A stretch of 64,000 bases of DNA from an uncultured Flavobacteriaceae bacterium (GTDB taxonomy: Bacteria > Bacteroidota > Bacteroidia > Flavobacteriales > Flavobacteriaceae): positions 1 to 64,000 of the forward strand of contig CANNGA010000006.1 of the NCBI GenBank assembly GCA_947504035.1, written 5' to 3'. Every line of letters starts with the position of its first letter. Position 1 is the first letter of the stretch. Both the position numbers and the translations under genes were made by a program. A model generated the notes under the pieces. The model was not told the DNA's origin, searched no databases, and saw only the letters and a list, made by a program, of their open reading frames with translations. Positions 1 to 64,000 of this stretch are shown in pieces.

Positions 1-121
1 TCTAACAAAAAACACACAAAGTATTGTAAACATTAGGGGTGTAAAAATATAAGTAGAAAATCAGCAAGCCCTAAATATGTTTTAAGAACAGATATAATGT
101 ATAAACAACGCTAAAAAGAAC

Positions 122-199
122 TTTGTTATTGGAGACATCCATAGTGGTCCAAAAGCTTTAATTCAAGTTTTAGAGCGTGCCAATGTTATACAAGAATAA
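122..199 (+). pseudogene. Remnant of a calcineurin-like metallophosphoesterase (N-terminal fragment)
   Basis: This frame reads FVIGDIHSGPKALIQVLERA and then a few residues to a TAA at 197-199. It matches the first metal-binding block (GDIHGG followed by a conserved helix) of Ser/Thr phosphatase-like metallophosphoesterases. The second glycine of the block is replaced by serine. No in-frame start codon lies just upstream: there is a stop at 95-97. The expected Arg-Thr-Phe lead-in at 117-124 is out of frame by one base. The rest of the enzyme, over 150 residues, is missing. I read it as a decayed fragment. The similarity is recognised by motif only. Confidence 0.6.
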
Positions 200-279
200 C
201 AATTCGTTACACCATTTTTACTTCATTTTAAATTATAAAAATAAGAGCTGTTTTTTTAGGCTATTCCTTGAAAAGTTAA

Positions 280-1410
280 TTAGAGTTTAATCAATTTTAT
301 GTTATTAAAGCCATTAATTGTTTTGAGTTCAACAAAATAGACTCCTGATTTAAAAGGAGAGGCATCTATAATGATGTTGTTTTTATTAGCAGGTAATTCT
401 ATAACTGTTTTGCCAAGGTTATTTATAACACGTACAGATTCTATAGTGTTGTTTGGGTTTGAAATGTGCCAAGTATTTTGTGTAGGGTTAGGGTATGCTA
501 TGGTGTTATGTGATGTATTTGTAAGATCATTAAGTGCTAGCGTATTTAAACGTTGCGCAAACATCCAGTTCCAAACGTCTTGGTTGTTATAGGTTTTTGT
601 CCAAGCATCATGTCCACCATTTTTATATAGTGTAAATGCTAAATGATCTACAGGTGCATTTACACCAGAAGCTGTGGTCCAAGTGTTAGAGGCTGTATTG
701 AATTGCATAGAATAATCAGCATCTGCTACGGTTCTATTTGGCCCATAAGGATACACAGACATTACAGAAGTTTCAATAAAAGCAATTCTATTCATATTGT
801 TAATAGTTTGCCCAATCGTAACGATTTTGTCTTCAAAATTATGATGTGCCCAAATTGGAGTTTGCTGTAATGTCGATGCATTATCTTGTACTCGACCCGC
901 TCCACAAATAGGAACAGCAGCGGCAATTTTGTCACTGTGTTCCTTTAAAGCATTCCATGTACTCCCACCACCTGCACTCAAACCTGTTACATACACACGG
1001 TTTGCATCTATGGGGTAGTTGCTAATGATATAATTGTAAAGCGACAAAAAATTAGCAGAGCTAAACCAACCAGAACTACTTTGAGGAGAAATAACAATAG
1101 CTTCAAAGGTATTTCCTTGTGCGATGTATCGAGGAACGCCTGTAACTAACAATTTAGAAAGTTCTGTAGTGCCATTACCTTTTTCGCCTAAACCGTGATA
1201 AAATAAGATTAAAGGGTAGGTTTTGGATGTTGTTGGATTAAAGTCTGTTGGTAAATATTCATAATATCCAAATGGAATATTAGGCGTGTCTTTAGGAACA
1301 GCAGTATGTGTTCCAGCGGTTCCAAAAGGAGCTTGGGCATAAAAATTTTGAGACACAGTAGATAAAAGAATGAAATATATTAAACTATAAAGTATCTGTT
1401 TACTATACAT
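280..1410 (-). CDS. Secreted alpha/beta-hydrolase (esterase-like) with T9SS sorting domain
   Basis: A 376-residue exported hydrolase. Residues 1-26 form a signal peptide ending near YAQ. The middle is an alpha/beta-hydrolase of the esterase D / PHB-depolymerase-like type: LILFYHGLGEKG near residue 67 supplies the oxyanion region and GLSAGG near 143-148 the nucleophile elbow, with Ser145 as nucleophile. A late GGHD probably carries the catalytic histidine. The last 75 residues begin with YPNPTQ and end FNNIKLIKL, a typical type A C-terminal sorting domain read by the type IX secretion system, so the enzyme is probably surface-attached or released. The substrate (carbohydrate ester or peptide) cannot be told. 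It appears monocistronic. Confidence 0.8.
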   Translation of the reverse strand: MYSKQILYSLIYFILLSTVSQNFYAQAPFGTAGTHTAVPKDTPNIPFGYYEYLPTDFNPTTSKTYPLILFYHGLGEKGNGTTELSKLLVTGVPRYIAQGNTFEAIVISPQSSSGWFSSANFLSLYNYIISNYPIDANRVYVTGLSAGGGSTWNALKEHSDKIAAAVPICGAGRVQDNASTLQQTPIWAHHNFEDKIVTIGQTINNMNRIAFIETSVMSVYPYGPNRTVADADYSMQFNTASNTWTTASGVNAPVDHLAFTLYKNGGHDAWTKTYNNQDVWNWMFAQRLNTLALNDLTNTSHNTIAYPNPTQNTWHISNPNNTIESVRVINNLGKTVIELPANKNNIIIDASPFKSGVYFVELKTINGFNNIKLIKL

Positions 1411-1632
1411 AGCGGGCTAAATTTAGTAGGTACATCGAGCACTTCTAAAACGAATTAGAGTTGTAAATTATTTTCAATCAAATATAGTAAAAAATTTAAA
1501 ATGTTATTATGTGAAGATTAATGCAATTTGTATTTATGTGTCTTGTAATTAAAGTGTTATCATCTAAAGTTTCTAGTTATAGCACCTTCTCTCCTACTCA
1601 ATTCACTTTAGTTTTAGGGGTTAGAAATTGGG

Positions 1633-2307
1633 TTAGTTTACCACCTTAATACGTCCGCCTAAAATTTTACTTTGTTCAACGTTTTTAGGATTGCCATAGA
1701 TATTGATGTCCCCTCCCGCTCTAACTTTAGCAATAACTTTTTCAACGGCAAAAACATTTGCCTCTCCAGCGGCTCTTATAGAAACTTCAGAATGTTGTGT
1801 TTCTAATGATTTACCGTTATAAACACCTCCTGTGTATATAGAGATATTTTGATGTTGTGCTGCTCCCGATGTGGTGACATGAGCCCCTGTTACGGCTCTA
1901 ATTGTTGCATAAGTAACTTTTAAGTTGGCGTTAATTTTAGCCCCTTCCTGTGCGTTGAGTTTTATTTCGAATTGATCTATGGTGTCTTTCGAATGGATTT
2001 TTGAACCTTCGTTAGCATCTATGATGTCTAAAGACGTATAATAAAGCTGTACTTGCGTTTGGCCCCCATCGAAAGCTTCTTCAAGCTTCATTTTTATTTT
2101 AAGTGTACCATTTTTGTTGTTAACAACGACTTCATTTTTGTTTTTTCCAGAGATGATAACTTTATTGATATTGGATTTTATTAATTCTACATCTATTAAA
2201 TCATAGACTTTAAGTTCGTTAAATTGTCCAACAGTTTTTTCAATTTGATTTTGTGAAGTTAAAGACAGACTGATTATGCTTATTATTAAAAGAGCGATGT
2301 GTTTCAT
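1633..2307 (-). CDS. DUF2807 (head GIN domain) exported protein
   Basis: The product of about 224 residues starts at the ATG at 2307. The frame stays open 10 codons further upstream, but only the 2307 start places a clean signal peptide (MKHIALLIISIISLSLTSQ) at the N terminus. The rest is a repetitive beta-rich protein that matches the DUF2807 / head-GIN family in its QFNELKVYDLIDVELIKSN opening and its alternating LKIKMKL, IDANEGSKIHS and INANLKVTYA strands. The family is abundant in Bacteroidota and is thought to form a beta-helical periplasmic or surface protein. Its function is unknown. No partner gene is adjacent on this strand. Confidence 0.8.
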   Translation of the reverse strand: MKHIALLIISIISLSLTSQNQIEKTVGQFNELKVYDLIDVELIKSNINKVIISGKNKNEVVVNNKNGTLKIKMKLEEAFDGGQTQVQLYYTSLDIIDANEGSKIHSKDTIDQFEIKLNAQEGAKINANLKVTYATIRAVTGAHVTTSGAAQHQNISIYTGGVYNGKSLETQHSEVSIRAAGEANVFAVEKVIAKVRAGGDINIYGNPKNVEQSKILGGRIKVVN

Positions 2308-2483
2308 TGGATGTTTATTTTGATGTAAAATTACCAATTATTATACCATGCTTATTGTATTTAGGAAAATTTTATAATTCTAAGTTGTTCTTTAGTTTAA
2401 GTTTTGAGAAGCTTAAAAACACAACACCGTGTTTAAGTCTTAAGGCCATTTCAACATGGACCACAAGCGTCTAAGTCATAAAA

Positions 2484-2516
2484 TAGGGCCGAACTTAAGA
2501 ATAAAGTTCAACCCTA
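2484..2516 (-). terminator. Intrinsic terminator after rnr
   Basis: Arms 2485-2496 and 2504-2515 form a 12-bp stem with two G-U pairs when read as minus-strand RNA. A 7-nt loop separates them, and the complement of AAAA at 2480-2483 gives a short U tract. It lies about 70 nt downstream of the rnr stop codon. Confidence 0.6.
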
Positions 2517-2582
2517 GATGGTTCTCTATCTATACTGTTAAAACAGATATAGGATTATTGTTATTTTGAATTTTAAGACTAT

Positions 2583-4787
2583 TTAAGCTTCTAAAGCTTC
2601 TGGTTTTCCAACCAATGTGAAATCTAAATGTTTTTTTACTAAGTCGGTATTTTTTACTTTTACGATAACCTCATCGCCTAGCTGGTATGCTATTTTGTTT
2701 GTTCTTCCTACCATGGCGTATAGGTCTTGGTCGAAAGCGTAATGGTCGTCAGTCATGTCGCGAACACTTACCATACCTTCACATTTATTCGCAATAATTT
2801 CCACATAGATACCCCAGTCTGTAACCCCCGAGATAACGCCTAAGAACTCTTGGTCTTTATGGTCTTCCATAAAGCGTATTTGCATATATTTTATCGAATC
2901 GCGTTCGGCTTTAGTGGCTAACATTTCCATACTACTGGAATGGTTGCATTTTTCTTCGTAAAGTTCTTCATTAGCAGGTTTACCACCATCGATATAGTGT
3001 TGTAGTAAACGGTGCGCCATCACATCTGGATACCGTCTTATGGGAGATGTAAAATGACTGTAATAATCGAATGCTAAGCCATAATGACCAATATTACGTG
3101 TGGTATATTCGGCTTTACTCATACTTCTTATGGCTAAAGTATCCACTAAATTTTGTTCCTTTTTACCTACAACCTCTTTTAGCAATCCATTTAAAGATGC
3201 TGTGGTAGATTTTCTGTCTGTAAAATTAAGCTTATACCCAAAACGACTTACCACATTTTGTAATGCTGCCAACTTGCTTTCGTCGGGTTCGTCATGCACA
3301 CGGTACACAAAAGTTTTTTTAGGCGATTGCTTGCCAATAAATTCTGAAACTTTTCGGTTTGCCAGAAGCATAAACTCTTCAATAAGTTTATTGGCATCTT
3401 TACTCGTTTTAAAATAAACGCCTTCTGGATTATTGGCTTCATCTAAATTAAATTTCACCTCAACTTTATCAAACGAAATGGCGCCATCCCGCATGCGTCT
3501 GCCTCTCATTATTTTGGCCAGTTCGTCCATTTTTAAGATGGCATCTGCTAGTTTTTGATCGGTTTGATAAGCTTTTCCTGTTAGAGACACATCTTCTGGA
3601 ATGGTATTGGTTTTAGATTCGATTACAGCTTGCGCTTCTTCATAAGCATAACGAGCATCACTGTAAGTTACAGTACGTCCAAACCATTGGTCTTTAATTT
3701 CAGCTTTATCATTCATTTTAAAGACTGCAGAAAAAGTGTATTTTTCTTCGTGAGGCCTTAAAGAACAGGCTTTGTTAGATAATACCTCTGGAAGCATGGG
3801 GACAACCCTATCCACCAGATATACAGAAGTTGCACGTTCGTAAGCTTCGTCGTCTAGTACGGTGCCTTCTTGCAAATAGTGTGATACGTCTGCGATGTGT
3901 ATGCCAATTTCATAAAGGCCATTGTCTAAAACTTCAAACGAAAGCGCATCATCAAAATCTTTAGCATCTTTAGGGTCGATAGTAAAGGTTAAGTCTTGAC
4001 GCATATCGCGGCGTTTGGCAATTTCTTCTGCTGTAATAGATGTGTCTATAGCATTAGCATAGGCTTCTACTTCGTCAGGAAATTCGTGAGGTAAGCCATA
4101 CTCGGCTAAGATGGCATGAATTTCTGTATTGTGTTCCCCTGGTTTCCCTAAAATTTGGGTAACTTTACCATTAGGCGAGTCTGCTTTGTCAGGCCAATCT
4201 TCAAGAGTAACTAATACTTTATCGCCATCTTCAGCTTTAAGTGTTTTATTAATAGGGACAAAGATGTCTTTATACATTTTAGAATTGTCTGGTACTACAA
4301 AAGCATAATTATTGTTTTTCTGCATTTGTAACACTCCAACATATTCTGATTTAGCACGTTTAACGATGGCTGTAATTTCGCCTTCTCTTTTACCACGCTT
4401 AGGGCGCTTGTAGGCATAAAATTCTACCTGATCGCCATGCAAAGCTTTATTGATGTTATTTGAAGCAATAAACACGTCTTCTTCAAAAGCATCACAAATA
4501 ACGTAGCCATTGCCTTTGGCAGCCATATCTAAGGTACCAATATGGTACTCTGCGTTAGTTACAGCTTTAAATTTACCACGTTCTATTTGTTCAATTTCTT
4601 GTTTTCCAGCCAGTTTGGCTAGAGTCTTTATGATTTGATTTCTGCTGCTAGCATCGTTAAGACCTAGTTTAGAAGCAATTTGCTTGTAGTTAAATGTTTT
4701 AGTGCGTTCCTTTTTAAGGATGCTCAGTATGGTGTTGGTAAGGTTGTTTATCTTAGAATTAGATGTCCTTCTTTTTTTTCTTGCCAT
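2583..4787 (-). CDS. rnr: Ribonuclease R (RNB-family 3'-5' exoribonuclease)
   Basis: This 734-residue enzyme has the full RNase R order. An N-terminal basic winged-helix region (NYKQIASKLGLND) is followed by cold-shock/OB domains to about residue 220, then the RNB catalytic domain. The RNB domain carries TIDPKDAKDFDDALS near residue 270, whose aspartates bind the catalytic metals, and the HYSHFTSPIRRYPD-type block with HYGLAFDYYSHFTSPIRRY near 570. A C-terminal S1 domain (GVISGVTDWGIYVEI, about 645-725) completes it. RNase R degrades structured RNA processively from the 3' end in the cytoplasm. The length is normal for Bacteroidota. The gene is single with its own leader and terminator. Confidence 0.97.
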   Translation of the reverse strand: MARKKRRTSNSKINNLTNTILSILKKERTKTFNYKQIASKLGLNDASSRNQIIKTLAKLAGKQEIEQIERGKFKAVTNAEYHIGTLDMAAKGNGYVICDAFEEDVFIASNNINKALHGDQVEFYAYKRPKRGKREGEITAIVKRAKSEYVGVLQMQKNNNYAFVVPDNSKMYKDIFVPINKTLKAEDGDKVLVTLEDWPDKADSPNGKVTQILGKPGEHNTEIHAILAEYGLPHEFPDEVEAYANAIDTSITAEEIAKRRDMRQDLTFTIDPKDAKDFDDALSFEVLDNGLYEIGIHIADVSHYLQEGTVLDDEAYERATSVYLVDRVVPMLPEVLSNKACSLRPHEEKYTFSAVFKMNDKAEIKDQWFGRTVTYSDARYAYEEAQAVIESKTNTIPEDVSLTGKAYQTDQKLADAILKMDELAKIMRGRRMRDGAISFDKVEVKFNLDEANNPEGVYFKTSKDANKLIEEFMLLANRKVSEFIGKQSPKKTFVYRVHDEPDESKLAALQNVVSRFGYKLNFTDRKSTTASLNGLLKEVVGKKEQNLVDTLAIRSMSKAEYTTRNIGHYGLAFDYYSHFTSPIRRYPDVMAHRLLQHYIDGGKPANEELYEEKCNHSSSMEMLATKAERDSIKYMQIRFMEDHKDQEFLGVISGVTDWGIYVEIIANKCEGMVSVRDMTDDHYAFDQDLYAMVGRTNKIAYQLGDEVIVKVKNTDLVKKHLDFTLVGKPEALEA

Positions 4788-4883
4788 TTATATGTTTTGT
4801 AATCATTTTCATTTCCTAAAAGAGTTAGGAATTCGTTCTAATAAACTTAATATTTAGGTGAAGTGAAGATATTAAGTTTTTTA

Positions 4884-4891
4884 CAAAACTA
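4884..4891 (-). promoter_or_regulatory. Possible -7 element for rnr
   Basis: Read on the minus strand the site is TAGTTTTG, matching the Bacteroidota TAnnTTTG consensus. It lies about 97 nt upstream of the rnr ATG. No convincing -33 TTTG was found, so this is only a candidate. Confidence 0.3.
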
Positions 4892-4938
4892 CGGTTTTAA
4901 TATTAAATGGATGTTTCGTTAAAATTAAATGCATAAAA

Positions 4939-4965
4939 AAACCAACATGTTAGAAATGTTGGTTT
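4939..4965 (-). terminator. Intrinsic terminator after tatA
   Basis: A perfect 10-bp stem (AAACCAACAT at 4939-4948 with ATGTTGGTTT at 4956-4965) and a 7-nt loop are followed on the minus strand by a U run, the complement of the As at 4935-4940. It lies 25 nt beyond the tatA stop. Confidence 0.85.
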
Positions 4966-4989
4966 GTATATGTTGTGATAAGAAGTAAT

Positions 4990-5172
4990 CTATTCTGTTT
5001 TACCATCATTAGGTTCTTCTTCCTTACTAGCGTCTTTAAATTCTTTAATACCGCTACCTAAGCCTCGCATTAATTCAGGTATTTTTTTACCACCAAAAAT
5101 CAATAATACAACAACTACGATTAAAGTTATTTGCATAGGACCAATGGCTAGTGGTAATATATATAAACTCAT
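4990..5172 (-). CDS. tatA: Sec-independent protein translocase subunit TatA/E
   Basis: A 60-residue protein with one N-terminal membrane helix (about residues 8-24), the conserved hinge [23 protein letters not shown], and an acidic, lysine-containing tail. This is the standard TatA/TatE architecture: the subunit oligomerises to form the pore through which TatC-recruited folded proteins with twin-arginine signals cross the inner membrane. No tatC is adjacent, which is common in Flavobacteriaceae. The gene is monocistronic, bounded by a terminator, and divergent from the M23 peptidase gene. Confidence 0.93.
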
Positions 5173-5191
5173 AATATTTTGATTTAAAGTA

Positions 5192-5199
5192 CAAAGTTA
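5192..5199 (-). promoter_or_regulatory. Possible -7 element for tatA
   Basis: The minus-strand reading is TAACTTTG, fitting TAnnTTTG, and it sits 20 nt upstream of the tatA start codon. No clear -33 element accompanies it. Confidence 0.35.
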
Positions 5200-5300
5200 A
5201 TAATTAAACTTTAATAAAGGCGTTTTTAATTTTACATACTAAAGGTTTAGCGAAGAGAAAATAGGTGTCTTGAGATAATTTTATTTAATTTGTGGTAATT

Positions 5301-6164
5301 ATGGGGAAAAAGCAACCAAAAAAAATCAAGAAGAAGCTATTAGATAAATACCGTTTGGTTATTCTTAATGAAAATACGTTTGAAGAACGTCTATCATTGA
5401 AGTTAACCCGACTTAATGTATTTGTTGTGGTTACGTTCTCAAGTATTTTAATTATTGTTTTTACAATTCTATTTATCGCCTATTCACCTTTAAAAGAATA
5501 CATACCAGGGTATTCTTCAACGGCACTAAAAAAGCGGGCGACAGAGTTGAGTTTTAAGACAGATTCTTTACAACAGGTTTTGGCAATGAATTCTACGTAT
5601 TTAGGATCGATTAAAAAGGTGCTTAAGGGAGATGTTACTTCAGAAGAACTTAATAGAGACTCTATTGCAGAGGCTACTAAATTAGAGATTAGTGAGGTGG
5701 ATTTGAATCCGAATAGAGCAGATTCCCTATTGCGAGAGAAAATAGATAAAGAGGACAAGTATAGTTTGTTTGAATCTGCGACCTCTGTTACTAATTTTGT
5801 TTTATTCCCACCGGTAACGGGTGTCATAAGCGAGCACTATAGTTTGAAAGATAAACACTACGCTATAGATATTGTAGTGGCAAAAGACACACCAATAAAA
5901 GCGACCGCCGATGGCAGTGTTGTTTTTGCAGAATGGACAGCAAGTACGGGATATGTGATTATTTTAGAACACAGTTATGGCTTAATCTCAATTTACAAGC
6001 ACAATGCAACGTTAACAAAACGTCAAGGCGATTTGGTAAAAGCGGGAGAGGTTATTGCTACTTCTGGGAATACGGGCGAACTGTCTACAGGACCACATTT
6101 GCATTTTGAATTGTGGAGTGACGGCTACCCTATTAATCCAACTAATTTTATAGATTTCGAATAA
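5301..6164 (+). CDS. M23 family metallopeptidase (LytM endopeptidase), membrane-anchored
   Basis: The product of 287 residues starts at the ATG at 5301; an in-frame GTG at 5292 is less likely. A basic N terminus is followed by one transmembrane helix (about residues 34-58), a helical linker and a C-terminal LytM domain. The zinc ligands are intact: HYAIDI provides the H-x3-D pair and PHLHFEL the HxH. It should therefore be an active peptidoglycan endopeptidase facing the periplasm, cutting peptide cross-links during growth or remodelling. The next gene starts 3 nt after its stop, so the two are probably co-transcribed. Compare the degenerate LytM protein at 56849-58087. Confidence 0.9.
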   Translation: MGKKQPKKIKKKLLDKYRLVILNENTFEERLSLKLTRLNVFVVVTFSSILIIVFTILFIAYSPLKEYIPGYSSTALKKRATELSFKTDSLQQVLAMNSTYLGSIKKVLKGDVTSEELNRDSIAEATKLEISEVDLNPNRADSLLREKIDKEDKYSLFESATSVTNFVLFPPVTGVISEHYSLKDKHYAIDIVVAKDTPIKATADGSVVFAEWTASTGYVIILEHSYGLISIYKHNATLTKRQGDLVKAGEVIATSGNTGELSTGPHLHFELWSDGYPINPTNFIDFE

Positions 6165-6167
6165 ACA

Positions 6168-7664
6168 ATGTCGATAAAATCAATATTAGCAAAACCCTTT
6201 GCCAAATATGTGGCGCATAAGGTTGAGAAATGGGCGAGCAACCCCATTGAAACACAGGAACGTGTTTTTTTAGATTTAATTGAAAAAGCCAAGCGTACGG
6301 CATTTGGAAAAGATCATAATTTTGAGGAAATCACGTCTTATCACGATTTTAAAGCACGTGTACCTGTAAGAGATTATGAAGCTGTAAAGCACTATGTAGA
6401 ACGTGTAGTTGCTGGAGAAGAGAATGTGCTTTGGGAGGGTCTGCCTTTGTATTTTGCGAAAACCTCAGGAACAACTTCGGGCTCTAAATACATACCCATC
6501 ACAAAAGCCAGTATGCCAAGCCATGTTGAGGCGGCTAGAAATGCGATTTTATTATACATTAACGAGACTGGAAAAAGCAAATTTGTAAACGGTAAGATGA
6601 TTTTTTTGCAAGGAAGCCCAATTCTGAACACTCAAAATGGTGTTCAATTAGGACGCCTTTCGGGTATTGTTGCCCATTATGTGCCAAAGTATTTGCAAAA
6701 AAACAGATTGCCCTCTTGGGAAACCAACTGTATTGAAGATTGGGAAACTAAAGTAGATGCTATCGTAGAAGAAACGTTGCCAGAAGACATGACTGTAATT
6801 TCGGGAATTCCATCGTGGGTACAGATGTATTTTGAAAAACTACAGCAGAAAACGGAGCAAAAAGTAGGTGCTGTTTTTAAGAATTTTAGTTTATTTATTT
6901 TTGGAGGGGTAAATTATGAACCTTATCGGGCAAAATTTGAAAACTTAATAGGCCGAAGCGTAGATAGTATAGAATTGTACCCTGCTAGTGAAGGCTTTTT
7001 TGCATTTCAAGACAAACAAAACATTAAAGGGATGTTGTTACAGCTAAATTCGGGAATTTTTTACGAATTTATAAAAACAGACGATTTTTTTAATGAAAAC
7101 CCAGAACGTATTACCATTAAAGATGTGGTACTTGGTGTAAATTATGTTATGATCATTAGTACAAATGCTGGATTATGGGCTTATAATATTGGCGATACGG
7201 TACAGTTTACACATTTAAAGCCTTATAGAGTTATTGTTTCTGGGCGGATAAAACATTTTATTTCTGCATTTGGAGAACATGTTATAGGCAAGGAAGTAGA
7301 GCAAGCCATGCAGGAAGCTATAGCACAAACAGCTATTCGTATTTCTGAATTTACTGTAGCGCCTCAAATTAACCCCAAAGAGGGATTGCCCTATCATGAA
7401 TGGTTTGTGGAGTTTGAAAATCTACCAGAAGATATAGAGGATCTCGCAAAAAAGCTAGATGCTTCTTTACAAGCGCAGAACACCTATTATTTTGATTTGA
7501 TTGAAGGAAAGGTGTTGCAACAATTAAAAATAACCTGTGTGAAGAAAAATGGTTTTGAAACTTACATGAAATCTATAGGAAAATTGGGTGGACAAAATAA
7601 AATACCACGATTGTCTAATGACAGAAAGATTGCAGATGTGTTATCTAATTTGGTTGAAAAATAA
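6168..7664 (+). CDS. GH3 auxin-responsive promoter family (acyl-adenylating/amido synthetase-like) protein
   Basis: A 498-residue member of the GH3 branch of the ANL adenylating superfamily. The three nucleotide-binding blocks known from plant GH3 enzymes are visible: SGTTSGSK at residues 100-107, YPASE at 271-275 and YNIGD at 339-343. Plant GH3 proteins adenylate carboxylates such as jasmonate or auxin and couple them to amino acids. What the bacterial versions do is poorly known. The gene sits 3 nt after an M23 peptidase and 29 nt before the next gene, suggesting an operon. The family assignment is strong, but the reaction here is an inference. Confidence 0.88.
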   Translation: MSIKSILAKPFAKYVAHKVEKWASNPIETQERVFLDLIEKAKRTAFGKDHNFEEITSYHDFKARVPVRDYEAVKHYVERVVAGEENVLWEGLPLYFAKTSGTTSGSKYIPITKASMPSHVEAARNAILLYINETGKSKFVNGKMIFLQGSPILNTQNGVQLGRLSGIVAHYVPKYLQKNRLPSWETNCIEDWETKVDAIVEETLPEDMTVISGIPSWVQMYFEKLQQKTEQKVGAVFKNFSLFIFGGVNYEPYRAKFENLIGRSVDSIELYPASEGFFAFQDKQNIKGMLLQLNSGIFYEFIKTDDFFNENPERITIKDVVLGVNYVMIISTNAGLWAYNIGDTVQFTHLKPYRVIVSGRIKHFISAFGEHVIGKEVEQAMQEAIAQTAIRISEFTVAPQINPKEGLPYHEWFVEFENLPEDIEDLAKKLDASLQAQNTYYFDLIEGKVLQQLKITCVKKNGFETYMKSIGKLGGQNKIPRLSNDRKIADVLSNLVEK

Positions 7665-7693
7665 TAGTACATTTGTAGCGTTTTTTAAAACAT

Positions 7694-9385
7694 ATGGAAC
7701 ACACCAAAAGGTACGAAAGAACCAGAGCTCAAGAAAGCTCCAATGCTATAGAACGTATGTACGTTGCTATGCGTCATCTTTTTAATAGAGGCTTTTATAA
7801 ACCAATGGGGGTTTCGGGAGAAACCTTACGTCAAGCCTTATTGTCACTGCGTCCCGAAATATATGGTTCTGTAGCAGAAGAGCGTGTAGAACTTAAAGGA
7901 TTATTATACGTTATAGATAGGTTGCCTAGAGGTATTGAAGAGTGCTCTCGCATTAATCTTACTAGCGACGAAGGGTATTCTAAGTCCCACTTCACCTCTA
8001 TTGTACCAGAAAAAAGACGACGTAATTGTTACCGTATAGATGATGAGCAAATGAATATTGAGATGACCAGAGGACGGTCTGATATTTATGATATCATGAC
8101 GCACCTTACGTTTCTTTTTATTGAATCTCATAAAATTAGTAAAAGTGTTATTATAGATGAGTTAGGTACTACATCTAAGGACTGGCAAAAGCTTGAAAAA
8201 GTAGTGAAATCTACTAAAAAGCTATCTCAGAAAGAAAGAGAAATTGCTACTTCTTATGCAGCCAGTATTTTAGGGCGTTCATTTAGTGAAATAAGTGATA
8301 TTTATAACGATTTTGCAGTTAATACGCAGCCAGAACGCTTTTTGCATATTATATATTGGTTAGGCAAGCAAGCCATTGCAGAGCAGGTTTCAAACGATAA
8401 GCGTTTGGTGACTTTTAGTCCCATATTAAGAGAAGAAATAGGGCATCATATTCATGGTGGTATTTGGGCGCATACTGTTAAAACAACACTTTATAAACGA
8501 AAACTTTTAGACAGGCCTATTCATATTATTAGTGCCAATATGCATAGTGTGATGAATACTCTGTTTGCGCCTTCAAGCTTAAAAACATTAGCTTCAAAGC
8601 ATGATATTTTTGAAGTGTATAAAATGTTGAGTGATAATGCCAATAAGGCATTAAGAGATAAAGTTAAGGTAGAGGCAGATAGGTATGGGATGCTTCATAT
8701 TGATGATACATCTGGTGCAAATATTGACGTACAGATATTTGATACAGATCGGTTGGACTATTCAAAATTGGATATTAAAAATGATGAATCTGTTTTAAAG
8801 TCAAAAAAACCAGTTATATTGGTCATGGATTATGCTTTTGGAGAGCAAGCCTATGAGACTATTGATGAATTATTAAAGCCTTTTGAAACCGAACAGGGGG
8901 CATTAGTACATCTAGATGTAGAGTCTGTTTCAATAATGGGTAAAGCAGGAATTTTAGAAGGTGGCAAAGGGGATATTATGATTCCATCTGCGCATATTTT
9001 TGAAGGTACTGCCGATAATTATCCGTTTAAAAACGAATTAGCGAAAAAAGATTTGGAATGCCAAGGGGTTTCTGTTTATGAAGGTGCTATGATTACGGTT
9101 TTAGGAACCTCGCTTCAGAACAAAGATATACTAGAGTTTTTTCACGAATCCACTTGGCGCGTTATAGGACTCGAAATGGAAGGCGCTCACTATCAAAAAG
9201 CAATTCAAGCGGCTTCTAAAGTAAGAGGAAGCATAAAAAAAGATGTTAAAGTAAGATATGCGTATTACGCGAGTGATAACCCTTTAGAAACAGGGAGTAC
9301 ATTAGCCTCAGGAGGCTTAGGAACGTCTGGTGTTAAACCAACGTATTTGATAACGAGAACGATTTTAGAACAGATATTTAATTAG
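7694..9385 (+). CDS. Conserved flavobacterial protein (DUF6909-like) with nucleoside-phosphorylase-like C-terminal region
   Basis: A 563-residue soluble protein with no signal peptide. I recognise it as a conserved Flavobacteriaceae protein, probably the family called DUF6909, with no assigned function. The N-terminal half (to about residue 360) is helical and charged. The C-terminal 200 residues carry three blocks in the order seen in nucleoside phosphorylases and nucleosidases: a Gly-rich MGKAGILEGGKGDIMIP at 415-431, GLEMEG at 492-497 and a late SDN at 527-529. Catalysis is therefore possible but unproven. It follows the GH3 gene by 29 nt and precedes the polysaccharide locus by 8 nt. Confidence 0.7.
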   Translation: MEHTKRYERTRAQESSNAIERMYVAMRHLFNRGFYKPMGVSGETLRQALLSLRPEIYGSVAEERVELKGLLYVIDRLPRGIEECSRINLTSDEGYSKSHFTSIVPEKRRRNCYRIDDEQMNIEMTRGRSDIYDIMTHLTFLFIESHKISKSVIIDELGTTSKDWQKLEKVVKSTKKLSQKEREIATSYAASILGRSFSEISDIYNDFAVNTQPERFLHIIYWLGKQAIAEQVSNDKRLVTFSPILREEIGHHIHGGIWAHTVKTTLYKRKLLDRPIHIISANMHSVMNTLFAPSSLKTLASKHDIFEVYKMLSDNANKALRDKVKVEADRYGMLHIDDTSGANIDVQIFDTDRLDYSKLDIKNDESVLKSKKPVILVMDYAFGEQAYETIDELLKPFETEQGALVHLDVESVSIMGKAGILEGGKGDIMIPSAHIFEGTADNYPFKNELAKKDLECQGVSVYEGAMITVLGTSLQNKDILEFFHESTWRVIGLEMEGAHYQKAIQAASKVRGSIKKDVKVRYAYYASDNPLETGSTLASGGLGTSGVKPTYLITRTILEQIFN

Positions 9386-9393
9386 TAATTATT

Positions 9394-10461
9394 ATGAGTG
9401 AAAATTTACCAAAGCAACCACAACAATCATCAGATGAGGTAGATTTAGGGCAGGTGTTTAAGCTGATCGGTAATATGTTTGATCGGTTTTCTAAGTTTAT
9501 AGCTAGTATTTTTAATGGTATTTTTAAGTTAATTGTACAAATTCTTTCTCATTTTTATAAGCGTTACATTTGGTATGTTGGTGCTGTTGTTATAGGGGGT
9601 ATTGGAGGTTATTTTTGGGATAAAAACTCTACGGATTTATATGCTGCAAATATGACAATTGAAACTAACTTTAGCGCAGCAAGGCAGGTCTATGAAAATA
9701 TAGCAGAATTTCACCAATTAGCTTATGTTGATAAAGATTCTGTAGAGCTGTCTGAAAGATTGAATATTTCTAGATCGGACGCGTCTAAATTAAAAACCTT
9801 TAGTATTGAACCAATTATTAACGAAAATGTGATTGCAAAATCGTATTCGGAATTCTATTTGAATTTAGATTCCATATCTCGTTTAGAAATGACCTATGAT
9901 AGATATAAAGCATCTTTAACTATAGATGATCACAGGACGCATAGTATAAATTTAACGACTACAGATAAAACGATATACGAAAAGATAGCTGACGGATTTG
10001 TGGGAGCATTATCTAGTAACCCCTATCTAGATGAGATTTTAAAAACTAATGTAGACATTCTTAAAAAGCAAGATAAAGCACTGGAGAAACAAGTAGAATT
10101 AACGGACTCCTTGGTTAAACAGTACTTAAGTATTAGGGTTAATGAGTCTAAAAAACCTAATGCGAATAATTCGGCGACTAATGTTTACATGAGGGAATCA
10201 AACTCTGCTGGATTGTTTGTTAATGAATTAGAAGTTTTAGAGGTGAAAAATCAATATGAAAAAGAAAGGAGATCTATTGATAGTTTGTTGGTGAATCAAA
10301 ATAATGTGATTAACGTATTGACTAAGTTTCCAAAAACGGGTTATGAAGTAGGAAGCTGGACTAATAAAAAGAAGTTGAGCTTACCTCTTTTATTAGCAGT
10401 ATTTGTAGCTTCTATATTTATGTTGATTGGATTAGGAAAATTTTTAAAAAAGTTAAATTAG
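9394..10461 (+). CDS. Wzz-like polysaccharide chain-length determinant / inner-membrane protein
   Basis: A 355-residue protein with two membrane helices, at about residues 56-75 and 330-350, enclosing a periplasmic helical and coiled-coil region. This is the topology of Wzz/PCP chain-length regulators. It lacks a tyrosine-kinase domain, so it would be a PCP-1-like or otherwise short version. The N-terminal 55 residues are unusually long for the cytoplasmic side. Placement immediately before rfbB (18 nt), at the head of the polysaccharide gene array, supports a role in assembling that polymer. The family match is by topology and context rather than by a strict motif. Confidence 0.6.
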   Translation: MSENLPKQPQQSSDEVDLGQVFKLIGNMFDRFSKFIASIFNGIFKLIVQILSHFYKRYIWYVGAVVIGGIGGYFWDKNSTDLYAANMTIETNFSAARQVYENIAEFHQLAYVDKDSVELSERLNISRSDASKLKTFSIEPIINENVIAKSYSEFYLNLDSISRLEMTYDRYKASLTIDDHRTHSINLTTTDKTIYEKIADGFVGALSSNPYLDEILKTNVDILKKQDKALEKQVELTDSLVKQYLSIRVNESKKPNANNSATNVYMRESNSAGLFVNELEVLEVKNQYEKERRSIDSLLVNQNNVINVLTKFPKTGYEVGSWTNKKKLSLPLLLAVFVASIFMLIGLGKFLKKLN

Positions 10462-10478
10462 TATAATATTTAGATTAA

Positions 10479-11489
10479 ATGTATATTTTAATAACAGGAG
10501 GGTCGGGGTTTATTGGTTCAAATTTTATACATTTTTTTTTGAATTCTAATCCTTCTTCTAAAATAGTCAATTTAGATAAGTTAACATATGCGGGTAGTAC
10601 TTCTAATTTAAAAGCTGTCGAACACCATTTAAATTATGATTTTGTTCAAGGTGATATTTGTGATAGAGGTTTAGTAGAGCGCTTATTTAAAACATACAAT
10701 TTCTCGGGTGTTATTCATTTTGCTGCAGAGTCTCATGTTGATAATTCAATAGTTTCTCCAGGTGCATTTATTGACACAAATATATTGGGGACGTTTAATC
10801 TACTTGACGTTGCTAGAAATCACTGGATGTCGGGTGCTCATTCAATAAAAGAAGAGCATGAGCGATCAAGGTTTTTACACATATCAACGGATGAAGTCTA
10901 TGGGTCTTTAGGAGAAAAAGGGTTGTTTACAGAGCAAACTGCTTATGCTCCAAATAGTCCTTACAGCGCTTCAAAAGCGTCATCAGATTTTATCGTTAGA
11001 AGTTATTTTCATACTTATGGAATGAATGTTGTGACCACAAATTGCTCTAATAATTATGGTCCAAACCAGCATGACGAGAAATTAATTCCTACTATCATAA
11101 GGAAAGCATTAAGTGGTGCCCCTATTCCAATCTATGGAGATGGTAAAAATATTAGAGATTGGCTGTACGTGGAAGACCATTGTAAAGGAATAGATCTTGC
11201 ATTTAGAGAAGGGATAGCTGGGGAAACTTATAATATCGGAGGCAAGAATGAGTGGGATAATTTGAGTATAGCGCGTTTTATTTGTGATACTTTAGACAAG
11301 ATTAAACCCAAAGAAGAATCGTATATAAAACAAATCTCTTTTGTAAAAGATAGACCAGGTCATGATTATAGATACGCTATTGATGCTTCTAAAATAGAAG
11401 AGGAATTAGGATGGAACGCTAAAGAGAATTTTGAATCAGGTATTGTTAAAACAATAGACTGGTATATTAAGAAATATGAATCATTATGA
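10479..11489 (+). CDS. rfbB: dTDP-glucose 4,6-dehydratase
   Basis: A 336-residue extended short-chain dehydrogenase. [10 protein letters not shown] at residues 7-16 binds [11 protein letters not shown] contains the dehydratase active-site Asp-Glu pair, and YSASK at 162-166 is the catalytic Tyr/Lys. It converts dTDP-D-glucose to dTDP-4-keto-6-deoxyglucose, the second step of dTDP-L-rhamnose synthesis. It overlaps rfbA by 4 nt and belongs to the compact set rfbB-rfbA-rfbC-rfbD. The length is typical. Confidence 0.96.
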
Positions 11490-12343
11490 AAGGGATTATA
11501 TTAGCTGGAGGGTCTGGAACACGATTATATCCCTTAACAAAGGTTGTGAGTAAGCAGTTGATGCCTGTTTATGACAAACCAATGATATACTATCCATTAA
11601 CTACGTTAATGTCTAGTGGAATTAGAGAAATTCTTGTGATTTCCACCTCTAAAGATTTACCTAGATTTCAGGAATTATTAGGAGATGGTAGTGCTTATGG
11701 GTGTAGGTTTGATTATGAGATCCAAGAGGAACCAAGAGGTTTAGCTGAAGCTTTTATTATAGGAGAGTCTTTTATAGGAAGTGATAGTGTCGCGTTAATT
11801 TTAGGAGATAATATATTTTATGGTTCTGGCTTGAGTAAGGCTTTACAAAGCAATACAGAGCCAAATGGAGGTGTTGTTTTTGCGTACCATGTTCAAGATC
11901 CTGAGCGGTATGGCGTCGTTGAGTTTGATAGTGATAATAAAGTGATTTCCATAGAAGAAAAACCAGAACAGCCTAAGTCTAATTTTGCAATTCCTGGTAT
12001 TTATTTTTATGATAATTCTGTAATAGAAATAGCAAAAAATATAGGCCCAAGTCAACGAGGAGAATTAGAGATAACAGACGTTAATAAAGAATATCTCAAT
12101 AGAGGTTTACTCAAGGTGCAATTGCTAGATAAAGGAACAGCTTGGTTAGATACAGGAACATTTATCTCTTTAATGCAAGCCTCTCAATTTGTTCAAGTTA
12201 TTGAAGAACGACAAGGGCAAAAAATAGGATGTATAGAGGAAGAAGCATATAGAATGGGATATATAAATAGAATCCAATTGAATGAATTAGCAGAGCCGCT
12301 ACTCAAAAGTGGTTATGGTAAGTATTTACAACAACTAAAATGA
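11486..12343 (+). CDS. rfbA: Glucose-1-phosphate thymidylyltransferase
   Basis: A 285-residue nucleotidyltransferase with the signature [11 protein letters not shown] near residue 8, [17 protein letters not shown], and the sugar-binding GDNIFYG block near 110. It makes dTDP-glucose from dTTP and glucose-1-phosphate, committing carbon to dTDP-L-rhamnose. It is normally feedback-inhibited by dTDP-rhamnose. It overlaps rfbB at its start, and rfbC follows directly, so translation is probably coupled. Confidence 0.96.
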
Positions 12344-12349
12344 TTGAAA

Positions 12350-12892
12350 ATGAAAGTTCAAGAAACATATATTAAAGGTTGTTTTGTACTTACACCGCGT
12401 CTTTTTGAAGATGAAAGGGGGGCTTTTTTAGAAACTTTCAATGCAAATTCTTTTAGAGATAAAACGGGAATTAAGACCAAGTTTGTTCAGGATAATTTAT
12501 CACAATCCTCTAAAGGTGTGTTGAGGGGCTTGCATTTTCAGAAAGGAGAGAATGCACAAGCAAAACTAGTACAAGTTATTCGTGGTAAAGTATTAGATGT
12601 TTGTGTTGATCTTAGAAAAGATTCTGCAACTTTTGGCAATTATTTTTCAATTTATCTGGATGGTATAAATAGAAAACAACTCTATGTGCCTAGGGGGTTT
12701 GCTCATGGTTTTATTGCACTTGAAGAGAATACCCTGTTTTCATATAAATGCGATAATTTTTACAATAAAGAGTCAGAGTCTGGGATACTATTTAGTGATA
12801 AGTCATTGAATATAGATTGGGGTTTGCCTTATGATGACATGTTGATTTCAGAGAAAGATATGGAGTTACCAACATTTGAAATGTTGTTTTGA
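12350..12892 (+). CDS. rfbC: dTDP-4-dehydrorhamnose 3,5-epimerase
   Basis: About 180 residues of the RmlC cupin family. DNLSQSSKGVLRGLHFQ carries the catalytic histidine, and KLVQVIRGKVLDVCVDLR and YVPRGFAHGF complete the double-stranded beta-helix core. It epimerises carbons 3 and 5 of dTDP-4-keto-6-deoxyglucose. I chose the ATG at 12350; a TTG at 12344, directly after the rfbA stop, would add two residues. The stop overlaps the rfbD start. Confidence 0.95.
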   Translation: MKVQETYIKGCFVLTPRLFEDERGAFLETFNANSFRDKTGIKTKFVQDNLSQSSKGVLRGLHFQKGENAQAKLVQVIRGKVLDVCVDLRKDSATFGNYFSIYLDGINRKQLYVPRGFAHGFIALEENTLFSYKCDNFYNKESESGILFSDKSLNIDWGLPYDDMLISEKDMELPTFEMLF

Positions 12893-13686
12893 TGAAAAAA
12901 AAAGTTTTAGTAACAGGAGCCAATGGCCAGCTGGGGCAGACAATTAAAGAGTTGTACCTAGAAAATGATTTAGATTTAGATTTTGTATTCGTATCTAAAG
13001 CGCATTTAGATATCACAAAAAAGGATGATATAGATGTCTTTTTTGAAAATACTGATTTTAAATATTGTATAAACTGTGCCGCTTATACGAATGTAGAGCA
13101 GGCAGAGAAATCACCTGAGTTAGCTTATGAAGTTAATGCCAAAGCAGTTAGGTATTTAGCTGAAGCTTGTAAAAAGCGAGAGGTGATATTGATCCATATC
13201 TCTACAGATTACGTGTTTGATGGTGAAAAAAATGAAGCATACACGATATTTGATAAAGTTAATCCTATTAATGAATATGGGAAATCTAAATTGCTAGGAG
13301 AGGTGTATATACAAGAGACTTTGAAAGAGTTTTTTATAGTAAGAACATCTTGGTTGTATAGTAAAGTTTATGGTAAAAATTTTTACAGGATTATTTTAGA
13401 AAAGGCTAAGACAGAAAAAGAGTTGCGTATAACAAACGAACAGAAAGGTTGTCCTACAGATACTGTTAACTTAGCGAAATACCTTATAAGTTTTATATCT
13501 AATGAAAATAAAGACTATAGAGTATATCATTTTTGTGATGAAAAGGTGATGACTTGGTTTGATTTTGCCAAACAAATACTATCTCAAAACAACTTATCTG
13601 GGAATATAAATCTTGTCGAAATCAACAATTATCGTACTTTTGCTAAGCGACCTAAGAACAGTATTTTGTATACGGCTTCAAAATAA
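12892..13686 (+). CDS. rfbD: dTDP-4-dehydrorhamnose reductase
   Basis: A product of about 264 residues with an N-terminal NADPH-binding VTGANGQLGQ motif, HISTDYVFDG, and the active-site YGKSK (Tyr-x3-Lys) in the middle. It reduces the 4-keto group to give dTDP-L-rhamnose, closing the pathway begun by rfbA/B/C. The ATG at 12892 shares its A with the rfbC stop codon, a classic coupled junction. A TTG one codon earlier is possible. It is slightly shorter than enterobacterial RmlD but contains all motifs. Confidence 0.95.
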   Translation: MKKKVLVTGANGQLGQTIKELYLENDLDLDFVFVSKAHLDITKKDDIDVFFENTDFKYCINCAAYTNVEQAEKSPELAYEVNAKAVRYLAEACKKREVILIHISTDYVFDGEKNEAYTIFDKVNPINEYGKSKLLGEVYIQETLKEFFIVRTSWLYSKVYGKNFYRIILEKAKTEKELRITNEQKGCPTDTVNLAKYLISFISNENKDYRVYHFCDEKVMTWFDFAKQILSQNNLSGNINLVEINNYRTFAKRPKNSILYTASK

Positions 13687-13692
13687 TTTATA

Positions 13693-14958
13693 ATGAATAT
13701 AAAAGAATATAAAATAGCTGTTATTGGCTTAGGATATGTTGGTTTACCTCTCGCAGTTGAGTTTAGTAAGAATGGATATTCGGTTTGTGGATATGATATA
13801 AATGAAATTAGAGTAAACGAATTGATAGAGGGTGTTGATATAACACACGAGGTCTCCAGTGATGAGATTAGAAGTTTGAATACAATACATTATACATCTG
13901 ATGAAGAAAGCTTGCGAGATGCAAATATTTATATCATTACTGTTCCGACACCCATAGATGAATTCAAAAAACCGGATTTAAGGCCTATTAAAGGTGCAAG
14001 TAAGCTAGCAGGAAAGTATTTATCACAAGGTGATATTGTAATATATGAATCTACAGTTTTTCCTGGTTGTACCGAAGAGATTTGCGTGCCTATTTTAGAA
14101 TCTGTAAGTGGGTTTAAATTTAATGAGGATTTTTATTGTGGATATTCTCCAGAACGAATAAATCCAGGTGATAAGGTTAGAAGAGTTCATAATATTATAA
14201 AAGTTACTTCAGGCAGCACTGAAGAGATTGCTGATGTAGTTGATAAATTATATGCTTCGATCGTTACAGCAGGAACACATAAAGCTTCATCAATAAAAGT
14301 TGCTGAAGCCTCAAAAATTATCGAAAATACGCAACGAGATTTAAACATCTCTTTTGTTAATGAATTAGCTTTAATTTTTGATAAAATGAGTATTGATACT
14401 TTAGAAGTTTTAGAAGCTGCTGGAACTAAATGGAATTTTTTACCCTTTAGACCAGGGCTCGTTGGGGGGCACTGTATAGGTGTTGATCCTTTTTATTTGA
14501 CGCATAAAGCAGAAAGTTTAGGTTACCATCCACAAGTAATTTTATCAGGAAGGAAGATTAATGACGAAATGGGAAAGCATATTTCCAATAAAATTGTAAA
14601 ACTGATGGTGAGAGAAGGCCATCGTGTAAAAAATGCTAAAGCTTTGGTGTTAGGAATTACGTTTAAGGAAAATTGTCCTGACATAAGAAATTCAAAAGTA
14701 ATAGATGTTGTTAGTGAGTTAAAAGAATTTGGGATAGCTGTTGATGTATATGATCCACATGCAGATCATCTAGAAGTAAAACATGAATATGGTATTGATT
14801 TGATTAAAAATGTTAACAAGAAGTATGACGTAATCGTTTTAACCGTAGGGCATGATGCTTTTAAAAACATAGACGTTTCTTCTCTAGCTAATGAAAAAGC
14901 TGTCATTTATGATGTAAAAAGTTTTCTACCAAAAGAAATAATAACAGATAGACTTTAG
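13693..14958 (+). CDS. Nucleotide-sugar 6-dehydrogenase (TviB/WbpA-like, UDP-HexNAc to UDP-HexNAcA)
   Basis: A 421-residue UDP-sugar dehydrogenase. It starts with the NAD-binding AVIGLGYVGLPLAVEF, has the central dimer helix, and carries the catalytic cysteine in VGGHCIGVDP (Cys261). A C-terminal UDP-binding Rossmann domain contains LGITFKENCPDIRNSK. This sub-family oxidises C6 of UDP-GlcNAc or UDP-GalNAc to the uronic acid. The next three genes complete a 3-amino-uronate route, so UDP-GlcNAc is the more likely substrate, as for P. aeruginosa WbpA. The exact epimer used cannot be read from the sequence. Confidence 0.9.
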   Translation: MNIKEYKIAVIGLGYVGLPLAVEFSKNGYSVCGYDINEIRVNELIEGVDITHEVSSDEIRSLNTIHYTSDEESLRDANIYIITVPTPIDEFKKPDLRPIKGASKLAGKYLSQGDIVIYESTVFPGCTEEICVPILESVSGFKFNEDFYCGYSPERINPGDKVRRVHNIIKVTSGSTEEIADVVDKLYASIVTAGTHKASSIKVAEASKIIENTQRDLNISFVNELALIFDKMSIDTLEVLEAAGTKWNFLPFRPGLVGGHCIGVDPFYLTHKAESLGYHPQVILSGRKINDEMGKHISNKIVKLMVREGHRVKNAKALVLGITFKENCPDIRNSKVIDVVSELKEFGIAVDVYDPHADHLEVKHEYGIDLIKNVNKKYDVIVLTVGHDAFKNIDVSSLANEKAVIYDVKSFLPKEIITDRL

Positions 14959-14970
14959 TGATCTAATAAT

Positions 14971-15558
14971 ATGATTGATAAAAAATATATAGCTCACGAA
15001 ACGGCAGTTATTGATGAGAACTCTAATATTGGTAATGGCACTAAGATTTGGCATTTTTCTCATATAATGGCCGATTGCGAGATTGGTGAATCTTGTAATA
15101 TAGGACAGAATGTAGTCGTATCTCCTGGGGTGAAATTAGGAAGAAATGTTAAAGTTCAAAATAATGTTTCTATTTATACTGGAGTAATATGTGAAGATGA
15201 TGTCTTTTTAGGGCCCTCTATGGTTTTTACAAATGTTATTAATCCTAGAAGTGCTATAAATAGAAGAGGTCAATACGCAAAAACTAATGTTAGAAAAGGG
15301 GCTTCTATTGGTGCTAATGCTACCATTATTTGTGGAAATGATATAGGTGAATATGCTTTAATAGGTGCTGGAGCAGTTGTTACAAAATCTATTAAAGCTT
15401 ACGCTTTAATAGTTGGAAACCCTGCTCAACAAATAGGTTGGGTGAGTGAATATGGACATCGTTTAAATTTTGACGAAAACAATAAGGCCCTATGCTTAGA
15501 AAGTGGTCATGAGTTTGTTTTGGATCTAAAAAGTGATACTGTTAAAAGAACAAAGTAA
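14971..15558 (+). CDS. wbpD: WbpD-like UDP-3-amino-uronate N-acetyltransferase (left-handed beta-helix)
   Basis: A 195-residue hexapeptide-repeat acetyltransferase. The N-terminal part, with ETAVIDENSNIGNGTKIWHF and HIMADCEIGESCNIGQNV, is characteristic of WbpD and its relatives, as is the conserved FTNVINPRS loop followed by GASIGANATIICG. WbpD acetylates the 3-amino group of UDP-GlcNAc(3NH2)A using acetyl-CoA. It lies between the dehydrogenase and the aminotransferase of the same pathway with spacings of 12 and 3 nt. Confidence 0.88.
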   Translation: MIDKKYIAHETAVIDENSNIGNGTKIWHFSHIMADCEIGESCNIGQNVVVSPGVKLGRNVKVQNNVSIYTGVICEDDVFLGPSMVFTNVINPRSAINRRGQYAKTNVRKGASIGANATIICGNDIGEYALIGAGAVVTKSIKAYALIVGNPAQQIGWVSEYGHRLNFDENNKALCLESGHEFVLDLKSDTVKRTK

Positions 15559-15561
15559 AAG

Positions 15562-18867
<3,306 letters not shown>

Positions 18868-18873
18868 TCGCTA

Positions 18874-19386
18874 ATGAATTACCTTAAAAAAATCAATAGA
18901 AAAATAAAATATATTGGTGTAAAAAACTGTTTATATTATTTCCTTTTTCAAAGAATTTTAAGAATAAATTCTAACGTCCCTTGGCCAGTACATCATTCAT
19001 CTGTAGTTAGTTACCCAGACCGTATAAAACTTTCATATTGGAGACCATATCCAGGGTATTTACCAGGACAATATTTTCAAGCAAAAAACGGCATTGAAAT
19101 AGGTGAAAACGTAAGAATAGGACCAGGTGTTAAGGTCATTTCCGCCAGCCATAATATTACCAATTATGATATACATGATAGTGCTGCTCCTATAAAAATT
19201 GAGAACGATTGTTGGCTCGCAGCAAATGTTGTGATTCTTCCAGGGGTTCATTTAAAAGAGCATACAATTGTTGCTGCAGGAGCTGTTGTAAACAAAAGTT
19301 TTGATGAGGGAAACTGTATTTTAGGAGGAGTGCCCGCTAAAATTATAAAAAGAATAGATAAGTACAATGGTGATACAAAGTGGTAA
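18874..19386 (+). CDS. Hexapeptide-repeat acyltransferase (WbbJ/colanic-acid type)
   Basis: A 170-residue left-handed beta-helix acyltransferase. After a short N-terminal region (residues 1-45, rich in Tyr and Arg), the repeats read IEIGENVRIGPGVKVIS. The conserved histidine of SASHNI is followed by WLAANVVILPGVHLKEHTIVAAGAVV and GGVPAKIIKRI, the standard end of this family. The likely role is O-acetylation of a polysaccharide sugar. Its end overlaps the ATP-grasp gene by 20 nt, implying coupled expression. Confidence 0.83.
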   Translation: MNYLKKINRKIKYIGVKNCLYYFLFQRILRINSNVPWPVHHSSVVSYPDRIKLSYWRPYPGYLPGQYFQAKNGIEIGENVRIGPGVKVISASHNITNYDIHDSAAPIKIENDCWLAANVVILPGVHLKEHTIVAAGAVVNKSFDEGNCILGGVPAKIIKRIDKYNGDTKW

Positions 19387-20572
19387 AAAAGCATCAATTA
19401 ATGGCACTTGTGCGGTAATATTAGGAGGATACGTAAATGGATATTCTATTATACAGGAATTAAGTTCTTTTGGTATAGAAGATATAATTTTATTACACTA
19501 TGGGAATCAGCTTGCGAGTTACAGTAATAAAATAACGGATAGTGCGATAATTGATAAAACAGAAGTATCATTATACAAAGCTTTAGTTGAAATTAGAGTT
19601 AAATATGAATATTTAATTTTGTTTCCTACAGACGATCTTCAGATAGAAAATTTATTTGGTATGAGAGAGAAAATAAGCTCTTTTTGTTTTTTACCTTTTA
19701 ATACTGAAAATATTTTAGAAGTTTCAAATAAGGCAATACAATATAGTTTTTGTGAGAAACTGGGGGTGCCTTTCCCTAAGACTATTGAAGTAAGTTTAAT
19801 AGAAGATTTAAATAAAATAGTGGAAATTCCTTTTCCTATTATTGTTAAGCCAAATAAGAGAGAAGATTTAAAAATAAAAGTATTTAGATCTATACGCTTG
19901 GAAAATGATCAAGAGTATTCAAAAATAAAAGGACGTCTTATAGAGCTCTTAGAAAAAGGAGTTTCGTTTGTAGCTTCTGAAATTATACCAGGGGATACTA
20001 ATGGTAATATTTATGCATATACAGCTTATAGAAGTTCCAAATCAAATACAATTATTAATGAATGGATAGGGAAAAAGCTAACCCAATATCCAGATGATTA
20101 CGGTGTGTTTTCTAGTGCTTCAAACCAAGCACCTAAAATTATAGAGGAGCAGGGGCGTACTCTACTTAACGGCATGAACTTACATGGAATTTGTGAGCCT
20201 GAATTTAAATTCGATCATAGAGACGGTAAATATAAACTTATGGAAATTAATTTGCGATCTATGATGTGGCATAGATTAGGGCATTTGTCGGGAGTGTACC
20301 TTCAATATACGCAATGGTGTGATGCATTAGGGATTCCAATAGAAAAATACAACCAAAAGAAAGAAGTCATCCATTTTTCATATTTAAAGCATGAAATAGT
20401 TAATTTAATTTTTAGAAATAGGTATTTTAACTATTTTAAAGCTAATTTGATAAAGAATAAAAGAAATGTTGCTCTTTACGATAGAAAAGATATTAAACCA
20501 TTTGTATTTGATTCTTTTTTAATTTTGAAGGAAATAGTAAAAACAGCAATTAAGAAAATCATTAGACGATAA
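19367..20572 (+). CDS. ATP-grasp family carboxylate-amine ligase-like protein
   Basis: A 401-residue protein of the ATP-grasp fold. The N-terminal domain begins with TCAVILGGYVNGYSIIQEL. The central ATP-grasp region has FPIIVKPNKRED, whose lysine contacts ATP, a GVSFVASEIIPGD strand, and KYKLMEINLRSMMW, in which Glu and Asn are the metal-binding pair. Such proteins join a carboxylate to an amine or thiol through an acyl-phosphate. Lying between two acyltransferases in a uronic-acid locus, it may amidate a sugar carboxyl or build an amino-acid substituent. That role is inferred; the substrate is unknown. Confidence 0.75.
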   Translation: MVIQSGKKASINGTCAVILGGYVNGYSIIQELSSFGIEDIILLHYGNQLASYSNKITDSAIIDKTEVSLYKALVEIRVKYEYLILFPTDDLQIENLFGMREKISSFCFLPFNTENILEVSNKAIQYSFCEKLGVPFPKTIEVSLIEDLNKIVEIPFPIIVKPNKREDLKIKVFRSIRLENDQEYSKIKGRLIELLEKGVSFVASEIIPGDTNGNIYAYTAYRSSKSNTIINEWIGKKLTQYPDDYGVFSSASNQAPKIIEEQGRTLLNGMNLHGICEPEFKFDHRDGKYKLMEINLRSMMWHRLGHLSGVYLQYTQWCDALGIPIEKYNQKKEVIHFSYLKHEIVNLIFRNRYFNYFKANLIKNKRNVALYDRKDIKPFVFDSFLILKEIVKTAIKKIIRR

Positions 20573-21064
20573 ATGCCAAAAACAATACCAAATAGGATTA
20601 GACTTTTTTTCCAAAAAAAAAAATTAAAGAAAAGAGGGGTGCGTATCCACAACAACACAGTATTCAATAATGTAGAGTTTAAAGGTAAAGCGAAAATAGA
20701 ACCCTATTGTAGGTTAATAGGAGAAAAAAAAATAGTTGTTGGACATGAGTTTTATGCTAATGCTAATTGTCATTTTTTAGGAGACATTACCTTTGGGGAT
20801 CATGTCATGATAGGCCCTAAAACGATTATATGGGGAAGAGATCATGGGATTTCGAAAGGGACGCCAATGAATGATCAAAAACATGTCAGCAAACCTGTTG
20901 TGATTGGTGACGATGTTTGGATAGGCGCTGGTGTTATCATTTTAAAAGGAGTCGTTATTGGTAATGGAGCTGTAGTTGGAGCAGGATCGGTGGTAACTAA
21001 AAATATTCCAGAGAATGCAATAGCTGTTGGAAATCCAGCCAGAGTAATAAAATTTAGGACCTAA
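20573..21064 (+). CDS. Hexapeptide-repeat acyltransferase
   Basis: A 163-residue second left-handed beta-helix acyltransferase. The start codon follows the preceding stop directly. It opens with a basic segment ([15 protein letters not shown]) and then hexapeptide turns such as [12 protein letters not shown], where the histidine is the probable catalytic base, and [33 protein letters not shown]. It ends [11 protein letters not shown]. It is a CysE/LacA/LpxA-like O- or N-acetyltransferase, distinct in sequence from the one at 18874. It shares a TAATG junction with the next gene. Confidence 0.83.
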
Positions 21065-22455
21065 TGATTAACATTTATACAAATTCAATCTGTATTGAAG
21101 AGAAAAGATATATCTTTCAACAAATTTTCAATTTATTTTTAGGAATAGAGTACAGTGTTGATATAGATGAGTCCTTAAGACACATTATTTTAGAAAAAAA
21201 ACAAAAATCAATTGTTCTTAATTCTTGTTTTTTTGAAAAATTTAAAGAGAAAAAGTGGCTCTCAAAAGATGTTCTACCTCAAAATAAATTAGAAACGATT
21301 AATTTTTGCAATACTTTTTTTAGTGACGCATATAATGATTTACCAATACTTTATGGTAGTACTTTACTTAAGTATAATAATGATAAAATAGATTTAGACA
21401 TTGATATTTTTGGATCAGCTTTTTTTATGCTTTCTCGTTATGAAGAGTTAGTTAGTGGTGTGAAAGATGATCATGGGAGGTTTCCTTTTAAAGAAAGTGT
21501 TTCGTATAAACATAAATTTATAATGAAACCCTTAATAGATTATTATACAGAAATTTTATATGAATGCATAGAGTATTTATGGGGAGATGTAAAGCGAAAA
21601 AAGAATAAAACTAAGGTGTTTTTAAGTTGTGATGTTGATTATATTAAAGACAAAGGAGTTCGTTTTCCTGGAATAATTAAAAGGATTGGTGGGGATTTTT
21701 TAATTAGAAAGTCATTGAAGAGTTTCGTAAGGTCATTAATTATTTTTTTTAAAGTTTTTATTTGTAGAAAAACGGAGTTTGACCCTTTTAACACCTTTAA
21801 TTTTATGATGAAGGTGTCTGAAAAACAGGGGCTTAAAATGGCGTTTTATTTTATTCCAGAAAATAATAAAAAATCAATTGATGGCGATTATGAGATTGAA
21901 AGCTTAGAAGTGATTGATTTAATGAAAAAAATAATAGATAGGAATCATGAAATAGGGTATCACGGAAGTTATTATTCGTATACTAACAAACAGCAAGTAA
22001 AAAAAGAACTTGGTTTGTTAAAAAAGGTACATGAAGAGGCTGGTGGAAAACTTGAAGAGATAAGAGGGGGTAGACAGCACTTTTTAAGATGGGAAACAGG
22101 AATTACCGAAAAAAATTTGGAGGCAGTTAATATGAAGTACGATAGTTCACTAGGCTATGCCGAGCACATTGGTTTTAGATGTGGTACTTCTAAAGAATAC
22201 CATTTTTATTGTTTTATGGAACGAAAGACTTTAAATTTGAAAATTAGACCGTTGGTTGTAATGGATCGTTCTTTATTCGATAAAAAATATATGAATTTAG
22301 ATAATAACTCAGCTTTAAAACAAATAAATACATTAAAAAAAGAAATTGATATAGTTAATGGTAATTTTTCAATACTTTGGCATAATTCTTATTTAGAAAA
22401 TGAAGCAAAAAAGAAACAATTTGAAAAAATAATGAATCTTTTTAGTAATAATTAA
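21064..22455 (+). CDS. Polysaccharide deacetylase family protein
   Basis: A 463-residue protein. The first 170 residues have no motif I recognise but include FGSAFFMLSRYEE, seen in DUF7033-type deacetylase-associated regions. From about residue 180 a NodB-like fold appears: KVFLSCDVDYIKDKG supplies the metal and catalytic acids, and HEIGYHGSYYSY the histidines of the second motif. Family members remove acetyl groups from N-acetyl sugars. Whether this one acts on lipid-linked intermediates or on the polymer cannot be seen; no signal peptide is evident, which favours a cytoplasmic step. It ends the tightly packed run before a 75-nt gap. Confidence 0.75.
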   Translation: MINIYTNSICIEEKRYIFQQIFNLFLGIEYSVDIDESLRHIILEKKQKSIVLNSCFFEKFKEKKWLSKDVLPQNKLETINFCNTFFSDAYNDLPILYGSTLLKYNNDKIDLDIDIFGSAFFMLSRYEELVSGVKDDHGRFPFKESVSYKHKFIMKPLIDYYTEILYECIEYLWGDVKRKKNKTKVFLSCDVDYIKDKGVRFPGIIKRIGGDFLIRKSLKSFVRSLIIFFKVFICRKTEFDPFNTFNFMMKVSEKQGLKMAFYFIPENNKKSIDGDYEIESLEVIDLMKKIIDRNHEIGYHGSYYSYTNKQQVKKELGLLKKVHEEAGGKLEEIRGGRQHFLRWETGITEKNLEAVNMKYDSSLGYAEHIGFRCGTSKEYHFYCFMERKTLNLKIRPLVVMDRSLFDKKYMNLDNNSALKQINTLKKEIDIVNGNFSILWHNSYLENEAKKKQFEKIMNLFSNN

Positions 22456-22530
22456 ACCTTATATCTTAGCACGTGTTTGTTAAAGGTCTAATTTAGTAAA
22501 TAAGAAATTTAAATTTATTTTGTATTTAGA

Positions 22531-23664
22531 ATGAAGATAGCGTATTTATTAGTTATTAATTTAAATTTATACGATGGTGTGGTAAAAAAAATAGTATCCC
22601 AAATAGAAAGTTGGGAGCATTTTGGTCACAATGTTGAAGTTTTTTGTATAACCCCTCAAAATTTAGAAGAAAGTTCTCTTTATAGGTTAAAGAGTATAAT
22701 AAATGTTTATACCGAAGGCAACAAGTTGAAAAAAGGTTTTAGATATTTTTTAGATATCTTTAATTCTAGTTCTTTTTGCGAAAAAGTTAAAAAAGATATC
22801 GAGATTTTTAATCCAGATGTATTATATGTAAGAAATACGTTTTATCAGAAATATCTTAATAAAATAGCAAAGAAATATACAGCGATCTATGAATACAATA
22901 CTTCCGAATTAAATGAGTTTAAACAGTTATCTAAAATATACTTTAAATATAAATTAGCTTATATATACTATTTACTAACGTATAAACATTTTTTTAATTC
23001 GTTTAAGGGCGTAGTTTGCGTAACGTATGAATTGGAGAGAGAATTTTTGAAGTCTGTAAACAATAGATTAAAAACAATTGTTATTCCGAATACCTTAAAT
23101 TTAAAAGAAGAAAATAAAACACATGAGATAAAACACGTAAATTCGAAACCTAATTTATTGTTTATTGGTACTCCTGGAGCAAATTGGCATGGTTTAGATA
23201 TAATAGAAAGCTTTGCAGAAGAGACACGAGGTTTGCTAGATTTTCATATCGTGGGGTTTGAAAAAAAGGATAATAAAGCGGATAATATTCATTATTATGG
23301 AATGTTATTTAGGGAGGAGTATCAAAAAATTATTGACAAATGCGATGTTGGAATAGGGACTATAGCCTTGTATAGAAAAAAAATGGAAGAGGCTTGTCCT
23401 CTTAAAGTTAGGGAATATTTATTAAACGGCTTGCCAGTGATTCTTTGTTATCAAGATACAGCTTTTATCAAAAATAAGCCGGATTGGTTACTAGAATTAC
23501 CAAATAAGGAGAGTTCTCTTTCTTTATACAAATCCGAAATATTAAATTTTTGTTCCAAGAATAGAGGGAAAAGGGTTTTGTTAGATGAAGTTAGACCTTT
23601 TATAGATTCATTACTATTTGAAGAAAAAAGACTTGACTTTTTTAAAGCGATAAAAGTTGATTAG
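22531..23664 (+). CDS. Glycosyltransferase family 4-like protein
   Basis: A 377-residue two-domain GT-B protein. The N-terminal half begins MKIAYLLVINLNLYDGVVKKI, typical of GT4 enzymes with a glycine-poor acceptor loop. The C-terminal half has LLFIGTPGANWHGLDIIESFA, YYGMLFREEYQKIIDKCDVGIGTI and ACPLKVREYLLNGLPVI, matching the donor-binding end of GT4, where the usual Glu-x7-Glu becomes ACPLKVREY. It would add one sugar of the repeat unit from a nucleotide donor. It is one of few transferases in this locus. It is preceded by a 75-nt gap. Confidence 0.8.
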   Translation: MKIAYLLVINLNLYDGVVKKIVSQIESWEHFGHNVEVFCITPQNLEESSLYRLKSIINVYTEGNKLKKGFRYFLDIFNSSSFCEKVKKDIEIFNPDVLYVRNTFYQKYLNKIAKKYTAIYEYNTSELNEFKQLSKIYFKYKLAYIYYLLTYKHFFNSFKGVVCVTYELEREFLKSVNNRLKTIVIPNTLNLKEENKTHEIKHVNSKPNLLFIGTPGANWHGLDIIESFAEETRGLLDFHIVGFEKKDNKADNIHYYGMLFREEYQKIIDKCDVGIGTIALYRKKMEEACPLKVREYLLNGLPVILCYQDTAFIKNKPDWLLELPNKESSLSLYKSEILNFCSKNRGKRVLLDEVRPFIDSLLFEEKRLDFFKAIKVD

Positions 23665-24766
23665 AAAAATTTATTTCCATTTATTTTATTTTATAGGTTT
23701 TGTAGGGCTTTTTGTCTACTCTCACACCTTTTTTTTTAATGCTTTTTTTGAGATAAGTTTTTTTTTAATCTCATTTTTAAGTATGGGGAAGATGAAATTT
23801 GGGAAAAGAATTTCTTCTTATTTTATTTTGAACCTTGGTTATATTGTATTCAGCATAGTTTATGCTATTTTCTTAAATGGCTCCAATTTCAAAGATTTTT
23901 TATTGATTTATAAGATCTATATCTATTTGTTTTTCCTGACTTTTTTATTAAACAGACAATTTTTAACCGAAAAGATTTTCTTCAATTTTCATAAGTTTTA
24001 TGTTGGAATTTTTCTTTTAAAATATTCAATTTATGTTTTTCGTTATGGGTTTTCTAGACCGATATTATTCTATGAAAATAATTTTGAGCTCATGTTACTT
24101 GCTTTATCTTTCTATTTATATTACATAAAGAAAGCTAAGGTAAGTATACTTCATCAGGTTGTCATTGGAATTATTTTTATCTTATCTGGATCAATCTCTG
24201 GAATATTAATATTATTTTTTGTTCTAGCTATAATTAATCAAAAGTACCTGTTAAAAAAAGCAATTTATTTAGTACCAATATTTATTCTGTTTAGTTTTTT
24301 TGCTTTTGAAATGATAAAAAGTAGAACAGGAGGAGAACTTGATTTTACAAGAAATGCTAGATATAAGTTCATGTTGAGTTTTTTTTATGAAGTGAGAGAG
24401 TGGAGTATTCTAGACTTTCTTGTTGGTAAAGAACGTATTACGCCTTTAAGTCAGGAAACATGTAGGTCGCTAAGATATTGGCATAGTTTATTTAGTTACA
24501 AAAAAGATGGCTCATGTTATTCAGTTATATTACATTCTTATATCTTAAGAGCAATCTACGACCATGGAGTTTTAGGTTTGTTATTTATAGTTTTTTATAT
24601 AAAAAAAATTATAGAGTTATCTGGTTATAAGACTAAGAATGCTTTGGTGGTTTTGGGGATTGTTTTAATTAATGGTCTTTCGGTGTCATCATTTAACAGT
24701 ATATATTTTGTAATTGGGGTACTCCTTTTTTTATCCGTAAAAAAGCCAGAACTTACATATAATTAA
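23657..24766 (+). CDS. Polytopic membrane protein, candidate O-antigen polymerase (Wzy)
   Basis: A 369-residue protein with about 10 hydrophobic segments and a large loop between the later helices. The start is a TTG overlapping the previous stop by 8 nt. The segment LHSYILRAIYDHGVLGLLFIV near residue 298 resembles the His-containing C-terminal block of Wzy/WaaL enzymes (H-S/N-x2-L...G-x-x-G). These proteins are too divergent to identify by sequence alone. Position within a Wzx-dependent locus makes polymerase the best reading, with the next gene as the alternative. Confidence 0.6.
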   Translation: MIRKIYFHLFYFIGFVGLFVYSHTFFFNAFFEISFFLISFLSMGKMKFGKRISSYFILNLGYIVFSIVYAIFLNGSNFKDFLLIYKIYIYLFFLTFLLNRQFLTEKIFFNFHKFYVGIFLLKYSIYVFRYGFSRPILFYENNFELMLLALSFYLYYIKKAKVSILHQVVIGIIFILSGSISGILILFFVLAIINQKYLLKKAIYLVPIFILFSFFAFEMIKSRTGGELDFTRNARYKFMLSFFYEVREWSILDFLVGKERITPLSQETCRSLRYWHSLFSYKKDGSCYSVILHSYILRAIYDHGVLGLLFIVFYIKKIIELSGYKTKNALVVLGIVLINGLSVSSFNSIYFVIGVLLFLSVKKPELTYN

Positions 24767-24778
24767 CATCTAATATCT

Positions 24779-25945
24779 TTGAAATCAAAACATATATATA
24801 CTTGGCTGATATTCATATTTGTATTAGTTATTCCTTTGAAAGAAAACTGGAGCAGTATTGCTTTGGTAGTTTATAGCATATTTTCGATATACATCTTCTT
24901 TAAATCGAAAATTAAAGATAGGATAGGGCGAAGTGATATTAACGGTATTATACATATTAGTATAGCTTTTGCTCTTGTGAGTGGTATATCGCATATTATC
25001 AATATGCCATATATTGATGATATTGATTTTAATAGGTTTTCATTTCCATTTTTAGTGTTAGGTTTTTTACTAACATTTTATTTTCGAATATTTGTTACTG
25101 TAGAAAGGACCAAAATATTTTTAGCTTTATTTATAGGTATTTCTATATCAGCGACAATGCGTATTGCTTTTTCCATATATAATTGTATTAAAACGGGTGA
25201 AAATTTTTTGTTCACCAGAGTTGAAATTCCCTATGAAGCTTTTTTCTCAAGTAACCCTTTAATATATAGTGTATTTTTAAATTTTTGTGTTTCCTATGTT
25301 TTAATAGAGATATTTAAGAATAAAAAGTCGAAGTTAATTTTAATAATGCTCCTTGTTTGTCTTTGTTTTGCAGGACTTACCTACTTTTCTACGACGGGTT
25401 TGGTTAGCTTATTTATTAATGTGGTATTAACAGTTTTGTATTTTAAGTTTAAATCTTATTATAAGAAAAGTACAGCACTTCTTTTTAGTAGTACTTTTTT
25501 AGGGTTTTTAGTGTTATTAACTCCTTTAGGGGCTAAGATGCTTACTTACGTTGATGGAGAGTCTTCTAGAGTAAGAAATTATAATACGAGTGTTTCTGTT
25601 TTTAAAGATAAAGGCATGTTTAATTTTGGCTTCGGTGTTGGTAATGAGTTAAATACTCTTCAATTAAAAAGGAAGAAAAAGTCCTGGGAGTTTTTAGAAA
25701 AATACCATGCACATAATCAGTATTTTGAATTTATTTTAGGAGGAGGTTTTCTTTATGGTCTGCTTTTTTTGTTAATGCTAATATGGTCTATTAACTATGC
25801 TCTTGTTAATGATAAATTGTTATTAGTTTTATTTTTAAATACCTGTTACACGATAATGTTTTTTGAATCATTATTAGTTATTCACAAGGGATTCTTATTT
25901 GTTTCGTATTTTTGGGTTTATTTAATTTTTGAACGGAATGAATAG
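24779..25945 (+). CDS. O-antigen ligase / Wzy_C family membrane protein
   Basis: A 388-residue protein starting at a TTG, with about 11 membrane helices. The C-terminal block YHAHNQYFEFILGGGFLYG is the recognisable Wzy_C (O-antigen ligase/polymerase) signature with its catalytic histidine, preceded by a periplasmic loop containing an arginine cluster (GESSRVRNY). It could polymerise repeat units or ligate the chain to lipid A-core. Having two such proteins side by side suggests one polymerase and one ligase, but the sequence does not say which. Confidence 0.75.
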   Translation: MKSKHIYTWLIFIFVLVIPLKENWSSIALVVYSIFSIYIFFKSKIKDRIGRSDINGIIHISIAFALVSGISHIINMPYIDDIDFNRFSFPFLVLGFLLTFYFRIFVTVERTKIFLALFIGISISATMRIAFSIYNCIKTGENFLFTRVEIPYEAFFSSNPLIYSVFLNFCVSYVLIEIFKNKKSKLILIMLLVCLCFAGLTYFSTTGLVSLFINVVLTVLYFKFKSYYKKSTALLFSSTFLGFLVLLTPLGAKMLTYVDGESSRVRNYNTSVSVFKDKGMFNFGFGVGNELNTLQLKRKKKSWEFLEKYHAHNQYFEFILGGGFLYGLLFLLMLIWSINYALVNDKLLLVLFLNTCYTIMFFESLLVIHKGFLFVSYFWVYLIFERNE

Positions 25946-26636
25946 AAAAGAGGTGAATATTTTAGAAAAATCTAAAACTGTAGGTTTTTTGAAATCGGGA
26001 ATTTATACTTTTATTAATCCATATTCTTATTCGTTACTTAGAAAAAAATGCTTGTTAGAAAACTTTGATTTTATTTTTGTTGATGGCATAAGTCTTGTCA
26101 AATTACTTTCTTTTTTTAAAATTAAAGTAGATAGAGTTAGTTTTGATATGACATCAATAGCAAATGTTGTATTTGAAGATATAGTAAAGCTTAATAAGTC
26201 ACTTTATATATTAGGCTCAGATAATAAAAGTTTACTCAAGTTTATTAAAGTTATAGAAAACACTTATCCTAATATTAATATCGTAGGTTATAGGAATGGT
26301 TTTTTCGAAAAAGAGAAACAGAAAGAAGAATTAGTGAGAACATTAGTTGATACATTGAAACCAGACGTAATTGTTGTAGGTATGGGAACACCACTTCAGG
26401 AAAAGTTTTTATTAGATTTGAAGTTGACAGGGTTTCTAGGTTCAGCTTATACTTGTGGAGGTTTTATACATCAGACTGCAAATAAAATTAATTATTATCC
26501 GAAATTGTTTGATAAATTTAATTTACGCTGGCTTTATAGAATGTATGATGAACCAAAACTCGTAAAAAGATATTTTTTATATTATCCTAAAGCTTTCTTT
26601 TATATGTTAAGTGATTTAATAATGTTAAAACGGTAA
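25938..26636 (+). CDS. WecG/TagA/CpsF family glycosyltransferase
   Basis: A product of about 232 residues of the GT26 family. FVDGISLVKLL, SFDMTSIANV, ILGSDNKSLLKF, DVIVVGMGTPLQEKF and GGFIHQTANKINYYPKLF are the ordered conserved blocks. GT26 members transfer ManNAc, ManNAcA or glucosyl-type residues to a lipid-linked first sugar. Here it is the likely second-sugar transferase. I chose the ATG at 25938; a TTG at 25929 adds three residues. It overlaps the preceding gene slightly. Confidence 0.85.
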   Translation: MNRKEVNILEKSKTVGFLKSGIYTFINPYSYSLLRKKCLLENFDFIFVDGISLVKLLSFFKIKVDRVSFDMTSIANVVFEDIVKLNKSLYILGSDNKSLLKFIKVIENTYPNINIVGYRNGFFEKEKQKEELVRTLVDTLKPDVIVVGMGTPLQEKFLLDLKLTGFLGSAYTCGGFIHQTANKINYYPKLFDKFNLRWLYRMYDEPKLVKRYFLYYPKAFFYMLSDLIMLKR

Positions 26637-26647
26637 TAATTTAATTT

Positions 26648-27634
26648 ATGAAAAAAATCCTAATCACAGGAGCAGCAGGTTTCCTAGGGTCTCACCTATG
26701 CGATAAATTTATAAAAGAAGGTTACCATGTGATTGGCATGGATAATTTCATTACTGGAGATGAAAAAAACATTAAACACTTAAATGGAAATGAATGTTTT
26801 GAATTCATGACCCACGATATTACAGAATATATTGAGATTGAAGGGACGTTAGATTATATTTTGCATTTTGCATCTCCAGCAAGTCCTATTGATTATCTTA
26901 AAATACCTATACAAACCTTAAAAGTAGGTTCCCTTGGAACTCATAATTTATTAGGTTTAGCTAAAGCTAAAAGTGCAAGAATACTCATAGCATCAACTTC
27001 CGAAGTATATGGAGACCCTCTAGTACATCCACAAACAGAAGAGTATTATGGAAATGTGAATACTATCGGCCCTAGAGGCGTGTATGATGAGGCTAAACGT
27101 TTCCAAGAGTCTATAACCATGGCTTATCATAGATTTCATGGCGTTGAAACGCGAATAGTACGTATATTTAATACATATGGTCCTCGAATGCGTTTGAATG
27201 ACGGCAGAGTTATTCCTGCTTTTATGGGGCAAGCATTACGAGGTGAAGATCTTACTGTGTTTGGAGATGGATTGCAAACAAGATCATTTTGTTATGTCGA
27301 TGACCAAATTGAAGGGATTTACAAGTTACTACTAAGTGACTATGTATACCCTATAAATATCGGTAATCCTCATGAAATAACTATTAAAGATTTTGCCGAA
27401 GAAATTATCAAGCTAACAGGAACACAACAAAAAATTATTTATAAAGATTTGCCTGTAAATGACCCATTGCAAAGACAACCGGACATTTCATTAGCAAAAA
27501 AAGAGTTAAATTGGCACCCTTTGGTAGAAAGAGCAGAAGGGATGAAAATTACTTTTGATTATTTTAAAGGGCTTTCTAAGGACGAATTGTACGCTAGTGA
27601 GCATAAGAATTTTGAAAAACATATAAAACGATAA
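26648..27634 (+). CDS. UDP-glucuronate decarboxylase-like SDR (UXS type)
   Basis: A 328-residue extended [14 protein letters not shown] binds NAD, and [15 protein letters not shown] and [15 protein letters not shown] are the UXS-type signatures. YDEAK carries the catalytic Tyr and Lys. [14 protein letters not shown] and [13 protein letters not shown] follow as usual. The family makes UDP-xylose from UDP-glucuronate, or a UDP-4-keto-pentose intermediate. No UDP-glucose dehydrogenase of the ordinary kind is in the window, so UDP-glucuronate would have to come from elsewhere. It is tightly followed by the initiating transferase gene. Confidence 0.86.
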
Positions 27635-27635
27635 G

Positions 27636-28991
27636 TTGAAAACATTTAAACAGGGCAGGTATTCTGGGTTTATAAAGCCTATATCGTATTTATTTGACTT
27701 AATTGTTATAATAGGAGCAGTATTCTTATTCGAAATTAACCTTTCAGATCTATCTTTATTTTTTATTTACATTTCTCTATCTTGGTTTATTGTAGCATTC
27801 TACAATGAGTTTTATGAAGTACAACGTAACACTAGAATAGTTCAAATCGTTACATTATTATTAAAACAAACTATATTATTTGCCGTTGGCCTGTATGCTT
27901 TTATAGGCTTTTTTAAGCAGCCTCATTTAAGCAGGCTTAATTTAGGTAATTATTTAATTGTAGTTTTTGTTACAGTATCTTTTCTTAAGTTTCTTACGTT
28001 TTTTCTGTTAAATAAATACCGTAGCGCATTAGGGGGTAATTTTAGGTCGGTCGTTGTTATTGGTAAAAACGATAAAACAAGACAATTAATACAGACGTTT
28101 AATTCCAGGTTAGATTTTGGTTATAAGTTTAAGAAACAATTTAGTGTAAAGGAGGACAACTTTTCGTTGAATGAATGTTTTAATTTTATTATAGAAAATG
28201 ATATTGATGAAATATTCTTCTCTGTTGCAGAGTTGTCGAACAAACAAATTAATTATTTAATCGATTTTGCAGATAATAACCTTAGAGAGTTACGATTTAT
28301 ACCAGATAATAAAGAGATTTTTTCTAAAAAATTAAAGTATGAGTATTATGACTATATCCCTGTATTATCTTTAAGAACTATACCGCTTCAAGAACGTATA
28401 AATAAAATTGCAAAACGTTTATTCGATATTCTATTTTCACTCTTTATAATTGTATGTTTATTGTCTTGGTTAACACCAATTTTAGCATTATTAATTCGTT
28501 TAGAGTCTAAAGGGCCTATATTTTTTAAGCAATCGCGTAATGGATTTAACTATAAAGAATTCGATTGTTTTAAGTTTCGCTCTATGATGCCCAATGCAAA
28601 TGCACACTTGCATCAGGCAACAAAAGGCGATAGTAGGATCACTAAAGTAGGGGCGTTTATAAGAAAAACAAGCATTGATGAATTGCCACAATTCTTCAAT
28701 GTGTTGTTTGGCGATATGTCTGTAGTGGGGCCTCGACCTCATATGGTGAGTCACACCAATATGTATGCTCGAAAAGTCGATAAGTTTATGGTGAGACACT
28801 TTGTAAAGCCTGGAATTACAGGTTTGGCACAAGTTAGTGGCTTTAGAGGTGAAATAGAAACCGACAAAGACATTATTAATCGCGTGAAATACGATATTTT
28901 TTATATCGAAAACTGGTCACTATTATTAGATATCAAGATTGTAGTGCAAACGTTTTTAAATGCAATTAAAGGCGAAAAGAAAGCGTACTAA
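27636..28991 (+). CDS. Initiating polyprenyl glycosylphosphotransferase (WcaJ/WbaP type)
   Basis: A 451-residue protein starting at TTG, one base after the previous stop. Four or five N-terminal membrane helices are followed by a Rossmann-like region (FRSVVVIGKNDKTRQLI), a membrane re-entrant helix, and the C-terminal bacterial sugar transferase domain. The latter carries KRLFDILFSLFII, ESKGPIFFKQSR, FDCFKFRSM, RKTSIDELPQFFNV, MSVVGPRPHM and KPGITGLAQVSGFRGE. It transfers a sugar-1-phosphate to undecaprenyl phosphate, starting each repeat unit. The sugar (glucose-type or HexNAc-type) is not decided by these motifs. Confidence 0.93.
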   Translation: MKTFKQGRYSGFIKPISYLFDLIVIIGAVFLFEINLSDLSLFFIYISLSWFIVAFYNEFYEVQRNTRIVQIVTLLLKQTILFAVGLYAFIGFFKQPHLSRLNLGNYLIVVFVTVSFLKFLTFFLLNKYRSALGGNFRSVVVIGKNDKTRQLIQTFNSRLDFGYKFKKQFSVKEDNFSLNECFNFIIENDIDEIFFSVAELSNKQINYLIDFADNNLRELRFIPDNKEIFSKKLKYEYYDYIPVLSLRTIPLQERINKIAKRLFDILFSLFIIVCLLSWLTPILALLIRLESKGPIFFKQSRNGFNYKEFDCFKFRSMMPNANAHLHQATKGDSRITKVGAFIRKTSIDELPQFFNVLFGDMSVVGPRPHMVSHTNMYARKVDKFMVRHFVKPGITGLAQVSGFRGEIETDKDIINRVKYDIFYIENWSLLLDIKIVVQTFLNAIKGEKKAY

Positions 28992-28992
28992 A

Positions 28993-29766
28993 ATGGCAAG
29001 TCCTTTGGTTTCTATTATAATGCCAGCTTTTAATTCAGAGCACTATATAGAACACGCTTTAACGAGTGTTATCAATCAAACGTACCCCAATTGGGAGCTT
29101 TTAATAGTAGATGATTGTTCTACAGACAACACTTTAAAAATTATAGAGAAGTTTTGTGTCCAACATGCCCAGATAAAATATTTTCAAAATACGACAAACC
29201 TAGGAGCAGCCGTAACCCGTAATAAGGCCATTAAAGAAGCTCAGGGCGTTTATATTGCTTTTTTAGATACAGACGACCAATGGGTATTTCAAAAGCTAGA
29301 AAAGCAGGTTCTATTTATGCAACAACATGATTTGGATGTGTCGTTTTCTAGTTACCATTTAATGAATGAAGGCGGCAAATTATTAGGAAAAACAGTTAAA
29401 GCACTCCCTGTACTTAACTATAACAAGTTGTTAAAATGTAATTATGTAGGGAATTTAACCGGTATGTATAATGCACAACGATTGGATAAAGTCTATGCAC
29501 CTAATTTAAGGAAGCGTCAAGATTGGTTAATGTGGCTCAAAGCACTTCAAAAGAGTGACAAAACAGCCATGGGTTTAGAAGAAGCTTTAGCTGTTTATAG
29601 GCTGCGAAAAGGGTCCATTTCTTCAAATAAAATAGCACTTTTAAAGTATAATTATCTAGTGTATCGAAACGGGTTGAAGTTTTCAACTTTAAAATCGGTA
29701 TATTATTTAGTCGTATTTCTATACGAATACTTTTTTGTGAAATCAAAGCAAACCATTACATTATAA
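28993..29766 (+). CDS. Glycosyltransferase family 2
   Basis: A product of about 257 residues. I take the ATG at 28993, two bases after the preceding stop; an upstream ATG at 28960 would add a basic 11-residue extension overlapping the previous gene. The GT-A fold is evident: SPLVSIIMPAFNSEHYI, LIVDDCSTDNTLKII, and the metal-binding DTDD in YIAFLDTDDQW, then RKRQDWLMWLKAL, which resembles the acceptor-side ED/QD motif. It adds a sugar to the repeat unit or core. Its end overlaps the convergent CapK-like gene by 11 nt. Confidence 0.9.
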   Translation: MASPLVSIIMPAFNSEHYIEHALTSVINQTYPNWELLIVDDCSTDNTLKIIEKFCVQHAQIKYFQNTTNLGAAVTRNKAIKEAQGVYIAFLDTDDQWVFQKLEKQVLFMQQHDLDVSFSSYHLMNEGGKLLGKTVKALPVLNYNKLLKCNYVGNLTGMYNAQRLDKVYAPNLRKRQDWLMWLKALQKSDKTAMGLEEALAVYRLRKGSISSNKIALLKYNYLVYRNGLKFSTLKSVYYLVVFLYEYFFVKSKQTITL

Positions 29767-31066
29767 GAGATGTAAACTGTTTGAGTTTACCACTTTTACT
29801 ACGTTGCAGTTCTTTTACGTTTTCGAAAGTAACCTGTAACCCTGTTTCTAAATAGGTGCTAATTGCTTTTTTTATTGCACTTATATTTTCGTTAGAAAGT
29901 ACCTCTTTACTAGTATAGCGAATTTTAAAGGTATCTAGAGCGTGTTGCTCTATAATAAATTCTTTCACATTGGCGTTGTCTTCGATAACAGTTTTAGTGA
30001 CGTAATAAAACGTTAGACCAGCGGCGCGTTTTCCACTGGGTAAAATTACAATGTCGCTTGTACGGCCCACGAGATGTTTTAAGATAGGTGTTCTAGGTGT
30101 GCTATCTTCATAAAGCGCTCCAATATCGCCAATATCATAACGAATAAAAGGATGTGCTTTGTTGTGAAGCGCAGTAATAACGATGCGCCCTTCTTCGCCA
30201 TAAGGAAGAATAGTGCCATGCGCATCTACAATTTCGACAAATAAGTCTTCAGCATTAACTTGCCATTGGTTATCGGGTGTGTTAAATGCAATCAAACCCA
30301 ATTCGGCCGAACCATATTCATTAACAATTGGTAGCCCTAGACTTGATTCTAAAAGTTTTTTATCGTTTTCAAATAACATTTCAGCAGTAACTATACACAC
30401 TTTTAGAGATGGGCAAATCGTTTTCAAAACGAGGTTTTTAAGTTCTAAGTACTTTGCAAATTGTACAATAGCGCTGGTGTATCCATTTATATAATCGAAA
30501 GGTGTGCGTTTAAATTTTTCTACATTTTGAGCCATCATGTTCGAACTTAAATCAAAAACCGAAAATCGAAAACGATTCGCCAAGACGTCTTTAAAGCGTT
30601 CTTTATAATAGCCTGAGGGATTTAAAGGAATACCATAAAAACGGGCTTGCTTAGAAGTTGCAACATCTATAGCATACCAGCTATACCTATCTATAAAGTT
30701 GGCCCAAGTAATGGCATGCGCATATTTGTCTTTAGCAAAAATTAGAGGTGTTCCAGAAGACCCCGATGTTCTGTGAAGGTGACAGTTTTTTGTTGTAAAA
30801 CCATGACTTAACCGTTCATGTAAAGGGGTTTGTAAATCTGCTTTAGAGATAATAGGTATGTTTTTCCAAAGCGTTAGCGTTTTGTCTTTAACGAAATTGC
30901 GATAAAACTTATTGTGTTTTAAATGGTGTGCTACAATAGCTTCTTTTTTAGCATTGAGAGCGTTTAGATACGCGGCATTGGTTTTATGTTGAAGTTCTAA
31001 AAGATCATATTTTGCCTTTTGTATAGGGAAGCCTTTTAGTCGTAAAGTGAGATCAAATAAATTCAC
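29756..31066 (-). CDS. CapK/PaaK-like adenylate-forming enzyme
   Basis: A 436-residue member of the phenylacetate-CoA ligase-like (PaaK/CapK) group of ANL enzymes. LHRTSGSSGTPLIFAKD is the phosphate loop, NEYGSAELGLIAF the second core block, and HPFIRYDIGDIG the ribose-binding aspartate block. A C-terminal domain ends with the KLKQF lysine region. Relatives occur in many capsule and exopolysaccharide loci without a proven reaction; they may activate an acyl substituent. It is encoded opposite to, and overlapping the end of, the polysaccharide array. A role in decorating that polymer is a contextual inference. Confidence 0.85.
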   Translation of the reverse strand: MNLFDLTLRLKGFPIQKAKYDLLELQHKTNAAYLNALNAKKEAIVAHHLKHNKFYRNFVKDKTLTLWKNIPIISKADLQTPLHERLSHGFTTKNCHLHRTSGSSGTPLIFAKDKYAHAITWANFIDRYSWYAIDVATSKQARFYGIPLNPSGYYKERFKDVLANRFRFSVFDLSSNMMAQNVEKFKRTPFDYINGYTSAIVQFAKYLELKNLVLKTICPSLKVCIVTAEMLFENDKKLLESSLGLPIVNEYGSAELGLIAFNTPDNQWQVNAEDLFVEIVDAHGTILPYGEEGRIVITALHNKAHPFIRYDIGDIGALYEDSTPRTPILKHLVGRTSDIVILPSGKRAAGLTFYYVTKTVIEDNANVKEFIIEQHALDTFKIRYTSKEVLSNENISAIKKAISTYLETGLQVTFENVKELQRSKSGKLKQFTSLIM

Positions 31067-31208
31067 AAGGTGGGATTATAGTATGTAATTGAAATGTTGA
31101 ATTGTAATGTGCGCAGCGAAAAATAGTGATTTTACAGGCAATTTTAAAAAGTTTAAACCAAGTTCGTAAAGTAAATAAAAAATAGTCGTGAATTTAGAAG
31201 CATTAATT

Positions 31209-31216
31209 TATTTTTG
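31209..31216 (+). promoter_or_regulatory. Possible -7 element for purD
   Basis: TATTTTTG fits TAnnTTTG and lies 60 nt upstream of the purD ATG at 31277. No good -33 TTTG precedes it. Confidence 0.35.
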
Positions 31217-31276
31217 TGGCACATTATAAATTTAGAATTGAGTCATTCTCTTATTAGGGAAATTAAAACAAAACAC

Positions 31277-32548
31277 ATGAATATTTTAATATTAGGTTCT
31301 GGAGGAAGAGAACATACCTTTGCTTGGAAAATTGCACAAAGTAAGACCTGTAAATCGCTTTTTGTAGCGCCAGGTAATTCTGGAACTGCCGAAGTGGCTA
31401 CTAATGTGAATATAGGTGTTAATGATTTTCCAGCAATTAAACAATTGGTTTTAGATAAAGCCGTAGACCTTGTTGTTGTTGGCCCAGAAGACCCTTTAGT
31501 TAATGGTATTCACGATTTCTTTTTAAATGATGAAGCGCTCAAACATGTTGCTGTTATAGGCCCACAAAAAGCAGCTGCAGAGTTAGAGGGAAGCAAGGAA
31601 TTTGCTAAAGAGTTTTTATACCGTCATAACATACCAACAGCTGCCTACGAGAGTTTTACAAAAGCAACTGTAGAGCAAGGATATGCCTTTTTAGAAACCT
31701 TAACGGCACCTTATGTTCTTAAAGCAGACGGTTTAGCCGCAGGGAAAGGTGTTGTAATATTAAATGATATAGACGAGGCTAAAGCAGAATTAAAAAGCAT
31801 GCTTGTAGATTCTAAGTTTGGTTCAGCAAGTACGAAAGTGGTGATCGAAGAGTTTTTAGATGGTATTGAGTTGAGTTGTTTTGTTTTAACCGATGGGACA
31901 AACTATAAAGTTTTGCCAACAGCTAAAGATTACAAACGCATTGGAGAAGGTGATACAGGATTGAATACAGGCGGAATGGGTGCGGTTTCTCCAGTACCTT
32001 TTGCAACAGACGCTTTTTTAGAAAAAATAGAACAGCGCATTGTAAAACCTACAGTAGAAGGTTTAAAGAAAGATAATTTACCTTATGTTGGTTTTATTTT
32101 TATTGGCTTGATAAAAGTAGGAGACGATCCAAAAGTTATCGAGTATAATGTACGTATGGGAGATCCAGAAACAGAAGTCGTATTTCCTAGGCTTAAAAAC
32201 GATTTGGTAGACGTACTTCAAGCTATGGCTAATGGGACTTTAGATAAAATAGATATCGCTATCGATAGCCGTGCAGCAACCACTATTATGTTAGTGTCTG
32301 GAGGGTATCCCGAGGCTTATGAAAAAGGGAAAGTAATTACTGGTATTGAAACTATAGAGGATTCTATTCCATTTCACGCTGGAGCACAATTAGAAGACGG
32401 TAAAGTAGTAACCTCTGGAGGCCGCGTAATGTCAATTACATCTTATGGAGAAACGTATCAAGAAGCCATAAAAAAATCTTACCAAAGTATAGCTAAGCTA
32501 CAATTTGATAAGATGTATTATCGTAAAGATATCGGGTTTGATCTATAA
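31277..32548 (+). CDS. purD: Phosphoribosylamine-glycine ligase
   Basis: A 423-residue GAR synthetase. The start is set at the ATG at 31277 because MNILILGSGGREHTFAWKI is the canonical N terminus; the frame is open 21 codons further upstream but those are not family-like. LKADGLAAGKGVVIL is the ATP-grasp lysine block and NTGGMGAVSPVPF and YNVRMGDPETEVV are further invariant sites. It couples 5-phosphoribosylamine and glycine in the second step of de novo purine synthesis. No other pur gene is adjacent. Confidence 0.97.
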   Translation: MNILILGSGGREHTFAWKIAQSKTCKSLFVAPGNSGTAEVATNVNIGVNDFPAIKQLVLDKAVDLVVVGPEDPLVNGIHDFFLNDEALKHVAVIGPQKAAAELEGSKEFAKEFLYRHNIPTAAYESFTKATVEQGYAFLETLTAPYVLKADGLAAGKGVVILNDIDEAKAELKSMLVDSKFGSASTKVVIEEFLDGIELSCFVLTDGTNYKVLPTAKDYKRIGEGDTGLNTGGMGAVSPVPFATDAFLEKIEQRIVKPTVEGLKKDNLPYVGFIFIGLIKVGDDPKVIEYNVRMGDPETEVVFPRLKNDLVDVLQAMANGTLDKIDIAIDSRAATTIMLVSGGYPEAYEKGKVITGIETIEDSIPFHAGAQLEDGKVVTSGGRVMSITSYGETYQEAIKKSYQSIAKLQFDKMYYRKDIGFDL

Positions 32549-32770
32549 AAATGAGTGAGACGAAATGCTTTTGTCTTCCTCATTGTTAGCGCTAAATATC
32601 TTAAGTTGTTTCATCCAATATACCATGGCAACAATGCCAATAATGATAAAGATCCAAGAAGCAGTATTGGCTAGCCACCAATTTTCTAATTCTAAATCTC
32701 TTATAGCATCTAGTGGAGTAAGGAGAACGTTAACAAATAAATCTTGTATCGCGTAAAAGAAGTCTTTCAT
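32543..32770 (-). CDS. Small conserved membrane protein (DUF6341-like)
   Basis: A 75-residue protein starting at the ATG at 32770 (MKDFFYAIQDLFVNVLLTP). It has an amphipathic N terminus, the conserved-looking LELENWWLANTASWIF, and one membrane helix (about residues 37-55) followed by a charged tail. I recognise it as a small protein found next to the DUF6427 gene in Flavobacteriaceae. The function is unknown. It overlaps the end of purD by 6 nt on the opposite strand and is divergent from the next gene, with only 39 nt between the starts. Confidence 0.65.
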   Translation of the reverse strand: MKDFFYAIQDLFVNVLLTPLDAIRDLELENWWLANTASWIFIIIGIVAMVYWMKQLKIFSANNEEDKSISSHSFL

Positions 32771-32789
32771 GATTGTTATATTTACAAAG

Positions 32790-32797
32790 CAAAAATA
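32790..32797 (-). promoter_or_regulatory. Possible -7 element for the small membrane protein gene
   Basis: The minus-strand reading is TATTTTTG, matching TAnnTTTG, 20 nt upstream of the ATG at 32770. It lies inside the 39-nt divergent spacer. Confidence 0.3.
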
Positions 32798-32809
32798 CAA
32801 AAACAGTTA

Positions 32810-33736
32810 ATGATTACAAGCATTTTTAGTAAATCTAAACCAACTAATTTAATTATTGGTTTTTTTAGTATTGCTTTAAGTTGTGCTTTTGCTTATTTTA
32901 AGATTGAAACGCATGCACTTACTTACACCAATACATTACAGCTTCTGGGGCTTGTTGTTTTAAGTTGTTTGGGAATGCTCTTCGTAAACTTCATTGCGAG
33001 TAAAAACAGTCTAAGCAAAACGAATACTTTAGAGGTGCCCCTGTACAGTAGTTTTTTACTATTAATACCAGAAAGTACGTCTCATCTTAATATTGTTATT
33101 GCTAACCTTTTAATTTTATTAGGGTTGCGACGTATTATCAGCTTGCGTTCACAAAAAAAAATAAAAAACAAATTATTCGACGCTGCACTATGCATCACTT
33201 TAGCGTCTTTGTGTTACGCGTGGAGCATCCTGTTTTTTTTAGTTATTTTCTTAGCAGTATCTCTACAGACAGAAAATAAAATAAGACACTGGTTGATTCC
33301 GTTAGTTGGTAGCATAACGGTATATCTTATAGCTTACAGTGTTGGTTTTATAGTAGATTATAAGTTGTTTGAGCAGTTATTTGCCGATTTTCAAATACGT
33401 TTAGACTTTAGGTATTACAGTACGATACGGCTTACGCTGGCACTATTACTTTTAATAGCGCTTGGGCTATGGGCATCTTGGTTTTATTTTAAAAGTATCA
33501 CGCAGCGTAAAAAGGCAGTACGCCCCGCTTATTACATTATAATTGTATCGTTTTTTATTGCGCTAGTGGTGAATACTGTTGTTTTACAAAAAAATGGAGG
33601 TGCACTTCTTTTTGTATTTGCCCCCTTGTCCATTATAATGTCAAACTATATCGATACCCTAAAAAAAGATTGGCTTAAGGAAAGTTTTTTTAGTGTGTTT
33701 TTAATAGCACCACTAGTGCTGTTATTGCTGCTATAA
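32810..33736 (+). CDS. Polytopic membrane protein (DUF6427-like)
   Basis: A 308-residue protein from the ATG at 32810 (MITSIFSKSKPTNLIIGFF), with about eight to nine hydrophobic segments and no signal peptide. A conserved family feature is the short basic loop with LGLRRIISLRSQKKIKNKLFD followed by ALCITLASLCYAWS. I recognise it as a flavobacterial membrane protein, probably DUF6427, of unknown function. It is usually close to purD and the small divergent protein, as here. Transport or envelope biogenesis are guesses only. Confidence 0.65.
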   Translation: MITSIFSKSKPTNLIIGFFSIALSCAFAYFKIETHALTYTNTLQLLGLVVLSCLGMLFVNFIASKNSLSKTNTLEVPLYSSFLLLIPESTSHLNIVIANLLILLGLRRIISLRSQKKIKNKLFDAALCITLASLCYAWSILFFLVIFLAVSLQTENKIRHWLIPLVGSITVYLIAYSVGFIVDYKLFEQLFADFQIRLDFRYYSTIRLTLALLLLIALGLWASWFYFKSITQRKKAVRPAYYIIIVSFFIALVVNTVVLQKNGGALLFVFAPLSIIMSNYIDTLKKDWLKESFFSVFLIAPLVLLLLL

Positions 33737-33845
33737 TTAGCAGACTATGTTTTTTATTACAAAGAACACCATTCTTAAAAGCCTATTATATATTTAGAGT
33801 GGTATACATTTTACAATAGGTCTTCTGGATTTGATGAAATACATC

Positions 33846-33853
33846 TATATTTG
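33846..33853 (+). promoter_or_regulatory. Possible -7 element for the DUF4254 gene
   Basis: TATATTTG fits TAnnTTTG and lies 20 nt upstream of the ATG at 33874. A TTTG at 33830-33833 is too close (12 nt) to be a normal -33 box. Confidence 0.35.
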
Positions 33854-33873
33854 TCCTTTAAATTTAAGGAAAC

Positions 33874-34479
33874 ATGTTTACCGAAAAAGCGAATAAGATA
33901 TTTCAAGATGTTATAGAAACGTATCACATTATAAATTCTGTAGAACAGTCTTTTGAAAATCCATACCCTAAAAGTGACCTTATAGAACATTTGTTATATA
34001 GAAAATGTTGGATAGACACCGTACAATGGCATTACGAAGATATTATTCGCGATCCTCAAATAGATCCTGTAGCCGCATTAACATTGAAGCGTAAAATAGA
34101 TGCTTCAAACCAGGATAGAACAGACATGGTGGAGTATATTGATAGTTATTTTTTAGAACATTATAAAGCCGTATCTCCTAAAACTGATGCTACAATTAAT
34201 ACCGAAAGTCCTGCTTGGGGCGTAGACCGCCTATCTATTTTAGCGTTGAAGGTGTATCATATGAATGAGGAAGCCACGCGAGAGGATGCTTCCGAGGTTC
34301 ATAAAGCAGCATGCCAATCAAAGCTAGATATTTTATTAGAGCAACGTGTTGATTTGTCTACGGCAATTGATACCTTATTAAAAGATATTGAGACAGGGGA
34401 TAAGTATATGAAAGTATACAAGCAAATGAAAATGTATAACGATGAGGAGCTTAATCCCGTATTACGCTCACAAAAATAA
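33874..34479 (+). CDS. DUF4254 domain-containing protein
   Basis: A 201-residue soluble, helical protein. The pattern YRKCWIDTVQWHYEDIIRDP near the N terminus and SPAWGVDRLSILALKVYHM in the centre match the DUF4254 family of Bacteroidota, which commonly sits immediately upstream of a GT9 glycosyltransferase gene, as here (41-nt gap). The function is not known. The association suggests lipopolysaccharide core or heptose-related biology. Confidence 0.82.
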   Translation: MFTEKANKIFQDVIETYHIINSVEQSFENPYPKSDLIEHLLYRKCWIDTVQWHYEDIIRDPQIDPVAALTLKRKIDASNQDRTDMVEYIDSYFLEHYKAVSPKTDATINTESPAWGVDRLSILALKVYHMNEEATREDASEVHKAACQSKLDILLEQRVDLSTAIDTLLKDIETGDKYMKVYKQMKMYNDEELNPVLRSQK

Positions 34480-34520
34480 AGTTCTATTCTAAATGAACTT
34501 TAGAAAATTAAAGGCTATTA

Positions 34521-35543
34521 ATGGCAACATCAAAACTAAATATCTTAGTGATACGACTATCCGCTATGGGAGATGTTGCCATGACAGTACCCGTTTTAAG
34601 AGCGTTTACCACACAATATCCAGATGTGGCAGTAACAGTACTCACCAGAGCTTTTTTTGCACCTTTCTTTAGAGATTTAAAGCAGGTAACAGTTGTAGTA
34701 GCCGATGTTAAAGGCACGCATAAAGGCATCTTTGGCCTTTACAAATTGGCTAGAACCTTAAACAAGCAATATAGGTGTTATGCTATTGCAGATGTACATG
34801 ATGTATTGCGTAGTAAAGTCTTAAAATTGTTTCTGAAACGCAAGAGAAGCGCAACGATTGATAAAGGGAGAGCCGAAAAAAAAGACCTTATATCTGGTGT
34901 TCTGTTTCAACAACTAAAAATGACACCAGAACGTTATGCAGACGTGTTTAAAGCGCTAGGCTTTCCTATAGATTTGAGCGCCCCTTCATTTCCAAAGCAA
35001 ATTCTTTTAAAGGATACGCTTAAAGTCTTTTTAGGCGATGTGTCTAAAAAAAGTATTGGTATTGCACCTTTTGCAGCGCATAAGGGGAAAATGTACCCTG
35101 TAGATGTAATGGAGGAGGTTATCGCAGCACTATCCGAATACAATATTGTTTTATTTGGAGGAGGCAAAACAGAAATTAGTATTTTAAATGCTATAGAACA
35201 GCGTTATGCTCATGTGAAGAGCGTAGCAGGTAAAGTGTCTTTAGAAGAAGAGTTAGATCTCATTTCGAATTTAGATCTCATGTTAGCGATGGATTCTGGC
35301 AATGCCCATATTGCTGCAATGTTGGGTTTAAAGGTGCTTACAATATGGGGTGTAACCCATCCTTATGCAGGTTTTGCGCCTTTCAATCAGCCAGAGGATT
35401 ATATGCTAGTAGCAGACCGTTCAAAATTCCCCCTTATCCCTACCTCCATTTATGGTAATACCTATCCAGAGGGTTATGAAACTGCAGCAGCTTCTATACC
35501 CCCATCGGTATTAATTTCAAAAGTAAAAGCGGTACTTTCTTAG
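34521..35543 (+). CDS. Glycosyltransferase family 9 (heptosyltransferase-like)
   Basis: A 340-residue GT-B transferase. The N terminus ILVIRLSAMGDVAMTVPVLRAF is the GT9 signature. The C-terminal domain has IGIAPFAAHKGKMYPVD, VLFGGGKTE, LDLMLAMDSGNAHIAAMLGLKVLTIWGVTHPYAGFAP, which binds the nucleotide heptose. Members build the lipopolysaccharide inner core in the cytoplasm. It probably forms a two-gene unit with the DUF4254 gene and stops just before a hairpin shared with the convergent reductase gene. Confidence 0.9.
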   Translation: MATSKLNILVIRLSAMGDVAMTVPVLRAFTTQYPDVAVTVLTRAFFAPFFRDLKQVTVVVADVKGTHKGIFGLYKLARTLNKQYRCYAIADVHDVLRSKVLKLFLKRKRSATIDKGRAEKKDLISGVLFQQLKMTPERYADVFKALGFPIDLSAPSFPKQILLKDTLKVFLGDVSKKSIGIAPFAAHKGKMYPVDVMEEVIAALSEYNIVLFGGGKTEISILNAIEQRYAHVKSVAGKVSLEEELDLISNLDLMLAMDSGNAHIAAMLGLKVLTIWGVTHPYAGFAPFNQPEDYMLVADRSKFPLIPTSIYGNTYPEGYETAAASIPPSVLISKVKAVLS

Positions 35544-35556
35544 TGTTTTTATAAAA

Positions 35557-35583
35557 CGATGATGTATAACTTATACATCATCG
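35557..35583 (-). terminator. Hairpin terminator at the end of the reductase gene
   Basis: A perfect 12-bp inverted repeat (35557-35568 with 35572-35583) has a 3-nt loop. The right arm encodes the last residues and the stop codon of the minus-strand reductase. On the minus strand the stem is followed by TTTTATAAAAA. It separates two convergent genes. Confidence 0.7.
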
Positions 35584-36629
35584 AAATCAATAACAATAGT
35601 AGATGTTGTAGGATGCGCTTGGCATGTTAGTATTAGGCCTTCGTTTACCTCGTTTTCTGTTAATATGCTATTCATACGCATTGTCGCTTCACCTTCTTTA
35701 ACACGGGCTAAACAACTGCTACAAATACCGCCTTGGCATGAATAAGGTGCGTCTAAATCTTTATCTAAAGCTGCTTCAAGAATGGTTTGCTTTGCAGACA
35801 TCTCAAACGTAGTCGCTTCATCATCTACATGAACTGTAATTGTCGTTTTACCATTTGCAGCAGGCGCACTAGTTGCAATCTCACTTTGTTTTGCGGCTTT
35901 AAACAATTCAAAATGGATGCGTTCTTCGGCAATAGCATGCTCGGTGAGTACATCTTTAACAGTGTGAATCATGGCCTCGGGGCCACATAAATAAAAGGCA
36001 TCTACAGTTATGTCCTTGTGTTTGTTTTTAATCACATAATTTACAGTGCTCTTTTCAATACGTCCAAAAATAGCATTGTCTTCATCGGTTTGGCTAAATA
36101 CAAACTGAATAGAAAAACGGTCACTGTACTTATTTTGTAGGTCTAATAATTCGTTTAAAAACATAGTTTCCTTAGTAGATTTGTTACCGTATACTAAGAT
36201 GACCTTGCTCTCTTTTTCTTCTTCTAAAGCACATTTAATAATGCTTAAAATAGGGGTGATGCCACTACCAGCTGCAAAAGCAGCAATATGTTTTGTTTTA
36301 CTGTCATTAGGCTGAAATGTAAAGCGCCCTTTTGGAGGAGCGACCTCTAAAGTATCACCAACTTTTAAACTATTATTAGCGTAGGCAGAGAAGGTACCAT
36401 CTTTAACTTCTTTAACAGCAACTTTTAATACTCCGCTGTGAGGGGCTACACATAGCGAATAGTCACGCCTCACTTCACTTCCATTGATTTCTGTTTTAAG
36501 AGTGATGTACTGCCCTGCGCTAAAAGAAAATTCATCTTTTAAAGCATCAGGAACATTAAAACTTAAGCTTACAGAAGTATCAGTTTCTCTAGTAATATTT
36601 TTTATAGATAGTGTGTGAAATCCAGACAT
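35571..36629 (-). CDS. PaaE-like ferredoxin-NADP reductase family oxidoreductase with C-terminal 2Fe-2S domain
   Basis: A 352-residue protein from the ATG at 36629 (MSGFHTLSIKNITRET). The FAD domain has RRDYSLCVAP, and the NAD(P) domain has FAAGSGITPILSIIK and YLCGPEAMI. The C-terminal ferredoxin domain has the cluster cysteines C-x4-C-x2-C in SCQGGICSSC plus a later cysteine in ILTCQAHP. This is the order of PaaE, Hcr and related reductases that pass electrons from NADPH to an oxygenase or other partner. No paaABCD genes are in the window, so the partner is unknown. It is divergent from the PadR gene and might share its operator. Confidence 0.88.
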   Translation of the reverse strand: MSGFHTLSIKNITRETDTSVSLSFNVPDALKDEFSFSAGQYITLKTEINGSEVRRDYSLCVAPHSGVLKVAVKEVKDGTFSAYANNSLKVGDTLEVAPPKGRFTFQPNDSKTKHIAAFAAGSGITPILSIIKCALEEEKESKVILVYGNKSTKETMFLNELLDLQNKYSDRFSIQFVFSQTDEDNAIFGRIEKSTVNYVIKNKHKDITVDAFYLCGPEAMIHTVKDVLTEHAIAEERIHFELFKAAKQSEIATSAPAANGKTTITVHVDDEATTFEMSAKQTILEAALDKDLDAPYSCQGGICSSCLARVKEGEATMRMNSILTENEVNEGLILTCQAHPTTSTIVIDFDDV

Positions 36630-36643
36630 GATAAAATTTTTTT

Positions 36644-36651
36644 CAAAAATA
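36644..36651 (-). promoter_or_regulatory. Possible -7 element for the reductase gene
   Basis: The minus-strand reading is TATTTTTG (TAnnTTTG), 14 nt upstream of the ATG at 36629. No -33 box is evident. Confidence 0.3.
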
Positions 36652-36692
36652 ATGAAGCTAGACGTTTTACCCATGTATTTGTTATAAAATTA

Positions 36693-36728
36693 ATACATAA
36701 GTTTGTTATGCATAATAAACTTATGTAT
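36693..36728. promoter_or_regulatory. 36-bp palindrome, probable PadR operator
   Basis: Arms ATACATAAGTTT (36693-36704) and AAACTTATGTAT (36717-36728) are perfect inverted repeats. The 12 bases between contain a second perfect 10-bp palindrome TTATGCATAA (36706-36715), so the whole 36 bp is symmetric except one pair (36705/36716). The ends contain the ACAT/ATGT words typical of PadR sites. It ends 12 nt before the padR ATG and overlaps the predicted promoter, as expected for autorepression. Confidence 0.75.
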
Positions 36729-36733
36729 GTTTG
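36702..36733 (+). promoter_or_regulatory. Promoter of the padR operon
   Basis: TTTG at 36702-36705 and TATGTTTG at 36726-36733 match the Bacteroidota -33 and -7 elements with a 20-nt spacer. The -7 element ends 7 nt before the ATG at 36741, so the transcript would have a very short or no leader. Most of the promoter lies within the palindrome. Confidence 0.55.
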
Positions 36734-36740
36734 TAGCATT

Positions 36741-37079
36741 ATGAGACCAACTAATTTGTATAAAGGCAGTTTAAATACCATTATTTTAAAGCTCTTAAGT
36801 ACACATGATAAGATGTACGGCTATGAGATAACACAGAAAGTTAAAGCCATAACTAAAGGTGAACTTCATATTACAGAAGGCGCTTTATATCCTTCCCTTC
36901 ATAAATTAGAAGCAGAAGGGCTTTTGGAAGTAGAATTTGTAAAAGTTAACAATAGAACACGAAAATATTACCGGCTTACAGAGCAAGGTACCAAAGAAAC
37001 GATGCGTAAGCTCGAAGCATTGGAAAATTACATCAAAACAATGCGTGCTTTAGTCTCACCTAAATTTAGATTAGAATGA
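36741..37079 (+). CDS. PadR family transcriptional regulator
   Basis: A 112-residue winged-helix regulator starting at the ATG at 36741. TIILKLLSTHDKMYGYEIT and GELHITEGALYPSLHKLEAEGLLE are the PadR wing and recognition-helix signatures, followed by RKYYRLTEQGTKETMRKLE and one C-terminal dimerisation helix. This is the short PadR-s2 architecture. Such proteins repress membrane-protein or efflux operons and their own gene until a ligand or stress signal appears. It overlaps the next gene by 4 nt. The frame is open upstream to 36615 but that stretch overlaps the operator and is not family-like. Confidence 0.92.
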   Translation: MRPTNLYKGSLNTIILKLLSTHDKMYGYEITQKVKAITKGELHITEGALYPSLHKLEAEGLLEVEFVKVNNRTRKYYRLTEQGTKETMRKLEALENYIKTMRALVSPKFRLE

Positions 37080-37738
37080 AGTCATTAGCAGCAGAAGATA
37101 TACAATTTATAGATACCTATCTCATAAATTCTGGGGTACATTTTATTGATATTAGGGTAGAAATGATAGATCATATCGCTACAGATATTGAAGACACACT
37201 CCAAGTGAAGTCCGTGGGGTTTTATGAAGCGTTTAAGAACTACATGCTATTGCATAAAAAGGCCTTGTTGAAAGAAAATCAAAATATGTACAGACACATG
37301 GCTGCTAGAAAGGTTTTAAAGTGTTTTATAGCAACATTGTTGTCCTACCATACATTGTTTGTGTTTGGACTTCTATTTTTTGGACTTAGCGCTATCGATA
37401 AGGCTTTAGATGAAAATCAATTTGTGTCTGTTTTAAATGTGATTCCCATGTATAGTGTAGGTATAGTAAGTATCGTGTATGGCGTAATGGCTTGGAATGT
37501 TCGACAACGTTATTCTGTGTTTGAAGTATTAGGACTTTGTTTCCTAGGTATGCATTTTGCATTTAATGTTGTTTTTAAGATACATGTCGTCACTGTTTTT
37601 GGTATAGCGAATCAATTTTTAGCAGCAAAATTGGCCATATCTGTGGTAGGATTACTGTTGGTACTATTAATTAGAGTGGCCTTTCAATTGAAACGACGCT
37701 ACCAATTACAGTTTGAAACCAACTTTATAGTTAAATAA
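37076..37738 (+). CDS. Membrane protein of a PadR-linked family (copy 1)
   Basis: A 220-residue protein with a soluble N-terminal region (about residues 1-85) containing GVHFIDIRVEMIDHIATDIE, then about four membrane helices (from residue 88 on) and a basic end. The N-terminal motif is shared with the next gene. In PadR-linked systems such proteins are the usual regulated targets, and the 4-nt overlap with padR shows co-expression. I do not know its biochemical function. A DUF1700-like sensor or membrane partner is one thought, based only on size and the helical N terminus. Confidence 0.65.
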   Translation: MKSLAAEDIQFIDTYLINSGVHFIDIRVEMIDHIATDIEDTLQVKSVGFYEAFKNYMLLHKKALLKENQNMYRHMAARKVLKCFIATLLSYHTLFVFGLLFFGLSAIDKALDENQFVSVLNVIPMYSVGIVSIVYGVMAWNVRQRYSVFEVLGLCFLGMHFAFNVVFKIHVVTVFGIANQFLAAKLAISVVGLLLVLLIRVAFQLKRRYQLQFETNFIVK

Positions 37739-37762
37739 CCAATTCAAAAAAGTAATTTTATC

Positions 37763-38434
37763 ATGTTAAGTAATAAGGACGTTGAGGCGGTAGAATGTTT
37801 TGTGCTAGCAAAAGGCATAACATGTGTGGATTTTAAATATGAGGTGCTAGACCATATGCTAACAGACATAGAGGAGCGTATGGTAATGGATGATTTAAAT
37901 TTTGATATTGCGTTTCATGAAGTGAAAAAGAAATGGGAAACGTCCTTTAGAAGCACCTTTAGCTTTTGGTTTGGGGTTTCATATGCAAGGCCTAAAATAG
38001 TAATGCAGAAATGTTTAAAACTAATGAATGCTTCAATGTTGAATACCCTGTTACTAACGCTTACGTTATTTATAGGCGTGTATTTTGGTAATCATTTTTT
38101 GCCGATTAAATCACTGATAATCAGTAATATTATTAAGGTCTATAGTGTTATTTGTGTTATTTCTGCAGTAACATTCTTATATCATTTTTTAGATATTAGG
38201 GTTAAAAAATTAGAGACAACATACAGTTACTGTTACAAAAGACACTTTATATGTGTACCATTTTATAATTTTACAATGCTGCTTATAGAGAATGCATATA
38301 AAAGTTCGCTAAATGTTCCAGAATGGATAACGTTGATGTGGCTGCTCTTTTTTATTGCGATTTACGGAATGAGTTTTGCAATGCTTTCAAAACACAAAAC
38401 ATACCTAAGTTATTACCATTTACAAGTAACGTAG
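37763..38434 (+). CDS. Membrane protein of a PadR-linked family (copy 2)
   Basis: A 223-residue paralogue-like neighbour of the previous gene. Its N terminus has GITCVDFKYEVLDHMLTDIEE, aligning with GVHFIDIRVEMIDHIATDIED of the first copy, followed by four membrane segments. Outside that motif the two are strongly diverged. The 24-nt gap keeps it in the padR operon. The function is unknown. The paired arrangement suggests a heteromeric membrane complex or duplicated sensors. Confidence 0.65.
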   Translation: MLSNKDVEAVECFVLAKGITCVDFKYEVLDHMLTDIEERMVMDDLNFDIAFHEVKKKWETSFRSTFSFWFGVSYARPKIVMQKCLKLMNASMLNTLLLTLTLFIGVYFGNHFLPIKSLIISNIIKVYSVICVISAVTFLYHFLDIRVKKLETTYSYCYKRHFICVPFYNFTMLLIENAYKSSLNVPEWITLMWLLFFIAIYGMSFAMLSKHKTYLSYYHLQVT

Positions 38435-38542
38435 TGTTTTAGCGTAAAAACTACAGCGTTTAACCCAAGATTAGTAAATTAAATAGGGGTTTTATAAGGT
38501 GCTGCTTGATGCAATGTTATTATTCACAGTTTTGAGTTGGGC

Positions 38543-39136
38543 CTAATTCCACTTAACCCTCCAGAGATAATCAAAATCTGCATTACTAACATGTTGTCTT
38601 AAATTACTTGCCGAAGACTCATTGTTATATGTTCTCTTTGTTTTGATACCATTAGTGCCATAAGCCATTGTTATTTTAGATGCACGAAAACCCCAAATAT
38701 AAGATTTTGCCCTGCTCCTTACATGAGCTGGCGGATATTTAAACGAATTTTGAGATATTTTAGGTTGATAGATTAAATTTCCTGTTTGATTAAAGCCAGT
38801 ATACAACGTAAAACTTTCTGTAGATGCTTTTTGAGTAACTGTTTGGTTGGCATTCCAAGCATCTAAGTCCTGCTTATTGTCAAACAAGTACCAGTCCCTC
38901 TCGCCAGAACCATTTGTAAAAACACCTGTTTCCATAGCTTCTATAATTTCTAAAGAAAGGTCTTTTTTTATATAGTGCCCATCGCTATCGTAGTCTACAG
39001 AAATCATTTTTCCATAATAATTATACTGCTCGGAAAAAGCACTAGTTGTAGTTTCGTCGTTTAGAGATTCGGAAGCGCAGTTAAATAGGAGTAAACCTAT
39101 AAGTAATACACCTGCTTTTTTACAATAATTCTTCAT
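38543..39136 (-). CDS. Hypothetical lipoprotein
   Basis: A 197-residue exported protein. The N terminus MKNYCKKAGVLLIGLLLFN ends at a lipobox (LLLFNCAS) with Cys at residue 20, so it should be lipid-anchored. Mature residues contain an aromatic-rich region with NKQDLDAWNANQ and KSYIWGFRASKITMAYG, and no family motif that I recognise. It stands alone on the minus strand between the padR operon and porW. Confidence 0.6.
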   Translation of the reverse strand: MKNYCKKAGVLLIGLLLFNCASESLNDETTTSAFSEQYNYYGKMISVDYDSDGHYIKKDLSLEIIEAMETGVFTNGSGERDWYLFDNKQDLDAWNANQTVTQKASTESFTLYTGFNQTGNLIYQPKISQNSFKYPPAHVRSRAKSYIWGFRASKITMAYGTNGIKTKRTYNNESSASNLRQHVSNADFDYLWRVKWN

Positions 39137-39432
39137 TTTTTAGGTTTTATTTATCATTAAATATAAGCTATAGAGAATGTAAATAACAGCTTTGCTTCAA
39201 GATATTCTAAACGGCGTATCAGATTTATGCTTTTGGTGTTTTTCTATAGGGTGTTTTGCTTTTTGCGCAAATTTTGATAGTTTAAAAGTTAAAAGCGTAA
39301 AGGATCTAAAAGCCCAAACAAGTTTCAAAAATTATAGCATATTATAGGTTAATCGAAAAAGATGCTTATTTTTACCTGCCTGTATAATATTTGCGGGACT
39401 TTGCAGTTATTAAAATACTAATACAACAGGTA

Positions 39433-41991
39433 TTGAAAACATTTTTTAAACCACTATTACTAACCATAGTTACAGTTGTAGCTATAACAAGTTGTTCGCG
39501 AAAAAAAAACAAATTTGTTAGCCGTAACTTTCATGCCGTAACTGCAGAATTTAACGCGCTATATAATGGATATCTCGCTTTAGATGATGGCAGAAATGCG
39601 CTTATAGAAAGTTATCAAGATGACTATTGGGAGGTGTTGCCCGTAGAACGCATGCAAATTTCTGAAGACATCATCTTGCCTGGAGAGTCTAGAAATGAGA
39701 GCTTTACTAGAGCAGAGGAAAAGGCCGCTAAAGCCATTCAAAAACACAGCATGAATATTGAAAGTAAAGAGTATAATCCGCAAATGGATGAAGCTTATTT
39801 ACTTTTAGGAAAAGCACGTTATTTCGATCAGCGTTTTGTACCAGCCTTAGAAGCTTTTAATTACATTTTGTACAAATACGCCGCTAGTGATAAAATTAAT
39901 CAAGCTAAAGTTTGGCGTGAAAAAACAAACATTCGTTTAGATAATGACGATTTAGCTATAGAAAATTTAAAGCGCTTGTTACGACAAGAAGATTTAAAAG
40001 GGCAAGATTTAGCAGATGCTACCTCTATGTTGGCGCAGGCTTACATCAATACAAAATCTATAGACAGTGCTATTACACAACTTCAAATTGCAGCAGTTGC
40101 TACAAAAAGTAACGACGAACGTGGTCGCTACCGATTTATACAAGGGCAACTTTACAATAAATTAGGGATTAAAGACAGCGCTAATTTGGTTTTTGATGAG
40201 GTTATTAACTTGAGAAGAAAAACACCTCGTATTTATGTGATTAGTGCCTATCTAGAAAAAATAAAGAACTTCGATTACGAGCATGGCGATAAATTAGAAT
40301 TGGCAGAATTGTTAGATCGGCTCGAAACTTATAGAGAGAACAGACCCTATTTAGATAAGATTTACCATCAAATTGGAGCGCATCACTTAAAAAACGGATC
40401 TACTAAATTGGCTGTGAGTTATTTTAATAAATCATTAAGAACAGAAACTAGAGACCAAAAATTAAAATCTAAGAATTACGAAACCATAGGCGATATTGTA
40501 TTTGATAAAAAATTATATGCCGAAGCGGGTGCGTATTATGATAGTACTCTAGGGGTTCTAACATTAAATTCTAAACCATATAGGGTTATTAAGCGCAAGC
40601 GTGAAAATTTAAAAGATGTTATTAAGTACGAGGCTGTAGCTAAAGTAGACGATAGTATTTTAAATTTAGTAGCCTTGTCAGACGATGCTAAATTGGCGTA
40701 TTTCGAAACCTATGTTTCAGACTTAAAAGAAAAAGCAGAGGCAGAGCGCAAAAAACAAGCTGCGTTAAAACGCAATACAGGTTTGGCTACGGTCAATAAT
40801 AGAATAGGCAATAGAGCTAATGCGATTTCTAATGATGGTCCCGTAGAGTTTTATTTTTACAACACGACAACAGTCGCTTTTGGTAAAAATGAATTTTTAA
40901 GAATATGGGGAGACCGACCATTGGAAGATAACTGGAGGTTGTCTTCCAAAGCATTTTCAGCAGGTTCTATAGGCAATGAAGCTAATGCGACTGCTCTTAA
41001 TGCAACAGAAGATGAACGTTTCGATCCCCAATTTTATATCTCTAAAATACCTTCAGAACCTAAGGTTATAGATAGTATTTCTAAAGAACGCAATTTTGCG
41101 TACTATCAATTAGGATTAATTTATAAAGAGAAGTTTAAAGAATACACTTTGGCTAAAGATAAATTTAAAACACTATTGGACAGCGACCCTGAAGAACGTT
41201 TAATTTTACCATCCAAATACAATTTGTATAAGATTTATGCGCTTTTGGGCGCAGAAGATGAGGCGTCTATAGCCAAAACAGAGATCATTTCGAATTATCC
41301 AGAGAGCAGGTATGCCTCTATTTTAATTAATCCTGAAGCAGCCCAATTAAAAGATAAAAACAGCCCAATAGTACTTTACGAGAACCTGTATAAAGTGCAT
41401 CAAGCACAAGATTATGCTGCTGTAATTTCTAAAAGTGAAACGTACATAAAAGCGTTAGATGGTGACCCTATTATACCTAAATTTGAGTTGTTAAAAGCAA
41501 CAGCTAAAGGGCGTCTCTATGGTTTCGATGCGTATAAGGAAGCCTTGAGTTACGTAGCTGTAACGTATGCGAACACGCCAGAAGGACAGCAAGCAGAACG
41601 TATACAGTCGGGTTTATTAAGCAGATTAGAAAGTAAAACGTTTGTTAGTGACAGTATATCTAGAGTGTCTAAGGTAGTGTTTAGGTTCGATAGAGATCAA
41701 AATGAAGCGCAAACCGCTTTTAAAGAGACATTAGATGAGGCTTTACAAAATGTAAGATACTACAAATTAAAAAGTTCTGTCGATGTTTACGATGGTAGCA
41801 CTACTTTTATTGTAGTACATGGTTTTGAGAATTTTCAGGTAGCACAGACGTTTACACAGATATTACTAGATAAAGATGCAAATAAGATAAAGAAGCCTTA
41901 TTTTGCAATAACATCTGCAAATTATAAGATATTGCAGATTCATAAAAATTTAGATACCTATCTTAACTTGAATACGAACCAAACCAAATGA
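39433..41991 (+). CDS. porW: T9SS/gliding lipoprotein PorW/SprE (TPR protein)
   Basis: About 852 residues. I place the start at the TTG at 39433, giving MKTFFKPLLLTIVTVVAITS followed by a lipobox Cys (TSCSRKK); an upstream TTG at 39391 would leave the signal sequence internal. NFHAVTAEFNALYNGYLALDDG and the many tetratricopeptide-type helices (YLLLGKARYFDQRFVPALEA and others) are characteristic of PorW/SprE, an outer-membrane-associated lipoprotein needed for type IX secretion and gliding in Flavobacterium and Porphyromonas. The T9SS-exported esterase at 280-1410 would be one of its clients. It is followed directly by bactofilin. Confidence 0.88.
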   Translation: MKTFFKPLLLTIVTVVAITSCSRKKNKFVSRNFHAVTAEFNALYNGYLALDDGRNALIESYQDDYWEVLPVERMQISEDIILPGESRNESFTRAEEKAAKAIQKHSMNIESKEYNPQMDEAYLLLGKARYFDQRFVPALEAFNYILYKYAASDKINQAKVWREKTNIRLDNDDLAIENLKRLLRQEDLKGQDLADATSMLAQAYINTKSIDSAITQLQIAAVATKSNDERGRYRFIQGQLYNKLGIKDSANLVFDEVINLRRKTPRIYVISAYLEKIKNFDYEHGDKLELAELLDRLETYRENRPYLDKIYHQIGAHHLKNGSTKLAVSYFNKSLRTETRDQKLKSKNYETIGDIVFDKKLYAEAGAYYDSTLGVLTLNSKPYRVIKRKRENLKDVIKYEAVAKVDDSILNLVALSDDAKLAYFETYVSDLKEKAEAERKKQAALKRNTGLATVNNRIGNRANAISNDGPVEFYFYNTTTVAFGKNEFLRIWGDRPLEDNWRLSSKAFSAGSIGNEANATALNATEDERFDPQFYISKIPSEPKVIDSISKERNFAYYQLGLIYKEKFKEYTLAKDKFKTLLDSDPEERLILPSKYNLYKIYALLGAEDEASIAKTEIISNYPESRYASILINPEAAQLKDKNSPIVLYENLYKVHQAQDYAAVISKSETYIKALDGDPIIPKFELLKATAKGRLYGFDAYKEALSYVAVTYANTPEGQQAERIQSGLLSRLESKTFVSDSISRVSKVVFRFDRDQNEAQTAFKETLDEALQNVRYYKLKSSVDVYDGSTTFIVVHGFENFQVAQTFTQILLDKDANKIKKPYFAITSANYKILQIHKNLDTYLNLNTNQTK

Positions 41992-41995
41992 TGTT

Positions 41996-42409
41996 ATGTT
42001 TTCAGATAACAAAAAAGAAAAACAAATGACAGATAATAAAACGAGCCAAAATATAATTTCGCAAGGCACTAAAATTATCGGAGATTTTAATAGTGAAGGC
42101 GATTTTAGAATCGATGGAACCATAGAAGGCAATATAAAAACTACAGGAAAACTTGTGGTAGGTAAAGAAGGCTTTATACAAGGTACTATAGAAGGTACAG
42201 ATGCTTATTTTGAAGGTAAGTTTTCTGGGAAATTATCCTTATCAGGAACATTAACATTAAAATCTTCAGCGCATATAGAAGGCGAAGTTGTCGTTGGTAA
42301 ATTAGCCGTAGAGCCAGGAGCAACATTTAATGTGTCTTGTAACATGAAAGACTCTATAAAATCATTAAGCGGTGGCTCTAAAAAACAACAAGCCGGGAAA
42401 CCGGCCTAA
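41996..42409 (+). CDS. Bactofilin (polymer-forming cytoskeletal protein)
   Basis: A 137-residue bactofilin. After a short charged tail (MFSDNKKEKQ) comes a right-handed beta-helix of repeats such as GDFNSEGDFRIDGTIEGNIKT, GTIEGTDAYFEGKFSGKLSL and HIEGEVVVGKLAVEPGA. It ends in an unstructured basic tail. Bactofilins assemble without nucleotide into filaments that localise envelope machinery. It starts 4 nt after porW and overlaps atpZ by 38 nt, an arrangement common in Flavobacteriia. Confidence 0.92.
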   Translation: MFSDNKKEKQMTDNKTSQNIISQGTKIIGDFNSEGDFRIDGTIEGNIKTTGKLVVGKEGFIQGTIEGTDAYFEGKFSGKLSLSGTLTLKSSAHIEGEVVVGKLAVEPGATFNVSCNMKDSIKSLSGGSKKQQAGKPA

Positions 42410-42608
42410 TCCCTACATTAGGTTTACAACAATAGCATTTCAAATGGGAGCTACTATATATTTAGGTAGCGAACTAGGCAAATGGTTAGATGTGAAATTT
42501 CCAAACGAACAGCAACTCTACTACAAGGTGGTATCTCTTGTAGCGATTTTTTTAGCCATCTTCTCAGTAATTAGGCAAGTGATAAGACTCACAAATAAAG
42601 AGCAATAA
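42372..42608 (+). CDS. atpZ: AtpZ/AtpI family F1Fo-ATP synthase assembly protein
   Basis: A 78-residue protein with two membrane helices (about 20-38 and 50-70) and the family-like RFTTIAFQMGATIYLGSELGKWLD. AtpZ/AtpI proteins help c-ring assembly and Mg2+ handling of the ATP synthase. The assigned start is a GTG at 42372 inside bactofilin; the conserved part begins only about residue 13. It overlaps the following gene by one base and precedes atpB. Confidence 0.8.
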   Translation: MALKNNKPGNRPNPYIRFTTIAFQMGATIYLGSELGKWLDVKFPNEQQLYYKVVSLVAIFLAIFSVIRQVIRLTNKEQ

Positions 42609-42979
42609 TGATAAAGCGTATAATTATAGCAACGGTAGGAATACTGTTGCTTTTAGCCGTTAGCTACGGTATACATTCTAACGTCATAACACAAATTGTG
42701 TCGTTTTCACTTTTAAATGTGTATGTGTTTTTTGCATTAAGTGCCATTCTTGTCTATGCAGTTGTGGAATTGGTATTTAATTATTTGCCTAACCAAGCTG
42801 GCTACGCTTATTTAATGCTCATGTTTTTAAAAATAGGTGCTTTTGTGTTGCTTTTTCAAGCAGATATCTTCTCAGAAGTAGATTTGTCCCGGGCAGATCG
42901 CATAAGTTTAGTCGTACCTTTATTTTTATTTTTAATGGCAGAAGCTTTGGCTGTAGTGAATTTGTTAAAGAACAAATAG
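42608..42979 (+). CDS. Small membrane protein of the atp operon (DUF6168-like)
   Basis: A 123-residue protein with four hydrophobic segments (about 4-22, 33-55, 65-85 and 97-118). Its position between atpZ and atpB corresponds to the ATP-synthase-linked small membrane protein seen in Flavobacteriaceae (probably DUF6168). By size and four-helix topology it resembles the AtpI/UncI role, but I see no diagnostic motif. It ends 138 nt before the atpB start, with a promoter in between. Confidence 0.65.
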   Translation: MIKRIIIATVGILLLLAVSYGIHSNVITQIVSFSLLNVYVFFALSAILVYAVVELVFNYLPNQAGYAYLMLMFLKIGAFVLLFQADIFSEVDLSRADRISLVVPLFLFLMAEALAVVNLLKNK

Positions 42980-43043
42980 TTACAATTTTAAAGGGTCAAA
43001 TGCATATATTTTTTTTAAACTAAAAAAACTACCCCAAAGAAAG

Positions 43044-43073
43044 TTTGCAGTTTTGATTTATTGTGTACATTTG
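43044..43073 (+). promoter_or_regulatory. Promoter upstream of atpB
   Basis: TTTG at 43044-43047 and TACATTTG at 43066-43073 fit the Bacteroidota -33/-7 pair with an 18-nt spacer. A start site near 43080 would give a leader of about 38 nt before the atpB ATG at 43118, allowing the ATP synthase genes to be transcribed independently of porW-bactofilin. Confidence 0.6.
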
Positions 43074-43117
43074 CACAAATTTTAGAAAGCACAAATTCAT
43101 TACTTAGTAAGGATATA

Positions 43118-44230
43118 ATGATTGCAAAAAAATCTATCACGTTTATAGCTGTTTTAGTACTAGCTTTAGTTTCTTTTAAAGGTTTTGCTGGAGACGAAGG
43201 TCACCATGACAAAGGAAACACTATAGATACTCCAGATGAAATAAAGGAGTATATAGGACACCACTTAAAAGATGCTCACGATTTTCATTTATTTTCAGAC
43301 AACGCTTCAGGGAAACATTATGGCTTTCCTTTACCTGTAATTGTTTGGACAAGCAAAGGTTTAAAAACATTTATGTCTTCAGCATTTCATCATGACGATG
43401 CTGGGCATACTATTGTCGATAAAGGCGATGTAAAACTTACAAAAATACACAGTAAGATTTATGAATTAGATGCTGGTGCAACATCTGTAAATTTCGACGA
43501 AACGCATCATGCTACTAATGCGCACAAAGTTTTAGACTTTTCTATTACTAAAAGTGTTTTTGGAATGCTGTTAGCAGGACTCTTAATGCTGCTAGGTTTT
43601 ACAGCTTTAGCTAGAGGTTATAAGAAAGGAAAAAAAATACCAACTGGTTTTGGTCGTGTATTAGAACCGTTAGTTATCTATGTAAGAGATGATATAGCGC
43701 GACCAAATATAGGTGAGAAGAAATACAGAAAGTTTATGGGCTTTTTGTTAACTGTATTTTTCTTTATTTGGATTTTAAATCTTTTAGGATTAACGCCGTT
43801 AGGGTTTAATGTAACAGGACAAATAGCAGTAACAGCATGTTTAGCTATTTTTACAGTAATAATATATTTATTTAGCGGAAGTAAAGATTTCTGGGCGCAC
43901 ACTTTGTGGATGCCAGGCGTTCCAGTGATATTACGTCCAATACTAGCAGTAATAGAACTTATAGGTTTTGTGCTAATCAAGCCATTCTCTTTATTAGTGC
44001 GTTTGTTTGCAAACATGACAGCAGGACACTTTGTAGTGATGAGCTTAATAGCATTAATGATTACACTAAAGGAGGCATTCGGCCCAGTAGGATCAACAGG
44101 AATGTCATTAGTATTAGCCTTGTTTATATCGGTTATAGAAATATTAGTAGCCTTTTTACAAGCATTTATTTTCACGATGTTATCATCGTTATTTATAGGG
44201 ATGGCTGTTGAAGAACATGACCATCATTAA
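43118..44230 (+). CDS. atpB: F1Fo-ATP synthase subunit a
   Basis: A 370-residue protein from the ATG at 43118, preceded by AAGGATATA. The N terminus carries a signal-like segment (ITFIAVLVLALVSFKGFAG) and a His-rich periplasmic extension of about 140 residues, as in other Bacteroidota subunit a proteins. The membrane part contains LFANMTAGHFVVM with the essential proton-path arginine in LLVRLFANM, and ends LQAFIFTMLSSLFIGMAVEEH. It forms the proton half-channels against the c-ring. It is longer than the E. coli subunit because of the N-terminal domain. Confidence 0.95.
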   Translation: MIAKKSITFIAVLVLALVSFKGFAGDEGHHDKGNTIDTPDEIKEYIGHHLKDAHDFHLFSDNASGKHYGFPLPVIVWTSKGLKTFMSSAFHHDDAGHTIVDKGDVKLTKIHSKIYELDAGATSVNFDETHHATNAHKVLDFSITKSVFGMLLAGLLMLLGFTALARGYKKGKKIPTGFGRVLEPLVIYVRDDIARPNIGEKKYRKFMGFLLTVFFFIWILNLLGLTPLGFNVTGQIAVTACLAIFTVIIYLFSGSKDFWAHTLWMPGVPVILRPILAVIELIGFVLIKPFSLLVRLFANMTAGHFVVMSLIALMITLKEAFGPVGSTGMSLVLALFISVIEILVAFLQAFIFTMLSSLFIGMAVEEHDHH

Positions 44231-44258
44231 TAAGAATTTGTTTAATTAATATTTATAA

Positions 44259-44459
<201 letters not shown>

Positions 44460-44482
44460 GAATTTCCTAGAAACAAATTGAG

Positions 44483-44518
44483 CAGCATTCTGTAGCGGTT
44501 GGCTACAGAAGCTGTTTT
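44483..44518 (+). terminator. Hairpin with U tract downstream of atpE (partial terminator/attenuator)
   Basis: Arms 44483-44496 and 44502-44514 pair over 13 bp with a single bulged A. The loop is 5 nt and TTTT follows at 44515-44518. It sits 24 nt after the atpE stop and 45 nt before atpF, so partial termination or 3'-end stabilisation of an atpBE message is likely. Confidence 0.7.
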
Positions 44519-44562
44519 CTAAAAAAATTAAACAAAAAAAGTTAAGTAATCTATAGAGTAGT

Positions 44563-45063
44563 ATGGAAACGTTATTAAATGATTTTTCGGTAGGTTTGTT
44601 TGTAATGCAAGCTGTTATCTTATTAATATTAATTTTATTAATGAGAAAATTTGCTTGGAAACCAATACTTAATGCCTTAGATGAAAGAGAAACTGGTATT
44701 GAAGATGCGCTTAAATCTGCAGAAAATGCAAAACGGGAAATGGAAAACCTTCAAGCGAGCAATCAGAAGTTATTACAGGAGGCAAGAACAGAGCGTGAAG
44801 CGATGTTAAAAGAAGCTCGTGAGATCAAGACGAAGATGATTGAAGATGCCAAGACAGAAGCAAAAGAAGAAGCTGAAAAGTTAATGACACAAGCGCAAGC
44901 AAGTATAGAGACAGAAAAGAAAGCAGCTATAGCAGATTTAAAATCTCAAGTAGCAAGTTTATCTATAGATATTGCTGAAAAAGTAGTGCGTCAAGAATTA
45001 TCAAATAAAGACAAGCAAGAACAATTAGTAGCCTCTTTGTTAGGCGAAGCTACATTAAACTAA
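44563..45063 (+). CDS. atpF: F1Fo-ATP synthase subunit b
   Basis: A 166-residue protein with one N-terminal membrane helix (LFVMQAVILLILILLMRKFAW) followed by a long charged coiled coil (residues 35-150) forming the peripheral stalk. WKPILNALDERETGIEDAL is the conserved b-subunit start of the stalk. It joins Fo to the delta and alpha subunits. It is preceded by a 103-nt spacer holding a hairpin. Confidence 0.93.
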   Translation: METLLNDFSVGLFVMQAVILLILILLMRKFAWKPILNALDERETGIEDALKSAENAKREMENLQASNQKLLQEARTEREAMLKEAREIKTKMIEDAKTEAKEEAEKLMTQAQASIETEKKAAIADLKSQVASLSIDIAEKVVRQELSNKDKQEQLVASLLGEATLN

Positions 45064-45114
45064 TAACTTAAAACTAAAAAATCGTTTCTTCTAGAAATGG
45101 TTTAGGTAAAAGAT

Positions 45115-45651
45115 ATGGCCGGAACAAGAGCAGCAATACGATATGCAAAAGCAGTATTAAGTTTAGCCCTTTCTCAAAACAAGGCAGAGGCGGTAAATGA
45201 AGATATGAAGGGTATTGCAAATACCATTGCACAAAGTGAAGACTTAGCGAGTGTACTTAGTAATTCTGTTGTAAAAGCAGAGGCTAAAAAAGCAGCTTTA
45301 TTAGCTATTTTTCCGAAATTAGATACTATTAGTACAGGAGTGTTTGATGTGTTGATCGCTAATAAAAGAATCGATCTTTTAAATGCTGTAGCATTGAAAT
45401 ATACTGAGTTATTCGATGCCCACAATGGTAAAGAAGCTGCGCAAGTTATTACTGCTGTACCGTTAACAAAAGATTTAGAAGCTAAAGTACTTGCTAAAGT
45501 TAAAGCCTTAACCAATAAAGCAGTAGATTTAGAAAGTATTGTAGATGAAACTATCTTAGGAGGTTTCATATTACGTGTTGGAGATAAGCAGTTCGATGCT
45601 AGTATTTCTAACAAGTTAAATAAATTGAAAAGAGAATTTACATTAAATTAA
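45115..45651 (+). CDS. atpH: F1-ATP synthase subunit delta
   Basis: A 178-residue OSCP/delta subunit. The N terminus reads AAIRYAKAVLSLALSQNK, and the C-terminal signature is ESIVDETILGGFILRVGDKQFDASI, typical of the family. It caps the F1 head and binds subunit b. Spacing to atpF and atpA is about 50-60 nt, slightly wider than usual, with short AT-rich CATCTAA-type repeats before atpA. Confidence 0.93.
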   Translation: MAGTRAAIRYAKAVLSLALSQNKAEAVNEDMKGIANTIAQSEDLASVLSNSVVKAEAKKAALLAIFPKLDTISTGVFDVLIANKRIDLLNAVALKYTELFDAHNGKEAAQVITAVPLTKDLEAKVLAKVKALTNKAVDLESIVDETILGGFILRVGDKQFDASISNKLNKLKREFTLN

Positions 45652-45710
45652 TAAATGGTTAGAACGTAGATGCTAAACATCTACATCTAACATCTAATAT
45701 CTAAAAAAAG

Positions 45711-47288
45711 ATGGCAGAAGTAAAACCAGCTGAAGTATCAGCGATCTTAAAACAACAACTTGAGGGTTTTGAAGCCTCAGCTTCATTGGATGAAGTAGGA
45801 ACAGTACTTACTGTTGGAGATGGTATTGTACGTGCTTACGGATTGTCTAACGCACAATATGGTGAGTTAGTAGAATTCGATGGCGGCTTAGAAGGTATCG
45901 TACTTAACCTTGAAGAAGATAACGTTGGTATCGTACTATTAGGTGGTTCATCAGGTGTAAGAGAAGGCTCTACTGTAAAGCGTACAGGTCGTATCGCTTC
46001 TATTAATGTAGGAGAGGGTATTGTAGGACGTGTTGTAGATACATTAGGAAACCCTATCGATGGTAAAGGACCTATTTCTGGAGATACTTACCAAATGCCT
46101 TTAGAGCGTAAAGCACCAGGGGTTATTTATCGTGAGCCTGTAACGGAGCCATTACAAACAGGTATTAAGTCTATCGATGCTATGATTCCTGTAGGTCGTG
46201 GACAACGTGAGTTGGTTATTGGTGACCGTCAAACTGGTAAAACAACAGTTTGTATCGATACCATCTTAAATCAAAAAGAATTTTACGATGCAGGTGAGCC
46301 TGTATACTGTATATATGTAGCTGTAGGTCAAAAAGCATCTACAGTAGCAAACATTGCTAAAGTGTTAGAAGAAAAAGGCGCATTAGCCTATACAACTATT
46401 GTAGCAGCAAATGCATCAGATCCTGCACCTATGCAAGTATATGCGCCAATGGCGGGTGCTGCAATAGGTGAGTATTTTAGAGATACGGGACGTCCAGCAT
46501 TAATCATTTACGATGATTTATCAAAACAAGCTGTAGCTTACCGTGAGGTATCCTTATTATTACGTCGTCCACCAGGACGCGAAGCCTACCCAGGAGATGT
46601 ATTTTATTTACACTCACGTTTATTAGAGCGTTCTGCTAAGGTAATCAACGATGACGATATTGCTAAGGATATGAATGACTTACCAGATTCGTTAAAGCCA
46701 ATCGTAAAAGGTGGTGGTTCTTTAACAGCATTGCCAATTATCGAAACACAAGCAGGAGATGTATCTGCTTATATCCCAACTAACGTAATTTCGATTACAG
46801 ATGGACAAATCTTCTTAGATGGTGATTTATTTAACTCTGGTGTACGTCCAGCAATTAACGTAGGTATTTCTGTATCTCGTGTTGGTGGTAATGCACAGAT
46901 TAAATCGATGAAGAAAGTATCAGGTACATTAAAACTAGATCAAGCACAGTTCCGTGAGTTAGAGGCATTTGCTAAATTTGGATCAGATTTAGATGCCGTA
47001 ACACTTAACGTAATTGAAAAAGGAAAGCGTAACGTTGAAATTTTAAAGCAAGCGCAAAACGATCCTTTTACAGTAGAAGATCAAGTTGCAATTATCTATG
47101 CAGGTTCTAAAAACTTATTAAAAGATGTACCAGTAAATAAGGTGAAAGAATTTGAAAAAGATTTTATAGAGTTCTTAAATGCAAAACATAGAGGTGTTTT
47201 GGATACTTTAAAATCAGGTAAGCTAACAGACGAAGTAACAGATACTTTATCAGTAGTAGCTAAGGATTTATCTTCAAAATACAATTAA
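45711..47288 (+). CDS. atpA: F1-ATP synthase subunit alpha
   Basis: A 525-residue subunit with the P-loop [10 protein letters not shown] near residue 170, the [21 protein letters not shown] segment, and the ATPase alpha/beta signature near [14 protein letters not shown]. It supplies the non-catalytic nucleotide sites of the F1 head. Codon choice looks like a highly expressed gene (many CGT, GGT and GTA). The catalytic beta subunit is not in this window; Flavobacteriaceae usually encode atpD-atpC at another locus. Confidence 0.98.
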
Positions 47289-47301
47289 TAAAAGTTTAGA
47301 G

Positions 47302-47335
47302 TTATGCATTAAGAATTTCGATTTTTAATGCATAA
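47302..47335 (+). repeat. Small inverted repeat between atpA and atpG
   Basis: TTATGCATTAA (47302-47312) is repeated inverted as TTAATGCATAA (47325-47335), with 12 nt between that can add a few weak pairs. No U tract follows. It is probably an mRNA hairpin in the 76-nt spacer, next to short ATTCATAATT-like words. A function in processing is possible but not shown. Confidence 0.4.
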
Positions 47336-47364
47336 TTCTTAATACATAATTCATAATTTGAACT

Positions 47365-48228
47365 ATGGCAAATTTAAAAGAAATACGTAATAGGATATCA
47401 TCAGTATCTTCAACGATGCAGATTACCAGTGCCATGAAGATGGTATCTGCTGCAAAATTAAAGAAGGCACAAGATGCTATTACAGCAATGCGTCCTTATG
47501 CAGATAAGTTAACAGAGCTACTACAAAATTTAAGTGCAACTTTAGATGAGAATTCTGGAGGTAAATTTTCTGAGGAGCGTGATGTTACTAAAGTATTGAT
47601 CGTTGTTATTACTTCTAACAGAGGTCTAGCAGGAGCATTCAACTCTAATATTATCAAACAAGTAAATCACTTAACCGACAATACGTATGCTAACAAAGAA
47701 GTGTCGTATCTTACTATCGGAAAAAAGGGTGACGATGCGTTTAAGAAAACCAATAAAATAGTAGCTAATAAAAGTACTGTTTTTGATGCGTTGACTTTCG
47801 ATAATGTTGCAGCCATAGCTCAAGACTTAATGGATAGATTTGTTGCAGGAGAGTTCGATAAAATTGAAGTTGTGTATAACAAATTCAAAAATGCGGCGAC
47901 ACAAATCGTAATGACAGAACAATTTTTACCAATTGTACCTGTAACTGGTGGTGAGGTTAATAACAATGTAGATTATATTTTCGAACCTTCAAAAGAAGAG
48001 ATCGTAGAAGAGTTAATCCCTAAGTCGCTAAAGACGCAATTATACAAAGGTATTAGAGATTCTTTTGCTTCAGAGCACGGCGCACGTATGACGGCAATGC
48101 ACAAAGCAACAGATAACGCCACAGAGTTGAGAGATCAACTTAAATTAACGTATAACAAAGCCAGACAAGCAGCAATTACTAATGAAATCTTAGAAATTGT
48201 TGGTGGAGCGGAAGCTTTGAATAATTAG
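47365..48228 (+). CDS. atpG: F1-ATP synthase subunit gamma
   Basis: A 287-residue central-stalk subunit. The N terminus ANLKEIRNRISSVSSTMQIT and the C-terminal EHGARMTAMHKATDNATELRD followed by YNKARQAAITNEILEIVGGAEAL are the gamma signatures. It couples c-ring rotation to the alpha3beta3 head. It is the last gene of the atp operon here and is followed by a strong terminator; beta and epsilon are absent. Confidence 0.97.
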   Translation: MANLKEIRNRISSVSSTMQITSAMKMVSAAKLKKAQDAITAMRPYADKLTELLQNLSATLDENSGGKFSEERDVTKVLIVVITSNRGLAGAFNSNIIKQVNHLTDNTYANKEVSYLTIGKKGDDAFKKTNKIVANKSTVFDALTFDNVAAIAQDLMDRFVAGEFDKIEVVYNKFKNAATQIVMTEQFLPIVPVTGGEVNNNVDYIFEPSKEEIVEELIPKSLKTQLYKGIRDSFASEHGARMTAMHKATDNATELRDQLKLTYNKARQAAITNEILEIVGGAEALNN

Positions 48229-48271
48229 TAGTACCGAATAGGCTCTACTTTAATTATATTTTATAGGTTAT

Positions 48272-48313
48272 AAAACGCCTGATAAGTTTAGAATAGACTT
48301 ATCAGGCGTTTTT
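48272..48313 (+). terminator. Intrinsic terminator of the atp operon
   Basis: A perfect 16-bp stem (48272-48287 with 48297-48312), a 9-nt loop and T-rich end starting at 48309 lie 43 nt after the atpG stop. Because the stem begins with AAAA it would also work on the other strand. Confidence 0.9.
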
Positions 48314-48423
48314 AATTTTAGACAAGTTATAGAAATTAATAGCGAGCCGAGGATGTTAAGTTGACAGCTTAAATTTTAGATTTTAAAATTAATAAGTGCC
48401 TTTAACACTTTTTCCGCTTTCAA

Positions 48424-48491
48424 GTTCACTCAGAACGGCGCTCGAGTGATCGCTAGCGCTACGACTGTGTCGAGTGCCGTTCTGAGTGAAC
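48424..48491. repeat. REP-like large palindrome
   Basis: A 22-nt arm (48424-48445) is repeated inverted at 48470-48491 with one mismatch; the loop is 24 nt. The arm contains TTCACTCAGAACGGC, a word I associate with dispersed intergenic repeats in Flavobacteriaceae. It is GC-rich compared with its surroundings. It lies 62 nt upstream of a truncated REP-associated transposase. Confidence 0.7.
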
Positions 48492-48501
48492 TAAAGTATA
48501 T

Positions 48502-48547
48502 AAAATATGAAAAGCTACTTTAAAATCGAAGTAGCTTTTCATATTTT
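48502..48547. terminator. Perfect 19-bp hairpin, possible bidirectional terminator
   Basis: Arms 48502-48520 and 48529-48547 are perfectly complementary with an 8-nt loop. The outer ends of the stem are A/T runs, so U-rich ends form on both strands. It sits between the REP-like palindrome and the RAYT fragment, and may instead belong to that repeat unit. Confidence 0.55.
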
Positions 48548-48553
48548 GTAGTC

Positions 48554-48658
48554 ATGAGTAGAAAATATAAGTTCCGTAATAAGAGCGGTTTATACTTTGT
48601 AAGCTTTGTCGCGGTGTACTGGATAGATGTATTTACAAGCCACAGGAGGCGTATTTAA
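48554..48658 (+). pseudogene. Truncated REP-associated tyrosine transposase (RAYT/Y1_Tnp) fragment
   Basis: A 34-codon frame starting MSRKYKFRNKSGLYFVSFVA and continuing VYWIDVFTSHRRR before a stop. The sequence matches the N terminus of the Y1 (IS200-like) REP-associated transposases common in Flavobacteriaceae, where the equivalent of FVSF...VYWIDVFT is conserved. The catalytic HUH and tyrosine parts are missing, so it is inactive. The identification rests on this N-terminal pattern. Confidence 0.7.
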
Positions 48659-48675
48659 TAATCAAGAAGCTTGGT

Positions 48676-49590
48676 TTAGTCTTGCCAACCTTTACCTGTA
48701 GTTTCAATTTTAAGCAATATGTTTTTATAGCTCTTAGAACGTGTTAAATGACCTATACATGTTGTTACTTGTGAAGTTAATTTTGTTAGCTTATTAATAT
48801 GATTTTTTGTTTCATCATCTATTTCTAAATCATTTTTTTTATGGTACTTTATCAAAGCCTCCAACGCATAAGCCCTTCCCTCAATATTATAACCTATTAA
48901 TATATTCTTAATTAAGTCAATTTTTTTCTCATCAAGAAGATTATTAATTGCTTCTCGTGCAAACAACTTATGATTATCAAATGAACAAGATTCTCCATAA
49001 TTATAACTCTCATAAGGAGACATTAACAAACTATATGAGTCTTTCAATCTGTCATTTATTTCAACTTCTTTCAATGGTCCAAAAAACCTCCTAATTGATG
49101 ATTTAAAATCTAGACTTAATTTTTTATCTTCAAAAATAAATTGATAGGATTGATTTTCAATTGAATCCGATCTATGAATTGTTACTAATTTCCAATTTGA
49201 ATTTAACTCTTTTTTTATTTTCGTATTCTCTTTAGCAATAGTTTTTAAAAGTTTGGTGTCATCATTGTTTAAGGTAATTTTTAGATAAAAAATATTATTC
49301 CCTTTGGATATTATTTTTGTAGGAAAGGAAGTGCTTCCTCCATATTGTATTGCTTCAGTTCTAATAATCTTATGCCATTCTATTTTTCTTTCCAAGATAT
49401 TTAAGTTATGAATTTTATCTGTAAATAAATCATATTTAAAAAGATGATTATTTATGAAGTTAGATAGTTCATTAAATTTTTTTAGATCCTCTCTAATCCA
49501 GTTACTATTTACGTTGTCCACTTGCCCTTCAACTAAAAAAATAGAAAATAGGAAATAGCATTTAATCAAAATTTTATAAAGCTTTTTCAT
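48676..49590 (-). CDS. Hypothetical exported protein
   Basis: A 304-residue protein starting at the ATG at 49590 (MKKLYKILIKCYFLFSIFLVEG), which provides a signal peptide; an ATG five codons upstream is less likely. The mature part is helical and charged. The C-terminal third, with AREAINNLLDEKKIDLIKNILIGYN and AYALEALIKYHKKN, looks like HEAT/ARM-type helical pairs. I do not recognise a family. The gene is AT-rich and lies between two REP-like elements, suggesting an acquired or strain-variable gene. Confidence 0.6.
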   Translation of the reverse strand: MKKLYKILIKCYFLFSIFLVEGQVDNVNSNWIREDLKKFNELSNFINNHLFKYDLFTDKIHNLNILERKIEWHKIIRTEAIQYGGSTSFPTKIISKGNNIFYLKITLNNDDTKLLKTIAKENTKIKKELNSNWKLVTIHRSDSIENQSYQFIFEDKKLSLDFKSSIRRFFGPLKEVEINDRLKDSYSLLMSPYESYNYGESCSFDNHKLFAREAINNLLDEKKIDLIKNILIGYNIEGRAYALEALIKYHKKNDLEIDDETKNHINKLTKLTSQVTTCIGHLTRSKSYKNILLKIETTGKGWQD

Positions 49591-49726
49591 ATTAATAAAA
49601 TTCAATATACTGTTGTGACCATAAATCGTACCATTTTATCGTTTTAGTTTTTACTTAATATCCTCTTTGAATTTTTCTTCTAGTAGAACCTCAATTCCAA
49701 TTCTTTCATACTCATCTCGTCGGTTT

Positions 49727-49762
49727 TGCAACCCGCTAGCGCGGACTTGTAGTCCATGCCAC
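49727..49762. repeat. Second REP-like element (CGCTAGCGCGGACTTGTAGTCC type)
   Basis: The words GCAACCCGCTAGCGCGGACT and TGTAGTCCATGCC form a small imperfect hairpin (GGACT-TGT-AGTCC, extended by partly matching GCGC/ATGC). It is GC-rich within AT-rich DNA. I associate this word with dispersed Bacteroidota repeats. It is a different sequence from the palindrome at 48424. Confidence 0.5.
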
Positions 49763-49946
49763 AAATATGAAAATATACTCTTGTTGCTGTTGTTTTAAAA
49801 ATGTACAGATTACACCGCACTAACTGATAAAACCTTTAATTTACTTTAAAGTGAGTGTATATTGGCTGTAATACTTCTTTCTTATTGCGATTGGTATTGT
49901 ACTAAAGCCTCTATTAAAAATGATAAGGTACCCCCTATATAAACAA

Positions 49947-49976
49947 AAACGTCACCTAAATATTTAGATGACGTTT
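49947..49976 (-). terminator. Intrinsic terminator after the metalloprotease gene
   Basis: AAACGTCA (49947-49954) pairs with TGACGTTT (49969-49976), and after one mismatch CTAAA/TTTAG extends the stem inward. On the minus strand the stem is followed by TTTGTTT. It lies 29 nt beyond the stop of the gene at 50005. Confidence 0.7.
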
Positions 49977-50004
49977 CGTATACTGTTAAAGCTGGTGAGG
50001 GTGT

Positions 50005-50943
50005 TTAAAACGAGCTTCCACTATAAGCTCTACGCAAAGAATTTCTATCGTCTGCTTGAAAATTATCAAATACTTGAGGCGCACAAGCTCTCATAATAGA
50101 TAAGGTACTTGTTCCAGTAGTGTTTGTTCCTGGAATAGCTTCTATGTTGCTTATGGATTCTGCAAATCTTTGATTTGCTTGACAGCTGCGTCTTGTGCGA
50201 AAATCAGAATGAATTAAGCCCAAAGTATGACCTAGTTCATGCTGTATTATCACGGTTAAGGCATTTTGGTTCAAATTATCAGTGGTTGGATCAAGTAAGA
50301 CTCTAGATCCAGGGTTTCCGCGAGTAGGAAAGAATCCTAACGCAGATTGAGGTCTGTCAGAGTTTAGGAGATCCATGGGCTGAATAATAGTATCGGCATC
50401 TCCGTTTATAAGATCAGCAAGGCTGCCTTCCACAACAGTTACATATCTTAATTTTTCCATGTTTAGTGCATTATACCTTTGTACCGCAGTTCGTGCTGCA
50501 TTTACTTGCTTGCTAGTTAAAGCGTCCTCAGGATCAAAGGTATCAGTTAATAAACCTATAACTAAATTACGTTTGCCTCTAGCAGGGAAACTAACTCTTT
50601 CTTCTCTAATCCAAAGCCTAGCACTAGACGCTTCGGCATCTTTAAGGATCCAGTCATTCAATTGCTCATAAGGAATGAAATAATCGTCTACAACGATACC
50701 ATTAATTACGGGGTCTAACGTACTAACAATTTCTGTAACGGTATTTTCTAGAGGAATAATAGCGCGTCTTTGTAATGCAGATATTTGGTCTTTAGACAGT
50801 GTTATAGTTTTACGTGTTTCTCCAAGGCTAGCAGTGTTTGTGCTTTCTGTAATGTCTGTGTCATTGCTATCGCAAGAACACATTGCAATTAGTATTGTAG
50901 TCATCAATACTAAAAGAGGCGTTTTTAAATGTGTGTTTTTCAT
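50005..50943 (-). CDS. M57/HEIGH-type zinc metalloprotease lipoprotein
   Basis: A 312-residue lipoprotein. The N-terminal signal ends at a Cys-containing lipobox (IAMCSC, Cys22 or Cys24). The catalytic zinc motif HELGHTLGLIH spans residues 235-245 and a metzincin-like Met-turn, SIMRAC, lies at 282-287. This is the pattern of the Bacteroidota M57 / dual-action HEIGH peptidases. It should be an active protease on the outer membrane or cell surface. Substrates are unknown. It is monocistronic, with a -7 element and a terminator. Confidence 0.88.
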   Translation of the reverse strand: MKNTHLKTPLLVLMTTILIAMCSCDSNDTDITESTNTASLGETRKTITLSKDQISALQRRAIIPLENTVTEIVSTLDPVINGIVVDDYFIPYEQLNDWILKDAEASSARLWIREERVSFPARGKRNLVIGLLTDTFDPEDALTSKQVNAARTAVQRYNALNMEKLRYVTVVEGSLADLINGDADTIIQPMDLLNSDRPQSALGFFPTRGNPGSRVLLDPTTDNLNQNALTVIIQHELGHTLGLIHSDFRTRRSCQANQRFAESISNIEAIPGTNTTGTSTLSIMRACAPQVFDNFQADDRNSLRRAYSGSSF

Positions 50944-50965
50944 AAAAGTTGTTTTAGTTAGGCCG

Positions 50966-50973
50966 CAAATCTA
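50966..50973 (-). promoter_or_regulatory. Possible -7 element for the metalloprotease gene
   Basis: The minus-strand reading is TAGATTTG, fitting TAnnTTTG, 22 nt upstream of the ATG at 50943. There is no clear -33 element. Confidence 0.4.
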
Positions 50974-51288
50974 AAACGTAAAATCTTTTTAGGTTGTAGT
51001 TATATACCTTAATTTAGGCTTCAAATGTTAAATGTACTGTAGTGTACTGTGGTAAAACCTCATATATTTTTGTAAGCATAAGATTTTTCAAACAAAACTA
51101 TAAATATTAAAAACAAATGGAATACTATAAATTTACAGTATTATTTTGTCATAATACGGCTATGTAAGAGATGCTCTAAAAGAGGTCCAGCATGACATAA
51201 TAGAGCTATATTTTAGGGATATCTAGGCCTTAGCCCAACTTCTGCATTAGAATTTTAGTGCGAGACCCATAGAATTTGCTAAAAAATG

Positions 51289-51296
51289 TATCTTTG
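51289..51296 (+). promoter_or_regulatory. Possible -7 element for the flippase-dut cluster
   Basis: TATCTTTG matches TAnnTTTG. A transcript starting about 7 nt downstream would begin after the upstream TTG at 51299, which supports the start at 51329 for the flippase. Confidence 0.45.
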
Positions 51297-51328
51297 AGTT
51301 GCAGTTACGCCAAACAAACCATTTAGAG

Positions 51329-52795
51329 TTGAGCATTTTTAAAGCGCTTTTTAAGCAAACCTTCATTTACGGACTAGCCACGGTACTACCGCGCATGTTA
51401 AGCTTTTTATTAGTGCGCTTGCATACAGGAGAAGATATCTTAAAATCTGTAGCCGATTATGGCGACGTATCGCTTATCTATTCCTATTTCGTGCTTTTTA
51501 ATGTGATTTTAGCCTATGGTATGGAGACCGCCTTCTTTAGGTTCTTTAATAAAGAAACCGACAAAGAAAAAGTGGTTAGTACTGCAGCTATAGCCCTAGT
51601 TGTAACCTCATTTGCCTTTTTTAGTATTGCATTGTATTTCCAAAACCACTTGGCTCAAATTGTAGACATTCGTGCAGATTACATTCATCTGGTACTTTGG
51701 ATTTTACTTTTAGATGCTCTCGTGGTTATACCCTTTGCATGGTTGCGTGCCAATGCCAAACCCATGAAGTATGCCATTATAAAACTAACCAACGTTATTC
51801 TAAACCTAGGTCTTAATCTGTTTTTTCTAATAGGATTAAAAAAAATCGCTTTAGGAGGAGAGGGCATGTTTTCTAGCATCTACAGGTCTAATTTTGAAGT
51901 CAACTATATCTTTATAGCCAATCTTATTGCCAGTGCAGTCACACTGTTGTTAATGGTGGGATTCTACTTTAAAATCACCTATACCTTCGATAAACATTTA
52001 TGGCGCCGTATGATGCGTTATGCTATGCCCGTACTTATAGCAGGTGTGGCGTTTTCTATAAACGAAACGTTCGATCGTATTTTATTAAATAAACTCCTGC
52101 CAGAGGGTATCGCAAAAACACAGGTTGGCATGTATTCTGCCTGCTATAAATTAGCGTTATTTATGACGCTTTATGCCACGGCATTTCGTTTGGGGATTGA
52201 GCCTTTCTTTTTTAGTCATGCCAAATCTAAAAACCCGCAAAAAGGCTATGCCCTAATTTTAGAATATTTTGTCATTTTTGGTGCCATCATATTACTCACC
52301 GTTATCGTATTTGTAGACCTTCTTAAAATTATATTTATAGGAGATGAAGCTTATTGGGAAGCCATGTGGATTGTGCCTTTAATTTTGTTAGCCAACTTTT
52401 GTTTAGGCATTTACCATAACCTTTCGGTTTGGTATAAAGTTACCGATAACACCAAGTACGGCGCCTATATTTCTATATGTGGTGCTATCATCACGTTAGG
52501 ACTTAACTTTTGGCTCATTCCAATACTAAGTTATAAAGGTGCTGCCATAGCGACCCTATCAGCCTATGCTATTATGATGGTGTTGTCGTTTTATCTGGGT
52601 AAAAAACACTATCCTATTCCTTATAACATAAAAAAGATAGTAACCTATTTAGGAGGCTCAGTTGGTCTATCAATTCTATCTTTTTATCAATTTAGAGGCA
52701 ATTATATAATAGGGATAGCGCTGTTAATTGTATTTTTGGGTATTGTGTATGTTTTAGAAAAACACACACTTAAAATGCTATTAAAAAACAAATAG
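51329..52795 (+). CDS. Polysaccharide biosynthesis / flippase family membrane protein
   Basis: A product of about 488 residues with 12-14 membrane helices. The start is put at the TTG at 51329 (MSIFKALFKQTFIYGLATVLP), which fits the family N terminus and the upstream -7 element. RMLSFLLVRLHTG, YGMETAFFRFF and FDRILLNKLLPEG are typical of this conserved Bacteroidota MurJ/Wzx-like (PST) family. Lying in a conserved envelope cluster with dut, away from the O-antigen locus, it may move a lipid-linked envelope precursor rather than O-units. The substrate is unknown. Confidence 0.87.
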   Translation: MSIFKALFKQTFIYGLATVLPRMLSFLLVRLHTGEDILKSVADYGDVSLIYSYFVLFNVILAYGMETAFFRFFNKETDKEKVVSTAAIALVVTSFAFFSIALYFQNHLAQIVDIRADYIHLVLWILLLDALVVIPFAWLRANAKPMKYAIIKLTNVILNLGLNLFFLIGLKKIALGGEGMFSSIYRSNFEVNYIFIANLIASAVTLLLMVGFYFKITYTFDKHLWRRMMRYAMPVLIAGVAFSINETFDRILLNKLLPEGIAKTQVGMYSACYKLALFMTLYATAFRLGIEPFFFSHAKSKNPQKGYALILEYFVIFGAIILLTVIVFVDLLKIIFIGDEAYWEAMWIVPLILLANFCLGIYHNLSVWYKVTDNTKYGAYISICGAIITLGLNFWLIPILSYKGAAIATLSAYAIMMVLSFYLGKKHYPIPYNIKKIVTYLGGSVGLSILSFYQFRGNYIIGIALLIVFLGIVYVLEKHTLKMLLKNK

Positions 52796-52828
52796 AATGC
52801 TATATAACATTTTCTAAATCGAAAGATA

Positions 52829-53263
52829 ATGCAAATAAAAATAATAAATAAATCCCATCACGAGTTGCCGCACTACGAAACCATAGCATCGGCAGGGATG
52901 GATTTAAGAGCAAACCTATCAGAGTCACGTATATTAAAACCTTTAGAGCGTAGTATTGTAGGGACAGGTTTATTTATAGAGCTTCCTGTTGGTTTGGAAG
53001 CACAGGTGCGTCCTAGAAGTGGCTTAGCCGCTAAAAAAGGGGTTACTGTATTAAATGCGCCAGGTACCATAGATGCCGATTACAGAGGTGAAATTGGTGT
53101 GATTTTGGTAAACCTCTCTAACGAAGATTTTACTATAAATAATGGAGAGCGTATCGCGCAACTCGTTATTGCTAAACACGAACGTGCCGAATGGATAGAA
53201 GTAGATGAATTATCTACAACAGATAGAGGCGAAGGCGGCTTTGGAAGCACTGGGGTGCAGTGA
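52829..53263 (+). CDS. dut: dUTP diphosphatase
   Basis: A 144-residue trimeric dUTPase with the five motifs in order: [15 protein letters not shown], the uracil hairpin with [15 protein letters not shown], the ERIAQLV block, and the Gly-rich [10 protein letters not shown]-terminal arm. It hydrolyses dUTP to dUMP and PPi, keeping uracil out of DNA and feeding dTMP synthesis. It sits between the flippase and the nucleotidyltransferase. Confidence 0.97.
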
Positions 53264-53357
53264 TCGAAACATGGCGATTTATATTTAAAACATAAAATTA
53301 GAACAGTTTAGATACTACAAATACATAATATAACGAATAAACGAATTAACTTTTAAG

Positions 53358-54377
53358 ATGAAAATAATAGTACCAATGGCAGGACGTGGTTCTCGTTTAA
53401 GACCACACAGTTTAACCGTACCAAAACCATTAATACCAGTTGCAGGACAACCTATTGTACACCGTTTGGTAAAAGATATTACTAAAGTTTTAAAACAACC
53501 TGTAGAGGAAATAGCCTTTGTTTTGGGAGATCCAGCATGGTTTGGAGACGATGTGGTTAGCAGCTTAAAAGCATTAGCGAAAAGTTTAGGTGCCAAAGCC
53601 TCTATTTACCGTCAAGATAAACCTTTAGGAACAGGGCATGCCATTATGTGTGCAGAACCCTCTTTATCTGGTCCAGCAGTTATTGCCTATGCAGATACCT
53701 TAATTAGAGCAGCGTTCGATTTAGATCCCACAGCAGATAGTGTGATTTGGACCAAGCAAGTAGAAAACCCAGAAGCCTATGGTGTGGTGCAACTTAATGC
53801 TAATGACGAAATCACCGAACTGGTAGAAAAACCAGAAACCTTTGTGAGCGACCAAGCCGTAATTGGTATTTACTATTTTAAAGATGTGGCCGTATTAAAA
53901 GGTAAACTACAAGAGATTCTAGACGAAAATGTCATGAATGGCGGCGAATACCAAATTAATGATGGGATTAAACGTATGATGGCAGACGGTAAAATCTTTA
54001 AAACAGGAACTGTAGACGAGTGGATGGACTGCGGGAATAAAAATATTACCATAGAAACCAATCAACGCATGCTAGGCTTTCTAAAAGCAGACGGAGAAGA
54101 ACAATTAGTGGCAGACTCTGTAACCTTAGAAAACGCTACGATTATAGAGCCTTGTTTTGTGGGTGAAAACGTTGTTTTAAAAGATACAACCATTGGCCCT
54201 TTTGTGTCTGTAGGAAGGGGTACAGTTATTGAAAATGCTACCATTGAGAATAGTTTAATTCAAACCAATTCTGAAATTAAGAATGCGAAATTGGTAAATG
54301 CGATGATCGGCAATAACGTAAAATACAATGGTGAATTTACGAGTATTAGTATAGGCGATTATTCTGTTTTAGACTAG
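53358..54377 (+). CDS. Sugar-phosphate nucleotidyltransferase with C-terminal beta-helix
   Basis: A 339-residue protein. The N-terminal nucleotidyltransferase domain has PMAGRGSRLRPHSLTVPKPL and GTGHAIMCAEPSLSGPAVIAYADTLI. YGVVQLNANDEITELVEKPE and GGEYQINDGIKRMM follow. The C-terminal 90 residues are left-handed beta-helix repeats (ENATIIEPCFVGENVVLKD and others). It activates a hexose-1-phosphate with dTTP or UTP, comparable to GlmU/RmlA relatives. The exact sugar is not clear. It is a second such enzyme in addition to rfbA. Confidence 0.88.
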   Translation: MKIIVPMAGRGSRLRPHSLTVPKPLIPVAGQPIVHRLVKDITKVLKQPVEEIAFVLGDPAWFGDDVVSSLKALAKSLGAKASIYRQDKPLGTGHAIMCAEPSLSGPAVIAYADTLIRAAFDLDPTADSVIWTKQVENPEAYGVVQLNANDEITELVEKPETFVSDQAVIGIYYFKDVAVLKGKLQEILDENVMNGGEYQINDGIKRMMADGKIFKTGTVDEWMDCGNKNITIETNQRMLGFLKADGEEQLVADSVTLENATIIEPCFVGENVVLKDTTIGPFVSVGRGTVIENATIENSLIQTNSEIKNAKLVNAMIGNNVKYNGEFTSISIGDYSVLD

Positions 54378-54382
54378 TAGAC

Positions 54383-54700
54383 ATGTATAGTGTTATGTAT
54401 GCATTTAAGGTAAAACCAGGATTCGAAAAGCAATTTATTAAAAGTTGGTCTGGACTTACAGCGTTAATATATAAACACGAAGGTAGTTTAGGCTCTCGTT
54501 TGCATAAGCCATGTGATTTAGAATATATGGCTTATGCGCAATGGCCCAACAAAGCTCGATTTGATGCCACTCATAACAATTTGCCAGACACAGCAATAGC
54601 GTATAGAGATAAAATGAGGGCATCTTGTAATACGGTAGATATCGTGTATCAATTTGAAGTTGTAGAAGATTTACTGCATAATAGCGTATATGAAGAATAG
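54383..54700 (+). CDS. Small ABM-like (antibiotic biosynthesis monooxygenase fold) protein
   Basis: A 105-residue protein beginning MYSVMYAFKVKPGFEKQF, with LGSRLHKPCDLEYMAYAQWPNKARFDA and a ferredoxin-like alpha-beta pattern seen in ABM-fold proteins. The catalytic role is unknown. It starts 5 nt after the nucleotidyltransferase stop and overlaps the TPR gene by 11 nt, so it is part of the cluster. Confidence 0.7.
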   Translation: MYSVMYAFKVKPGFEKQFIKSWSGLTALIYKHEGSLGSRLHKPCDLEYMAYAQWPNKARFDATHNNLPDTAIAYRDKMRASCNTVDIVYQFEVVEDLLHNSVYEE

Positions 54701-56054
54701 AGGTATTTACATAGTAATAGGGATGTTTATGGTACTAGCAGTAGTGCCCATCCAAGCCTATGCCCAAGTAGATTTTAATAAGACTCCAGATGATGATTTG
54801 GGGATTGCTGAAGATAAATTTCAAGAGGCCTTCTTTGAAGCTTTAAAGCAAAAAGGCATTGAAAACTACGAGCGTTCCGTTGAGGCCTTACTCAAGTGTG
54901 TCGAAATTGATAAAAAACCAGCAGTTTTGTATTTTGAGTTGGGTAAAAATTACATGCAACTCAAAAATTTTGGAGCTGCTGAAGATGCCTTTAAAGAAGC
55001 GGTAAGTAAAGCGCCAGATAACGAATGGTATTTAGACGAACTCTATGGGTATTACGTGTCTCAAAACGAATTGAATAAGGCACTTAAAACGGTGAAACAG
55101 TTGGTGAAATACCATCCTGATTATAAAGAGGATCTCGCAACGTTGTACGTGAAAATGGAAAAGTACGATGCCGCTTTAGAAATTCTAGATGATTTAGACG
55201 CATCATTTGGCATATCGGTTGCTAGAGACCGATTGCGGAATAAAATATACAAAGCGACAGGCCGTGCTCATGATCAAATTAAAAACTTAGAAGCTAGAGT
55301 CGATAAGAATCCTAAAAATGAAGCCAACTATCTCGCATTAATTTACAGGTATAGCGAACAAAATAAGACAGACAAGGCGTTTGAAACGGCGGAAGAATTG
55401 TTGAAAATTCATCCCAATTCGCAATTGGTGCATTTAGCATTGTACAAGTTTTATTTGGATAGAAATAAGACCGATGCTGCTATAGCCTCTATGAAGGTCG
55501 TTGTAAAGAGTGATGCCATTAAACCAGATGCGAAACTTAAAGTGTTATCCGATTTTGTGAATTTTGTAAAACAGCATCCTAATTACGAAGCCGATTTGGT
55601 TGAAGCTACTACGTTATTAGACGGGAAGACCGATGCTAAAACTTTAGCAGATTTAGGGGCGTATTATAAACAACAAGGCGCTAAAGACAAGGCCTTGCAT
55701 TATTTTGAGGAAGCCCTAAAGGACGATGACGCTAATTTTGCACTGTGGACGCAGGTTTTAACCCTGCATGCAGAGCTTAAACAGTTTGAGAAGGCCAAAC
55801 AAAAAAGCGAATTGGCCCTTCAAAAATATCCTGCACAGCCTTTACCTTATCTTATCAACGGTGTGGCTTTAAACGCTCTAAAAACACCAAAATTAGCTGT
55901 AGAGGTTTTGCAGTCTGGATTAGATTGGGTTTTAGACGATGCCACTATGGAAGCCAATTTTTATACGCAATTGGCCAAAGCATACACCTTGTTGGACAAT
56001 ACAGATAAAGCAAAATCGTTTACCGATAAAGCCAATGCTTTAAAATCGAAATAA
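54690..56054 (+). CDS. Tetratricopeptide repeat protein, exported
   Basis: A 454-residue protein with a signal peptide (IYIVIGMFMVLAVVPIQAYA) and about ten TPR-like helical pairs, such as AVLYFELGKNYMQLKNFGAAEDAF and KALHYFEEALKDDDANFALW. It is predicted to be periplasmic or outer-membrane associated, serving as a protein-interaction scaffold. Its place before the DUF4292 lipoprotein and the EnvC-like protein suggests an envelope-assembly or division-related role. I do not know the partner. Confidence 0.8.
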   Translation: MKNRGIYIVIGMFMVLAVVPIQAYAQVDFNKTPDDDLGIAEDKFQEAFFEALKQKGIENYERSVEALLKCVEIDKKPAVLYFELGKNYMQLKNFGAAEDAFKEAVSKAPDNEWYLDELYGYYVSQNELNKALKTVKQLVKYHPDYKEDLATLYVKMEKYDAALEILDDLDASFGISVARDRLRNKIYKATGRAHDQIKNLEARVDKNPKNEANYLALIYRYSEQNKTDKAFETAEELLKIHPNSQLVHLALYKFYLDRNKTDAAIASMKVVVKSDAIKPDAKLKVLSDFVNFVKQHPNYEADLVEATTLLDGKTDAKTLADLGAYYKQQGAKDKALHYFEEALKDDDANFALWTQVLTLHAELKQFEKAKQKSELALQKYPAQPLPYLINGVALNALKTPKLAVEVLQSGLDWVLDDATMEANFYTQLAKAYTLLDNTDKAKSFTDKANALKSK

Positions 56055-56075
56055 TTATATAAAAAACATTGAAAT

Positions 56076-56849
56076 TTGAAATATAAGCACAGCACATCCG
56101 TTTTAGTTTTGGTTTTAGTACTGCTATTTACAAGCTGTAAATCTTCTAAAACGCTTACAGGAGATGGCTCCAATTTAAAATTAACAGCCAAGCAACTAAT
56201 TAAGGTAAATACCAAAGCTTCTGCCGATTTTAAAACACTACAATCAAAATTAAAAATTACGTATACCGAAGGTGCCAAGCGACAAGCGCATACGGTGAGT
56301 TTTAGAATGCAAAAAGACGAGGTGCTTTGGCTGAGTGCCCCTTTTGGGGTGATAAGAGCTAAAATCACGCCAGACCGTGTCGCGTTTTACAATAAATTAG
56401 ACAACACCTATTTTGAAGGCGATTTCAAATATTTTAGTCAATTATTAGGGACAACATTAGACTTTCAAAAGATTCAAAATATCCTTTTAGGAGAAACACT
56501 ATACAGTTTAAACGATAGTGCTTATAAGCTGTCACTATCAGAAGGTCATTATGTATTACAACCTAAAACGCAGCAAGAGTTGTTTGAGTTGTTTTATATT
56601 TTAAGTCCGAAGCATTACAAAGTAACCTCTCAACAACTGTCGCAAATAAAGGCGCAACGGCATTTGCAGATTGATTACTTGGCCTATCAAACCATAGCAG
56701 CGCAGCACGTACCAGAGCATGTTAAAATTATAGCTGTTGAAGGTGCAGAAGAACTTGTAGCCGCGCTTGAGTTTAAAAGTGTTTCATTAAACGACGACCT
56801 GCGTTTTCCTTTTAAAATCCCATCAGGGTTCAAAAAAATAGAACTGTAA
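56076..56849 (+). CDS. DUF4292 lipoprotein
   Basis: A 257-residue protein starting at TTG, with a lipobox (LVLLFTSCKSS, Cys21). The mature region contains LKITYTEGAKRQAHTVSFRMQKDEVLWLSAPFG-type beta strands (VLWLSAPFGVIRAKI visible), a LolA/LolB-like half-barrel reminiscent of DUF4292. Members are outer-membrane lipoproteins of unknown function in Bacteroidota, usually next to an EnvC-like gene. The stop overlaps the next ATG (TAATG). Confidence 0.82.
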   Translation: MKYKHSTSVLVLVLVLLFTSCKSSKTLTGDGSNLKLTAKQLIKVNTKASADFKTLQSKLKITYTEGAKRQAHTVSFRMQKDEVLWLSAPFGVIRAKITPDRVAFYNKLDNTYFEGDFKYFSQLLGTTLDFQKIQNILLGETLYSLNDSAYKLSLSEGHYVLQPKTQQELFELFYILSPKHYKVTSQQLSQIKAQRHLQIDYLAYQTIAAQHVPEHVKIIAVEGAEELVAALEFKSVSLNDDLRFPFKIPSGFKKIEL

Positions 56850-58087
56850 TGCTCCTGCCAAAGCACATGTTTAAACTCCTGTTTTTACTGCTTCTAAGTT
56901 TTGGAAGCACAGGGCTTTTTGGGCAAAATAATAAGCAAAAGCAACTTGAAAATAGACGACAAGAACTGCACAGAGAGATTAAAAAAATAAATGCATTAAG
57001 AGCAGAAAATAAAACAAAAGCCAAATCGCAATTGTCTTTAATAGAAGACTTTAATTATAAGATAAAGGTCTTAAATACCCTTGTTAAAGTTACGAATCAA
57101 CAAGCTAATTTGTTAACCCAAAAAATCAATACCAATCAAAAGCAGATTAGTGCATTGCGTAAAGAATTAGAAGTGCTTAAAAAGAATTATGCTGCAATGA
57201 TTGTGAAATCGTATAAAAGTAGGAATCAGCAAAGTCGCATAATGTTTCTCTTGTCCTCTAACGATTTTAAGCAAGCGTATAAGCGTTTGCAGTATATGAA
57301 GCAATATACAGACCACCAAAAAGAGCAAGGAGAGACCATAAAGGCTAAAACACAAGAATTACAGGAGGTAAACATAGCGCTTTTGGCTCAAAAAAAGGAA
57401 AAAGACAAACTGGTTGCAGAAAATAGAACGACCCAAAAAGATCTAGAAAAAGAGCGTGAGCAACACAGGCGTATTATGAGTTCTATACGAAAAGACCTTA
57501 ATAAGTATACAGCGCAGATAAAAGCCAAACAACGAGAAGCAGCTAAAATAGATAGTGCTATAGATCGTATTATAAAAGCAGCGATAGCAAAATCTAAGTC
57601 CAATAAAAAAACCAAGACAACAAAGGCTTCGGCATCTGGCTTTGCACTAACTCCAGAAGAAAAAATACTTTCAAATAACTTTACCTCTAATAAAGGAAAA
57701 TTGCCTTGGCCTGTAGACAATGGGTATGTAAGCTTAGGCTATGGAACGCAGCCCCATCCTATTAATAAAACGCTAACTATAAAAAGTAACGGGGTTAGAA
57801 TTACGACTAAAGGTGGTGCAAAAGCAAGGGCTGTATTCGATGGTAAAGTAATGAATATTGTACGCTTAAAAAATGTAAACCCTATTGTTATGATTCAACA
57901 TGGAAATTACATTACAACCTATAAAAATTTGTCGAAATTATATGTGAAAGAAGGAGATGTGGTAAAAACCAAACAGGTTATAGGCGATGTTGCCACTAAT
58001 AATTTTACAGGTAAAACCACGTTAAGTTTTATAGTGTCTAAAGGCAGTGTAACACAAAATCCTAAAAGTTGGATTTATAAGATGTAA
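56849..58087 (+). CDS. envC: EnvC-like murein hydrolase activator with degenerate LytM domain
   Basis: A 412-residue exported protein. A signal peptide (about residues 7-26) is followed by a long coiled coil (30-260) as in EnvC and a C-terminal LytM fold. The zinc/catalytic residues are replaced: the H-x-G-x-D position reads SNGVR (residues 313-317), and the final HLH position reads TLS (391-393). Only the HGN-type histidine remains. EnvC and NlpD in E. coli are such degenerate LytM proteins that activate amidases. This product is therefore probably a regulator of peptidoglycan splitting, not a hydrolase. Confidence 0.87.
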   Translation: MLLPKHMFKLLFLLLLSFGSTGLFGQNNKQKQLENRRQELHREIKKINALRAENKTKAKSQLSLIEDFNYKIKVLNTLVKVTNQQANLLTQKINTNQKQISALRKELEVLKKNYAAMIVKSYKSRNQQSRIMFLLSSNDFKQAYKRLQYMKQYTDHQKEQGETIKAKTQELQEVNIALLAQKKEKDKLVAENRTTQKDLEKEREQHRRIMSSIRKDLNKYTAQIKAKQREAAKIDSAIDRIIKAAIAKSKSNKKTKTTKASASGFALTPEEKILSNNFTSNKGKLPWPVDNGYVSLGYGTQPHPINKTLTIKSNGVRITTKGGAKARAVFDGKVMNIVRLKNVNPIVMIQHGNYITTYKNLSKLYVKEGDVVKTKQVIGDVATNNFTGKTTLSFIVSKGSVTQNPKSWIYKM

Positions 58088-58091
58088 AGAC

Positions 58092-58304
58092 CTAAATCTT
58101 GGTCACAACAAAACCACGTCTGGTCTTTTTAAAATATTTTCCATCCCAGTAGTAGTAGTCTCTACCTTGAACCTTAATTACTTTATAGTTTCTTGGAGGT
58201 GTTTTAATAACAGTTGCAGGAGATAACTTTGCAACCAGTCTCGTGGCACAAGATGAGAAGCTCATAAGGCATACTAGCGATACTAAAATAAAAAAGAGTC
58301 TCAT
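58092..58304 (-). CDS. Small lipoprotein (DUF6515-like)
   Basis: A 70-residue protein with a lipobox (MSFSSCATR, Cys19). Mature residues include YYYWDGKYFKKTRRGFVV, similar to the short Tyr-rich repeat of DUF6515-type proteins, which suggests a small beta structure. Outer-membrane location is likely. It is convergent with the EnvC-like gene, 4 nt apart, with no terminator seen. Confidence 0.7.
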   Translation of the reverse strand: MRLFFILVSLVCLMSFSSCATRLVAKLSPATVIKTPPRNYKVIKVQGRDYYYWDGKYFKKTRRGFVVTKI

Positions 58305-58355
58305 AATAAATAGAATTAGGGTTCTAATAGTTAGACTAAAGTTATTGAAAAAAGT

Positions 58356-58865
58356 TTAATCAAACAATGCTTTTAACTCCGAAGCTTCATTGGGCGTTAT
58401 TTTCCCTGCTAATAATAAGCTTAATTGCTTGCGGCGCAAAGCAGCGTCAAAACGTTCGTTTTCGAGTTTAGTTTCGGGGGCCACACCAGGTACAACAACA
58501 GGCCTTCCTGTTTCGTCTACAGCTACAAAGGTATAAATGGCTTCGTTGGCTTTGGTTTTGGCGCCAGATTCTCTGTCTTCCATCCAAACATCAATATAAA
58601 CCTCCATAGAGGTGTTAAATGCACGAGATACCTTAGCCTCAACAGTAACAACACTGCCTAAAGGCACGGCTCTATTAAAAGCGACATGATTTACAGAGGC
58701 AGTCACCACAACACGTCTAGAATGCCTTCTGGCTGCTATACAAGCAGCACGATCCATACGTGCGAGTAATTCGCCTCCAAATAGGTTGTTTAACGGATTG
58801 GTTTCACTGGGTAAAACCATATCAGTCATAGTTGTTTTAGATTCCTTTGGACTTTTCGCTTCCAT
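58356..58865 (-). CDS. Acyl-CoA thioesterase (hotdog fold)
   Basis: A 169-residue hotdog thioesterase of the ACOT/YciA group. LPSETNPLNNLFGGELLARMDRAA contains the catalytic region (Asn/Asp with the GG turn), and VVTASVNHVAFNRAVPLGSVV and EAIYTFVAVDETGRPVVVP follow the family. A C-terminal tail of 30 residues is extra. It hydrolyses acyl-CoAs in the cytoplasm. It lies in a minus-strand group with the small lipoprotein and the SPOR protein. Confidence 0.92.
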   Translation of the reverse strand: MEAKSPKESKTTMTDMVLPSETNPLNNLFGGELLARMDRAACIAARRHSRRVVVTASVNHVAFNRAVPLGSVVTVEAKVSRAFNTSMEVYIDVWMEDRESGAKTKANEAIYTFVAVDETGRPVVVPGVAPETKLENERFDAALRRKQLSLLLAGKITPNEASELKALFD

Positions 58866-58926
58866 TAATGCCGTTTTAGGACTATAAAGTTACGTATTAT
58901 AAGCTTTACATGGAAGTATATCTAAA

Positions 58927-59862
58927 CTAATCTAATTTTTTAGCAAGTAGCCATGCAGAAGCATTGTGTGTAAATTTAATATTTTGGAGAGCTTTTCGTG
59001 CTTCTAAGCGTGTTTCAAAACTCGCATAAACCACTTGATGCAATCCATATTTATTGGCGCCAATTTTTCGAGCACTAAAGCCTTCACGTCTCAGTTGGGC
59101 AACTTTTTTGTCGCAGTTTTCTTCAATTCTAAAGGCACCAGCAACCACGTGAAAATGACCAGTTTGTTTGGTTACATTTAGTGTTATTGCAGGCATCGGA
59201 TTTAAGCTAAACGTCGCCTGCTGTATTTTTGACTCTAGTGCCTGCGTTGCTTGCTCTTGAGCCAGTTGATTATGAGTTTCTACCTGATTAACGTGGTATT
59301 TAGAAGCACCAAAACCACCTAAGGTTAAGGCGATCAAACCAACAGCGGCATATTTTAAATAATGCTTAGAACTGCGTTTCTCTGGCGTTATGTGAATAGG
59401 AGCTGTAGCTTCAATCTGTACGACAGTTTCTTTGTGAACCTCTCTTGTAACAGGAGGCGTGTCGTATTGTGTTAAACCAAAAGCATCGGTGAGGTAATTT
59501 AAATTGTAGGACGGTTCGAAAACAATTTTACCTTCAGTATTGAAAATAAGCTCTCCAATGGTATTAAACCTAATGGTTTCACCTTGGGTTAAGTAAGACT
59601 TTAAAAAATCGACACGTTTTCTTATCTTTTGAATGGCAATTTCGAAAGGAATTTTCTCAACATCAGCTACATAATGTGCCAATAAGCCATCATTATTTTG
59701 TATTTGCTCATTAAAAGCAATGACCTTTCTTGGCGGGTAAAATGTATTTGTTTCAGAATTAACCGTAGCAGGTTGATGTTCAGTTAAAAACGCTCCAAAT
59801 TCTGGAACGATAACACAGTCGTACCTGTATAATAAATCGCTAATGTAGTTCTCTAATTGCAT
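58927..59862 (-). CDS. SPOR-domain membrane protein with CCDC81-like HU domain
   Basis: A 311-residue protein. Residues 1-130 form a HU-like prokaryotic CCDC81 module (LYRYDCVIVPEFGAFLTEHQP, NDGLLAHYVAD, FNTIGELIFNTEGKIVFEP). One membrane helix lies near 170-188 (AVGLIALTLGGFGAS). A C-terminal SPOR domain (HFHVVAGAFRIEENCDKKVA to the end) should bind denuded septal glycan. The product probably links the cytoplasm to the division-site cell wall. The last block is VVYASFETRLEARKALQNIK. It is divergent from dprA. Confidence 0.9.
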   Translation of the reverse strand: MQLENYISDLLYRYDCVIVPEFGAFLTEHQPATVNSETNTFYPPRKVIAFNEQIQNNDGLLAHYVADVEKIPFEIAIQKIRKRVDFLKSYLTQGETIRFNTIGELIFNTEGKIVFEPSYNLNYLTDAFGLTQYDTPPVTREVHKETVVQIEATAPIHITPEKRSSKHYLKYAAVGLIALTLGGFGASKYHVNQVETHNQLAQEQATQALESKIQQATFSLNPMPAITLNVTKQTGHFHVVAGAFRIEENCDKKVAQLRREGFSARKIGANKYGLHQVVYASFETRLEARKALQNIKFTHNASAWLLAKKLD

Positions 59863-59866
59863 AGTA

Positions 59867-59874
59867 CAAATTTA
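59867..59874 (-). promoter_or_regulatory. Possible -7 element for the SPOR gene
   Basis: The minus-strand reading is TAAATTTG (TAnnTTTG) ending 4 nt upstream of the ATG at 59862, which would give an almost leaderless transcript. It is a weak candidate without a -33 box. Confidence 0.25.
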
Positions 59875-59966
59875 AAAAAATATGGTTTTTGTTAAATTTT
59901 TATATCAACTATTTTATTAACAAATTGAAAAAATGCCGTTCTTGTATTAGCAATCAATAGTTTACT

Positions 59967-61070
59967 ATGACAGAACACGAATTATTATACGCTTTAGCAC
60001 TGCAACACGTGCCCCATGTAGGTGATATTATAGCAAAACGCCTGATTGCGCATTGCGGATCTCCAGAAGCTGTTTTAAAAGAACGCAAAGACCAGCTTTT
60101 AAAAATTGATGGCGTGGGAAGTCATGTTTTAAAAGGTCTTCTAGATGCCACACATTTAAGAGCTGCCGAAAAAGAATTAACTTTTATACAAGCAGAGGCC
60201 ATAAAAGTGGCTTATTTTGAAGATGCCCAGTACCCAGAACGTCTAAAACATTGTATAGACGGCCCTATTTTACTATTCCAAACAGGAGAAGTACAGCTGC
60301 AACACCAGCGTACCATTAGCATTGTAGGTACGCGAAAGATTACAACTAGTGGTATAGCGTTTTGCGAAAAGTTAATAGAAGCCCTGCAACCGTATAATCC
60401 TGTTATTGTTTCAGGCTTTGCCTATGGTACAGACATTACGGCGCATAAAAATGCGATACAACATGGGCTGCAAACGGTGGGGTGTCTGGCACATGGATTG
60501 AATCAAATCTACCCTAAAGTACACAAAAAATATATGGCAGCTGTAGAGGCCCATGGTGGGTTTTTATCAGATTTTTGGAGTTCAGATGCGTTCGATAGAA
60601 CTAATTTTTTGAAACGCAACCGTATTATTGCGGGGCTTAGTGAAGCGACTATTGTTATAGAATCTGCCGATAAAGGCGGCAGTTTAGTCACTGCAGATAT
60701 AGCCCATTCTTATAACCGAGATGTATTTGCAGTTCCAGGACGTACTACAGATGTATATAGTGCAGGCTGTAATAATTTAATAAAATACCAAAAAGCACAT
60801 GTGCTTACCACACCCTTGGACGTACCTTATATTCTAAATTGGCAATTAGAAGACAACGCTAAGCCTGTGATACAAAAACAATTGTTTGTAGAGTTAGACG
60901 AGACCGAAAAAACAATTTTTAATTATTTAAAAACGAATGAAAAACAGCAATTAGATACTATAGCGCTTAACTGTAATATGCCTATTTTTAAAGTGTCTAG
61001 TACCTTGTTAACTATGGAGCTGAAAGGTGTGGTGCGTCCTTTACCAGGGAAATTGTTTGAGGTGGTTTAG
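59967..61070 (+). CDS. dprA: DNA-processing protein DprA
   Basis: A 367-residue protein. An N-terminal HhH-like SAM region (residues 1-75) is followed by the Rossmann-like DprA domain with SIVGTRKITTSGIAFCEKLI, VSGFAYGTDITAHKNAI and RNRIIAGLSEATIVIESADKGGSLVTA. A C-terminal winged helix (TIFNYLKTNEKQQLDTIALN) follows. DprA loads RecA on incoming single-stranded DNA during natural transformation. The next CDS starts 64 nt after its stop. Confidence 0.95.
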   Translation: MTEHELLYALALQHVPHVGDIIAKRLIAHCGSPEAVLKERKDQLLKIDGVGSHVLKGLLDATHLRAAEKELTFIQAEAIKVAYFEDAQYPERLKHCIDGPILLFQTGEVQLQHQRTISIVGTRKITTSGIAFCEKLIEALQPYNPVIVSGFAYGTDITAHKNAIQHGLQTVGCLAHGLNQIYPKVHKKYMAAVEAHGGFLSDFWSSDAFDRTNFLKRNRIIAGLSEATIVIESADKGGSLVTADIAHSYNRDVFAVPGRTTDVYSAGCNNLIKYQKAHVLTTPLDVPYILNWQLEDNAKPVIQKQLFVELDETEKTIFNYLKTNEKQQLDTIALNCNMPIFKVSSTLLTMELKGVVRPLPGKLFEVV

Positions 61071-61134
61071 CAAGTTGTTTTTACAAAGTTTATCTGTAAT
61101 GATTTTATATCTTAGTCCAAAACTAGACACATCC

Positions 61135-62958
61135 ATGAAGGGTTTTCTATTTTTCTTCTTTTCTCTTTTGCCTATTGGCGTATTTTCGCAGCAGGATGCT
61201 AGAGTTCAAAATGCAGCCAATGTTATAGATAAAGCGATACAACTATCTAAAGTAGATATAGACAGCAGTGTGTTTTATTTAAATCAAGCAAAAGCAGAAG
61301 CCAAAACACTGGCCAACGATTCTTTAATCGTAAAATGTTATCTACAAGAAAGCCGTATGCTTGTAGAGAAAGGGCATTTTGAGCAAGCCGAGACGGTATT
61401 GCATCAAGCTTTAAAACTAAATGTGCCCGAGCATATTGTGGGGCGCATATGGAAAAATTTGGGCGTGGTTCAATATTATAAAAGTCAATTCCAAGAGGCA
61501 TTGGACTTATATTTGAAAGCTGCAGATATTTTTCAAAACACCAAACGTTTAAAGTTATTAGTAGATACGTATTGTGATATTGGAAATGTAAATGCAGTGC
61601 TTAAAAATTATGAGAAAGCAACACAATATTTAGAGAAAGCACTAGCAATACATAAAACTAATGATATTGTGCAATTACGAATCGTTTATAACCTTGCAGT
61701 GCTTTACTACGACTTAAAACGGTACTCTAAATTTATAGCAACCACCCATGTAGCCAAAACTTTAGCAGAGCAACATAACTCTAAAAGAATTTTATCTGGC
61801 ATCTACACGAATTTATCCAATTACTATACAGATATTAAACCAGATGCCTTGTTGGCGATAGACTGCGGAAAAAAAAGTCTACAGTTAAAAAAACAATTAC
61901 ATTTAGCACAAGCTTTACCTTATAGTTATAACAATGTAGGGTATAGTTACTTAAAGCAAAAATCATACAAAAAAGCCATACAGTATTTAGACAGTGCTTT
62001 GCAGCAGGCCACTCCAGCGTCAAAAGTTATTATTTTTAATAACCTTAAAGATGCTTATGCTGGTGTTAATAATTTAAAGAAAGCGTTGTTTTATGCCGAA
62101 GCAAAAGATCGCTTAAAAGATTCTATAACCGAAACTGCTCAAAAAGAGAAAGTAGTCGCTTTGATAGAACAATATGAATCCGAAAAGAAGCAACATGAAA
62201 TAGAAGTGCTGCATACCAAAAACACTTTGCAGGCCCTAAAGATTAGTCAGCAATACTATTGGTTAGGAGCTGTGCTTGTTTTAAGTATGCTAGTATTGGC
62301 CATTGGCTATTTTAGTTTTAGGAGTTTTAAAACAAAGCAACAGCTGGATAAAATTATACTTCAACAGCAATTGTTAAAATCTCAGCTTAACCCTCATTTT
62401 CTGTTTAATGCGTTACAAAGCATTCAAAATTTTATTCATAAAAACGATAAAGAAAAATCATCAGCATACCTTACAAACTATGCAAAATTGATACGCTTAG
62501 TTTTAGAAAATTCAGATCAAAATACAGTGACTGTTCATGATGATAAGCTAGCTTTGATCGCGTATTTAGAATTGCAACAATTAACGCATAATAATAGTTT
62601 TAGTTATGAGGTAACAGTGGCAGATGCTGTGGTAGAAGATTTTGATAGCTTACCGCCATTAATAACGCAACCTTTTGTAGAAAATGCAGTCCTTCATGGT
62701 GTGAAAACTGTTGTAAATGGTGAAATTCATGTTGCGTATTATAAAGAAAATAAGGCTTTATGCGTTGCTATTACAGATAATGGAAAAGGATTTGTGTCAC
62801 ATAAACATGAAGAGCAACGCTTGCACAAATCTATGAGCATGCAAATTATTAAAAAACAATTTGAGATTTTACAAAAAACCTCAAAAACCTTTAAAGGGGC
62901 TATGGAAATAGACCAAAGCAATGGTACTAAAGTGTTATTAAAATTTACTAATAGTTAA
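61135..62958 (+). CDS. TPR-containing sensor histidine kinase (LytS/HisKA_7TM-less, His_kinase family)
   Basis: A 607-residue kinase from the ATG at 61135 (MKGFLFFFFSLLPIGVFS signal); the frame is open upstream inside dprA but the signal peptide fixes the start. Residues 25-370 are tetratricopeptide-like repeats in the periplasm. One membrane helix (YYWLGAVLVLSMLVLAIGYF, about 378-398) is followed by the LytS-type kinase domain with LNPHFLFNALQSIQNF (His421) and ITQPFVENAVLHG. It would autophosphorylate and pass phosphate to the LytTR regulator 6 nt downstream. Confidence 0.9.
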   Translation: MKGFLFFFFSLLPIGVFSQQDARVQNAANVIDKAIQLSKVDIDSSVFYLNQAKAEAKTLANDSLIVKCYLQESRMLVEKGHFEQAETVLHQALKLNVPEHIVGRIWKNLGVVQYYKSQFQEALDLYLKAADIFQNTKRLKLLVDTYCDIGNVNAVLKNYEKATQYLEKALAIHKTNDIVQLRIVYNLAVLYYDLKRYSKFIATTHVAKTLAEQHNSKRILSGIYTNLSNYYTDIKPDALLAIDCGKKSLQLKKQLHLAQALPYSYNNVGYSYLKQKSYKKAIQYLDSALQQATPASKVIIFNNLKDAYAGVNNLKKALFYAEAKDRLKDSITETAQKEKVVALIEQYESEKKQHEIEVLHTKNTLQALKISQQYYWLGAVLVLSMLVLAIGYFSFRSFKTKQQLDKIILQQQLLKSQLNPHFLFNALQSIQNFIHKNDKEKSSAYLTNYAKLIRLVLENSDQNTVTVHDDKLALIAYLELQQLTHNNSFSYEVTVADAVVEDFDSLPPLITQPFVENAVLHGVKTVVNGEIHVAYYKENKALCVAITDNGKGFVSHKHEEQRLHKSMSMQIIKKQFEILQKTSKTFKGAMEIDQSNGTKVLLKFTNS

Positions 62959-62964
62959 ATAAAT

Positions 62965-63717
62965 ATGAGTAAGTTATCCTGTTTTATTGTTGAAGATGAT
63001 GCCCAAGCGTTAGAGTATGCGGCTACATTATTAAAAAGTAATTCATCTATTACCGTTTTAGGACATACAGCCTATACTAATGAAGCCATTAAGCAAATAC
63101 AGCAATTGGCTCCAGATATTGTGATTCTAGACGTGTTTTTGGAAGATGGTACTGCGTTTGATGTATTGGAAGCCTTTGAAACTATTCCCTTTAAAATTAT
63201 TTTTACAACCTCGTATTCTAAATATGCTATAGAGGCGTTTAAATATAGCGCTGTAGATTTCTTATTAAAACCGTATCGATTAGAACAGCTTTCTGAAGCC
63301 ATAACACGTGCCAGGCAGCAGTACGATAATGAAAACTATCGCAAACAACTAGAAACACTTCAATATAATTTTTTAGAAAAGGCAGAAGATAAGAAGCTTA
63401 TTTTAAAAAGCTCGGAGGCTATTTTTATCGTGCGGATACAGGACATTATATATGCAAAATCCGACAATAATTACACTACATTTTATCTGCTCAATGGGGA
63501 CACTATTTTGGTGTCAGGCGCCTTAAAATCGTATCAGGCCAAATTGCCCTCTCATCGCTTTTTTAGAGTGCACCAAAGTTATTTAATACAACTTGCTTAC
63601 ATAACGGTGTTTAAAAAGCGAACAGATGAACTTATACTTAATGCTAGCCATACCATTCCTGTAGCACAAAGTAAAAAACAAGAGTTATTACGGCACATAG
63701 AAGCACTGAGTTCTTAA
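62965..63717 (+). CDS. LytTR response regulator
   Basis: A 250-residue regulator. The N-terminal receiver has the acidic pair in VEDDAQALEY, the phospho-acceptor Asp56 in IVILDVFLEDG, and FTTSYSKYAIEAFKYSAVDFLLKP with the conserved Lys. The C-terminal LytTR DNA-binding domain contains IIYAKSDNNYTTFYLLNGDT and HRFFRVHQSYLIQL. It is the cognate partner of the kinase just upstream. Target genes are not visible, though the lipoprotein starting at 63838 is a neighbour. Confidence 0.93.
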   Translation: MSKLSCFIVEDDAQALEYAATLLKSNSSITVLGHTAYTNEAIKQIQQLAPDIVILDVFLEDGTAFDVLEAFETIPFKIIFTTSYSKYAIEAFKYSAVDFLLKPYRLEQLSEAITRARQQYDNENYRKQLETLQYNFLEKAEDKKLILKSSEAIFIVRIQDIIYAKSDNNYTTFYLLNGDTILVSGALKSYQAKLPSHRFFRVHQSYLIQLAYITVFKKRTDELILNASHTIPVAQSKKQELLRHIEALSS

Positions 63718-63837
63718 GGTGTATTAATTGTAGAATTCTCATTATACCTGTGCGAATACACTAGTGGTGCAGGAGAATTCACATCTCTTAAAATTGGGGG
63801 AACTGAATATGGTATTTTGCAAGAAAATACTAAAATA

Positions 63838-64000
63838 ATGACAAAACTATTCTTTCTTTCAAAACAATTCATTTCTAAAATGATAGTTTGCAGTATTGTG
63901 GTGTTGTTTGCTGCTTGTAGTGGTGATGATGATGCGGCTAATGCCGATACGACAAACACCTTAACGGCTAATGCAGGCGTAGATCAAAATATAGCAACTC
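63838..64000 (+). CDS. Start of an exported lipoprotein (cut by the window end)
   Basis: The first 54 codons of an exported protein. After a cytoplasmic start (MTKLFFLSKQFIS) comes a hydrophobic segment with a lipobox-like VLFAACSGDDD (Cys27). NTLTANAGVDQNIAT follows, a sequence often seen at the beginning of PKD/Ig-like surface proteins in Bacteroidota. The frame remains open to the end of the window. It lies downstream of the LytTR pair on the same strand. Confidence 0.6.
   Translation, partial: MTKLFFLSKQFISKMIVCSIVVLFAACSGDDDAANADTTNTLTANAGVDQNIAT

Follow-up and report, generated by a model that had tools for sequence, protein, structure and literature searches.

We propose that the protein encoded at positions 7694-9385 of the window (the whole 64,000-nucleotide stretch of DNA that was analyzed, from an uncultured Flavobacteriaceae bacterium) represents a family of nucleotide N-glycosidases, most likely AMP nucleosidases, which replaces the AMN-like form (TIGR01721) in many Bacteroidota. 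We put the probability of this reading at roughly two in three, and the family, Pfam DUF6909, is best read as an AMP nucleosidase or a similar 5'-nucleotide nucleosidase. We found a predicted phosphorylase/nucleosidase fold, invariant Met, Glu and Asp residues, and, in the sampled genomes, mutual exclusion with the AMN-like form; we infer hydrolysis, AMP as the substrate, the roles of individual residues and that of the N-terminal half. In the proposed mechanism, the reaction would be AMP + H2O -> adenine + ribose 5-phosphate. The C-terminal 300 residues would form the phosphorylase/nucleosidase fold, in which the loop at residues 415-431, together with E496, would hold the ribose phosphate, and D528 would protonate the purine, leading to its release; the conserved N-terminal half probably contributes to the shape of the 5'-phosphate site, regulates the enzyme, or both. 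The parts of the protein that the argument needs are as follows.

7694-9385 (+): open reading frame of the DUF6909 protein (PF21850, E = 7.8e-67), proposed AMP (5'-nucleotide) nucleosidase
7694-8458 (+): residues 1-255 (N-terminal half), for the most part predicted as helices, with many invariant residues
8459-9382 (+): C-terminal domain, residues 256-563, with the predicted phosphorylase/nucleosidase fold of the model
8531-8548 (+): S280-A-N-M-H-S285, which follows the domain's first strand; S280, A281, N282, H284 and S285 in 125/125 family sequences
8936-8986 (+): Gly-rich loop MGKAGILEGGKGDIMIP (415-431), which aligns with GKCGGL...GD of AMN-like proteins
9002-9022 (+): EGTADNY (437-443), aligned by HHalign with EGTS...Y of AMN-like proteins
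9083-9127 (+): GAMITVLGTSLQNKD (464-478), with GTSLQN invariant, in the region of the AMN R381/W383 segment, where the alignment is poor
9167-9184 (+): GLEMEG (492-497), with the proposed ribose-binding Met-Glu, aligned to DMET of AMN-like proteins; E494, M495 and E496 in 125/125
9272-9286 (+): SDNPL (527-531), with the putative catalytic Asp528; S527 and D528 in 125/125; the AMN counterpart is S-D428-(K/Q)-P

The open reading frame starts with ATG and encodes 563 amino acids. Its product is a member of DUF6909, matching the profile in two stretches with 226.3 bits against a cut-off of 27 bits. The family was thus already catalogued, of which the earlier note was unaware; Pfam assigns it no function, and a literature search found no mention of 'DUF6909' or 'PF21850'. 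That note had singled out three blocks as resembling those of nucleosidases and phosphorylases, and all three sit where it placed them, the Gly-rich loop at 415-431, GLEMEG at 492-497 and SDN at 527-529. Conservation was assessed in 125 distinct sequences, obtained from 131 loci by dropping the two loci of the window itself (L001 and L002) and one over-long reading frame (L127), and by merging identical sequences. G416, K417, A418, G419 and L421 of the loop are identical in all 125 sequences, as are G492, E494, M495, E496, G497, S527 and D528, while G426 and D427 are identical in 124. Likewise, E437, G438, D441, N442 and Y443 are invariant (T439 differs in three sequences, A440 in two), and so are the residues of MGKAGIL, GTSLQN, EMEG and SD. 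Because of this near-complete invariance, the three motif blocks are not a product of chance.

The 80 best of 586 confirmed bacterial and archaeal loci have 68-80% identity, with titles mostly of Flavobacteriaceae or its genera, and 20 members chosen for diversity have 50-69% identity. Within the order sample, all 21 genomes from the same taxonomic family as the window carry DUF6909; no relatives were found in a scan of viral contigs. It should be noted that the over-long reading frame (L127:3525-6197, genome G044) encodes 890 amino acids, the first 242 of which have no Pfam match, and that the GC content is 64% over positions 3525-4500; the extra N-terminal part is more suggestive of an open frame extending upstream than of a gene fusion.

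Sequence comparison with known nucleosidase families yields no more than a hint. The PF01048 profile gives 13.9 bits (E = 0.035), under the cut-off of 25.1 bits; the alignment pairs residues 402-467 with positions 63-148 of the profile. It is detectable at all in 8 of 21 diverse DUF6909 members, below the cut-off, and E. coli Amn scores 76.9. The NCBIfam models of AMN, of PNP-type enzymes and of MTA/SAH nucleosidase match neither the window protein nor the 21 diverse members at E values up to 10, and a thymidine phosphorylase model matches one of the 21 at chance level (E = 0.11). A search of PDB sequences with the DUF6909 profile found nothing, and phmmer returned chance matches only or none. 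Neither the window protein nor any of the 21 members has AMNp_N (PF10423) among its matches, in a scan that does find this domain in E. coli Amn (173.9 bits). DUF6909 was therefore not filed in the AMN family, since the curated models fail and AMNp_N was not found; what we propose is a similar way of working, not membership.

In profile-profile alignment, the DUF6909 and AMN profiles align over 105 columns, from GK(A/C)G...GD...EGT through (D/E)ME in the same order, and the score of 27.0 is matched by one of 150 column-permuted AMN profiles; the alignment to the MTA/SAH nucleosidase profile (38 columns, score 23.8) is matched by none of 150 permuted profiles. HHalign itself assigns AMN a probability of 5.9-6.9%, and thus we consider the AMN alignment to be supporting but not decisive. 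HHalign comparisons to MTA/SAH nucleosidase, to a lone PNP, to a lone uridine phosphorylase and to E. coli Amn as a single sequence were weak, with the PNP match apparently misaligned, and were set aside.

The fold was predicted with AlphaFold2 from 46 DUF6909 sequences alone, with no templates. The mean pLDDT of the model is 75, and 25 of 31 ten-residue blocks from residue 261 onward are at 80-94. Weaker blocks include GTSLQN (pLDDT 64) and residues 531-540 (pLDDT 53), and residues 1-140 have low confidence for the most part. A prediction from the single sequence, made with no alignment, had a pLDDT of 35 and was discarded. The earlier note had suggested a phosphorylase/nucleosidase-like C-terminal part, to be checked by structure prediction and Foldseek, and this idea gained support: run on the model, the check found the phosphorylase/nucleosidase fold, and model residues 256-563 match the purine-nucleoside-phosphorylase fold. 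The domain is predicted to begin near residue 256, and not at residue 360 as first proposed. Residues 1-255 have, beyond DUF6909 itself, only chance-level Pfam and NCBIfam matches (E = 0.05 and 0.065).

Foldseek retrieved 205 PDB chains at E values up to 0.001. Ranks 1 and 2 belong to Salmonella AMP nucleosidase (2guw; E = 1.3e-7 and 2.1e-7) and rank 5 to E. coli AMN (1t8s), although other phosphorylases trail AMN narrowly, from E = 2.6e-7 on, a two- to threefold difference at most. The target-normalized TM-score is about 0.6 for phosphorylases versus 0.34-0.38 for AMN. In VIA-align 2, the 50 rows listed have Z of 18.1-19.6, 196-223 aligned residues and rmsd of 2.5-3.1 A, the top row being a PNP (Z 19.6, rmsd 2.7, 210 residues). 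These rows, which cover model residues 256-563, comprise PNPs, uridine phosphorylases, MTA phosphorylases, futalosine hydrolase and MTA/SAH nucleosidases; AMP nucleosidase is absent among the 50. Rows within Z 1 are to be regarded as tied, and therefore the fold alone cannot choose among these enzymes. MTA/SAH nucleosidases and PNPs had been named as relatives at first; among the enzymes sharing the fold, the distribution in genomes favors AMP nucleosidase.

It is hardly credible that the protein has an unrelated fold in which short motifs line up by chance: the sequence methods taken alone are weak, as such an explanation would have it, but the structural match reaches Z 19.6 over 210 residues in a model built with neither templates nor any nucleosidase sequence, and Foldseek retrieved the 205 PDB chains mentioned above. 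It is very unlikely, too, that the protein is a phosphorylase like PNP or uridine phosphorylase, with phosphate replacing water as the nucleophile. The highest VIA-align rows (tied as they are) and the better TM-scores are in line with that assignment; however, the window's genome already has two PF01048 members, an NP-II PNP and a uridine-phosphorylase-like protein, and the family that DUF6909 excludes is named as a hydrolase.

We compared the invariant residues with those of the AMP nucleosidase active site. According to excerpts from PMC9584410, the nucleobase and sugar are contacted by N205, W383, M404, E405 and D428, and the phosphate by R381 and K436, plus H188 and Y189 of the neighboring chain; the same excerpts limit conservation in distant homologs of known structure to M404, E405 and D428. 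M495, E496 and D528, present in 125/125 DUF6909 sequences, match these three residues, with equivalence based on alignment and order. By analogy with M404/E405/D428 (PMC9584410, excerpts), the three motifs would share one pocket. N282 probably occupies the position of N205, judging from the aligned ranges of the structural matches to the model. For R381, W383 and K436, DUF6909 has no evident counterpart; counting from the motif anchors, T472, L474 and T536 fall at these positions, in a poorly aligned segment. Because the phosphate-binding Arg and Lys of Amn thus lack an evident counterpart, we infer both the substrate and the mechanism of DUF6909. The AMN-like family keeps Y189, N205, R381, W383, M404, E405, D428 and K436 in 32/32 sequences, with H188 replaced by Arg in 32/32. 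Since the residues of E. coli Amn are kept (H188 excepted), the AMN-like family is credibly an AMP nucleosidase.

Searching the same genome samples for both families, we found DUF6909 and AMN-like TIGR01721 to be mutually exclusive in the genomes sampled. NCBIfam names TIGR01721 AMP nucleosidase and ranks it as a hypothetical equivalog; the protein that matches it is also matched by the equivalog NF005500. AMN was counted above the TIGR01721 cut-off in the order sample and in the samples of two families, f7 and f22. There are 52 genomes with DUF6909, 25 with AMN, none with both and 71 with neither among the 148 genomes of the order sample; the corresponding numbers for f7 (88 genomes) are 11, 61, 0 and 16. 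The six f7 genera with DUF6909 all lack AMN over the cut-off, and AMN is present in at least one genome of 12 of the 13 other genera. For f22 (148 genomes), DUF6909 is found in 75 and AMN in 62, with one genome having both (expected 31.4) and 12 having neither. At the level of genera (n = 84), 45 have DUF6909 and 37 have AMN, with three in common versus 19.8 expected. The Fisher p-values for f22, 4e-28 when genomes are counted and 9e-15 when genera are, overstate the case, because the genomes are related and not independent. The sole double-positive f22 genome (G535) has a completeness of 82% and a contamination of 5%; what it holds of DUF6909 is a piece of 88 residues, truncated where its 4.4-kb contig ends. 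In the phylum sample (296 genomes, overlapping the order sample), DUF6909 is present in 43 genomes and any TIGR01721 match in 129, of which nine are weak-only; none of the 43 belongs to the 120 genomes whose AMN matches reach at least 142 bits. The window's genome has no TIGR01721 match.

Weak TIGR01721 matches, which were left uncounted, occur in seven genomes of the order sample (six with DUF6909; 21-35 bits), in one f7 genome (with DUF6909; 31 bits) and in 12 f22 genomes (up to 66 bits; 12/12 with DUF6909); of the nine weak-only genomes of the phylum sample (21-37 bits), five have DUF6909. We took these matches to be other superfamily members, and some coincide in position with MTA/SAH nucleosidase matches. 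In the order sample, MTA/SAH nucleosidase, used as a control, exceeds its cut-off in nine of the 148 genomes, a count that leaves out 64 further genomes with weaker matches. All nine have DUF6909 and none has AMN; co-occurrence in 9/9 genomes means that DUF6909 does not replace MTA/SAH nucleosidase.

These patterns bear on the possibility that the nucleosidase fold of DUF6909 serves another 5'-nucleotide or nucleoside substrate (e.g., NMN, IMP, dAMP or a modified nucleotide), and that AMN is excluded because both enzymes control the same pool. The residues R381, W383 and K436 that are not visibly kept, and the invariant blocks specific to the family, e.g., GTSLQN and DYAFGEQ, which suggest different contacts, would agree with such a substrate. 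Yet the complementarity is near-complete with one specific enzyme, in several samples, and MTA/SAH nucleosidase shows no exclusion; we therefore regard another substrate as unlikely.

Both gene states are found within families f7, f19 and f22, and within a single genus (g232), DUF6909 occurs in two genomes (G520 and G621) and AMN in a third (G588), with G520 and G588 being single-contig genomes. Several independent switches are therefore needed, if these taxa are monophyletic. We also considered short DUF6909 matches as decayed remnants of replacement, and rejected them: those in G535 and G568 are cut by contig ends and are not decayed. Returning to the AMP nucleosidase reading, we give somewhat better than even odds to its extended form, in which DUF6909 would be a second, so far unrecognized AMP nucleosidase class, distinct in its N-terminal domain and in how it holds the 5'-phosphate; it would have displaced the classical Amn repeatedly across Bacteroidota and would be the AMP nucleosidase that Flavobacteriaceae usually have.

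The gene directly upstream codes for a GH3-type enzyme.

6168-7664 (+): GH3-type enzyme, directly upstream neighbor (PF03321, E = 3.2e-42), next to DUF6909 in near relatives as well, and no part of the function proposed here

GH3 lies upstream, on the same strand and within 4 kb, at 80/80 similarity-ranked loci (L003-L082), starting within 2 kb in 74, and at 2 of 19 more distant loci (L112-L130). GH3 also served as a control in the order sample, where 143 of the 148 genomes have matches; due to this near-universal presence GH3 was not used as functional evidence; it is speculation that GH3 makes AMP which the DUF6909 enzyme clears. Conservation of the GH3 and M23 genes on the upstream side is seen chiefly close to the window's family. 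Downstream, positions 9394-14958 (+) hold a Wzz-like gene followed by sugar-nucleotide genes, which we take to resemble rmlB, rmlA, rmlC, rmlD and wecC; this polysaccharide cluster follows DUF6909 in many near relatives. Elsewhere in the window, the product of positions 280-1410 (-) is probably a secreted hydrolase; it carries a sorting tail for a secretion system (Por_Secre_tail, E = 2.4e-10), and its hydrolase matches are weak.

No conserved partner of DUF6909 was seen at the more distant loci compared (16 listed), which would fit a housekeeping enzyme, and AMN and DUF6909 share no locus among the loci compared; the gene-cluster table, in which DUF6909 itself is left ungrouped, served for the neighbors only. 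On one short contig only (L197:1-4411), a DUF6909 fragment lies beside genes for adenosine deaminase, a purine nucleoside permease (NUP) and a purine-type permease. These neighbors hint at purine metabolism; however, they carry little weight, because the contig belongs to the genome that has both families. The common neighbor at five AMN-like loci (L188, L189, L190, L201 and L202) presumably resembles alanine dehydrogenase, and a small protein adjoins AMN in L190, L201 and L202. The lack of conserved enzyme context at the 16 distant loci would also suit a catalytically silent purine-nucleotide sensor built on the nucleosidase fold, as would the conserved N-terminal half and a phosphate site that is not clear-cut, with the exclusion reflecting lineage history. 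Such a sensor is nevertheless highly improbable, given that the putative catalytic D528 and ribose-binding E496 are kept in 125/125 sequences and that both gene states recur within f7, f19, f22 and g232.

An AMP nucleosidase assignment provides a testable function for a highly conserved family. If true, it would fill a missing step of AMP breakdown in these bacteria, reveal repeated swapping of two enzymes for one job, and add a new N-terminal domain to a well-studied enzyme fold. Judged by titles and the openings of abstracts, the papers found in a literature search include no characterized AMP nucleosidase from Bacteroidota.

Of the known enzymes compared with DUF6909, the AMN-like Bacteroidota form (TIGR01721/NF005500) would have the same role, judged by mutual exclusion. 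Like DUF6909, it has GK(A/C)G..L..GD, EGT and (D/E)ME in order, followed by SD.P; unlike DUF6909, it is 256-308 amino acids long (32 sequences), with no comparable N-terminal half, and keeps R381, W383 and K436, whereas DUF6909 has no visible equivalents and matches no AMN model. Enterobacterial Amn (TIGR01717; 1t8s and 2guw), the source of the top Foldseek matches, is a two-part protein like DUF6909 and has the same Met, Glu and Asp; however, its N-terminal AMNp_N domain (PF10423; residues 12-167 of E. coli Amn) was not found in DUF6909. MTA/SAH nucleosidase (TIGR01704) shares with DUF6909 the predicted fold (Z about 18) and the ME...SD order, but in contrast to AMN, it co-occurs with DUF6909, in all nine genomes where it is over the cut-off.
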